Shown here: positions 1-32,582 of the stretch, one piece after another
Layout: every line of letters begins with the position of its first letter
Position numbering within the stretch: position 1 is the stretch's first letter
Virus record (IMG/VR): IMGVR_UViG_3300021197_000869
Location: 1 to 32,582 of that record
DNA: 32,582 nt
Origin: a virus
Reading direction: 5' to 3' (one strand)
Notes under the pieces: model-generated
Seen by the model: only the letters and a program-made list of their open reading frames with translations
Database searches by the model: none
What the model was told of the DNA's origin: nothing
Position numbers and translations under genes: made by a program

Positions 1-261
1 TGAGCCTCATTTGTGGACGTATTACCCTCCTACTGAGGGCGCCCCGTTCTCTTGGGGGGGTGGGGGGTGCCGTAGGAAAATCGACCCCTCTCGCGCAGAG
101 AGTGTAAGGCGTGACACCCGACACTCCCGCCCAGACTTCTGCGGTTTCTGCGCGCTGGGTAACGGTTTGGTAACAAAATCAAATCCTTGGGGGGTCGATG
201 CCTGGCTAACTCGGACGCCGTGGCATCGCGCGCGTAGTGATGCGCCGCAGGCTGCGTGCTT
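1..261. other. Non-coding gap after the small terminase; probable lead-in to terL
   Basis: No convincing gene lies here. On the minus strand, downstream of the small terminase stop, there is a block at 157-178 that nearly duplicates the right attP arm (10142-10164), a core-like block at 117-131, a C-run hairpin near 48-70, and an AGGAGGG at about 26-32. A minus-strand ATG at 10-8 could open the next gene, but its spacing from AGGAGGG (about 15 nt) is poor. By gene order the next gene should be the large terminase, outside the window. Such gaps next to terS often hold the packaging site; nothing here proves a cos or pac site. Confidence 0.4.
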
Positions 262-744
262 TTAATCCGTCCCCTGAACCCCATCGCTCACCAGCTTCAC
301 AACCTCCGCGCTTCGCTGCTCTACCGGCTCTGGCTCACTGGCCGGCGCATCGCTGCCCCACATGAGCATCACAGGCCCGGTGGCCTGCTCGACGTCTTCC
401 TTCTTATGTCGCACGCCTCTCGGCTGCATCTTGGCAAAAGTCCACTTCTTCGTGTCCACCTCAAGCCTTCGACGCTGCACCTCGGCATTCATGTACCGCG
501 GGTCCATGTCGGTCGGCAAAGGTGACGCAGCCAGGTCGTGCATCTCATCAGCCAGCACCTCGGCTCCGATTGCTCTGGCACGGCTGTACATCTCGTACAG
601 CTCCTCAGAACGCTGTACTGCCTGCAGAACTGTAGACCACGCTGGCATCTTATCATTGTGTTCGCAGATGCTGCGTAGGCTCTTGCCCTTCGCCAGCTCA
701 TCGCACACGGCCTGCATCTTTGTTTTGTTGAGTTTTCCAGCCAT
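262..744 (-). CDS. terS: Terminase small subunit (Sf6 gp1-like)
   Basis: A 160-residue protein that should bind the packaging site and hand DNA to the large terminase. The N-terminal ~65 residues are helical with a homeodomain-like helix-turn-helix (DELAKGKSLRSICEH, then a helix around WSTVLQAVQRSEELYEMY). The conserved block RRRLEVDTKKWTFAKMQP (about residues 89-106) matches the family signature, in which Sf6 gp1 has RLRVDTRKWALARMNP, and is followed by a basic stretch and an acidic tail. Length fits the family. The ATG at 744 has no clear Shine-Dalgarno and lies only 11 nt beyond an intrinsic terminator, so expression may depend on read-through or antitermination. It is the last gene of the leftward early block. 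Family assignment is secure; the DNA target is not visible. Confidence 0.85.
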   Translation of the reverse strand: MAGKLNKTKMQAVCDELAKGKSLRSICEHNDKMPAWSTVLQAVQRSEELYEMYSRARAIGAEVLADEMHDLAASPLPTDMDPRYMNAEVQRRRLEVDTKKWTFAKMQPRGVRHKKEDVEQATGPVMLMWGSDAPASEPEPVEQRSAEVVKLVSDGVQGTD

Positions 745-755
745 GCATCAACCAT

Positions 756-780
756 AAAAAAACCCCCGCCGAAACGGGGA
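756..780 (-). terminator. Intrinsic terminator upstream of terS
   Basis: On the minus strand a CCCCG stem, a short UUUCGG loop and CGGGG are followed by seven U. It would end transcripts arriving from the early leftward genes just before the small terminase start, so terS may be delayed until antitermination or served by read-through. Confidence 0.8.
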
Positions 781-899
781 GTTGAAGGGAGGTAAATCGA
801 AATCAAGGAGAGGGTCAGCACTGCCAACCTACAAACAATTAACTCATATCAACTGCGTCGAGTACATCGCTTATACGGTGGATTGCGTGGAACCCGTGG
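781..899. other. Intergenic region between the DUF6362 gene and the terminator
   Basis: No supported gene on either strand. It contains the left copy of a 25-bp inverted repeat (875-899). No strong -35/-10 pair for the small terminase was recognised. Confidence 0.5.
875..899 (+). repeat. Inverted repeat, left copy
   Basis: The sequence beginning ACGGTGGATTGCGTGG matches the minus strand of 1657-1680 at 23 of 25 aligned positions (one substitution, one indel). It begins immediately after the stop of the DUF6362 gene. The two copies point toward each other and flank about 760 bp. Confidence 0.75.
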
Positions 900-1298
900 T
901 CAGTTTGGCAGGGATGTATACAGAGCAAGCAGCGCGAGCTCATAGCGCCGTTTGGCTGTTCTGCGGTCAATCTGGTTACGCTGTCCAATCTTCAGCCACG
1001 GCACTTGGCTGCGGAATGCGGCTGCGTTCGCAGTCTCCCACAATATCCTACGATCCTGTTCTTCGGGCAGTGCGATGATAGCAACAAGCAGCTCGTCATA
1101 GCGGTCCACCTGGCGAGCGGTCGCAGGCTCCAGGCGTGGCACTGCATCAGCGTCTGCATAGGCAAGCCAATCGTGGCTGATCTCAGGCCAGTACGTCGTC
1201 GCCTTGCGTGGATGGGCAGCAGGTAGCCGCCTCTCCGTCTCAGCGGCCTCTACGAGGTCGTCGTGCAAGCTGGCTGGCGAGTGTGGCCTTCTCAGCAT
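900..1298 (-). CDS. DUF6362-like phage protein
   Basis: A 132-residue protein. The second half resembles the DUF6362 family found in prophages of alphaproteobacteria: a YWPEISHDWLAYAD-like opening, a central RQVDRYDELL helix, an RRILWETANA segment, and a C-terminal helix-turn-helix-like end (QIDRRTAKRRYELALLAL) typical of DNA-binding sigma-like tails. Function is unknown; position just upstream of the small terminase suggests a late-gene or packaging regulator, which is inference. The ATG at 1298 is preceded by GGAG at good spacing and overlaps the upstream gene by 59 nt, so a later start is possible. Confidence 0.6.
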   Translation of the reverse strand: MLRRPHSPASLHDDLVEAAETERRLPAAHPRKATTYWPEISHDWLAYADADAVPRLEPATARQVDRYDELLVAIIALPEEQDRRILWETANAAAFRSQVPWLKIGQRNQIDRRTAKRRYELALLALYTSLPN

Positions 1299-1734
1299 CC
1301 GACATCTCCATCACGCCGCGCCAGAAGTCAGCACGGTCTTGGTTTGACAGTGTGGCCGCAAATTCTTGAATGAAATCTCTGTGAGCTTTTTTGCCGTCAA
1401 CGACAGCGCGGTAAGCTGGGCTCGCCATCTTCACCTGTCGCGTGAGCATCTGGGCGACTTCGGCGCTTCTGGATGCTCTTGGCTGCAATGAGCCTTTAGA
1501 AGCACTGCCGCCGGAAGCGTTTTTAAAATAAGTTTTTTGGGGGTGGCTACGCTGCCGGGCTGCTTCAAGAAGTGTGAGAAGCTGTGGACTGGCTCTAACT
1601 AGCGTACGCGTATCATTTTTTTCGACCTCGCATAACCCCCCCCTCACCAAGTTATCCCACGGTTCCACACAATCCACCGTAATAGTTGTCGTTCCGAGCT
1701 GGTAAGCGCGCAGAAAATCATTGTGGCTGATCAT
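1240..1734 (-). CDS. Hypothetical phage protein, 164 aa
   Basis: Not recognised. The start at 1734 is chosen because GAGGG precedes it and it overlaps the DnaA-like gene by 17 nt; the open frame extends 55 codons further upstream but through that gene. The protein has a short N-terminal domain (MISHNDFLRAYQLG), a basic Ser/Ala-rich linker (about residues 60-95) and a helical C-terminus (AFRAVVDGKK-like region, then DRADFWRGVMEMSDAEKATLASQLARR). The right copy of the inverted repeat is inside it and encodes TVDCVEPW. Lack of known motifs and its place between regulatory genes leave the role open. Confidence 0.55.
   Translation of the reverse strand: MISHNDFLRAYQLGTTTITVDCVEPWDNLVRGGLCEVEKNDTRTLVRASPQLLTLLEAARQRSHPQKTYFKNASGGSASKGSLQPRASRSAEVAQMLTRQVKMASPAYRAVVDGKKAHRDFIQEFAATLSNQDRADFWRGVMEMSDAEKATLASQLARRPRRGR
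1657..1680 (-). repeat. Inverted repeat, right copy
   Basis: Minus-strand copy of the repeat at 875-899, lying within the coding sequence of the 164-aa hypothetical protein. On a leftward transcript the two copies could pair to form a long-range stem. Confidence 0.75.
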
Positions 1735-2107
1735 CACAGCCCTCTGGGTCGTTGCGACCATCAGCAATCTCTGTCGCGATATCCTTGATCTTTTCGCGCG
1801 CAATGATTTCGAACTCTGATCCTGCAATCTTTTTGTAAACCCTGACGCCATGCAGAATTGAAGTGTGATCGCGCTGCCAGCACAATCCAATTTGCGCAAA
1901 CGACAGCCCGATCTCAGAGCGACCTATCCACCAGCACCTGCGCCTGATGAGCGACAGATATTGCGTGCGTGGCACTCCGACCAGCACTTGGACCGGCAGG
2001 TTATGCGCGACTGCACAGGCTCGCAGTAGGTCTGCGTAAAGCCATCGCCTGGTCGGCACGACAGCCTGTATTGCTGATAATTCTCTCTTAAAATCCGCTG
2101 CTTTCAA
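1718..2107 (-). CDS. DnaA domain IV-like DNA-binding protein
   Basis: A 129-residue protein whose core (about residues 65-95) carries the DnaA domain IV signature: LSFAQIGLCWQRDHTSILHG, matching the DHT-[ST]-x-LH motif by which DnaA recognises DnaA boxes. The AAA+ ATPase of true DnaA is absent. Phage proteins of this kind are presumed to bind a replication origin or interfere with host DnaA. The start is a TTG at 2107 with GGAGAG at ideal spacing; the upstream VRR-NUC gene ends 3 nt before. As no polymerase, primase or helicase is seen in the window, it is the best candidate for directing host replication proteins to phage DNA (inference). Confidence 0.75.
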   Translation of the reverse strand: MKAADFKRELSAIQAVVPTRRWLYADLLRACAVAHNLPVQVLVGVPRTQYLSLIRRRCWWIGRSEIGLSFAQIGLCWQRDHTSILHGVRVYKKIAGSEFEIIAREKIKDIATEIADGRNDPEGCDDQPQ

Positions 2108-2109
2108 TT

Positions 2110-2475
2110 TTACTCTCCATTGATTAACTGACTGACCACTTCTGCGGTTTCTTCAATCGATCTGACCACGGCCACGACGCAGCCGCAGTTAGTGAGCAGC
2201 TTGTGTGCTGCTTTCTGGTTGTCGCTGACGCGACCTTTGGGTGTTTTGATTTCCAAAAAGATTGGACACCACGGCACCGTCTCGCTTGTCCAGGCGGCGG
2301 GCGGCACGAATATCTCCAGATCAGGCCAGCCCGCTATCACGCCTTGGCGCTTCTGCTTCATTCGGTAAGCAATCTTGTGTGCGCCCTCGTTGGGGCTGTG
2401 GTGTATGGCCGAGCCTTCCGGCAGCGCAATGCGCAGGTAACTGAGGATCGAGACGTGCAGCTCGTACTCAGTCAT
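2110..2475 (-). CDS. VRR-NUC domain nuclease
   Basis: A 121-residue single-domain nuclease. N-terminal YELHVSILSYLR helix, then HHSPNEG, GVIAGWPDLEIF (the D of the PD motif) and FLEIKTPKGRVSDNQ (the E-x-K motif), the standard order in small VRR-NUC phage proteins, which belong to the PD-(D/E)XK fold and cleave branched DNA in characterised relatives. The start at 2475 begins just before the domain and overlaps the zinc-ribbon gene by 8 nt; the frame stays open 20 codons further upstream but that part is low-complexity and lies inside the neighbour. Probably a recombination or junction-processing enzyme made with the other early proteins. Confidence 0.85.
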   Translation of the reverse strand: MTEYELHVSILSYLRIALPEGSAIHHSPNEGAHKIAYRMKQKRQGVIAGWPDLEIFVPPAAWTSETVPWCPIFLEIKTPKGRVSDNQKAAHKLLTNCGCVVAVVRSIEETAEVVSQLINGE

Positions 2476-2626
2476 CAACCTCGCCCCAGCCGCCACAGAC
2501 CTCGCACTCCTGCCAGCGCGTGCGTATCTCGACATAGCGATCCGGCGTGTAGCCGCCGACTGTGTACTCGACTTCGACCTCGCCTTCGCCGTCGCACTCA
2601 GGGCAAATGTGTTCAGTATTAACCAT
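2468..2626 (-). CDS. Zinc-ribbon microprotein, 52 aa
   Basis: Small gene with two CxxC knuckles, ICPECDG near residue 8 and CEVCGGWGE near residue 41, separated by an acidic, Tyr-rich spacer; this resembles a DnaJ-type zinc ribbon. The ATG overlaps the methyltransferase stop (TAATG) and its 3' end overlaps the VRR-NUC start, consistent with translational coupling in one operon. Function unknown; such small zinc proteins are common in phage early regions. Confidence 0.7.
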   Translation of the reverse strand: MVNTEHICPECDGEGEVEVEYTVGGYTPDRYVEIRTRWQECEVCGGWGEVDD

Positions 2627-4080
2627 TAGATTTTATCCACGGCATCAATCCGCTGGCCGATCCAGCGCATGACGTTGACCGCCATCGAGTTGCCTAACGC
2701 CTTGTACCGGGGACCATCAGGACAGGCGTCAGCGTCCTTGCCGCGCCAGGGGATAGCCGTCCAGCCATCAGGAAAGCCTTGTAGCCGCTCGCATTCGGTC
2801 GGCGTCAACCGCCGCACGGCAGCAGGAGAGGCAATTGCTGGCGCGTGAGCTCCTGCGGCAAGCGGATGGGATGGATCACCGGGCTGCGGGTTGCTGCCAT
2901 TCTGCGGTGAGGTGATCTGTGTCGTGTCAAACGGTACTGGCGTCGTCACATAATCGCCGCCCTGGTTGCCGCCTACCGGCCCACCCGCCATGATCGGCTG
3001 CGACACGTCAGTCTCGCGCGCCTTGTAGTCCTTGCCGCTGTTCATCGGCATGATGCTGTAAGCAACCGCCATCGGATCATGGCGCCGTAGCGTCGGCGAT
3101 AATTCTTCTGCTGCGTCCGCGCCGTGGTCAACTCTCTGAAAAGCTGTCGGCACCAACGGCGTGCCGCGCCCCGTGCCGTCCTCGCTGGCGTCAAAGCCTT
3201 CCGCGCGCAGTGCGTGAGTGACCGGGATCACGCGCCCCGTGTAGGCGTCCTGTCCGTTCAGTCCGCCGCCCATGTGCGCGCCATCGCTCAACGCGCCGCA
3301 AACCTCAAAGCCGATATCCTCTATGAAGTCGCTTGCTTGAACAGCTACCACCGGATCTTGTCCCCGCGTCTCTCCCGTGCGCTCAACGCCTCGCCCACTA
3401 CTTAGTAGGGCTGGCGAAACATCGTGCGTTATGTCGCCGGGGAACCCGCTACACTGGTTAGCGCCGACCGGAGGGCTGTCGGCAATTCTTTCCCGCGCTT
3501 TGCGGCGCGGCGCAGGATGCCCTGACAGGCTTTCGCGCTCAAAAAGTACCGCTGCGGCACGCCGCCAATCTCCAAGATATCCGACAACGAACACACGCCG
3601 TCGTCGCTGCGGAACTGCTCGGGCAAAGCCGTCCACTCGGACGTGCTGAGCGTCAAGAACTCTGTAGGCGAACCCATACCCGAGTTCGACCAGCCCCCCG
3701 AGTATGCTACCAAAGTCCCGTCCTCCTCCTGACGACAGGACGCCGGGGACGTTCTCCCAGACCAGCCACTTGGGCCGCAGTCTCTGAGCCAGTCTAAGAT
3801 ACTCAAGCGCCAGGTTACCGCGGTCGTCATCCAATCCTCCTCTGAGGCCGGCGATTGAAAATGATTGACAAGGTGTGCCTCCGACCAAAAGCTGAATTGG
3901 CTCATATTGGTTTTCCTCAATGGTTGTAAAATCGCCGTGTAACGGCACGTCAGGAAACCGATGCGCCAGGACGGCGCACGGAAACTTTTCGATTTCGGAG
4001 ACAAAAGCGGCAGACCAGCCCAGCGGCGCCCATGCAACAGACGCGGCTTCAATGCCGGAACAGACGGATCCGTACTTCAT
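2626..4080 (-). CDS. dcm: DNA (cytosine-5) methyltransferase
   Basis: A 484-residue C5 methyltransferase. Motif I is VCSGIEAASVAWAPLGW (residues 6-22), motif IV is GGTPCQSFS with catalytic Cys71, motif VI is WENVPGV (108-114), motif VIII is PQRRRRVFVVGY (157-168), and motif X is GNSMAVNVMRWIG near the C-terminus, preceded by LQGFPDGW. The long section between about residues 180 and 425 is the target recognition region, rich in Gly and Asp. No restriction enzyme partner is adjacent, so it is probably an orphan enzyme protecting phage DNA or modulating expression. It starts with an ATGA overlap on the Cro-like gene. Confidence 0.95.
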   Translation of the reverse strand: MKYGSVCSGIEAASVAWAPLGWSAAFVSEIEKFPCAVLAHRFPDVPLHGDFTTIEENQYEPIQLLVGGTPCQSFSIAGLRGGLDDDRGNLALEYLRLAQRLRPKWLVWENVPGVLSSGGGRDFGSILGGLVELGYGFAYRVLDAQHVRVDGFARAVPQRRRRVFVVGYLGDWRRAAAVLFERESLSGHPAPRRKARERIADSPPVGANQCSGFPGDITHDVSPALLSSGRGVERTGETRGQDPVVAVQASDFIEDIGFEVCGALSDGAHMGGGLNGQDAYTGRVIPVTHALRAEGFDASEDGTGRGTPLVPTAFQRVDHGADAAEELSPTLRRHDPMAVAYSIMPMNSGKDYKARETDVSQPIMAGGPVGGNQGGDYVTTPVPFDTTQITSPQNGSNPQPGDPSHPLAAGAHAPAIASPAAVRRLTPTECERLQGFPDGWTAIPWRGKDADACPDGPRYKALGNSMAVNVMRWIGQRIDAVDKI

Positions 4081-4292
4081 TCGCTGCGACCGTCCTCTTC
4101 GCCGTACTCTGCAACGAGGTCATCAGCGGTTACCTGCCCCTGCGCTATCACAAGTATGCGGCGCGCCACCCGCCAGCTTGGCCGTTTCTGGCCGTTTGCA
4201 AGCATTGTGACGTATGAGCGGCTGACGCCGAGCTGCTGCGCGAGGTCGTTGTGCGTGGCGCCGCACGTCTTGATGTAGTTTGTGAAGTTCAT
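4077..4292 (-). CDS. Cro/YdaS-like helix-turn-helix repressor
   Basis: A 71-residue HTH protein. The motif is HNDLAQQLGVSRSYVTMLAN (about residues 14-33), followed by GQKRPSWRVARRI, typical of Cro/YdaS regulators. It is the first gene of the leftward early operon. The chosen ATG at 4292 has no Shine-Dalgarno and lies 3 nt after a dyad operator (4296-4313); a GTG at 4325 in the same frame is an alternative start and would make the operator coding. The location across a divergent promoter region from the rightward regulators is the standard place for a Cro-type switch protein. Confidence 0.8.
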   Translation of the reverse strand: MNFTNYIKTCGATHNDLAQQLGVSRSYVTMLANGQKRPSWRVARRILVIAQGQVTADDLVAEYGEEDGRSE

Positions 4293-4295
4293 AAT

Positions 4296-4313
4296 GGTTA
4301 CGAATAGGTAACC
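4296..4313. promoter_or_regulatory. Dyad operator, site 1
   Basis: Perfect 6-6-6 dyad, GGTTAC-N6-GTAACC, abutting the Cro-like start codon. The identical arrangement recurs at 5528-5545. Likely bound by one of the two HTH regulators. Confidence 0.65.
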
Positions 4314-4341
4314 AGTAGTCGCCACTCAATAGTTTATTTTA

Positions 4342-4353
4342 GTCACTTGTGAC
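4342..4353. promoter_or_regulatory. Dyad GTCACTTGTGAC in the divergent region
   Basis: Perfect 12-bp inverted repeat centred between the divergent genes. GTCAC/GTGAC half-sites recur in the dyad before the integrase (9839-9877), suggesting a shared binding protein. A TAAAAT hexamer on the minus strand just to its left (4336-4341) may be the -10 of the leftward promoter. Confidence 0.45.
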
Positions 4354-4361
4354 AGAGATAG

Positions 4362-4390
4362 TTGACCGCTGGTTACCTGTGGCGTAGCGT
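4362..4390 (+). promoter_or_regulatory. Putative rightward promoter
   Basis: TTGACC, a 17-nt spacer and TAGCGT form a sigma70-like promoter with a good -35 and a weak -10. The spacer holds a GGTTAC half-site, so a repressor bound there would block it. It would drive the 234-aa protein and the XRE regulator. Confidence 0.4.
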
Positions 4391-4423
4391 AGCGAATTAA
4401 TAAACCAGAAAGGAAACGTCGTC

Positions 4424-5128
4424 GTGACCCACGCCAATTTAGAAGACTGTAATGTTTTTGATTTATTCCCGCACTGCCGAGACACGGAATATGATCCGTT
4501 GCATGACCCAGCAGCGAAACGATTGATCGCCGACTATTATAGCGGCGGTTCGGTGTACATTTTTCCGAACGATCCACACCACAAAACCCACTCACATATC
4601 GAATATTGGGCGGAAGATTTACCGGAAGAGCTGCAGCAGGCTTACGGGCTATGCGCTGCGGTCACTCTGTCGCGCGCACCTCGTGAGCGAAACACGCACA
4701 CCCACGCGCTTTATAACAATTATCGGTTCGTCCGGTATTTGCAAGTCATCTGCTGTGCTTGGGCTAATGAATTGCCGCTAACAGAAAATATGCACAAGCA
4801 TTTGTTCAACGGCTACCATCAAGAAGTTCACCCGCAATTCATGGGGATGGTCCGCACTGCGGATTTGATCACTGAAAATGTTGAAGATTGGCGTCATATG
4901 CCTTATTTGCACGAAAAGACCACAGAAGGTCTGCACATCCGGCCAAGCCGAGCCATGCTGTATCTCTCCATCGACGCGGCTGCGCACGTCCTATCAGCGT
5001 TGCAGGGAAGTTATAACCGCAACAAAGATTTTTTAGAGAACGCAATTGAGCGCCCGTGGAGCCCTAAAACAAAGGCTGTGCCACAGATAAACCCTGTAAG
5101 GAAAACCGATGATATCTCATCAAATTAA
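4424..5128 (+). CDS. Unknown protein in the lysogeny control region, 234 aa
   Basis: Not recognised. GTG start with AAAGGAAA upstream. The protein is rich in His, Tyr and Trp (for example PHHKTHSHIEYW and THTHALYNNYRF), mostly globular with no membrane segment, with helical segments near 60-75, 95-115 and 180-205 and a polar tail after residue 210. It is the first gene of the rightward control operon and its last 20 nt overlap the XRE gene, so the two are co-translated. A cofactor-binding or repressor-partner role is possible only from position; no family supports it. Confidence 0.65.
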   Translation: MTHANLEDCNVFDLFPHCRDTEYDPLHDPAAKRLIADYYSGGSVYIFPNDPHHKTHSHIEYWAEDLPEELQQAYGLCAAVTLSRAPRERNTHTHALYNNYRFVRYLQVICCAWANELPLTENMHKHLFNGYHQEVHPQFMGMVRTADLITENVEDWRHMPYLHEKTTEGLHIRPSRAMLYLSIDAAAHVLSALQGSYNRNKDFLENAIERPWSPKTKAVPQINPVRKTDDISSN

Positions 5129-5462
5129 AATTGCCCGCAAAAAAGCAGGCAAATCTGCTGCTGAGTGCGCAACCGCGCTATCGCTTACCGTACACGCGTA
5201 TCGGCGTTGGGAGCGTGGCGAAGTTGAGCCCAAGGCCAGCCAGTGCCTGACTTTGGCGCAGTTTCTGGACATCACGATTGATCAGCTCCTGACTGATAAG
5301 CCAAGCGATGAAAACGCGCAGCACATGACGGTATCAGTTCATCCTGGTCAGCGTGTGATCCTTGACGTTTCCGGCGTCGAGCAAGCTGCACCTGATAAAC
5401 CACATAAATCGATGGTGAAACTGCCGACAAAAAATAATAAGGGTAAGCTCAAGGCAGTCTAA
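5109..5462 (+). CDS. XRE-family transcriptional regulator
   Basis: A 117-residue protein with an N-terminal XRE/Cro HTH: IKIARKKAGKSAAECATAL, then VHAYRRWERGEVEPKASQCL (about residues 6-50) and LAQFLDITIDQLLT. The C-terminal ~50 residues are a small beta-rich, lysine-ended domain (SVHPGQRVILDVSG), unlike the self-cleaving peptidase of CI/LexA. No Ser-Lys protease pair is seen, so SOS-type autocleavage is not expected. It is the candidate lysogenic repressor, acting opposite the Cro-like protein. AGGAAAA precedes the ATG, and an intrinsic terminator follows the gene. Confidence 0.8.
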   Translation: MISHQIKIARKKAGKSAAECATALSLTVHAYRRWERGEVEPKASQCLTLAQFLDITIDQLLTDKPSDENAQHMTVSVHPGQRVILDVSGVEQAAPDKPHKSMVKLPTKNNKGKLKAV

Positions 5463-5484
5463 ACACCCCACAACGCCCCAAAAA

Positions 5485-5511
5485 CCTCGGCTTTTCGCCG
5501 GGGTTTTTTTT
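5485..5511 (+). terminator. Intrinsic terminator after the XRE regulator
   Basis: CCTCGGC, a UUUUC loop and GCCGGGG are followed by eight T. It ends the two-gene control operon and separates it from the recombination operon. Confidence 0.9.
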
Positions 5512-5527
5512 GCCTATTGCACATACT

Positions 5528-5545
5528 GGTTACATTATAGTAACC
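5528..5545. promoter_or_regulatory. Dyad operator, site 2, before the recombination operon
   Basis: GGTTAC-N6-GTAACC with a perfect dyad identical in its arms to 4296-4313. A TATAGT hexamer (5536-5541) sits inside it and may be a -10 element, so binding would directly block the promoter of the rightward recombination genes. No good -35 was found. Confidence 0.65.
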
Positions 5546-5579
5546 TTCGGTCACGTATTGATGACAATAGGCCCTAACA

Positions 5580-6503
5580 GTGACCAACGCAGACTTTGAT
5601 TTCCGACCGCTTTGGGCTGAACGCTTTAACTTTAACGCACACAGCCCATCCGGTGCCAATCGGCCCAACGATAAAGAATTTTTTGAGAAGGTGATAGCAC
5701 GCCCCGCAAAGCTCTATGACTTCGCAGGCTGTGCCGCAACCGCTGGCCGCGTGTGCGAAGAATATGCAAAGAACATTGTCATAAATGAAATGCCTGTTGG
5801 CGAGGCGTACAGCCACTGTGTCGCCAAGTTTGACGAACATCGGATGCTGGAGCATCAAGCCGACGACGCAATCAAACACTCGATGATCCGCGACGGCCTT
5901 TATACCGTTCCCAAATCAGACCCCGAAAATACCGGCACGGTGCTGGAGCTGACAGCTCGGCACACAGCCGAGGCTTTGCGCGAGGCCACCCATACAGCCA
6001 ACCAGATTACAGATGGCCGTTGGGTGTCTGTACACCTCGAAAACACTGACCTTCCGCACATTGGCGAGATTGATGTTGAGGCAATGGGCGGCGTTGTCGA
6101 AATCAAGACGCGCTGGCCGACGCTCAAGCCTGACAGTAAGCGAGGGTTTACAGTCAGGAGCCTGCCTGCACGGCCAGACGCGGCCCATGTGCAGCAGGTA
6201 GCTCTCTATTGGCAGTGGCTGCGGCAAAAGGCTGAGAACGTGCCTGTGCGGCTCTTATATGCCAACTGCATTGGCTATCGGGTGTTCTCGTCTGAGAACT
6301 GCCCAGACCTTGCCCCTGCCCGGCTGAACGAGGCGCTGGAGAACTTAGCGCGCGTTGCCAGGACACGCGAAAATTTAATGAAGGCCGCACAGACAGTACC
6401 CGAGCTGTTGGCGCTGGTCGCTCCCGATTTTTCCCACTGGATGTGGAGAAACGTGCCGCCTGCGTATCGCGCAGCGGCTGAACAAGCATGGAGTGAAGCA
6501 TGA
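5580..6503 (+). CDS. PD-(D/E)XK (RecB/lambda-exonuclease-like) nuclease
   Basis: A 307-residue nuclease with a GTG start. The catalytic core is GEIDVE (Asp165) and VVEIKTRWP (Glu174, Lys176), then QQVALYWQWL (205-214), in the order and spacing of RecB/Cas4/lambda-exo-type nucleases; a Glu near GRVCEEYAKN (60-61) is the likely first acidic residue. Together with the downstream ERF protein it makes a recombination pair: the nuclease resects ends and the annealing protein pairs the strands. First gene of an operon controlled from the dyad at 5528-5545; ATGA overlap with the next gene. Confidence 0.8.
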   Translation: MTNADFDFRPLWAERFNFNAHSPSGANRPNDKEFFEKVIARPAKLYDFAGCAATAGRVCEEYAKNIVINEMPVGEAYSHCVAKFDEHRMLEHQADDAIKHSMIRDGLYTVPKSDPENTGTVLELTARHTAEALREATHTANQITDGRWVSVHLENTDLPHIGEIDVEAMGGVVEIKTRWPTLKPDSKRGFTVRSLPARPDAAHVQQVALYWQWLRQKAENVPVRLLYANCIGYRVFSSENCPDLAPARLNEALENLARVARTRENLMKAAQTVPELLALVAPDFSHWMWRNVPPAYRAAAEQAWSEA

Positions 6504-6670
6504 CATTTTCAGCAGAGGAACTTGATGCAGTCACGCGCTGGCTTACCCAGCGTCGAGATTTCTTAGCGCGTGAGGGTTTGCTCTCGGAAAGCCAGACGAT
6601 TGCAATTTCACGCAATACAGCACGCGAACAACTTAGGGAGCTGCAAGATGCCGAAACCATCGCTCAGTGA
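6500..6670 (+). CDS. Small hypothetical protein, 56 aa
   Basis: Start overlaps the nuclease stop (ATGA). Charged helical protein (EELDAVTRWLTQRRDFLAR and TAREQLRELQDAET) with no known domain. Tight coupling supports expression; function unknown. Confidence 0.6.
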   Translation: MTFSAEELDAVTRWLTQRRDFLAREGLLSESQTIAISRNTAREQLRELQDAETIAQ

Positions 6671-6731
6671 ATGTTGCGCCGGGGTGGCGTTTGCCGTCCT
6701 GCTTTATGGCCTGCTGCTGGTGACGCCATGA
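6648..6731 (+). CDS. Single-span membrane peptide, 27 aa
   Basis: Starts inside the preceding gene in another frame with AGGGAG at 7-nt spacing, and ends in an ATGA overlap with the next gene. After MPKPSLSECC comes one hydrophobic span, AGVAFAVLLYGLLLVTP. Both coupling signals support translation, though the gene is very short. Possible membrane toxin, lysis modulator or superinfection peptide; no direct evidence for any of these. Confidence 0.5.
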   Translation: MPKPSLSECCAGVAFAVLLYGLLLVTP

Positions 6732-7000
6732 GGGACACCAGCATCGAAGCGTTTGAAAGTTTTCAAAGCAAGGCCGCAACATTGCGCGCTGCCGTGCGTG
6801 CAGCTTTCCGCACAGGCGAGCCGCTAACCGCAGACGAGGTTGCAGATGTGCTGGGGCAGTCAGTGCTGTCGATCAGGCCGCGCGTCACAGAACTTGCGAA
6901 CAACGACGAAATTGAGGACAGCGGAAACCGTCGCCGGAATGCGTCAGGCCGCAATGCAATTGTATGGAGAGAGAGATGGAAGACAGACCTATTCGCTTGA
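6728..7000 (+). CDS. Winged-helix-like small protein, 90 aa
   Basis: The ATG overlaps the preceding stop. Residues about 32-65 form a helix-turn-helix pattern (PLTADEVADVLGQSVLSIRP then RVTELANNDEIEDSGNRR), as in winged-helix proteins that control phage early genes, with a basic C-terminus. Phage proteins of this type are common in recombination operons of alphaproteobacterial phages. DNA binding is likely; the target is unknown. Confidence 0.6.
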   Translation: MRDTSIEAFESFQSKAATLRAAVRAAFRTGEPLTADEVADVLGQSVLSIRPRVTELANNDEIEDSGNRRRNASGRNAIVWRERWKTDLFA

Positions 7001-7146
7001 GAACCGAAGTTACCGTTGCTCATCGCGGCGGAACGACTGAAAGAGGTGTGATCGTGGGCCGCACGTATTCGAACCCAATCCGATATGACGTGGCAACGTC
7101 TGACAAGATTTTGACGGACGTGTTTGCGGATCAGATTGATGAATAG
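6976..7146 (+). CDS. Small hypothetical protein, 56 aa
   Basis: ATG at 6976 follows GGAGAGAG; an upstream ATG at 6964 in the same frame is possible. The protein is beta-rich (RLRTEVTVAHRGGTTERGVI then SNPIRYDVATSDKILTDVFA), resembling a small SH3/KOW-like barrel. It overlaps both neighbours, as expected in this compact operon. Function unknown. Confidence 0.6.
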   Translation: MEDRPIRLRTEVTVAHRGGTTERGVIVGRTYSNPIRYDVATSDKILTDVFADQIDE

Positions 7147-7831
7147 CGTGGTCAGTTTTGACGGTGGCACACCGGACTTCATGTCCGACTGGGTCGCTGC
7201 GCTTCATGCAATGGACAACCCGAACCTCGACGGACGAGCCAACTATGGCACCTATCCGACGCTCGGCGGGTGCCTGACTGCCGCAAAGGCAGCATTGTCA
7301 GGGCATAACCTGGCTGTGATGCAGCTCGTATGCCCCGGCGAAGACGGCCAGCCCGACCGGCTGGTCACGCGCATAATCCACACGTCCGGTCAATCGCTGG
7401 AAGATGGCGGCGTGCCGCTCTACTGCGCGGACAAGAACAACCCTCAAAAGCTCGGGTCCGCGATCACATACGCACGCCGGTACGGCCTGCTTGCAATGAT
7501 GGGGGTCGTGGGTGACGACGACGACGATGGCAACGCTGCCACGCCGCCAGAACAGCGTCCACGATCCAAAACTGCGGCAACACCGACACCAGTAAAACGT
7601 GTTGCAGACGAGATACCTCTCACACCAGCGGATGAGCGGGCGGATTACGCTTCTTGGACACTTGAGGCGATTGCGGGCTTTGCAGCCCACCGTGATCTCG
7701 CGCAGCACACAGCTTGGGCGTCAGTCAACAGACCAACCCTCGACCAGATGAAAGTTGACGCGCCACAGGAACGGCAAAAATTACTTGAAGCGTTCACAAC
7801 CAGAAAAGGAGAACTAGCAAATGCCGAATGA
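7139..7831 (+). CDS. erf: ERF-family single-strand annealing protein
   Basis: A 230-residue recombinase. The N-terminal two-thirds carry the ERF fold, including PTLGGCLTAAKAALSGHNLA and the signature GSAITYARRYGLLAMMGVVG followed by an Asp run (DDDDDG), typical of P22 Erf relatives that anneal ssDNA and circularise or repair phage genomes. The C-terminal part is a Pro/Thr-rich linker and a helical tail. The start at 7139 is chosen because it begins at the family N-terminus and overlaps the previous gene by 8 nt. Partner of the upstream nuclease and probably of the SSB-tailed protein downstream. Confidence 0.9.
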   Translation: MNSVVSFDGGTPDFMSDWVAALHAMDNPNLDGRANYGTYPTLGGCLTAAKAALSGHNLAVMQLVCPGEDGQPDRLVTRIIHTSGQSLEDGGVPLYCADKNNPQKLGSAITYARRYGLLAMMGVVGDDDDDGNAATPPEQRPRSKTAATPTPVKRVADEIPLTPADERADYASWTLEAIAGFAAHRDLAQHTAWASVNRPTLDQMKVDAPQERQKLLEAFTTRKGELANAE

Positions 7832-8096
7832 CAGATTTCAAACCATCGCCAAGGCAACAGGCTTTAAAAACGAAGACCGTTGGCAAGGCACAACGCCAAT
7901 GCAAAAGGGCAAGCCAAACTGGAGTAACTCCAAGGTAACGCTCCACACAGCGATCCCGGCAGGCACGTACGGCGTGAGCATCTGGCAATACGCCGACACC
8001 GGCAACGTCAGCTTTGAGATAAGCTCCGATACACAAGCACCAGCACCTGCGCCAGCGCAGCACCTTGGGGGCGATGTTGATGACGCAGATTTCTGA
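7821..8096 (+). CDS. Putative ssDNA-binding protein with SSB-like tail, 91 aa
   Basis: AAAAGGAG precedes the ATG. The body (about residues 15-68) is polar and beta-rich with many aromatic residues (NWSNSKVTLHTAI, YGVSIWQYADTGNVSFEI). After a Pro/Ala linker it ends in DVDDADF, an acidic tip finishing in Phe like the protein-binding tail of bacterial SSB. Position directly after erf supports a role in ssDNA handling. No sequence family was recognised, so this is an inference from the tail and neighbourhood. Confidence 0.5.
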   Translation: MPNDRFQTIAKATGFKNEDRWQGTTPMQKGKPNWSNSKVTLHTAIPAGTYGVSIWQYADTGNVSFEISSDTQAPAPAPAQHLGGDVDDADF

Positions 8097-8286
8097 AGAG
8101 GGTCAGCTCGTCCGGTTGCGCGCTGCGTGTGAGTACCTTTTCGGTAACTCTGACGAGTCCACGAAGATGCGGATGTATCGCATGATTGACCGCGATGAAA
8201 TTGTTGCGCGCAAATTTGGCACGCGCTGGTTCATTCCAAGAGAAGAGATCGAACGCATTGCCGGATCATCCCCAGACAAAGAATGA
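8080..8286 (+). CDS. xis: Excisionase-like HTH DNA-binding protein
   Basis: A 68-residue protein with a MerR/HTH_17-type excisionase fold: LRAACEYLFG, then MRMYRMIDRDEIVARKFGTR and WFIPREEIERIAG. Such proteins bend attachment-site DNA and set the direction of integrase. The integrase lies just downstream on the opposite strand. The start at 8080 overlaps the previous gene by 17 nt. Role as excisionase is likely but unproven; a simple regulator is possible. Confidence 0.65.
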   Translation: MTQISEEGQLVRLRAACEYLFGNSDESTKMRMYRMIDRDEIVARKFGTRWFIPREEIERIAGSSPDKE

Positions 8287-8464
8287 TGCCCTTTGCGCTT
8301 GGCCCCGCGGCGACGAGCTGCATGTGCTCGTCGGCGAGCGGCATTATTTTAAGCAAATGACAGCCCAGCAAATGCTCTGGCTGGCCGAGAGGTTTCTCGC
8401 GGCTGGCACAGAGCAGATGCGGGCTGATTTGCGACGGCGTGAAGAAGCAGCGCGGCTTACCTAG
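8258..8464 (+). CDS. Small hypothetical protein, 68 aa
   Basis: Frame open to 8464 with conserved-looking content (DELHVLVGERHYFKQMTAQQ, then MLWLAERFLAAG and a charged tail). A TTG at 8258 starts the compact version; an ATG at 8186 is also in frame but lies deep inside the upstream gene. Its end overlaps the convergent integrase by 4 nt. Function unknown. Confidence 0.5.
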   Translation: MPDHPQTKNDALCAWPRGDELHVLVGERHYFKQMTAQQMLWLAERFLAAGTEQMRADLRRREEAARLT

Positions 8465-9825
8465 CCCCGCGCCCGCCAGCCGGTGCGCTCTCCATAAGCT
8501 GCTGCGTCCGCACGGTCCCGCTTTTCGTTGTCGATCCATTCCGCATAATGCTTCCGCGTGGTTGCCGTGCTTTCGTGGCCCATCAAATCGGCAATGCGTT
8601 CCCAGTTATCGCCATACTCTGACACGCACAGACTCGCGAAGAAGTGACGCAGGTCGAGAAAGTTTAAGGGGTCAACACCAGCAGCATCGCACGCAGGATA
8701 GAGCGTCTCTCTCAACAGCGATTGCGTATTTTTAAAAACCGTCAGAGTATGCCGCTGAAATACGCGGTCGTCATCGCCGCTTTTGGGAGAGCGCATTTTC
8801 CACTCGCGCAGAGCCTTGACCAGCTCAGGCGTGAGGAACACAGAACGCCGACCGCGCGTTAATCCCTTCTTGACCTGCTTCGGCTGACCGTATCGAACTT
8901 CGCCCTGCGGCTCGCGACGTGCGGCTGTGCGTACATAGATGCGCTCGTTTTCAAAGTCCACGAACTTCCATTTCAGCGCGCAAAACTCACCGACGCGCAG
9001 GCCGGTGTGCGCGAAGAAAGCGATGGCAAGTGAGTAACACCATTTCACGTTACCGACTGTCGGCTCAACCTTCTCAGCTTCATTTATAATTTTGAGAATA
9101 TGCGCGGGCGGCAAACGCACGATTGCGCCCTCTTCTATTTCTTCCTCGGACTGCCCGTATTTGTCAGCGTCTAATGCAATCTGCGCTGCCGGATTGTGCA
9201 GGCACCAACCTTCATCAACCGCCAAATCGAAAGCGCACTTTAATGCGGTCAGCTTTTCGCGTTTCGTCTTGTTGTCGCGATCATCGAAAAAACTTTCAAG
9301 CCACTCGTCCCTGATCAGTTTCTTGCTAACCGTATCAAGCGGCATCGAACCAACGCCTACCCGTGGCGTGATATCCCAAACAAATGCACCTTGGTCATCC
9401 TTCAAATATCTGCCCTTTGATCGGCACTTCCAATGATCTGCAGGCAGATCGACAAACTCAGCCTTTACAATTTTATCACGGGTTTCGATCCAATCGCGCG
9501 CGTTGCGAATGTTGGTGTCCATTGTCGTCCATGCAATCGCGTCAGCCTTATAGCGGCCCTCTTGCACAGCGCAGTAGTGATCTATTGCAGCGGACACGGT
9601 GCCGCGCTCTGCAGGGTCATACGTCCCGCCCTGCATATGGGCAGCGACAACAGTTGATCTGTAATTGTCAGCCTCGTCACGGGATTTGAAAAAAATAGGG
9701 GCTGCACCCTTCACGCGTACCGCAACTGATGGGCGACCCTGTTTCTTTTTTGACGGAGTGTCTGAAATGCTGACGACCAGCTTCTTGCCAGCCTGGTTAA
9801 CGACCTCAGTTTTATCACGTTTCAT
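8461..9825 (-). CDS. int: Tyrosine recombinase integrase
   Basis: A 454-residue phage integrase that recombines attP with the bacterial attB. There is an N-terminal arm-binding segment, a core-binding domain (about 80-210) and a C-terminal catalytic domain with Arg277 in HTGLRVGEF, Arg393 in LDLRHFF, His417 in LMGHES and the nucleophile Tyr427 in RKHYAEW. The first residue of the usual HxxR box is Leu, a tolerated variant. The start at 9825 is chosen for its GAGGAG; the open frame continues ten codons upstream. The gene is convergent with the recombination operon, and attP lies directly before it. Confidence 0.95.
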   Translation of the reverse strand: MKRDKTEVVNQAGKKLVVSISDTPSKKKQGRPSVAVRVKGAAPIFFKSRDEADNYRSTVVAAHMQGGTYDPAERGTVSAAIDHYCAVQEGRYKADAIAWTTMDTNIRNARDWIETRDKIVKAEFVDLPADHWKCRSKGRYLKDDQGAFVWDITPRVGVGSMPLDTVSKKLIRDEWLESFFDDRDNKTKREKLTALKCAFDLAVDEGWCLHNPAAQIALDADKYGQSEEEIEEGAIVRLPPAHILKIINEAEKVEPTVGNVKWCYSLAIAFFAHTGLRVGEFCALKWKFVDFENERIYVRTAARREPQGEVRYGQPKQVKKGLTRGRRSVFLTPELVKALREWKMRSPKSGDDDRVFQRHTLTVFKNTQSLLRETLYPACDAAGVDPLNFLDLRHFFASLCVSEYGDNWERIADLMGHESTATTRKHYAEWIDNEKRDRADAAAYGERTGWRARG

Positions 9826-9838
9826 AGCCTTGCTCCTC

Positions 9839-9877
9839 AAGTAACTGTTCGTCACTAAAGTAGTGACTGTTGGTTAC
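9839..9877. promoter_or_regulatory. 39-bp nested dyad before the integrase gene
   Basis: AGTAAC-N5-GTCACT, five nt, then AGTGAC-N5-GTTACT: two half-site types mirrored around the centre. The half-sites match those of the control-region operators (GTAACC/GTTAC and GTCAC/GTGAC). It overlaps the integrase ribosome-binding region, suggesting repression of int or an integrase/excisionase arm site. Confidence 0.6.
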
Positions 9878-10176
9878 TAATGCAAGGCGGGAGTGACGGG
9901 TATGTACCAGTTACCCGGCAACCCCGTTTCCCCTTTTTGTTACCCGTTTGTTACCTGGAAAACTTTTTTCCTTTAATAACAAAGGGTTAAGTGGCGGGAG
10001 TGACGGGACTCGAACCGAGCGGGAATTAAAACAGGCACTTGCGCCTGACCTCTAAACGCCACGGTTTCCGCGTTTCTTGCATCAGTAATGCCTCACTGTA
10101 TCACAAGAAACCACGCAGCAAAACACTGCTTTTCGTTACCGTTTTGTTACCCAAACCGTTACCCGGTTCTGTTACC
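9872..10176. other. attP: attP region with tRNA-3'-end core and GTTACC arm-site arrays
   Basis: The core at 9992-10016 reads, on the minus strand, as a tRNA 3' end: T-loop GGTTCGAGTCCC, acceptor strand CACTCCCG and CCA. The rest of a tRNA is absent (the T-stem cannot pair), so this is the tRNA tail carried by a phage that integrates into a tRNA gene. GTTAC(C) sites flank it: 9872, 9910, 9939 and 9950 on the left and 10135, 10146, 10158 and 10171 on the right, spaced about one helical turn within the tight groups. A 15-bp direct copy of the core start lies at 9886-9900. Together with the adjacent integrase this fits an intact attP. No gene lies between 9826 and 10171. Confidence 0.8.
10027..10047 (-). 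terminator. Probable terminator at the end of the late operon
   Basis: On the minus strand CAGGCG, loop CAAG, TGCCTG, then UUUUAAUU. It lies downstream of the metallophosphoesterase and next to the attP core. The U-run is short, so efficiency is uncertain. Confidence 0.55.
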
Positions 10177-11209
10177 GTGATCTTTTCCAGGTTAGAAATT
10201 CTGCGCCTTCTTTGAGATCACCGAACGGTTTTACCCGGCAGTTAGGTGCCGCCGTTGGATCGATGACAAAGATGATAGATGAGCCGTATTGCTCTTCCGT
10301 AAATCCATGGCGGTGGCCGAACTCATCGTGCCATTTGTAGCCACGCGCCCTTGCCATGTTGACGACCTGACCGCCGGCATTTTCTTCCTGCGCCAGCGCC
10401 CAGGTGTGATGATGGCCTGCCACAAATATATCGGCATCCTCGCCCCACAACGATGCGCGCTTCTGGCCGTGCAGCGGATTATAGATCGACGTGCCTTTGT
10501 GGTTATGGCTCGCGTCTACTCGAACCGTGGCACTTGGAAAGACCAGCTTGAACTGTGCGGACCAATCGATCATAGGAACCTGCCGGACGTTGATCGCTTT
10601 TAGATAGGTCGAAAACTCCGAATGCATCGTGTCGTGGTTGCCATGCAGCCAGACCAGCCACGGTATCTCCGCTTCCTTGAGAAACCACTGCGCCAGCTTG
10701 CGCTCGGTCGAACGACTAATATCTTCCTCGGCGTAGAGCTGTATCAGGCGACCGCCCCAGTTGTTCGTCGTGTCCCCGATGTTGACGCATCCGATGCCTG
10801 GCGTCGTCGCCATGATCTCCACGTCGCGCCGCAGCAGCGGAATGTTGCAGCTTGTCCCGAGATGCGGATCGCCCACCACGACCAATCCGAACGGATCGTC
10901 CGACGCAATCTTGATGTCGAACCATTTCTTGGCCTGCTGATGTTCCTGCTTCTTTTCCCAGCGCCGGGAAAGGTGGTCGAGGATTTCGTCGGGCGATATG
11001 TCCTCGTCAGGAAACTCTGGCAGCGTAACCTCGTCAGTGTCTTCTACTTTCTCCGCCTCTCCGAAACGAGTGTGCGCCGTTCGCACGCGGCCCTCAAAAG
11101 TGCTGCGATTGATGTTAAGTGCGCGAGCGGCACCTGAGACGCTGCCGTGTTCTTCGACCGCCGCAAGCGTTGCTAGGCATTGCTCATCTGTTAGTCCACG
11201 GGATGGCAT
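10172..11209 (-). CDS. Metallophosphoesterase with N-terminal HTH
   Basis: A 345-residue calcineurin-like phosphoesterase. Residues 1-50 form a helix-turn-helix of the Fis/HTH type (EHGSVSGAARALNINRSTFE). The catalytic domain shows the metal-binding series GDPHLG (113-118), GDTTNNW (145-151), GNHD (190-193) and GHHHTW (265-270). Such fused proteins are common in phages of proteobacteria, near the late gene block; the substrate is unknown but nucleic-acid or nucleotide phosphoester cleavage is likely. It is the last gene of the late transcript and starts in a TGATG overlap with the endolysin. The final codons overlap the last attP arm site. Confidence 0.9.
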   Translation of the reverse strand: MPSRGLTDEQCLATLAAVEEHGSVSGAARALNINRSTFEGRVRTAHTRFGEAEKVEDTDEVTLPEFPDEDISPDEILDHLSRRWEKKQEHQQAKKWFDIKIASDDPFGLVVVGDPHLGTSCNIPLLRRDVEIMATTPGIGCVNIGDTTNNWGGRLIQLYAEEDISRSTERKLAQWFLKEAEIPWLVWLHGNHDTMHSEFSTYLKAINVRQVPMIDWSAQFKLVFPSATVRVDASHNHKGTSIYNPLHGQKRASLWGEDADIFVAGHHHTWALAQEENAGGQVVNMARARGYKWHDEFGHRHGFTEEQYGSSIIFVIDPTAAPNCRVKPFGDLKEGAEFLTWKRSR

Positions 11210-11640
11210 CAGCTCACCATTTGCTTGGCAAGCCGCGCCGCGCGGGCTGGCACCTGGTTGGCAAAGCGACTGTCGAGCAGCTCGGCTGCGGCAAGCTCAT
11301 AATCAGGCGGCTGTTTTGCAAGCGCGCTTAGCATTCGATTAAAACCTGACAAGCGCGGCCAACCCAGCTGAAAGCAAAGCTGGACGACGACCGATTGGCG
11401 CGTTGGGTCAAGCTCGTCAAACCATGCCCACTGCTGGCACTCTTTAATGGTGCGGTCGATGTCATTGCGCAGCAGCAGCTCGGCCTCGTCTTCCGAAATA
11501 CCGATACCGCCGTGCTTCTGGTCGATATTCCTGCCATAGCCCACGGTATGAGCGCCTGCGGTGCATATGTAGCAGTGCGCTACGAAGCCCTCTTCCGCTT
11601 TGAGCGCGTCAGCGATCTCATCGATTGGATACATTTGCAT
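11209..11640 (-). CDS. Endolysin, T4-type lysozyme (GH24)
   Basis: A 143-residue muramidase that cleaves peptidoglycan at lysis. Active-site region EEGFVAHCYICTAGAHTVGYG aligns with T4 lysozyme: Glu17 (T4 Glu11), Cys26 (T4 Asp20), Thr32 (T4 Thr26), with identical spacing. The Asp-to-Cys change is a known natural variant of this family. No signal peptide or SAR segment, so export depends on a holin. ATG at 11640 is chosen because the fold begins directly after it; the frame is open to 11685 inside the holin gene, and 11634 is another start. Confidence 0.9.
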   Translation of the reverse strand: MQMYPIDEIADALKAEEGFVAHCYICTAGAHTVGYGRNIDQKHGGIGISEDEAELLLRNDIDRTIKECQQWAWFDELDPTRQSVVVQLCFQLGWPRLSGFNRMLSALAKQPPDYELAAAELLDSRFANQVPARAARLAKQMVS

Positions 11641-12058
11641 TCCGTTTTCCGATGTTGTTTGCAACTTTCTCGGCACTCCGGCCAACCGTGTAGCCGCCCA
11701 CGCCTACCGTCAGCAGCGTCCATAGCTCGCCAGGTAAATCAATTTGCAGGGGTATCTGGTCGCCGGTTGCCAGCGTGACAGATAGCTCGATCAACGGAGC
11801 CAGTAGAAAATTCCACGCAACGATTGCAGTGATCACCAGCATCAGGATCGGTCGCCAGCTACTAGCCAGCCAGCTATCGCTTTTAGCTTCGGCGAGAATA
11901 ATGTCAGCCGCCGCCTTTTCGACGGTCGCGGAGTTCATCATCAACTGCATCTGCAGCTCGCGCTCGATCTCTGCCGCCTTGTCTTTGTCTTCCGGTAAGA
12001 CGCGCTTCACCACGTCGCCGAGTATCGGTCCCAGGACCGGGATCAATGCACCAATCAT
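11618..12058 (-). CDS. GTA-type 3TM holin
   Basis: A 146-residue membrane protein matching the holin family of gene transfer agents (GTA_holin_3TM). An amphipathic, weakly hydrophobic start (MIGALIPVLGPILGDVVKRV) is followed by a charged helix (30-65), the signature DSWLASSWRPILMLVITAIV with a membrane span at about 69-92, and a second span near 112-130 (LWTLLTVGVGGYTVGRS). It should permit the cytoplasmic endolysin to reach the wall. ATGA overlap with the upstream gene, and 3' overlap with the endolysin start, so the cassette is translationally coupled. Confidence 0.85.
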   Translation of the reverse strand: MIGALIPVLGPILGDVVKRVLPEDKDKAAEIERELQMQLMMNSATVEKAAADIILAEAKSDSWLASSWRPILMLVITAIVAWNFLLAPLIELSVTLATGDQIPLQIDLPGELWTLLTVGVGGYTVGRSAEKVANNIGKRNANVSNR

Positions 12059-12396
12059 TTGCCTACCCTCTCGCTCGGCACAGGAATATGTGACCCGTTA
12101 TGAAGACCACGTAACTTTAAGATTTCAGCCTCGCTGGACTTCAAGCGTGCTTGTATGTCCGACAGCTCGCGGGCTGCTTTTTCTCTCTCGGCTGGCGCAA
12201 GCATGGCCGCGAGAACTGACACTCTTTGATCGGTCAGCTCCGCCTTGTCGATGCGGGTATCCATTGCACGAAGCCTCTTTTCTACATCTATTAAGGTGGT
12301 GAGGATGCTTTTGACCTGGTAGCGCACAACGGCGAAAGCGCCTGCCAGCGAAGCGAGCGTCGAACCGAGACTGATCAAAAGTTTATAATCGTCCAT
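12055..12396 (-). CDS. Membrane-anchored coiled-coil protein of the lysis cassette, 113 aa
   Basis: One N-terminal membrane span (LLISLGSTLASLAGAFAVV, about residues 6-24) followed by long charged helices (VEKRLRAMDTRIDKAEL; AEREKAARELSDIQARLKSS) likely to form a coiled coil. This layout resembles inner-membrane spanins (Rz) and some phage holin accessory proteins. No partner outer-membrane lipoprotein is seen. The start at 12396 is chosen over the upstream frame because the membrane span begins there. Spanin function is an inference. Confidence 0.6.
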   Translation of the reverse strand: MDDYKLLISLGSTLASLAGAFAVVRYQVKSILTTLIDVEKRLRAMDTRIDKAELTDQRVSVLAAMLAPAEREKAARELSDIQARLKSSEAEILKLRGLHNGSHIPVPSERVGK

Positions 12397-12398
12397 CG

Positions 12399-12548
12399 TC
12401 AGCGCCTCTTCCGCCACCATTCGTAGATGCGGATACCGCTCCAGATCGCGCTCATCAACGCGGCCAACGCAGGTAACCAATCGATCAGCGCCGCCCAGGC
12501 GATAAACAGGCTGGAGATATCAACCGTCGTTTTAAGATGGTCAGTCAT
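12399..12548 (-). CDS. Small holin-like membrane protein, 49 aa
   Basis: MTDHLKTTVD, then two adjoining hydrophobic segments (ISSLFIAWAALIDWLPALAA and LMSAIWSGIRI) and a basic C-terminus (YEWWRKRR): the size and charge distribution of a small phage holin. It overlaps the upstream gene by 8 nt and ends 2 nt before the next. With the 3TM holin it may form a holin pair, or one may act as antiholin. Confidence 0.55.
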   Translation of the reverse strand: MTDHLKTTVDISSLFIAWAALIDWLPALAALMSAIWSGIRIYEWWRKRR

Positions 12549-12846
12549 TCAGTGCGGCCTCCTCGCCACGCGGCGTGACGATCTCCCAGCCCTCGCCCAT
12601 CCACACTATGCAGACCATGCCGTCGTTTTTGGGTGGGCTAAACGTGATCAGGAACGCGCCGCTTAACGTCACCGACAATTTAATCAGACCCTGCTCGGTC
12701 AGCCCGTATCCGCGCAGTGTGTCGGACGGTTGCAGCAATTCTGCTTGCTCTTTTTTGAAACAGGGCAAATCGTGGCCTTGCGCGGCAGGCATAAAAAAAG
12801 CCGCCAGTAAGGCGGCACACATAAACGTAGAGCATATAAGTCTCAT
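12541..12846 (-). CDS. Secreted small protein of the lysis cassette, 101 aa
   Basis: Clear signal peptide: MRLICSTFMCAALLAAFFMP then AAQG, with likely cleavage after Gly24 by signal peptidase I (no lipobox). The mature part is about 77 residues, with LQPSDTLRGYGLTEQGLIKL and ending in an acidic tail (RGEEAALND). Start is in an ATGA overlap with the LamG gene stop. Not recognised; a periplasmic lysis accessory or host-surface modifier is possible. Confidence 0.6.
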   Translation of the reverse strand: MRLICSTFMCAALLAAFFMPAAQGHDLPCFKKEQAELLQPSDTLRGYGLTEQGLIKLSVTLSGAFLITFSPPKNDGMVCIVWMGEGWEIVTPRGEEAALND

Positions 12847-15230
12847 CGCGCTGTCGCTGGTGCAACGCCGTCACCGCCAAAGGGTAATTCGGCCCACGCC
12901 GCAAATATGTAACTTGAACCGGATGCGTTCATGCCGCCATTGTCTTCGTTCAGTTGGAAGCCGTTTGATAAAAATGAAATTTCATTATCGCCTGGCGAAT
13001 TATCAACCTCGGCGGCGCTATCGTTTGGCTTGAGCAGTTTTGACATCACGTTAGTTGGTGATCTTTGATTGTCGTAAATTTGCCATTCCTGCGCGCTATT
13101 GGTGCGCTTCAGTATGACCATCGCGGGAGTAAATCCGGTGTGGACAAAAACGCCGCCAGTTCCCGTTGATCCATTGCCGGTGTAACTTCCGAAGGACGAA
13201 TGCCCTACGACGCCATGAAAGAAGTACCCAATAATATCGTCGGTCGCAGAAAAGTTGTCATGCTGAAATCCGAACAACGAAGCAGTGACCGGGCTTTCGC
13301 CGCTGCTAATGTCGCCGTAGCTTCCGCTGCCATCATCGCTGTCGCTCGCGTCAACCCAGTAAGCTGTTATCTCGGCAGAGGTAGTCATAATTAATCTTTT
13401 TGCGGTATCGCCAAGGTCTTTGTGCCAGCAATCCCAGTTGGTTCCACTGTCTCGCGACTTAATCATAAAAAATTCTGGGGTTGTCGATAGGCCGTGCTTA
13501 ATCGCGTAGTTGGCCGATGTTCGATGAGTCCACGACGCTATCGAAAATCCTGCCGTGGTATTCCGCCGACCGCTGCTTGCGAGAATATTTCCCGATGCAC
13601 TTTCGCTCCACGCGCTGTCAGCTTTCCATTGCCAGGCCACATAATTTTCGGACGACGTATTAACCTTGACATCGGCACCAAGCGCAAAACCGTCTGAATT
13701 AAATGCCGTCACCGTGTCTGCGTCAGTGCTTTCGGCACCCGTTGAATTGGTTGCCAGAATTTTTGTTGCACCGCGCACGCTATCCGTCAAAACGTGGCTG
13801 TCCGTTGCGGAGCGGTTTTTGATCCAAATTAAATCTGGTTGCAGGTCTGAATTGCCGCCATTGGTAATCGTCTGCGTGGAACCCGTACCCGTGAACAAAG
13901 TAGGCTGAAAATACTTTGACCCATCTGTGATAGATGGTGTGGGTAGGGCGGTACTTGTTAGTTCTAAAAAGTCTGCCGTTGGTGTGCCGCTCAAGTTTTG
14001 GAAAGTTGCTGTGATAACTGTGCCAGAACCATACGGCGCACAACCGAAGTGCAACGAGTTTTGTCCTGTTAAACCAACAGTATTTGATACACCAGTTGCT
14101 GCTGGAAATGTCTCTGCGCCATCATCAAATATTTTGATGGTGTCATTGCTGCCATCGTATTCGATACGCATCAGGGAGTTGGCTGGAGCCGCACCTACAT
14201 CAACCAAAACGCTGGCGTTTTTTACAACCTCGCCTGTACCCACATTGATTGCGTACATGTAGTTGTTTCCGGTCTTTACATTGTGATTGCCAAGTTGAAA
14301 AATACCCACGTAGCCAAACGTACCGGCGCTTTTCTGAAACTCACAAACGTATTTTCCGCCGTCATCAATAGCAAATGTTGATGTAGCCCATTGATAAGAA
14401 TTGCCAGTTGCAGTAGCGACCAGATTGCCATCCGACAGTCCTGCCCCTGCCCACAGTGGATTGAGGGTTGATGCGTTCAGAGTCGGCGTATCCAGCATCT
14501 GGTCTGCGGTTAGTCCGCTGCTGGTGAAATCATTGTTGTTTCCTGAGAAGTCTTCACCAAGATCAGAACTGTCCTGAAAGTCTAGGTAAAAACCGTTGTT
14601 GCCGTAGGATGGACTAGCCTCGATTGGTACCCACACACCGTCACTATCTGTCTCTCCAAACATCGCAGGAGTAAGAACCGTTCCATCGACAAAGTGGAAC
14701 TCCGCGAGATAACCGTCAAAATTATTAAGATGCGTCGAGACGCCATTGTTAACGTTCGCACCTATATCGTGACTGACGCCGTTCGCGTTCAATCGGCTCG
14801 ACGTACTGCTCAATCCAGATCGTGCATCTGTTGACCACGAAGTGATCTCAGACCCGTTGAGATAGACCCTTAGTTTTTCAGCATTGGTTGAGTTGCCTAG
14901 TTCATAAGCTACAACGAAGTGATACCAAGCTGCGTGATCGCGAAAGACTTGATCGCTAATGAGACGGTTTACGCCACCCTCTTGAATGTTAATTTTGTTG
15001 CTTGAAAAATAGAAATTATCGTTATTGCCTGAGCCGTTTGCGCTTAAAATGTAGCTGCCGTTATACCCCGCCCCTAGTTTAACCCAAAAGCTGTAGCCAA
15101 AGTTTGCCGCCGATGTCGGCGTGACAAACGAACGGTTAAGATACGGGCTGTCGCCGTCGTTAAACCGGATCGACTGATCAATCTCGTACGATAGCTCGCC
15201 GCCAAAGTGAGCAACTGGAAATGTGAACAC
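12843..15230 (-). CDS. LamG/concanavalin-like phage adhesin
   Basis: A 795-residue beta-rich protein. The N-terminal ~200 residues form a LamG-like jelly roll (FGYSFWVKLGAGYNGSYILS; HAAWYHFVVAYELG; LRVYLNGSEI; DGYLAEFHFVDGTVLTPAMF). A second, SPRY-like domain follows at about 255-420 (GNSYQWATSTFAIDDGGKYV). The C-terminal half repeats the fold common in marine phage proteins (TQTITNGGNSDLQPDLIWIK; VTAFNSDGFALG; ENYVAWQWKA; FLSNGFQLNED; YIFAAWAELPFG). Probably a surface or glycan-binding tail appendage paired with the T7-type fibre just upstream. GTG start with GGAG overlapping the fibre stop. Confidence 0.8.
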   Translation of the reverse strand: MFTFPVAHFGGELSYEIDQSIRFNDGDSPYLNRSFVTPTSAANFGYSFWVKLGAGYNGSYILSANGSGNNDNFYFSSNKINIQEGGVNRLISDQVFRDHAAWYHFVVAYELGNSTNAEKLRVYLNGSEITSWSTDARSGLSSTSSRLNANGVSHDIGANVNNGVSTHLNNFDGYLAEFHFVDGTVLTPAMFGETDSDGVWVPIEASPSYGNNGFYLDFQDSSDLGEDFSGNNNDFTSSGLTADQMLDTPTLNASTLNPLWAGAGLSDGNLVATATGNSYQWATSTFAIDDGGKYVCEFQKSAGTFGYVGIFQLGNHNVKTGNNYMYAINVGTGEVVKNASVLVDVGAAPANSLMRIEYDGSNDTIKIFDDGAETFPAATGVSNTVGLTGQNSLHFGCAPYGSGTVITATFQNLSGTPTADFLELTSTALPTPSITDGSKYFQPTLFTGTGSTQTITNGGNSDLQPDLIWIKNRSATDSHVLTDSVRGATKILATNSTGAESTDADTVTAFNSDGFALGADVKVNTSSENYVAWQWKADSAWSESASGNILASSGRRNTTAGFSIASWTHRTSANYAIKHGLSTTPEFFMIKSRDSGTNWDCWHKDLGDTAKRLIMTTSAEITAYWVDASDSDDGSGSYGDISSGESPVTASLFGFQHDNFSATDDIIGYFFHGVVGHSSFGSYTGNGSTGTGGVFVHTGFTPAMVILKRTNSAQEWQIYDNQRSPTNVMSKLLKPNDSAAEVDNSPGDNEISFLSNGFQLNEDNGGMNASGSSYIFAAWAELPFGGDGVAPATAR

Positions 15231-15239
15231 TGCTGTCTC

Positions 15240-17009
15240 CTAGCTAAAGTTTAGCTGACTGACGCCAAGCATTGACGTCCCGTCGCTGACAAACGACAGA
15301 ATATCGACGGCGTTTGCGCCAGTGCTAAGTGTCGGCTCAGTGCCGCCGGGGAACTTGTAGGCAGATGCGCTGGTGTTCAGCGTGCGTGACCCTGTGCCGT
15401 CCTGCTTCACGATCAAAATGTACGTCGCCCCGGCCACTTGGTTGCTAGGCGCATCAAGCGTGCGATTGCCTGCCAGCGTGACGGTTGCGACCTGATTTGC
15501 CGATAAATCCCACGAGATATTTGCGCCATCCGACAACGTCGTCATGTTGAAGTTTTGGGTCTTGGTGTATTCGCGCGCCGTCGCAGTCAGCACGTCGCTG
15601 GCGAACAGTTCAGTAGTCGTGATTTTCTTATGCGCGGTTGCCGATGCGTCGTAGATCGCGAACTCGTCGGCAGCGACCGGCGATGCCGATAGACCTGACT
15701 GGCCGTTGATGCTGACAGTGATTGTGCCGGTGGACGTGATAGCACCGCCGCTTGCCAGACCAGCCGTTGCAATGTTCGTCACCGTGCCGCCGCTGCCGGG
15801 GACAATGTTTGCAAACGTGATTGCGGTAGTGTCTAGCGTGCCGCCTGTATTGCTGGTGCAGTGGAACAATTTGTCAGCGTTTGCGCTGCCTTCCTCGACG
15901 TGGATCAATGCGCCGGGATGCTCGTCGTAGGCGTCAAACAGGTCGTCACGCGCTGGGCTGCTGCCGACAACATAGATGCCATTTTGCGATGCGGTGCTTT
16001 GGTCTTTGACCAGCACCAGATTGCCGTTCGCCAGGGTAACGCCGTCAAGCGTGTCGCCGTTGTTCAGTGCTGTCGCAATTGTGATGTTTGCAGTGGTCGC
16101 CGCTCGGACAGTTGATCTTTTTGCTAACCCAGCTAACAACCCATCGACGTATTGCTTAGTCGCTATGTGCAGCGCGCTGGTCGGATCGCCAGCCATCGTA
16201 GACGTGGCGACCATGCTGCTGTACGTGCCGCCGGTTATCGTCTTGCCGGTAAACGTAACAGCGGACGGAATGCTGACCGTCGGGTTGCCGCTAACGCCGT
16301 CGCCGTTTGCTAGGGTAATCTCGTTACTTGTCCCGGTGATCGTGCGCGGCTCCGCAGCACCGCTGCCAGCGTGCGCGATAAGGCCGTTCGATTCCGTTGC
16401 GAGCAGATTTGTAAAGACCTGCGCGGGTGTTTGAAATTCGTAGGCTGTTTCGCCGGAATTGACCCTGATCATTTTGCCGCCAGCAGATGACAGGCTGGTT
16501 GGCAGTATGATGCTGTCTACTACTGCAAGCGAGTTTCCGTCCGACGAAAACCCTAACGCTTTTGATGCGCGCGCGGCGGCAGCGTCGGTAAATTCCGGCG
16601 TGGTTATAGCATTCGTCTTTGAGACTTTGAATGAGCGGTCTAGCTGTTCCTGCAACCCCTGAGTAATCATTGTCAGCCGATCAAGGCCGTCTTCGTGGCT
16701 CTCCGCTGGAAACGGGTCATTCTCGACGTAGTCGGTGCCTTGCGTCAGCGCCAGGTTACGACGCAGCACCACAGTCTCACCAGATGCCGGAATGTTGCCG
16801 CTAGTAAACGTGACCGTGCCACCAGCATCGGCGCCGGCCCCGCTGACGTTGTAGTGGGTTGAAAGCGTCTTGATTGTCTCCACGCCGGTAGATGCGCGGA
16901 TGATGACCTGCATCTCGCTGTCTGCGAAGATTTTGAATGTGTAGTTAAAGCCGGCGGTCGATCCGTCGCCCGACGCTGAAACTTTTGTGGTGGTGCTTGA
17001 TACGCTCAT
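15240..17009 (-). CDS. Tail fibre protein with T7-type N-terminus
   Basis: A 589-residue fibre. The first ~150 residues are the T7 gp17-type tail-attachment domain (FNYTFKIFADSEMQVIIRAS; THYNVSGAGADAGGTVTFTS; LRRNLALTQGTDYVENDPFP; DRLTMITQGLQEQLDRSFKV). The rest is a Gly/Thr/Ser-rich beta repeat shaft with MAGDPTSALHIATKQYVDGL, a motif widespread in phage fibres and baseplate shafts. The short tip ends in QLNFS. It attaches to the tail tube and likely carries the LamG protein or its own tip for receptor recognition. Confidence 0.85.
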   Translation of the reverse strand: MSVSSTTTKVSASGDGSTAGFNYTFKIFADSEMQVIIRASTGVETIKTLSTHYNVSGAGADAGGTVTFTSGNIPASGETVVLRRNLALTQGTDYVENDPFPAESHEDGLDRLTMITQGLQEQLDRSFKVSKTNAITTPEFTDAAAARASKALGFSSDGNSLAVVDSIILPTSLSSAGGKMIRVNSGETAYEFQTPAQVFTNLLATESNGLIAHAGSGAAEPRTITGTSNEITLANGDGVSGNPTVSIPSAVTFTGKTITGGTYSSMVATSTMAGDPTSALHIATKQYVDGLLAGLAKRSTVRAATTANITIATALNNGDTLDGVTLANGNLVLVKDQSTASQNGIYVVGSSPARDDLFDAYDEHPGALIHVEEGSANADKLFHCTSNTGGTLDTTAITFANIVPGSGGTVTNIATAGLASGGAITSTGTITVSINGQSGLSASPVAADEFAIYDASATAHKKITTTELFASDVLTATAREYTKTQNFNMTTLSDGANISWDLSANQVATVTLAGNRTLDAPSNQVAGATYILIVKQDGTGSRTLNTSASAYKFPGGTEPTLSTGANAVDILSFVSDGTSMLGVSQLNFS

Positions 17010-17021
17010 GTCATTAAGCCT

Positions 17022-19784
17022 CTACTTCGGTGCGGGTAATCCGGCGCCTCGCAGCGCCTTCGCGGTAATGGTTTTTGCTAAGAAATCTGCGTCAGTTGTT
17101 TTGAGCAGCTCGCCTGCCGCTTTCGCGAAAGTGTTTCTGACCCGGCGCAATTCTTCGACCTTGTCCAGATCAGTCATCCCCAAATACATCGGGGTTGTGA
17201 TTAACCAATTCATTGACTCGCGCAGATTCATTGCTGTGCCAGTTGCCTGGTTAGGTGCTTCTATTTCGTTCATGTTTACGACAAGCTGGTCGTACTGCTG
17301 CGGCGTCAGCTTGACGCCTTCAACTTGGCGTTCCGGCATAGTCATCGGGGTATTAAGACGCAGTATCTCGTCAACCGCTGCATCTGATCTGTCAGAGCGA
17401 GGGCGAAAAGCATTGAAGGCGTGCAGCCAACTACCCTCATATGCCTTAATCGGCTCACCCCAGAAGTTCCGCCGCGGCGGCAAATCAGACGACAGTCCCG
17501 GCGTGCGGTTGCTCACCTCGGTTAAGGTGGAATAAAACAAGTTTGCAACGCCATCAGGCATCCATTCTGGGCTGAGAGAATTAGGGTCCAATTTGGTGTC
17601 GCGCAGCTCTGGGTCAAACGCAGTCTCAACGTCGCGCAGCAATGAAGAATAAAGAGGCTGCGCCAAGCCGCCTGTAAGTCTTTGCACATAACTTCCGCCG
17701 TATCTGATCGGGTCGTTGTAAGCTTCTGCAAAGTCGGCGATGCCGCGCAAAAACGTCTTTTGCCCGACGTTTTGCATGACCGCACCAAGCGCCCGGCTTG
17801 CTAATGTCTCTTGGTCGTCTGGGTTAATATCGCGCGGCGCCCACTTCATAAAATCTGCGTAATCTGCAGCAACGCCGAAGATCGTGCCGATCGGTTCCAG
17901 CCGACCGTAGGGATACCATTTGCCGCCAATCTTCACGGAATACGGTTCGTATTTTTCACGCCAGATTGCGCGAAGTTTTGAATCTGTTGGACCGCCGCCT
18001 GTTATCGTTCCTTGTGCAGCCAAATAACTTGCGTAAATCAATGCAGAACTACCAGTTGCAATGCGCGCCAACGCCATGTCGCGGCGCGCACCGCCTGCAG
18101 CAAAATCTGCTCTAACCTCCTTCATTACAGGCGCAAGAACAGTGCGCTTGCCAAATTCTTTAAGGACGTTTGCCGGGGTGCGAATAAACGGCATGATTAT
18201 CCGACCACCGGGGGTCTTGTTTATAACATCTTGAAACGCACGACCTTGCTCGCCTAGCGTTTTGGTAAACGTAATCGTATCGGCAAATTCTCCTGCCGCT
18301 GCGTTTGCATCGTCCACCTCGCCGCGTAAAACCCGTGTGTAGACTTCCGCTGCTTCTTCGGCTGTCTGACCGGCATCCAGTGCGGCGTTGCTTTGGCGAT
18401 ATGCCTGCGCGCGCAGTTCCATGCGTGTGCCGATTAGTTTACTGAACTCGTCTGACGCCATTAGGAAACGACTGGGCATCCGCACAAGCGCGCCGAAATA
18501 GTTAATCATGTGACCGAAAAACTCCGGCCCTTCGTAACCCAGCGCCTCGGTTGAGATGGCACGTTGTTGCGCGACTTCGAGCTTAGACGTCACGGTACTC
18601 GGCGTTTCCGTTCTAAACACACGACCAGCCAAACGGAAAGCGTCGGGGATTGACTCTACTAGCCCGTGCATTAGCGCGATTGATTCCATGCCTGCTACCC
18701 GGTCAGGGTCAGCGTTCGGTAATACCTGGCGCGCTTTCCCTATTGCAGCACCGACCGCACGTTCCGGCATCTGCCACAACGTAAACACAGTATTTGAAAG
18801 CAGGTTCACTTCGTGCGTCCGCAGCCCTGACAGCAAGCCATTGATCCACACTTCATAGACTGCCGACTTAAAGCGTTTAAACGGACTAGCGGCAGCAAAT
18901 TTGCCGCGGTCCTCAACTGGTGTCGCCAGCCAACGCTTCGCCAGCTCGTCAGCAGTATCACGTCCGCCGCTGTTCTGAATAATCTCTGCCACTGCGTCTG
19001 CACGCGCTGCCGTGCCACTGTCAGCAGGGATGCGAAAAGCTGACAACGCGCGCGCAATTTCTGTCTGCACGCCCTTCATCTGTGCCTGCAGTGCAGCGTG
19101 TTCCACTAGTTTCTTGCGAAACTCAAACCGCTGCATATCTGTGACCATAGTCGGGTCGTTGGCAATCGCCTTCGCAAGATCGTCTACTTCCTCGGCAGAC
19201 TTGACCATCGTGGCGCGCATGACTGTGGCGCGCACGCTGAGATTCGCGACGTCGCTTGGCAGTCCCTTTATGGCTCGTGCCGCGCCTTCTTCATCCGTAC
19301 CGAGCAAATCAGCAAGCTGGCGCGTCTCTTCCAGCGGAACCTCGCCCTGTGTTGCCGCCCTTGTTTGCTCGGCAAATTCCTTGCTGACCTCGTTGATGCG
19401 GTTTTTGGCATCGGACGACGTATTGATGTTCGACATATTAAAGTCGATGCCGACCACGTCGTCGCCCTTGTAGGCACTGTATGCGCTTTCATCTACAGCA
19501 GCAGGCGACGGTGGCGCAGGAACTGCTTCTGGTGCTGCTTGCGGCTCAACAACGGGAGCAACTTCCGGCGCTATCTGTGGCTCAACCGTTGCCGGCGCTT
19601 CTGGCTCAACTGCTGTCGGCTGCTCAATAGTTGGTTCCACACGCTGCGGCGGTGCTTCTGGTTTGGGCCGTAGTCGGGTGATCAAATCAGAAAACAGCCC
19701 AGCGACCTGCACGTTTTCGTTCTCACCGGGTACAAGGATGCCGCCGCGGCGTGAGGCTTCAGCCGCCTGTTCAGATATAGCCAT
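17022..19784 (-). CDS. Large DNA-ejection (internal virion) protein, 920 aa
   Basis: The largest gene in the window, in the place of T7 gp16. A Pro/Glu/Ala-rich low-complexity segment covers about residues 38-93, followed by extended alpha-helical regions (100-290), then a region rich in conserved-looking blocks (ESIPDAFRLAGRVFRTE; FFGHMINYFGALVRMPSRFL; TPANVLKEFGKRTVLAPV; KYEPYSVKIGGKWYPYG). No lysozyme or SLT motif with a recognisable catalytic Glu was found. Related proteins occur in podoviruses of marine alphaproteobacteria and are assigned to the ejection machinery by position. Adjacent to two further helical ejection proteins. Confidence 0.7.
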   Translation of the reverse strand: MAISEQAAEASRRGGILVPGENENVQVAGLFSDLITRLRPKPEAPPQRVEPTIEQPTAVEPEAPATVEPQIAPEVAPVVEPQAAPEAVPAPPSPAAVDESAYSAYKGDDVVGIDFNMSNINTSSDAKNRINEVSKEFAEQTRAATQGEVPLEETRQLADLLGTDEEGAARAIKGLPSDVANLSVRATVMRATMVKSAEEVDDLAKAIANDPTMVTDMQRFEFRKKLVEHAALQAQMKGVQTEIARALSAFRIPADSGTAARADAVAEIIQNSGGRDTADELAKRWLATPVEDRGKFAAASPFKRFKSAVYEVWINGLLSGLRTHEVNLLSNTVFTLWQMPERAVGAAIGKARQVLPNADPDRVAGMESIALMHGLVESIPDAFRLAGRVFRTETPSTVTSKLEVAQQRAISTEALGYEGPEFFGHMINYFGALVRMPSRFLMASDEFSKLIGTRMELRAQAYRQSNAALDAGQTAEEAAEVYTRVLRGEVDDANAAAGEFADTITFTKTLGEQGRAFQDVINKTPGGRIIMPFIRTPANVLKEFGKRTVLAPVMKEVRADFAAGGARRDMALARIATGSSALIYASYLAAQGTITGGGPTDSKLRAIWREKYEPYSVKIGGKWYPYGRLEPIGTIFGVAADYADFMKWAPRDINPDDQETLASRALGAVMQNVGQKTFLRGIADFAEAYNDPIRYGGSYVQRLTGGLAQPLYSSLLRDVETAFDPELRDTKLDPNSLSPEWMPDGVANLFYSTLTEVSNRTPGLSSDLPPRRNFWGEPIKAYEGSWLHAFNAFRPRSDRSDAAVDEILRLNTPMTMPERQVEGVKLTPQQYDQLVVNMNEIEAPNQATGTAMNLRESMNWLITTPMYLGMTDLDKVEELRRVRNTFAKAAGELLKTTDADFLAKTITAKALRGAGLPAPK

Positions 19785-19801
19785 GCATTGACCTTTGTGC
19801 G

Positions 19802-21943
19802 TTAGATTGAGCCGTCGTTTGGCGCAAGCGTTTGCTCTAAAACATTAGCGCCAACCAATGTGCCGCTGGCAGAAAGCAGCGGTATCTTGCCTTCCATAAA
19901 CGCTTTAAAAATTACGTCTTTTGATTTGCCCAACGCCTGCGCTGTGACGTCAACGCGATCGTTGATCAGCTCGACAATTGATTTTGGCGGCGAGGCCAAG
20001 CCGGTATATTGACCGTTTGCAAACCACGACAGCGATTGTGCTTCTGCCGGCATAACGCCCAAACGCTCGGCTACTTTTTTGTATAAATCCGCAAACACAG
20101 CGTACTCTGTTTGCTGCTTTACGCCGTCCACGACCTGACCATCAAGCGTATCAGCAAGACCCTTGCCTGCGTAATTAGCAACGTCTGACGGGTTGTCTAA
20201 GTAGGCTTTGTATGCGGCATCCGAGTTAAACCACTGACGCGGTATCTGACCAGGCGCAATCTCGTTAAGAACGTGCAAAGCACCGCGAATAGCGTGTGTG
20301 TCCACAGTGACGCCGTTGAGATTACCCGCCACGTTTTCAGCAAACGTCGCCGGTTTTGGATTTGTCCTGTAATCAATCTTGCCAGTCTCGCGAAGCTGAT
20401 CGATCAAGATCTTATGCATCCCAGCAGCTTGTCCAGGTTTAGCTGGGTTGATCATCATAGGATAGCCAGCCTCGTTAATACCTGATCCACCTGGCCCAAC
20501 TATCTCGTCGTAATCTACACCGGCTGTGTCTTTTGCTCTAACAAGCGACGCGCTCCTAAGATTAGGTTCTGTAGAGGTTCGCGGACTTGTTGCACCGTAA
20601 AGCATCGCAAACTCACGCGCCTGCTCTCGCGCCGTTTTCTCTGGTATCCCCAGCTCTTCAGCTTTTTTAATTAAAGGGCCAAGGTGATAAAAGAATTGCA
20701 CATTAGTACCAACGCTAGGTCGCGCCCGGTCAGCAATAATATCTGCAATCTCGTCCATGTTTTCGACCAACAGCGCCGCGCGTTGTTTCTTCGGCAGCTT
20801 AGCGCCCTCCGGCGCACGCGGCACTGGCGTTTCAATTTGGTCAGCCTGACGAATGCCTGCCTGATAAGCTACCGGCGACGTATTGAACATTTGTTCGCCA
20901 GACGGCTGAGTCCGCGCCGCTGGTTTCACTTCCATTTCCTTGGCCTTTGTTTCCAGCACTTGCATGAGGCTTGGCACTTCGTCATCAGCCAATCTACCAA
21001 CCGCCTTACCTGCAGCCGACAATGCCATATCGCTTACAGCGCCGAGCGGGTTCGCTGACAACGTGGTGCCATCCATCACGCTGCCAAGCCGCTCGTCCGC
21101 ACGGGCGCCCATGCCCTCGACAGATCGAACAACTTCTTGCCCCTTGTCAGACTTGATGAACTGCTTGCCTTGCTGCACCAGCTTCGGCAGTCCGCGTATA
21201 AGCGCCTCGCTGCCGCCAAGTAACACCAACGCTTCGCCAGCGTTTTTCACGCGGTTCGTCCATTCGCTGTCGTCAGGGTCAGTTGCTAACAAATCGCGGA
21301 CAGCGGCTGCGGCGGGTGAGCTTGTGTCTTTGGCAATCATGTTGAAAAGGTTTTCGTCGTTAGGCGACAAGCCCAGTAGGCCGACCATACTTTCAGACAC
21401 GATTGATGATAGAAGTTTTGGAGCGCCCAACGCACGCAGCGCATTGAATCCGGTTACGGCTGGCAGAATATATTGCCCACTCAGAGCGCCGGCAGTGCCA
21501 AGCACATTGGCTGCAGGGTTATCTTTGACGGCTGTCTTGTTCATTTCGTCAACCGCTTTGAAAAACTTGTCTACGTCTGTTTGTTCAACGATGCCCAAAG
21601 CGCCAGCGGTATTGCCAAGGAACTTGGCTACACCCTGCGTGATTCCTGAAAATGGTGCGTCCAGTGCGACGTTAAGATCGCCCAGGAACTGGCCGAACGA
21701 TGAGCCATCATCTTCTGCGGGTTGAGCTTCTGGCGCTGGTGGTTTTGACGCAGGTGCAAGAGCTGGTGGCGGCTCAGATTTGCCTAGCACAAAACTCTGG
21801 CCGGTCATGTCATCAAAACCGACGCGCGTGCCATCTGGCTGGTCTTCGGTGCGGTCCCACTTGACGGCATTGAGCGCGGTCAGATCGCCGCCCAGCGTTT
21901 CGTTTGACACAGAACGCAGATAGATTTCGTCTAATTCGTTCAT
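19802..21943 (-). CDS. Internal virion/ejection protein, 713 aa
   Basis: An N-terminal Pro/Ala linker (57-80) and helical region with hydrophobic stretches (GITQGVAKFLGNTAGALGIV; ALSGQYILPAVTGFNALRAL) suggests a membrane-interacting ejection protein. The C-terminal half (about 395-660) is a distinct globular domain: FFYHLGPLIKKAEELGIPEK, REFAMLYGATSPRTS, NGVTVDTHAIRGALHVLNEI, LSWFANGQYTG. That arrangement resembles a domain found in other podoviral virion proteins with unknown, possibly enzymatic, activity. Order between gp15- and gp16-like genes fits the T7 ejectosome. ATGA overlap with the next gene upstream. Confidence 0.65.
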   Translation of the reverse strand: MNELDEIYLRSVSNETLGGDLTALNAVKWDRTEDQPDGTRVGFDDMTGQSFVLGKSEPPPALAPASKPPAPEAQPAEDDGSSFGQFLGDLNVALDAPFSGITQGVAKFLGNTAGALGIVEQTDVDKFFKAVDEMNKTAVKDNPAANVLGTAGALSGQYILPAVTGFNALRALGAPKLLSSIVSESMVGLLGLSPNDENLFNMIAKDTSSPAAAAVRDLLATDPDDSEWTNRVKNAGEALVLLGGSEALIRGLPKLVQQGKQFIKSDKGQEVVRSVEGMGARADERLGSVMDGTTLSANPLGAVSDMALSAAGKAVGRLADDEVPSLMQVLETKAKEMEVKPAARTQPSGEQMFNTSPVAYQAGIRQADQIETPVPRAPEGAKLPKKQRAALLVENMDEIADIIADRARPSVGTNVQFFYHLGPLIKKAEELGIPEKTAREQAREFAMLYGATSPRTSTEPNLRSASLVRAKDTAGVDYDEIVGPGGSGINEAGYPMMINPAKPGQAAGMHKILIDQLRETGKIDYRTNPKPATFAENVAGNLNGVTVDTHAIRGALHVLNEIAPGQIPRQWFNSDAAYKAYLDNPSDVANYAGKGLADTLDGQVVDGVKQQTEYAVFADLYKKVAERLGVMPAEAQSLSWFANGQYTGLASPPKSIVELINDRVDVTAQALGKSKDVIFKAFMEGKIPLLSASGTLVGANVLEQTLAPNDGSI

Positions 21944-23511
21944 TGCTGCGGCCTGTCAATAATTGTGAGCGGGTCAAAGTCAGCGCGCGCTGCCTCCAGC
22001 GGTGTTACCAGACCACCCGCTTGCAGCACTGTAATTAGAGCAATGCGTGTGTTGGAAATCTGAGCTGCATTTCCGCCGGCGCGGGCCTTGCGATACTGCT
22101 CTGCAAGGGCAGGCAGTCGAGATAGCGCCGTCTGATTGCCCTGCGCCAGCAGACGCTTCGTGATTTCTTGAGCTTTAGCCATTGGGTCTTTGACGGCTTT
22201 TTGTGGATCAGCACGCCAAGCCAGCATTTCGGCGCGCAGTTTTGCTGCCTTGTTTGCTTTGTCTTCAAAGATTACCAACCCGCCCGATGCAGCCGATTTA
22301 TCATAGCCCAGCGTTGCCTCACCCCAATCGAGAGCTTGACTAAAAGCACGATCAGTCTTGGTTGTTATCAGCGGCAGCAGTTCAGTGCGTACAGTGTTAA
22401 AAGTTATGTCACGATTATCTGCGCCAATCTTTTCAAGCAACTGAGCATCGGTAGTGATTTCGCCGTTGCGAATTGCGCGCGCTATTTCCAGCACGTCTTG
22501 CTTGTTATCAACCTGCGCGCCGCCTGCTAAATACTTTTCGATCGTCTGCAATGTTCCGACCGGGATATAGGCGGAGTTTTTTATGGATTCAAATATGGCT
22601 GTTTTTGCCTCTATTGTTCCCGTGCCAAAAAGAATGTCGCGCACAGCGCCTTGATCATTCTCCTTCGCCAACTCATCCAATTTTTTCTCTGCATCGTTAT
22701 CGCGCTTCGTGTTTCGTGCCGCCGTCTTTTCTATTGACGTTGCAATTGCATCAATCTGCATGGCGCTGAGATTGCCACGCACTGCCTGCAGCATCGGGTC
22801 GGTGCTGGTACCGTTGCGGAATGCTGTCGCGATTGCAGCAGCGTCTGCGCTAGGGCGATTGACATAGTTCAGCAGCGTGTTCTGTGCGGTGTCTTCGTAT
22901 GCCTTTTCCGTCAGTAAGCGGACCTTGTCAGCCCCCACGTCAGGCTCATTGTTCTTAATTTCCGACAGCGCACCAATAAGGCTTTCTAACCGCATAGTGC
23001 TAGACTTGGTTATATCAGACGCGACGTTGACATCTTGCTGGGTTGTCTCAACAAGATTTGCTTCAGCCGCTTCAACCACGCGCGCATTGTTTTGTTTTAC
23101 AAACGACAGCAAACCGCGCGTCTGAGCTTTAACTGCGGCTGTTCCGAAAGAGCGCCGTGCCAAGGTGTTTGACATTGAGCTTTTATATTTATCAACAATG
23201 AGCTGGCTTTGCGTGCGGTACTGCTGCTCAGCCTGCGACATATTTGGGTTTCGCAAGGCGTTCGTTTCTAGTTCGGCTAAGTCTAGTTGCATCTGGCTGG
23301 CTGCAGCAGATGCCTCGCTCTCAGCGCCGATCTGCGCCTTCTTCATGCCAAACGCAGCAAGCTCTGCACCGGCCTGCGCAAGCTGTGCGCCACTCTCTGC
23401 AAATGCGCGTGCGGGCGCGGCCATAGCCGACGCACTGAGCTGCGCCGTGAGAAACTGCCCCTGCCCTTGGCGAGGGCGTTGAAGCTGTGCGGTGTAGGTG
23501 GGAACCTTCAT
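21940..23511 (-). CDS. Alpha-helical internal virion protein (gp15-like position), 523 aa
   Basis: Almost entirely helical, rich in Ala, Gln and Glu, with coiled-coil potential around residues 40-130 (SGAQLAQAGAELAAFGMKKA; SQMQLDLAELETNALRN) and 160-290. No enzymatic motif. It begins with an unusual polar N-terminus (MKVPTYTAQLQRPRQGQGQF), as seen in other podoviral ejection proteins. Both ends overlap neighbours by ATGA, indicating fixed stoichiometry with the 176-aa and 713-aa proteins. Likely part of the trans-envelope ejection tube. Confidence 0.65.
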   Translation of the reverse strand: MKVPTYTAQLQRPRQGQGQFLTAQLSASAMAAPARAFAESGAQLAQAGAELAAFGMKKAQIGAESEASAAASQMQLDLAELETNALRNPNMSQAEQQYRTQSQLIVDKYKSSMSNTLARRSFGTAAVKAQTRGLLSFVKQNNARVVEAAEANLVETTQQDVNVASDITKSSTMRLESLIGALSEIKNNEPDVGADKVRLLTEKAYEDTAQNTLLNYVNRPSADAAAIATAFRNGTSTDPMLQAVRGNLSAMQIDAIATSIEKTAARNTKRDNDAEKKLDELAKENDQGAVRDILFGTGTIEAKTAIFESIKNSAYIPVGTLQTIEKYLAGGAQVDNKQDVLEIARAIRNGEITTDAQLLEKIGADNRDITFNTVRTELLPLITTKTDRAFSQALDWGEATLGYDKSAASGGLVIFEDKANKAAKLRAEMLAWRADPQKAVKDPMAKAQEITKRLLAQGNQTALSRLPALAEQYRKARAGGNAAQISNTRIALITVLQAGGLVTPLEAARADFDPLTIIDRPQQ

Positions 23512-24038
23512 ATGATCTGGCTCACTTGATAGCCGCCCTTGGCGAGCGTAGTCAGCGCGCCCATCCGCGCGCTGCGTGCTTTGATGTCGTAGGCAAGTTT
23601 TTGCTGGCGCCCTTCAAGCAGCGCAACCTGTCCAGCCAAACGCTGATTGACGCCTTGCTCGCGCATCCGCCCTGCATCTGTCAGTGCGGCCAAGCGTATC
23701 GTCTGCACTTCTTCTTCAGCTTCGTTGGCATTGTCCCGCAGCACTTCCAGCGGTGTGCCTGTGCTGGCAATCACGCCCGACTTACGGTACGCCGTGCCAA
23801 CCCGCGCCTGCACCTTCGCAAACTGCTTGCGGAACCGGACGACCTCAGAACCACCGACGCGCTCGCGAAGTTTTGCTTCCTGATCAGCAACACGCGCATT
23901 TCGGTCGCGGATGCCTTTATTAAACTCTGCAGACTGCATGGCAGCACGACCGGCGGCTTTCATCCCGCTTGCCGTTTGCATTTGCCCGGCTGCGCTTAGC
24001 GCAACGCCAGCCCCTAAAAGTGCTACTTCAATGCCCAT
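23508..24038 (-). CDS. Internal virion protein gp14-like, 176 aa
   Basis: N-terminal hydrophobic Gly/Ala segment (IEVALLGAGVALSAAGQMQT) followed by a long charged helical region (FNKGIRDRNARVADQEAKLR; RFRKQFAKVQARVGTAYRKS; GTPLEVLRDNANEAEEEVQT). This is the standard look of T7 gp14-type proteins that sit in the outer membrane during DNA ejection. It overlaps the gp13-like gene by 11 nt and the 523-aa protein by 4 nt. Confidence 0.75.
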   Translation of the reverse strand: MGIEVALLGAGVALSAAGQMQTASGMKAAGRAAMQSAEFNKGIRDRNARVADQEAKLRERVGGSEVVRFRKQFAKVQARVGTAYRKSGVIASTGTPLEVLRDNANEAEEEVQTIRLAALTDAGRMREQGVNQRLAGQVALLEGRQQKLAYDIKARSARMGALTTLAKGGYQVSQII

Positions 24039-24474
24039 CTAACCAAGCCCACCTTTCGTAGTCTAATTTGTTTGCGCCGTAGCGGCGCATGGTGCCTTCG
24101 TGTTCCATGCCGAGAAACTTCGCCCAGCGTTTTAGCTCCGGCCAATCGCTGCGCATTGCAGCTTGTACCCGCCACATGCCTTGCTCTTCGGCAATCTGCA
24201 GAAGCCCCTCGCGTACCAATCGTGCCACGCGGATTTGATGCTTGCCGACCCTGCTGGCCCCTAAAAACCAAGCCTCGCCCACACCTTCCCAAAGCGGGAA
24301 TATACCGGCAGCGCCCACCAGGTAGCCGTTGTCGATGCCTGTAAAGGCCATGCCCTCATGCACCAGTGTCGGCATAAAGTTGCCGAACTCCGGTGCCGGG
24401 CGGTTGCGGTCGTCGTTCAGATCAGCTTCAAGCAGTGCCTCGCCGTGCTGCACCTCAAACGGAATTAGTCTCAC
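24028..24474 (-). CDS. T7 gp13-like protein with GNAT fold
   Basis: A 148-residue GNAT-like protein of the T7 gp13 family, needed for virion assembly in T7. The acetyltransferase-type core is visible as YLVGAAGIFPLWEGVGEAWF, then RVGKHQIRVARLVREGLLQI (the cofactor loop and helix) and WPELKRWAKFLGMEHEGTMR (terminal strands). A functional acetyl-CoA site is not assured. It lies between tubular protein B and the ejection proteins and starts in an ATGA overlap. Confidence 0.8.
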   Translation of the reverse strand: MRLIPFEVQHGEALLEADLNDDRNRPAPEFGNFMPTLVHEGMAFTGIDNGYLVGAAGIFPLWEGVGEAWFLGASRVGKHQIRVARLVREGLLQIAEEQGMWRVQAAMRSDWPELKRWAKFLGMEHEGTMRRYGANKLDYERWAWLDGH

Positions 24475-26945
24475 TGATCAAAGGTACTCAGCGTTGCGTA
24501 TACTGCGAGTATGTTCATCGGTAGCGGCTGATCCTGTCGGATCGTGAGCTGCCCATCGGTGTCATAGTTGCCGTTCAGCTCAATCTCCTTGTCGCCGGTA
24601 AACAGCGAAATCGGCGCATTCATTGCTGCTGCTGACGACCGGAAAGGCACGACGTCGAGATTGTTCGCATCTCGGCCAACCTTCAAGCCGACAGATCGAT
24701 ACAGCCGCACCGTCAGCTCGTTGATGCGCTTGACCTTGCCCTGGCTGGTTCCCATTGCGCTGCCGGCATCCACGCGCAGTGTCCGCAGTGTCGAGTTATA
24801 TGACAGCCCGGCGTGCGCCTTGGTGACGTAACGCTCTAACGTGACCGCGCCGCTTGATACTGTCTTATCGGGGTGAACCGCGCCATCGCCCAGAATGCTG
24901 ACAGTCTGTCCTTCAAGGTGGCTTAAACCCGATAACGACAGCGTGGCCTGCGTAACCGTTGCACCAGAGCTGTGCGCTGCTGCAACGCCAACCACGCCGC
25001 GGACGCAACCCGTCAGGTCGTTCGTGCTTTTGCCGCTGTAGGTAATAACCTCTGTGCCGATCTTGATTGCGCCGGAACTGGGGAACGATGACGCATCTGC
25101 CAGCGTGATGGTGGTCTGATCTGCGGCTTCGTCGCCAGCCAGCGTGCTGGTCGCGCCTGTAAACGTAAGCGAGCTGTCAACAAAGATTGCATTGTTGACG
25201 TCGGTGCCAAAATCAAAGTCGCGCATAAATTCTATATATCTTTTGGTCGCACCACCTATTGTGCGCTTGACCACAACCCAAACCTGATCTTCGTCCAGAT
25301 CGCCGGGGATCGTGGCAATGCTCTCCACGACCGCGTCACCTGTACTGAACGCGCCGCCGATAATCTGACGCGACCAGCCAATGACCTGTTCCTCGCGCTT
25401 ATACGTCATGCAGGCAAGCTGACCATCGCCGCGGAGCGTCCACAGGATGCTGTCCGGCTCTTGCTGATAGGCCAGCTCGTTAATGCCGTTCTCGGTGATA
25501 TGCTCCGAGATCAACGCGACGTCAGGCGCAACGTAGCCATCAACGTCAAAGTTAAACTGCAGCTCCAGCATCTTTCGCTTCGCACGCTGCACAAACAAAA
25601 TCGCGTTGCCTGCCTGCATCGGCGTGATGTCAGCGGAGCCGTGCGAGGTCTGCTGTTTGATCTGTATGTTGGTCGGGGTGATAGCTTCGTCAGCGCCTGA
25701 CGCGCGAACCACGAACTCACCACCTGATGTGCCGACGATCAGGTTGCGGGTTGATGCCAAGAACCGGATGACGTTTACGGTGTTAGAACCAATCGTGTAG
25801 ACCATGCCGTCGTCGGCATTGACGCCACTCTCAAAGTTTTCAAAGTCGCCGCCCTGGCTAAAAAACAACGTCTGGGGCTGCGAGGTGGTGCCAGCAAAAA
25901 CCAGTCTTTGCTCATAGAACGCGACCGCGCGCGGGAAGCCTGTCGCCTTACTAAACGCACCCAGTGACCACTTGTCGGTTGCAACCAGCTTGCCCTGGAG
26001 TGTGTGGCCGCTGGCGGCTGCTTCTGTTGCCAGATCAGCACCCGGCGCCAATGTGATAACAGTGTCGGTGACATCAACGATCAGATGGCCGGCGGTTGAA
26101 TTGTTAGATGATGAACCACTAATGATTATCGTCTGGCCGACTTTGAAACCTTGGTCAATAAACTCCCCCGCGGTGTCCTCAATGCGGTCGTTGTGTTCCA
26201 ACCCGGTAGAGTCAGGGTCGCCTTCATGGAATGAAATTGTTGCCGCAACGTAGCTCGGCAATATCTCTGCTCGACCGTCTTCCAGTTCCTGCGCTGTACC
26301 GTCCACCACGGTCGCAGACGACCGGGACGTGATCTTCACAAACCCGTCTGCAATCTTAACCAGGCGACCGACATCGTCGGCGGTAAACAGATCGGCGCTC
26401 GCGGTCAGGCGGATGGTGCCGTCTCGACTGTCCGGTGTCAGCGTGGTCGTTGTTATATTCTGATCAAGAAACGGGCCGCGCGCCGTCGTCACTTCGGTAA
26501 TCGTCCACGCTGTGTGGCTGGTGCGGGTGATTTTATAGATCGGGTGGTTGGGCGATACGACGTACATAACGTCTGCGGCTTGTGCAAACTTCAGTCCTGC
26601 CAAATCTGACGCGGTATAGACCGTCGTCACCTCGACCGCTGAACCGCTGGATGTAACCTGCCCCCCGTCCTTGTAGATGCGGAAGTAAGTCGGGCCGAAC
26701 TCCAAAATGTAGGCTTGCTCAACATTGAACTCAAAAGGTATGAGCCGCACCGCGTTGGCGCTGCTTTTCACTTCCGATACAAACCGCGTGCCAGGGCGGC
26801 GATGAACACCACCATGCGGCTGCACCAAAAAGTTTTCGACCGTCTCGGCACCGTTGTCGTACTTCGAAATATCCGTGCGCCCAAACAGCTTGGGCGTGAT
26901 CTCGCCGGCAGTAAAGTTGCTGAAAGCGGTGCTTACTTTAGGCAC
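24471..26945 (-). CDS. Tail tubular protein B / tail nozzle, 824 aa
   Basis: A large beta-rich protein in the place of T7 gp12. N-terminal signature FSNFTAGEITPKLFGRTDIS, YDNGAETVENFLVQPHGGVH and RRPGTRFV is characteristic of podoviral nozzle proteins; later blocks include YEQRLVFAGTTSQPQTLFFS, GGEFVVRASGADEAITPTNI and AGNAILFVQRAKRKMLELQF. It should form the distal tube through which DNA leaves. Translation starts at a GTG directly after the tubular protein A stop, with GAGG upstream inside that gene. Confidence 0.85.
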   Translation of the reverse strand: MPKVSTAFSNFTAGEITPKLFGRTDISKYDNGAETVENFLVQPHGGVHRRPGTRFVSEVKSSANAVRLIPFEFNVEQAYILEFGPTYFRIYKDGGQVTSSGSAVEVTTVYTASDLAGLKFAQAADVMYVVSPNHPIYKITRTSHTAWTITEVTTARGPFLDQNITTTTLTPDSRDGTIRLTASADLFTADDVGRLVKIADGFVKITSRSSATVVDGTAQELEDGRAEILPSYVAATISFHEGDPDSTGLEHNDRIEDTAGEFIDQGFKVGQTIIISGSSSNNSTAGHLIVDVTDTVITLAPGADLATEAAASGHTLQGKLVATDKWSLGAFSKATGFPRAVAFYEQRLVFAGTTSQPQTLFFSQGGDFENFESGVNADDGMVYTIGSNTVNVIRFLASTRNLIVGTSGGEFVVRASGADEAITPTNIQIKQQTSHGSADITPMQAGNAILFVQRAKRKMLELQFNFDVDGYVAPDVALISEHITENGINELAYQQEPDSILWTLRGDGQLACMTYKREEQVIGWSRQIIGGAFSTGDAVVESIATIPGDLDEDQVWVVVKRTIGGATKRYIEFMRDFDFGTDVNNAIFVDSSLTFTGATSTLAGDEAADQTTITLADASSFPSSGAIKIGTEVITYSGKSTNDLTGCVRGVVGVAAAHSSGATVTQATLSLSGLSHLEGQTVSILGDGAVHPDKTVSSGAVTLERYVTKAHAGLSYNSTLRTLRVDAGSAMGTSQGKVKRINELTVRLYRSVGLKVGRDANNLDVVPFRSSAAAMNAPISLFTGDKEIELNGNYDTDGQLTIRQDQPLPMNILAVYATLSTFDQ

Positions 26946-27530
26946 TTAGAACCTCGACGAAATGAAGACGTCGGATTCGGTGTATGCCGCGCGATCAATG
27001 TTGACCGTGTTCGCCGGCGTGCCTTCTGTCGCATCAACGAAGCGGGCTTCGGACAGTTTCGTGTCGTAAGTCGCCATCAACAACTGCGATAGGCTGGCGC
27101 TGTTTACCAGCGCGTAACTAATATCAGCAGCCAGACGCGCTGCAATCGACTCAATCAAGAGCAAGTCGTATTGATTGGGGTCAGTGACGCGCGAGATGTA
27201 AATCATCGGGAAAGGGGTTGTGCTTGAAATAACCTTGCGGCCCTCCACGCGGAAAACCGTGTCAGGGTCTTGCGGTCGCATGACGCGCAGACAATCCGCT
27301 GGAAGCGTGTGCTGGTAGCTAAACTCAAACGCCGGGACATCACTGTCAGCGGCCAAGCTGGTGCGCGTGACCAGGCAGTTCCACGGGTGCGCTCTAAACA
27401 CGGCATCGCGGACAAACTCATAACGCTGGTTGCAGACACGCGCAGCACGGCTGTCTTCCGTCAGCGAGATGATATTACTCGCGCCAATCATGTTTAGCGC
27501 CGAGTTACAGATATCGACTGATGATGCCAT
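26946..27530 (-). CDS. Tail tubular protein A / head-tail adaptor (gp11-like)
   Basis: A 194-residue adaptor that links the portal to the nozzle. The N-terminal block DICNSALNMIGASNIISLTE is diagnostic, followed by RYEFVRDAVFRAHPWNC, PADCLRVMRPQD and a helical C-terminus (IESIAARLAADISYAL). The ATG at 27530 is chosen because it begins at the family start and is preceded by AAGGA; the open frame extends 56 codons into the cement gene. It follows a terminator-like hairpin. Confidence 0.85.
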   Translation of the reverse strand: MASSVDICNSALNMIGASNIISLTEDSRAARVCNQRYEFVRDAVFRAHPWNCLVTRTSLAADSDVPAFEFSYQHTLPADCLRVMRPQDPDTVFRVEGRKVISSTTPFPMIYISRVTDPNQYDLLLIESIAARLAADISYALVNSASLSQLLMATYDTKLSEARFVDATEGTPANTVNIDRAAYTESDVFISSRF

Positions 27531-27540
27531 TTTGAATCCT

Positions 27541-27570
27541 TGAGAAAGAGAGGGGGAGCCGAAGCCCCCC
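27541..27570 (-). terminator. GC-rich UUCG hairpin between capsid and tail genes
   Basis: On the minus strand GGGGGGC-UUCG-GCUCCCCC (stem 27552-27570) is followed by the pyrimidine-rich UCUCUUUCUC, only 7 nt after the cement stop. A partial terminator or RNA-processing stop here would make capsid genes more abundant than tail genes. The U-run is interrupted, so termination is probably incomplete. Confidence 0.55.
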
Positions 27571-27577
27571 CACCCAA

Positions 27578-28057
27578 TTAGTCGATGACGTAATGGATCA
27601 GGAACGACATCGTTCCTAACGTTCCGCCAGCCGCAGCCATCGTCGCTGCGATGTAGTAGTACCCACCGGGATTGACTGAATCCCCGGCAAGTTCCCACAC
27701 CCGTTTGCCAGCGGTGTCGATGTTCGCAGCTTCAAAGCGAACATCGGCCATCGCTGCAGCATCGGCTACCGCAGAAGCAAAGACGTCTTCGTCTTTGACT
27801 ACGCCAGCCGTGGTGTAGATGCCTACGTTGAACGTGCAACTGCCGCCAAGCGTATCAGACCCAATAAAGAGCTGGGTGATGTTCGCGTGGGCAGGAATCT
27901 GAGCGAGCATGACAATGTCATCATCGTCAGAGTCCCCTGCTGCAACTTCAATGGTGCCAGCGGCTACACGCACTACGCCATGTAGATCCTGGCTTGCGCT
28001 CAGTGTCGGAGGATCTGCCTCAAACGCTGCAACGATATCAGAGTTTTTAGTACCCAT
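27578..28057 (-). CDS. Capsid cement (decoration) protein, Bbp16-like
   Basis: A 159-residue protein directly after the major capsid gene. Its beta-strand content (LHGVVRVAAGTIEVAAGDSD; SDTLGGSCTFNVGIYTTAGV; YYYIAATMAAAGGTLGTMSF) and position match the BPP-1 cement protein, which stabilises the expanded shell. Strong AGGAGGGA ribosome-binding site 14 nt after the capsid stop. High expression is expected. Assignment rests on gene order and general sequence character. Confidence 0.7.
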   Translation of the reverse strand: MGTKNSDIVAAFEADPPTLSASQDLHGVVRVAAGTIEVAAGDSDDDDIVMLAQIPAHANITQLFIGSDTLGGSCTFNVGIYTTAGVVKDEDVFASAVADAAAMADVRFEAANIDTAGKRVWELAGDSVNPGGYYYIAATMAAAGGTLGTMSFLIHYVID

Positions 28058-28071
28058 GACTATTCCCTCCT

Positions 28072-29604
28072 CTACTCGTTACACGCAATTTCAACGACTT
28101 TGTCTTCTTCCATCCGGGTCGAACCGAAGGTCGCGCAGTAGTAAACCTGCGTGGAATAAGACTTGTCGCTGCGCTCATCGATCCGAGCCATCACATCTTT
28201 GCCGACTGCCAGCTTGCAGCCGTCCTGCGCCCACGCATAACAAAGGCGCGAGGTGCCATCGTCTGACAGACGATTAGAAGTGATGAACTTGAAACCGACA
28301 AACGTGTCGATGTCACCCTGTACAAGTGCCTTCCGTCACACTTCGGCTTTCGCCGCCAGCTTTCGCTGTTCGTGCGCTGGACTTTCTCTTCATCTCGATG
28401 AGATGCTGCCCGTCAAGTCTCTACACCTTCCGCTTTCGCGGCTTGGCTCGGGATTAGCATTTTAAAGCCTTCCCCGAATTTGAGCAGTTTTCGTCTGACC
28501 GTCGCCGATCAGATAGGCAAAGTGTTTACCGTATTGAAATCACTTGAAGTTACAGAGGTCGTATTGAGCAGGTCTTCGATCTGCTCAGGGCTTACCACGA
28601 TGTATCGCGGAATGGACGGATCAACCGACTGCGAATCAATGAGTTTTTTTGCGCTCACCAATTTTGCAACTGTCAATCCGGCAGAACCATGCGCGATTTT
28701 CTGGCCGCTTGGGAACGACGTAGAGGTCGTTCCTTCCTTGCCGGTCTTCGCGGTTCCACCAAGTGCGCTGATGATGGTGTCGTCCATCGCACGACCTATC
28801 GCCGCCGCAGCCGCACGGGCATACGAGGACGTCGGGTCGATCAACATACGAACCTTGTCAGCATCGTCAATGTAACAGTTCAGTCAGAGGCGCTAACTCT
28901 GACCCGCTTTCGCTGCCTGCGGTTTCCCGCAGGATCGGACTATATCATCACCCCTTGCGGGGGCTGGGCGCTTCCACCGCGCTTGCGGTGTACTCCTTGC
29001 GGATAGTCTCTGAACCTTCTCTTTCGAGCTTGGCTGCTGATTGGCATATCCTTGCGGACTTAGCTTTCCAGCAGTTCACCCAGTTACGACCCCATTGAGG
29101 TCGGCCCATTCGTAAGTGGTCAGGCTAACCATTCTCCGAGAGTGCGGTGTTTCAACGAGGGGTGTATCCAGAATCTTCAATAAGAGACGCTACACTCTTA
29201 CCGGCTGTCTAGCAGCTCCCGACAATCTCTTGCCGGCTGAGACTATATCATCATCCCTTAGGATGCCCTGCGCTTCGGGCCGCTTGGCCCTACTCGCTTG
29301 CGCGATAGTCGTTGAACCTTCTCTTTCGAGCTTGGCTGCTGATTGCCCTCGGCTTCACGTTAGGGTGTCCCAGCAATTCACAGGGTTTTCATTTGGCTGT
29401 TACCAGCCAACGCTCCAATTAAATAGAGTGCCTCGATGACCGCGCTACTGCGGCTGCTTCTCCGACCTGGTCGAAGAAGGCTTTTTCGCCGGTGACACTT
29501 TCGGTGTCCACGGCACCTCGCAACAGACTTCCCATCTGCTGCGAGAGCATAGCGACGTTGGAACTGAATTGGTTCACAAACGCCGTATTTACCTGAGTTG
29601 ACAT
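28072..29604 (-). CDS. Major capsid protein, split by three group I introns
   Basis: Four exons: 29425-29604, 29098-29168, 28528-28875 and 28072-28333. Together they make 861 nt, a 286-residue HK97-fold-type capsid protein of the BPP-1 kind. Exon 1 gives VNTAFVNQFSSNVAMLSQQM and ESVTGEKAFFDQVG up to SSRHS. Exon 2 continues DTPLVETPHSRRMVSLTTYE and WADL. Exon 3 continues IDDADKVRMLIDPTSSYAR and ends DFNTV. Exon 4 continues KALVQGDIDTFVGFKF and ends EIACNE. The joined frame matches family order without gaps; the last intron's junction restores the frequent TVKALV motif. Unspliced, translation would stop after 61 residues. AGGAG precedes the ATG. Exon 3 may instead start at 28872 (285 residues). 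Confidence 0.9.
28334..28527 (-). ncRNA. Group I intron C in the capsid gene (194 nt, IC3-like)
   Basis: Core elements on the minus strand: P AAATTCGGGGAAGGC, Q AATCCCGAGCCAAGCC, R GGTGTAGAGACTTGACG, S AAGAGAAAGTCC. Pairings: P3 CUGC/GCAG, P4 CGGG/CCCG, P6 CCGC-GAAA-GCGG, P7 GACUU/AAGUC, P8 CAUCU/AGAUG, and two GCGAAAGC-type hairpins in P9. P1 is exon GGU plus intron AAA paired to UUUGCC, with the U-G at the splice site; P10 is exon GAAG with CUUU. P2 is UGAUC/GGUCA. The close resemblance to the tRNA introns of Azoarcus and Anabaena indicates subgroup IC3. It has no ORF and ends in G. Confidence 0.9.
28876..29097 (-). ncRNA. Group I intron B in the capsid gene (222 nt, IA-like)
   Basis: Minus-strand core: P GAACTGCTGGAAAGC, Q AATCAGCAGCCAAGC, R GTTCAGAGACTATC, S ATGATATAGTCC. 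Pairings: P3 CUGGG/CCCAG, P7 GACUAUC/GAUAUAGUC, P8 CCCC-GCAA-GGGG, a P9 hairpin CCUGCGG/CCGCAGG, and a second GUCAGAG/CUCUGAC. The insertion between P7 and P3 (P7.1/P7.2) marks subgroup IA, as in T4 td. P1 is exon CGACCU with GGGUCG. The 3' end is drawn at the G at 28876; exon start at 28872 would give a perfect 5-bp P10 and a residue-for-residue family match but an intron ending in A. It shares 33 identical nt with intron A. Confidence 0.9.
29169..29424 (-). ncRNA. Group I intron A in the capsid gene (256 nt, IA-like)
   Basis: Minus-strand core: P AATTGCTGGGA, Q AATCAGCAGCCAAGC, R GTTCAACGACTATC, S ATGATATAGTCTC; the R-to-S stretch follows the T4 td intron closely (ACGACTATC, GAGTAGGG, CAAG, CCCGAA, ATATAGTCT). 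Pairings: P2 UUGGCUG/CAGCCAA with a GUAA loop, P3 CCCUG/CAGGG, P7 GACUAUC/GAUAUAGUC, P8 CAUCC/GGAUG, with P7.1/P7.2 between. P1 is exon CUCU with GGAG, placing the U-G pair at the last exon base. The intron ends in G and the joined codons read Ser-Asp. No endonuclease gene is present. Confidence 0.92.
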
Positions 29605-29684
29605 AACTCATGCTCCTACAGTTGTGGTTGAATGTATGCGTGGGTTATCAGGCTTGCGCCTGGCTCACTGTCGGTTAGGCCGAC
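29605..29684 (-). promoter_or_regulatory. Capsid gene leader with two hairpins
   Basis: Two perfect 5-bp hairpins on the minus strand: GTCGG/CCGAC (29670-29684, over the stop of the 59-aa gene) and CAGGC-GCAA-GCCTG (29649-29662). No U-run follows either, so they are not ordinary terminators. They may stabilise the capsid mRNA or mark a processing site. AGGAG lies 8 nt before the capsid ATG. Confidence 0.45.
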
Positions 29685-29854
29685 TGATCCGCCTTACTCA
29701 CAGGCTTGCGCCGCGGGGCCGGCTTAGACTTATCCGCGGGTTTCACGAAACTGAAGTATCTCTCAGCGAGATCAACCGGATCGTTTATCGTGCGCGCGCT
29801 GCCGAACTGTACGGCAAGGCGCAAACATTCGAGGCGCAGAGCATCATTCTCCAT
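29675..29854 (-). CDS. Small phage protein between scaffold and capsid genes, 59 aa
   Basis: The ATG lies within the scaffold gene's last codons (11-nt overlap). The sequence MENDALRLECLRLAVQFG, then NDPVDLAERYFSFVKPADK and a basic Lys/Pro tail, resembles a small conserved protein seen in many tailed phages (RLECL-x-LA near the start and DPV-x-LAE). Its function is unknown. Coupled translation with the scaffold suggests a capsid-assembly role. Confidence 0.7.
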   Translation of the reverse strand: MENDALRLECLRLAVQFGSARTINDPVDLAERYFSFVKPADKSKPAPRRKPVSKADQSA

Positions 29855-30647
29855 GCATCTGCTCCCGTAATCTCAGCACCTCATTGACCACGCGGTCATG
29901 CTCGGGGTGGTGCTTTTCCCAGTAAGGCGAGTTCTTTGCCGTCATCTCTGACATACGCGCCTGCAGGTCTTCGTCAGTAATGCCCGGTCGGCTATCCCTG
30001 CCGGCTAGTCCATCCTCACTGATCTGCTCGGCAACATAATCACTGATGTTAACCATCAGCTTGACCAGCTCGGGGTTGTCACCCAGCAGGCTACCGTCTG
30101 CGAGCTGTATCTCTGTCAGGTCCGGTGCGTCAAACTCTTTCAGCAGCTCGTTGGCGCGAGACATCTTGTCGTCAAACTCGCCGCCAAACTCTTTTCGTAA
30201 CTCTGTCTCTACTTCTGAGCGGCGTGTTTCCATCGCCTCCTCGGACATCACGGTCGCCTGGCCTGCAAACTCGCCATATGCTTCTGCGAGCTTCGCGGCC
30301 TGTCGATCAGACAGTCCTGATTGATGTGCGGCATCGCGGAACCAATCCGCCATGTCGCCCTCCATTTCACCTATATCGTAATCGCCGGCTTCCTGCGGTC
30401 TACCAAGTTTGTTGTAAACCAAATCCCAGTCTTCATCGGTCGCCCAGTTGCCAGGGATCGCTAACTTCTCCGATCCAACCATCTTCTGCGCGTTGATGTA
30501 ACTTTTAGCCATGCCCTCGACACTGCCGATATGCTGCAGTGAAGGGTCGCTTGCTATTTCGGGGGGCAGTGATGCCAGCCAGTTGTCACTCCCAGACGGT
30601 GCCTCCCCGGCATCTGCCGGAGCTTCCGCTACCTGTTCGTCGGACAT
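29844..30647 (-). CDS. Capsid scaffolding protein
   Basis: A 267-residue acidic, mostly helical protein between portal and capsid genes. Conserved blocks: NWLASLPPEIASDPSLQHIG, VEGMAKSYINAQKMVGSEKL and IPGNWATDEDWDLVYNKLGR at residues 23-82, a central helical domain (DRQAAKLAEAYGEFAGQA; EFGGEFDDKMSRANELLKEF), and a basic/acidic C-terminal helix ending in MHGE, the likely capsid-binding end. GAGGAG precedes the ATG. It should guide shell assembly and then leave or be degraded. Confidence 0.8.
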   Translation of the reverse strand: MSDEQVAEAPADAGEAPSGSDNWLASLPPEIASDPSLQHIGSVEGMAKSYINAQKMVGSEKLAIPGNWATDEDWDLVYNKLGRPQEAGDYDIGEMEGDMADWFRDAAHQSGLSDRQAAKLAEAYGEFAGQATVMSEEAMETRRSEVETELRKEFGGEFDDKMSRANELLKEFDAPDLTEIQLADGSLLGDNPELVKLMVNISDYVAEQISEDGLAGRDSRPGITDEDLQARMSEMTAKNSPYWEKHHPEHDRVVNEVLRLREQMHGE

Positions 30648-30654
30648 ATTATGA

Positions 30655-30864
30655 TTACTCCTCTATGGGTTTGTGATCCTTGATGATGTTGGTCAGGAAC
30701 AGCACGACATCGCGCTGCCCCTCTCTAAACGCCGTCTCGTCTGAGTTTGGCGTGAAGCTCGATTTCCAGAGTCCGAAACGTGCGCCCAGGTCTTCCATGA
30801 CCTTCTCGCCGTCCTCGCTCATCAATACTGATCGGTATGTTTCTTTCAGCTCTTTCGGCGTCAT
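30655..30864 (-). CDS. Bbp19-like small phage protein
   Basis: A 69-residue protein: KETYRSVLMSEDGEKVMEDL, ARFGLWKSSF and REGQRDVVLFLTNIIKD, matching the Bbp19 family regularly found next to the portal of BPP-1-type podoviruses. ATGA overlap with the portal stop. Function unknown. Confidence 0.8.
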   Translation of the reverse strand: MTPKELKETYRSVLMSEDGEKVMEDLGARFGLWKSSFTPNSDETAFREGQRDVVLFLTNIIKDHKPIEE

Positions 30865-32498
30865 GCGGCGCCTTCAATCAGTTCCTGGCCGATCTCTGTC
30901 TCGTCAACGGCACGCAGCGCCGGGGCGGCATCACCTGCCGCACTCGCCATCTGTTGTGCCATCATCATTTCCTGCTGTTGCTGCATGGCAGCGGCACGGT
31001 TCTCGCGAATGCCAGACACTTCGCCCTCACCACGCACCACAGCCGCCGGCGTGCCGGTGACTTTAATGATGTGCTTGGCAAGTCCGTCCATATCGAGATA
31101 GTCGGCCACGCCCTGATCCAACTGCATCAGCGGCATCAGGAACTCGATCATCTGCAGGATGCCCTGAATGTCACCGCTGCGCTGTGCCTTCGCCAACGGC
31201 GAGACGTATTCAATGTCGATGTTGCCGTCCTGTAGCATCGGCGGCGCTGGTGCAAATTTCTTTTGACGTGACAGTATGGCAAAGCAGCGACCAATCAGCG
31301 GCTGCAGCAGCTCGGCCTGGAGTCTCCCCATCACTGGCCCAAGCAGCTTCATCTTCTCTTCAGTGCGACTGACCACCTCGGTCGCAGTCATCTGCGGCCC
31401 GGTGCCGAGTATGAGCTGATCCACATAGAACGCTGATCGGATAGCCTGCCTGCGCTGATCCAACTGCATTTCGCCCAGCGGGTTGTTTGCGCCAATGTTT
31501 AGCGGCTCAATCCTGTCCCTGGTTCCTGATCTATAGAAGTTCAGACCGCCCGGCGTGGTACGCACCGGCAGCATGAAGCCATCGTCGGGGACCATAAGCG
31601 GCGGATGTATCTGCAACTGGGCGGCACGAATAACCACCTCGGACATCTTGTTGACCATCTTCGTGTCAGGCAGTGCCGTCATTGCTGGGGATCGGCCATA
31701 ACCAATCTCAAAGCTCGCCTTGAGGAACCGGGGAACACAATACGGAAACTCGTCATACCCGCTTTCGCCAATGACCATCTTCTCGTCAGGGTCGAGATAG
31801 ATTGATGCAAACGGTTTGTTGACCGCGTTTTTCTTGCGCCGGTTGCGTTCCTCGCGAGGCATAACGACGTGCAGCAGCTCAATCTCTGCGTAAGGATCAT
31901 CTGTGTTCAGCTTGGCTATGCGTTGCGTGACCTGTTGCTCACCAAACTGCCGCACGGCGGCGCGTGCCGTAGTCTTGTACTTACGGAAGACCGTATCGAC
32001 ACGCCCCTGTTCGTTCTCTGAGACATAAACCTCGGCAATGTGCCGGGTGCTGAAACGGAAACCATCATCGTCGTCGTTTTCAATAAAGATAACCGCGGTG
32101 CCGAACGTCACCAGGTCTGAATACAGCTCGTGAATCTGCTCCTGAAAGTTCGACCGGGCGAGATGCTGGTACATGACATCAGTCGCACCTTCGAGCCATT
32201 CCTTCGCCTCGTCGTCGCCGTTCAGCTCGTTGTTCTCGTAGCGCAGGTCAAACCACGGGGTCGCCGCGTTCGTCAGCATACCGTGCAGACTGGCAGACAT
32301 CAGCTCGGCGGCGTGGACCGCCGTGCCGTCAAAGAGCAATTCGGTGCGCTTGTCGCCACCTGTGCGCTTCTTTGTGATGTCTGCCTTGCGTGGGCATATG
32401 TAATCGCCCAGCTCCTGCCAGTGCGATTCCCAATGGCTGCGGTTCGTTTGCAGCGTGCGGTATCGCTTCAGCAGCCCGGTTGCGCGCGGATCATCCAT
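30861..32498 (-). CDS. Portal (head-tail connector) protein
   Basis: A 545-residue portal of the T7-type head-tail connector family, the dodecameric DNA entry and exit ring. Typical features: RYRTLQTNRSHWESHWQELG then YICPRK at the N-terminus, LFDGTAVHAAELMSASLHGM then LTNAATPWF (55-83), VTFGTAVIFIENDD, PYCVPRFLKASFEIGYGRSP and LGPVMGRLQAELLQPLIGRC (stem and wing helices), with a Gln/Met-rich C-terminal tail (AAMQQQQEMMMAQQM). First complete structural gene of the leftward late block. Confidence 0.95.
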   Translation of the reverse strand: MDDPRATGLLKRYRTLQTNRSHWESHWQELGDYICPRKADITKKRTGGDKRTELLFDGTAVHAAELMSASLHGMLTNAATPWFDLRYENNELNGDDEAKEWLEGATDVMYQHLARSNFQEQIHELYSDLVTFGTAVIFIENDDDDGFRFSTRHIAEVYVSENEQGRVDTVFRKYKTTARAAVRQFGEQQVTQRIAKLNTDDPYAEIELLHVVMPREERNRRKKNAVNKPFASIYLDPDEKMVIGESGYDEFPYCVPRFLKASFEIGYGRSPAMTALPDTKMVNKMSEVVIRAAQLQIHPPLMVPDDGFMLPVRTTPGGLNFYRSGTRDRIEPLNIGANNPLGEMQLDQRRQAIRSAFYVDQLILGTGPQMTATEVVSRTEEKMKLLGPVMGRLQAELLQPLIGRCFAILSRQKKFAPAPPMLQDGNIDIEYVSPLAKAQRSGDIQGILQMIEFLMPLMQLDQGVADYLDMDGLAKHIIKVTGTPAAVVRGEGEVSGIRENRAAAMQQQQEMMMAQQMASAAGDAAPALRAVDETEIGQELIEGAA

Positions 32499-32499
32499 A

Positions 32500-32582
32500 T
32501 TACTGTCCCAGCAGTGTCTTCTTGGTGGTCGGCGCTGCGTCGGTCAGACCCATGCCGCCAGTGACGTTAGCCTGGCGCAAAC
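32500..32582 (-). CDS. C-terminus of a small pre-portal protein (partial)
   Basis: Only the end is inside the window: NVTGGMGLTDAAPTTKKTLL then GQ-stop at 32500. The TGG-x-GL...APTTKKTLLG ending is typical of the short conserved protein that lies between the terminase and portal genes of many podoviruses. It stops one base before the portal ATG. Start lies beyond the right edge. Confidence 0.6.
   Translation of the reverse strand, partial: LRQANVTGGMGLTDAAPTTKKTLLGQ

What the first reader, a model, noticed from the sequence alone, without database searches (positions are those of the whole stretch)
28072..29604. Major capsid gene interrupted by three ORF-less group I introns
Four exons of 180, 71, 348 and 262 nt join to one uninterrupted 286-codon capsid frame. 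The intervening 256, 222 and 194 nt each show P, Q, R and S core elements, P3/P7/P8 pairings and a P1 with U-G at the 5' splice site. Group I introns in phages are known mostly from polymerase, nucleotide-metabolism and lysis genes; three in one essential, highly expressed virion gene, none with a homing endonuclease, is unusual. It makes every capsid subunit depend on three RNA splicing events and offers a control point linking RNA folding (temperature, magnesium, GTP) to late gene output.
Basis: partly seen in the sequence, partly recalled or inferred. Interest (0 to 1): 0.95.

Follow-up and report, generated by a model that had tools for sequence, protein, structure and literature searches.

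The report
Phage capsid gene split by introns
A marine-type bacterial virus carries three small RNA segments that predictably cut themselves out of the message for its shell protein; in its relatives the same gene has been invaded at 14 or more different places while no other gene checked was hit, so these viruses are a natural laboratory for how such selfish RNAs spread.

Summary
Confirmed, with one correction. On the minus strand (29604-28072) four exons join to a complete major capsid protein (Pfam Phage_capsid_2, E 7.5e-93), and the three inserts are group I introns above Rfam's cut-off. Uninterrupted relatives (91-93% identical) show the empty sites.

The context is larger than the finding. 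In related podoviruses the capsid gene carries group I introns at 14 mapped sites, up to four per gene, in changing combinations; at least 36 of the 80 loci nearest the window's exon 3 have one or more. In 49 related records (1.28 Mb) all 22 intron hits lie in the capsid gene. P3 and P7 are kept by compensatory change, spliced exons are under purifying selection (dN/dS about 0.07), and some sites show exon co-conversion. Capsid introns and triple-intron phage genes are known; this capsid-restricted, ORF-less, multi-site invasion I did not find described. Splicing is inferred, not measured; a regulatory role is unsupported.

The parts
29425..29604 (-). Capsid exon 1 (180 nt, codons 1-60, ends ...CACTCT|)
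29169..29424 (-). Intron 1, group I (IA-like, with P7.1/P7.2), 256 nt, inserted after CDS nt 180; U|...G|; P3 29385-29379 with 29272-29266, P7 29310-29306 with 29245-29241
   Evidence: RF00028 89.7 bits; junction; helices; same site and nearly the same intron in L084, L095, L096, L099, L105, L107
29098..29168 (-). Capsid exon 2 (71 nt)
28873..29097 (-). Intron 2, group I (IA-like, P2 missing), 225 nt, inserted after CDS nt 251; 5' splice site GACCU|CAAUG, 3' splice site GUUA|CAUUG (terminal A).
   Evidence: RF00028 76.6 bits; junction; P1/P10; same site in L084, L085, L093, L106, L108, L140 and an independent intron in L236
28528..28872 (-). Capsid exon 3 (345 nt)
28334..28527 (-). Intron 3, group I of a second subgroup (no P7.1/P7.2), 194 nt, inserted after CDS nt 596; GGU|AAA...ACG|GAAGGC; P3 28487-28482 with 28411-28406, P7 28419-28415 with 28384-28380
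   Evidence: RF00028 53.4 bits; helices; clade A of the intron tree
28072..28333 (-). Capsid exon 4 (262 nt including the stop codon)
29844..30647 (-). Upstream neighbour: phrog_3742 protein in the scaffold position, between portal and capsid (uninterrupted)
30861..32498 (-). Portal / head-tail connector, PF12236 (uninterrupted)
27578..28057 (-). Downstream neighbour: small virion protein (uninterrupted)

Best explanation
The major capsid gene of this podovirus is a mosaic of four exons and three small self-splicing group I introns that arrived separately. Two (introns 1 and 2) are IA-like and related to each other; the third belongs to a second subgroup. Each should fold in the late transcript, bind guanosine, cut itself out at a U-G-marked 5' splice site and join the exons into a normal 285-aa capsid protein. 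The introns carry no endonuclease gene. Between phages they move with flanking exon DNA by homologous recombination (gene conversion) during co-infection, and now and then they enter new sites of the same gene, most plausibly by reverse splicing guided by 4-6 nt of guide-sequence match. The host gene pays little because splicing restores the frame. Shown here: the introns, the junctions by comparison, conservation of the ribozyme fold, selection on the spliced product, the patchy and capsid-only distribution, and co-conversion tracts. Inferred: splicing itself, the route to new sites, and near-neutrality.
For: Rfam hits above gathering, and at every capsid insertion site sampled in relatives (28 hits in 20 loci; L094). 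Empty sites in relatives 91-93% identical in protein. Covariation: 18 IA-like introns give 97.3% of cells paired (shuffled 71.7), 31 of 41 pairs with compensatory change, P3 and P7 100% paired; the second subgroup has P3 and P7 100% paired with 5 of 6 P3 pairs covarying. Purifying selection on spliced exons among intron-bearing alleles: dN/dS about 0.07 at dS 0.3-1.1. Near-identical capsids with different intron sets: window 180+251+596; L084 180+251; L115 596; L116 127+596+772; L105 180+251+772. Co-conversion: at site 180 window and L099 share an intron 98.8% identical and exons 99.2% identical within 60 nt but 83.0% beyond 150 nt; similar at 772 (L096/L116) and at 596 (L158/L180). Capsid restriction: 22 of 22 hits in 49 records (hit coordinates checked against locus ranges).
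Against: No RNA or protein evidence: nothing here shows splicing in a cell. All cultured relatives listed have an uninterrupted capsid gene. Intron 2 ends in A where group I introns almost always end in G, and its P7 is ordinary, so its second step may be slow or use another site. At site 251 introns are 93-96% identical between alleles whose exons near the site are no more alike than elsewhere (L085 against window), so co-conversion is not general.
Confidence: 0.93

Rival explanations
1. Regulatory introns: the introns are kept because splicing couples capsid output to temperature, magnesium or GTP.
For: Restriction to the capsid gene is what a gene-specific role would predict; the fold is conserved.
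Against: Intron number (0 to 4), site and subgroup change between near-identical capsids, and about half of the nearest loci have none. A needed switch should not be so dispensable. No sensor domain was looked for beyond Rfam, and Rfam reported none.
Confidence: 0.08
2. Endonuclease-driven homing in trans: a free-standing homing endonuclease, encoded elsewhere in the phage or by a co-infecting phage, cuts empty capsid sites and carries ORF-less introns along (collaborative homing).
For: Co-conversion tracts at sites 180, 772 and 596 look like double-strand-break repair. HNH_3 genes exist in 6 of 49 related records. Precedent: collaborative homing as described in PMC10448857.
Against: No HNH_3 or GIY-YIG gene in the window and GIY-YIG in none of 49 records. 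None of the 54 introns holds an endonuclease-sized ORF. Fourteen different sites would need many specificities. LAGLIDADG, other HNH and VSR-like nucleases were not searched across the relatives.
Confidence: 0.3
3. Pseudogene or assembly artefact: the inserts are mis-assembly, or the capsid gene is dead and the true capsid is elsewhere.
For: The window is one metagenomic contig and the gene reads as broken ORFs.
Against: The same introns at the same sites recur in independent contigs. Exons have dN/dS about 0.07. Every junction restores the frame. No second capsid gene in the record.
Confidence: 0.02
4. Intron 2 splices at the ordinary G three bases earlier, giving a capsid with one extra Tyr (DLYIDD).
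For: It keeps the usual terminal G in the window and in most site-251 introns.
Against: All homologues aligned lack the residue. Related introns in L093, L111 and L108 have no G at that place. The guide sequence pairs in one run with GACCU|CAUUG. L236's independent intron uses the same junction.
Confidence: 0.15

Closest known systems
LittleE capsid intron, Cluster J mycobacteriophages (PMC3706429)
   Same: Probable group I intron in a major capsid gene, absent from close relatives, U at the exon end and G at the intron end, spliced efficiently (RT-PCR and protein N-terminus).
   Different: One 819-bp intron with an endonuclease-like ORF in one phage; here several ORF-less introns of 192-266 nt at 14 sites across a population.
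ICP1 tape-measure gene with four exons and three introns (PMC10448857)
   Same: Three introns in one essential virion gene, splicing confirmed by RNA-seq and RT-PCR, intron content varying between isolates.
   Different: HNH endonuclease genes inside introns, fixed splice junctions, tape-measure and terminase rather than capsid.
Staphylococcus phage Twort, single gene with three group I introns (Landthaler and Shub 1999, title cited in PMC6669764; detail from own knowledge)
   Same: Three group I introns in one late gene; exon skipping between introns is possible.
   Different: Introns in several genes of that phage; no comparable population survey or capsid restriction that I know of.
Bastillevirinae and Jug phage introns (PMC11878797, PMC12363816)
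   Same: Many group I introns in phage essential genes; in Jug phages mean length about 206 nt, with splicing seen for 37 of 76 predicted introns.
   Different: Spread over terL, nrdD, polymerase and other genes, often with endonucleases; here only the capsid gene.
Mirusvirus capsid genes rich in variable introns (PMC12768974)
   Same: Strong enrichment of introns in virion genes and fast turnover between near-identical capsid genes.
   Different: Spliceosomal introns in eukaryotic viruses; a parallel in pattern, not a relative.
Group I introns spread by reverse splicing in fungal rDNA (PMC1299323)
   Same: Related introns at several sites of one highly expressed RNA with matching guide sequences.
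   Different: rRNA of eukaryotes; there is no evidence here for the reverse-transcription step.

Membership tests
Group I introns (Rfam RF00028) | Covariance-model match above the curated score | tested here: met
   89.7, 76.6 and 53.4 bits against gathering 50
Group I introns (Rfam RF00028) | P3/P7 pseudoknot core plus P4, P6, P8 | tested here: met
   P3 and P7 100% paired with compensatory changes in both intron sets
Group I introns (Rfam RF00028) | P1 with U-G pair at the 5' splice site | tested here: met
   All three window introns
Group I introns (Rfam RF00028) | Terminal G of the intron | tested here: inconclusive
   Introns 1 and 3 end in G; intron 2 ends in A at the junction that homology and P10 support
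Group I introns (Rfam RF00028) | Guanosine-dependent self-splicing | not testable with these tools
   Needs RNA
Mobile (homing) group I introns | Homing endonuclease ORF in the intron | tested here: not met
   Longest start-to-stop ORF 43 aa in the window's introns and 67 aa in the relatives' single introns (the 84-aa value spans two introns, resolved)
Mobile (homing) group I introns | Intron-minus alleles and co-conversion of flanking exons | tested here: met
   Empty sites; co-conversion at sites 180, 772, 596
Collaborative homing with a free-standing endonuclease | Endonuclease gene near the interrupted gene | tested here: not met
   Flanking genes are virion genes; HNH_3 and GIY-YIG absent from the window; other nuclease families only through Pfam scans of window proteins
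Phage_capsid_2 major capsid protein (PF19821) | Spliced product matches the full profile | tested here: met
   E 7.5e-93, profile positions 1-293 of 293

The most novel reading that the evidence does not exclude
The capsid mRNA of these phages is the single landing pad of an endonuclease-free group I intron population. Related introns that share a guide sequence hop between sites of this one abundant late message by reverse splicing (RNA to DNA) and then spread between phages by recombination; one lineage has also learned to finish splicing with a terminal A held in place by an unusually complete P1/P10 duplex.
Probability: 0.3. Interest if true: 0.88.

Novelty: new variant of a known kind. 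Interest (0 to 1): 0.72.

Why it matters
If the pattern holds, a group of marine-type podoviruses related to HTVC010P pelagiphages has one gene that is repeatedly invaded by small ORF-less ribozymes while the rest of the genome stays clean. That makes two old questions testable: how group I introns without endonucleases move to new sites, and why they accumulate where they do (transcript abundance, tolerance of the gene, or use as a regulator). It also means gene callers break the major capsid gene of many such phages, so capsid-based surveys and marker trees undercount them. The terminal-A intron is a natural test of what defines the 3' splice site.

Tried and rejected
Artefact or pseudogene: rejected by recurrence in independent contigs and dN/dS about 0.07. 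An alternative shift of intron 2 to a downstream G (CAUUG|ACG) was considered and rejected: with the U-G-defined 5' splice site it breaks the frame. Endonuclease in cis: none. GIY-YIG in relatives: none; HNH_3 in 6 of 49, not tied to introns or to the capsid. The one genome-contig scan gave only a 57% identical capsid in a Bermanella MAG, so no host or culturable intron-bearing prophage was found. All cultured relatives listed are intronless. Paper searches for terminal-A group I introns and for capsid introns in pelagiphages or podoviruses found nothing on point; the library lacks most subscription papers. Site '197' (L146) re-reads by eye as nt 194 with U and G; site '151' is two introns (150 and 190) around a 40-nt exon. 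One failed call for size (16) and four for the handle limit (42-45).

Full report
WHAT IS THERE. The window is a 32,582-base virus record of a temperate podovirus: portal, scaffold-position protein, capsid and tail genes on the minus strand and a phage integrase at 9855-8461. The capsid gene runs 29604 to 28072 on the minus strand. As four exons it gives a protein that fits the whole Phage_capsid_2 profile (E 7.5e-93) and is closest to capsids of HTVC010P-type pelagiphages among cultured phages (up to 69% identity) and to uncultured contigs at 91-93%. Those relatives have the gene in one piece.

THE INTRONS. Rfam's group I model matches all three inserts above its curated score and nothing else in the window. 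Introns 1 and 2 share a 32-base identical core stretch and have extra stems (P7.1, P7.2) between P7 and P3', as subgroup IA introns do; intron 3 lacks these stems and falls in a different clade of the intron tree. So at least two intron lineages entered this gene. P1 carries the U-G pair at all three 5' splice sites.

THE CORRECTED JUNCTION. Moving the 3' splice site 3 nt on removes it. The guide sequence CAAUGGGGUCG then pairs without a break across the joined exons CGACCU|CAUUG, with only the expected U-G wobble. An unrelated intron in L236 is inserted at the identical position and does end in G. I therefore take the terminal A to be real, which is unusual for group I introns (own knowledge; no precedent found). 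It needs an experiment.

THE POPULATION. A core 32-mer search found more capsid genes with introns in other combinations. A query with exon 3 alone, which is blind to introns elsewhere in the gene, gave 80 loci of which at least 36 have one or more introns; a second, broader query gave 10 of 80. My chain finder misses some (for example L138, L175 and L179, which one search shows with inserts), so these are lower bounds. Exact junction fitting (with L090/L094 resolved by eye and L146 re-read) gives 14 insertion sites, after CDS nt 127, 150, 180, 190, 194, 204, 213, 251, 276, 477, 596, 604, 772 and 819. Nine of them lie within 150 nt in the 5' part of the gene (P about 0.004 for uniform placement). 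L094 has four introns, around an exon of 40 nt. Every site sampled has an RF00028 hit above the cut-off. The 54 distinct introns are 192-266 nt long and none holds an endonuclease-sized ORF.

ONLY THE CAPSID GENE. A scan of 49 related records, 1.28 Mb in all (sizes summed), gave 22 group I introns; comparing hit coordinates with the fetched locus ranges puts all 22 in the capsid gene. The 18 interrupted records were chosen because their capsid gene is interrupted, so the positive count is biased, but the absence from all other genes in all 49 records is not. The 31 records with an intact capsid gene have none. The same intron lineage does occur in other genes of other phages: the 32-mer lies next to frames that look like terminase, polymerase and tape-measure genes (read by eye only).

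ARE THEY FUNCTIONAL. Counting pairs across 18 IA-like introns: 97.3% of cells pair (71.7 in shuffles), 31 of 41 pairs show changes on both sides, and P3 and P7 pair in every sequence. In the second subgroup P3 and P7 again pair in every sequence and 5 of 6 P3 pairs covary (one P4 column and the P2 drawn there are badly chosen and lower the total). Between intron-bearing alleles the joined exons have dN/dS of 0.05-0.10 at dS 0.2-1.3, so the spliced product has stayed under strong selection through long divergence with introns around. Splicing itself is an inference from these facts.

HOW THEY SPREAD. Near-identical capsids differ in intron sets. At site 180 the window and L099 share an intron at 98.8% and exons within 60 nt at 99.2%, while exons further than 150 nt are 83.0% alike; sites 772 and 596 give like cases. 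This is the mark of gene conversion, as in homing, but no endonuclease of the tested kinds accompanies it, so plain recombination in co-infection or a nuclease in trans must do it. Entry into new sites: introns at 190, 213, 276, 596 (L156) and 819 are related and share the guide GCGG and the exon end CCGU; in L094 the introns at 190 and 819 of the same gene are sisters; site 596 was entered by both clades. This fits guide-directed reverse splicing, but P1 pairing is needed for splicing anyway, so the match alone is not proof.

VERDICT. Introns in a capsid gene and three introns in a phage gene are published (PMC3706429, PMC10448857, PMC11878797). What appears new is the recurrent, capsid-only, endonuclease-free invasion of one gene in an environmental phage group, and a lineage ending in A. 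I searched an open-access library only, so prior description elsewhere is possible.

Noticed in passing
window 29097-28873; L093 3280-3041 (minus); L108 9841-9626 (minus): Group I introns at capsid site 251 all end in A instead of G at the junction required by homology, with an ordinary P7; the guide sequence pairs in one run with both exons.
   Followed up: partly
L094 4589-2788 (minus strand): Capsid gene with four group I introns and five exons, one exon only 40 nt.
   Followed up: yes
L086, L091, L092, L098, L100, L102, L104, L109, L113: The same 32-base intron core lies beside non-capsid frames (they look like terminase, DNA polymerase, RNA polymerase, tape measure and an ATPase with a GIY-YIG-like frame) in other phages; read by eye, not verified with profiles.
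   Followed up: partly
capsid CDS nt 127-276 across relatives: Nine of 14 insertion sites crowd into 150 nt around the DTPHSRR / YEWADLIDD stretch.
   Followed up: partly
window 29097-29077: Window intron 2 lacks the P2 hairpin that the related intron in L093 has: a natural deletion in the same intron at the same site.
   Followed up: no
window 2110-2535, 2626-4080, 7124-7831: VRR-NUC nuclease, C5 cytosine methylase and ERF recombinase genes; an ERF-type recombinase could be what carries introns between co-infecting genomes.
   Followed up: no
L267 (JAPYOO010000032.1): A Bermanella MAG contig carries a capsid 57% identical to the window's exon 3, the only relative found among bacterial and archaeal genomes.
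   Followed up: no

Follow-up and report, generated by a model that had tools for sequence, protein, structure and literature searches.

The window analysed here, a virus record of 32,582 bases, carries a major capsid protein (MCP) gene at 29604-28072 that is split by three group I introns; the gene, its exons and its introns all lie on the minus strand. By protein homology, the MCP gene consists of exon 1 (29425-29604), exon 2 (29098-29168), exon 3 (28528-28875) and exon 4 (28072-28333, including the stop codon), and these are separated by intron A (29169-29424, 256 nt), intron B (28876-29097, 222 nt) and intron C (28334-28527, 194 nt). The three introns scored 89.7, 76.6 and 53.4 bits respectively against RF00028, all above the Rfam gathering score. 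With A, B and C removed, the MCP frame is continuous over 286 aa plus a stop, and is collinear with intronless homologues. The capsid protein is 68-70% identical over its C-terminal 197 aa to those of the Pelagibacter phages HTVC035P and HTVC010P, and the host phage of intron C is HTVC010P-like. The best splice of intron B leaves one extra residue (Tyr, DL-Y-IDD) compared with the 285-aa intronless relatives, and both the intron B site and the extra codon are common to L017 and L018. The MCP gene of the HTVC010P-like group is an intron hotspot, with IA-like introns (assigned by eye) at many further codons (about 41, 65, 68, 71, 84, 92 and 258) in L006, L014, L016, L017, L025, L034, L035, L048, L049, L058 and L065. 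Elsewhere in the window there are genes for a VRR-NUC nuclease (2110-2535), an ERF-type recombinase (7124-7831) and a phage integrase (8461-9855). The phage has its own recombination gene and may be temperate.

The initial annotation had placed a group I intron of 194 nt at the position of intron C. Protein homology, which gives the splice sites as ...AATACGGU^AAAC...GACG^GAAGG... (28527-28334), returned exactly the same coordinates, and RF00028 matches the intron at 28537-28354 on the minus strand (E 5e-11). The score of this match is only just above the gathering score (53.4 vs 50 bits), which counts against the reading of intron C that we prefer below. Without splicing, translation past exon 3 would end at a stop codon no more than seven codons on (NTLPI*), and an early in-frame stop near the 5' splice site is present in 35 of 35 C-type MCP introns among the matches listed, which means that the MCP needs splicing. 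In the 237 bases of exon 4 compared between the window and the carrier L254, 20 changes are synonymous and 2 nonsynonymous, and the gene is therefore under purifying selection. A pooled dN/dS over the carriers was dropped, since that comparison was ungapped and inflated by indels, and the window was compared with L254 alone.

Relatives of intron C were obtained from IMG/VR by pattern scans with its own core, together with an MCP search. There were at least 193 core matches in at least 189 records, the window's own included. Among the 193 listed, 126 were within ARAGORN-called tRNA genes of viral contigs (58 Leu, 26 Arg, 13 Tyr and others; for example L093, L094 and L267), and 34 of the other 67 were MCP introns at the C site with both ends found. 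Rows L088, L104, L120 and L197 have what looks by eye like an open frame that begins in the P8 region and contains Cys pairs resembling those of an HNH protein. The alignment used below comprised the 28 distinct MCP introns among the matches listed, 27 at site C and one (L047) at another MCP site; L199, with no 5' end, was left out of the set.

Across these 28 distinct relatives, the claim that P1 to P9 are kept held up well: standard pairs, including those of the P7 pseudoknot, occupied 98.0% of the pair cells, and two-sided changes were found at 32 of the 60 pairs. The covariation score of the P1-P9 structure was 0.390, whereas shuffling gave 0.143 +/- 0.008 and sliding no more than 0.044; the slid control somewhat favours the structure, because it was drawn from the window sequence. 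RNAalifold unaided returned 48 pairs, 28 of them with two-sided changes, in largely the same helices without P7, and intron C folded alone gave a z of -3.5. In P1, the 5' exon target GGU (28528-28530), cut after its U, pairs with 28516-28518, and its GC, GC and UG pairs are kept in 28/28 rows, so that the U.G at the 5' splice site is invariant. P2 is a hairpin at 28494-28513 with a GCGA tetraloop at 28502-28505 and two-sided changes at 7/8 pairs. The covariation alignment also gave P4 (28473-28478/28447-28452), P5 (28467-28469/28456-28458) and the P6 5' strand (28445-28446), which together span 28445-28478, followed by the P6a hairpin (28430-28441; GAAA loop, two-sided changes at 3/4 pairs). 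P3 (28482-28487 with 28406-28411) and P7 (28415-28419 with 28380-28384) form the P3/P7 pseudoknot with the G-binding site. At this group I core, 100% of cells were paired in both helices, with two-sided changes at 4/6 pairs of P3 and at 1/5 of P7, where one pair goes from U-A to A-U. P8 is a hairpin at 28391-28405 with a CU:AG tandem. The P9 three-way domain (28337-28376), also found by covariation, comprises the P9 stem (28372-28376/28337-28341), P9a and P9b, the P9b loop being GAAA in 28/28 rows. The terminal intron G is present in all rows; in the relatives it was demanded by the search, whereas in the window it comes from protein homology. Short GNRA-type loops had also been claimed, and there are four of them, GCGA on P2 (L2) and GAAA on P6a, P9a and P9b, but L8 is AUC and L5 has 8 nt. 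P10, formed by the P1 loop (28519-28522) with the first exon 4 bases (28330-28333), had 98.1% of its 108 cells paired, and 3 of its 4 pairs showed changes on both sides. The first exon 4 base covaries with its P10 partner (U.G 12, U-A 11, C-G 4 and G-C 1 rows), and both splice sites are thereby tied together. These results support intron C as a complete, compact group I intron and, taken as a prediction from the sequence, it is almost certainly active.

The L2 loop and P8 vary together. In the 28 rows, among the matches listed, GCGA occurs with CU:AG in 15, GCAA with CC:GG in four and GAAA with a long P8 in eight, the exception to the rule being L159, which has GCGA with CC:GG. The mutual information between L2 and P8 types was reached by 0 of 10,000 permutations, with kinship not removed. 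GCGA loops are reported with AG/CU receptors in crystal structures, and the same paper gives GYAA loops with RG/CY receptors and a special receptor in IC3 introns (PMC3494683). In the Azoarcus intron, as described in a further paper (PMC2813881), the loops are those of P2 and P9 and the receptors are in P5 and P8. We therefore propose the CU:AG tandem as the receptor for the L2 GCGA. From this coupling, intron C very likely has a short version of the L2-P8 contact, and this would be one plain reason for its size.

P7 and P3' are separated by a 31-nt insert in introns A and B alike, and by 3 nt in C. An insert of this sort (P7.1/P7.2) between P7 and P3 is a trait of IA introns and is absent from intron C. 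Intron C furthermore has no P5abc, and its P5 is of 3 bp with an 8-nt loop. IC3 introns of tRNA genes include those of Azoarcus tRNA-Ile and of cyanobacterial and alphaproteobacterial tRNA-Leu UAA. As judged from its sequence, the core of intron C matches the IC3 introns of bacterial tRNA genes and not introns A and B, which makes the Azoarcus intron an apt comparison, as the initial annotation had it. Intron C and these tRNA introns share the same core, the lack of a P7-P3' insert and the GNRA loops on P2 and P9. The bacterial tRNA introns differ in having mostly a GAAA L2 with an 11-nt-like P8 arm (by eye) and lengths of 212-271 nt, whereas C has GCGA with a short CU:AG P8 in place of GAAA with the 11-nt/IC3 receptor, and a protein-coding host gene. 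Since C lies in an MCP gene and not in a tRNA anticodon loop, we refer to an IC3-like lineage and not to a tRNA intron. In a scan of 84,980 cellular species genomes with a 28-position stretch of the C core, two positions being free, 19 contigs matched, mostly labelled Alphaproteobacteria. The matches on 17 of the 19 were in ARAGORN-called tRNA genes, most of them tRNA-Leu(UAA), and within the stretches fetched no related MCP was found on any of the 19.

After 11 of the 193 listed core matches without parseable ends had been dropped, the remaining 182 gave 139 distinct introns (29 MCP, 92 tRNA and 18 other) for a tree, in which no IA or other subgroup served as contrast. Among these matches, a single branch (88/92; recovered in 87% of bootstrap trees) separates the 29 MCP introns from all the others. 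The IC3-like grouping draws on the sequence tree and the core pattern. Since the lineage is widespread in tRNA genes, we infer that it went from tRNA to capsid genes, a direction not read from the tree itself because support for the MCP branch is not strong and the root is arbitrary. A separate supported group (97/98) is formed by five of the other rows, L087, L127, L140, L144 and L176.

Compared with 50,697 phage records, intron C gave 10 matches, none of which covered more than 80% of its length. No feature is annotated under the two matches in capsid genes, those of HTVC120P and KM23-C739. The cultured Pelagibacter phage HTVC120P has an unannotated 197-nt capsid-gene intron (L293:1957-2153, equal to MH598807.1 19609-19805), which RF00028 missed at E 0.001, and its capsid gene is annotated as two capsid ORFs. 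In phage KM23-C739 (KT997847.1, L294), RF00028 matched at 1946-2126 and 2655-2835 in the capsid region, about 180 nt each, and removal of the first intron (180 nt) rejoins the capsid gene in frame. The introns of the two phages are like C in a core that is 80-81% alike over 55% of C, in being too short for an endonuclease gene, and in splitting a capsid gene that rejoins in frame. They are unlike C in lying in a T7-type capsid gene and in having a GCG guide and CGU sites. The viral contigs that share sequence with them, L127, L140 and L144, fall in the 97/98 group, apart from the MCP introns, and this suggests a second entry of the lineage into capsid genes. The C family itself seems to have settled in capsid genes.

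Small introns in phage protein genes, averaging about 206 nt, have been described from the huge gut Jug phages, where 37 of 76 predicted introns have support from metatranscriptomes as being spliced; these differ from C in their phages and in their genes (terL, nrdD and others) (PMC12363816). The Cluster J mycobacteriophages LittleE and BAKA have capsid/tail group I introns with confirmed splicing, which, like C, are in virion genes, that of BAKA without an endonuclease; unlike C, the LittleE insertion is of 819 bp with an endonuclease, the BAKA intron is of 265 nt, and neither is reported to be of a tRNA lineage (PMC3706429). A 2014 review stated that all phage introns then known were in protein-coding genes despite the many phage tRNA genes (PMC3984707); the 126 of 193 listed core matches in tRNA genes of viral contigs are contrary to this. 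In the parts of the literature searched, the introns mentioned for pelagiphages concern other genes, and no description of introns in HTVC010P-like capsid genes was found.

We conclude, with a probability of roughly 0.92, that the phage capsid gene carries, as intron C, a self-splicing group I intron that is IC3-like and belongs to the bacterial tRNA-intron lineage. Splicing of the pre-mRNA would begin with an attack on P1 (GGU of the exon paired with GCC of the intron, the U.G lying at the cut) by the guanosine that P7 binds. The exon U set free in this step would then attack just past G 28334, the final base of the intron. P10 would guide this second attack, by which exons 3 and 4 would be joined at V200-K201. 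The compact fold would be held partly by L2 (GCGA) docked in P8 (CU:AG), with a P9 GAAA loop probably docked in P5. A decayed remnant that needs a protein to splice, or an MCP that is now two separate genes, would be in keeping with the score near the Rfam threshold, and the activity of C is itself a prediction from sequence; nevertheless, the core is kept with compensatory changes, exon 4 is under purifying selection and P10 is tuned to exon 4, and we consider such decay highly improbable.

A near-minimum size selected for compactness within a packaged genome had also been proposed for intron C. The Azoarcus tRNA-Ile intron is about 205 nt, and C at 194 nt is slightly smaller, as claimed. The near-minimum claim itself is not supported by the lengths of other introns: among the matches listed, the 28 distinct MCP introns measure 190, 191, 192 (three), 193, 194 (nine), 195 (two), 198, 201, 202 (four), 204 (two), 206, 225 and 227 nt, so that 194 nt is the commonest length and six introns fall below it. 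For the 126 listed tRNA introns of C type, the median is 202 nt. Four of these (162, 172, 173 and 187 nt) were set aside, since ARAGORN put 93-97 nt in the tRNA; with the tRNA part held to 70-92 nt, the 122 left have, among the matches listed, a minimum of 183 nt and 11 below 194 nt. The first KM23-C739 intron is shorter still, and 194 nt is thus ordinary for small phage introns. That pressure on the size of the packaged genome trimmed C to a minimal ribozyme is therefore unlikely in our judgement. It is in favour of such pressure that the longer receptor arm has been replaced by the short CU:AG P8 and that, among the matches listed, the 28 MCP introns are slightly shorter than 28 tRNA introns of C type in contigs of at least 75 kb (medians 194 vs 203 nt; Mann-Whitney p = 0.007, with kinship not removed), a small shift that we link partly to the short P8. 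However, tRNA introns of 185-189 nt are also found in contigs of at least 75 kb, and related capsid introns reach 225-227 nt, so that selection for compactness is at best weakly supported. As for the GC-rich hairpins, which had been put down to selection as well, the GC of the intron core tracks that of the contig (Spearman 0.80, n = 135, among the matches listed), and composition therefore explains much of it. The survey of family lengths ruled out size as the main point of this intron.

The presence of intron C is polymorphic among close phages. L004 and L005 have introns A and B with an empty C site, and their MCP is 98.5% identical over the longest segment. The spliced MCP genes of the window and of C-free L004 show 67 differences over 858 bases, of which 60 fall at -183 to +99 of the site. 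In a three-way test, the window and the carrier L254 agree against L004 at 17/17 informative sites between -36 and +15. On either side, 30/30 sites (-150 to -51) and 5/5 sites (+81 to +99) join L254 and L004 against the window, and at -183 to -153 seven sites again join the two carriers; with L258 substituted for L254 the pattern is less clean. The short rows L105 and L160 and the rows with in-frame stops, L195 and L257, are left out of the flank comparison; L195 and L257 hold a further intron-like stretch. In the intron itself, the copies of L254, L258 and L195 each depart from that of the window at 1/194 positions. The swapped flanks would fit co-conversion, though so patchy an exon tract fits other causes too, and ordinary mosaic recombination could explain it. 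Intron C has no endonuclease gene: its 194 nt leave no room for one, and the frame from exon 3 closes early. Comparison of 32 window ORFs with PHROGs or Pfam (eight with both) brought up no recognisable homing endonuclease family. Intron C therefore probably spreads among phages by recombination in the exon sequence on either side of it, a process that a trans-acting endonuclease may initiate.

An alternative for the spread, compatible with what we take intron C to be, is reverse splicing at the RNA level, by which the lineage would have reached five GGU sites of one gene by means of an unchanged GCC guide. Among the matches listed, C-type introns are found at five MCP sites (L225, L047, two in L251, and site C), all after GGU and each with 3-5 P10 pairs with its own 3' exon; together with the lack of a recognised endonuclease, this agrees with reverse splicing. 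The two in L251 lie in one MCP gene (10868-11063 and 11425-11612), neither at site C. A chance product for the five GGU sites was dropped, as the sites may share one inherited guide. Reverse splicing would require reverse transcription and recombination, the swapped flanks resemble gene conversion at the DNA level, a trans-acting endonuclease is possible, and DNA targeting or shared descent of the guide could also keep the GGU sites, and we regard it as doubtful. A broader scenario, only slightly less doubtful and offered tentatively, is that IC3 tRNA introns entered phage capsid genes at least twice (the HTVC010P-like MCP and the T7-type capsid of other marine podoviruses) and spread among GGU or CGU sites within the gene without an endonuclease of their own, the guide staying unchanged, P10 being re-tuned to each 3' exon and L2/P8 re-made shorter.

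Taken alone, intron C is a group I ribozyme that is compact and ordinary. The family to which it belongs is a natural intron series, in one essential gene with five sites and with close phages with and without the intron. Since HTVC120P has been isolated and carries a related intron, splicing is assayable. The C family makes testable both the spread of introns without an endonuclease and the jumps of tRNA introns to protein genes.
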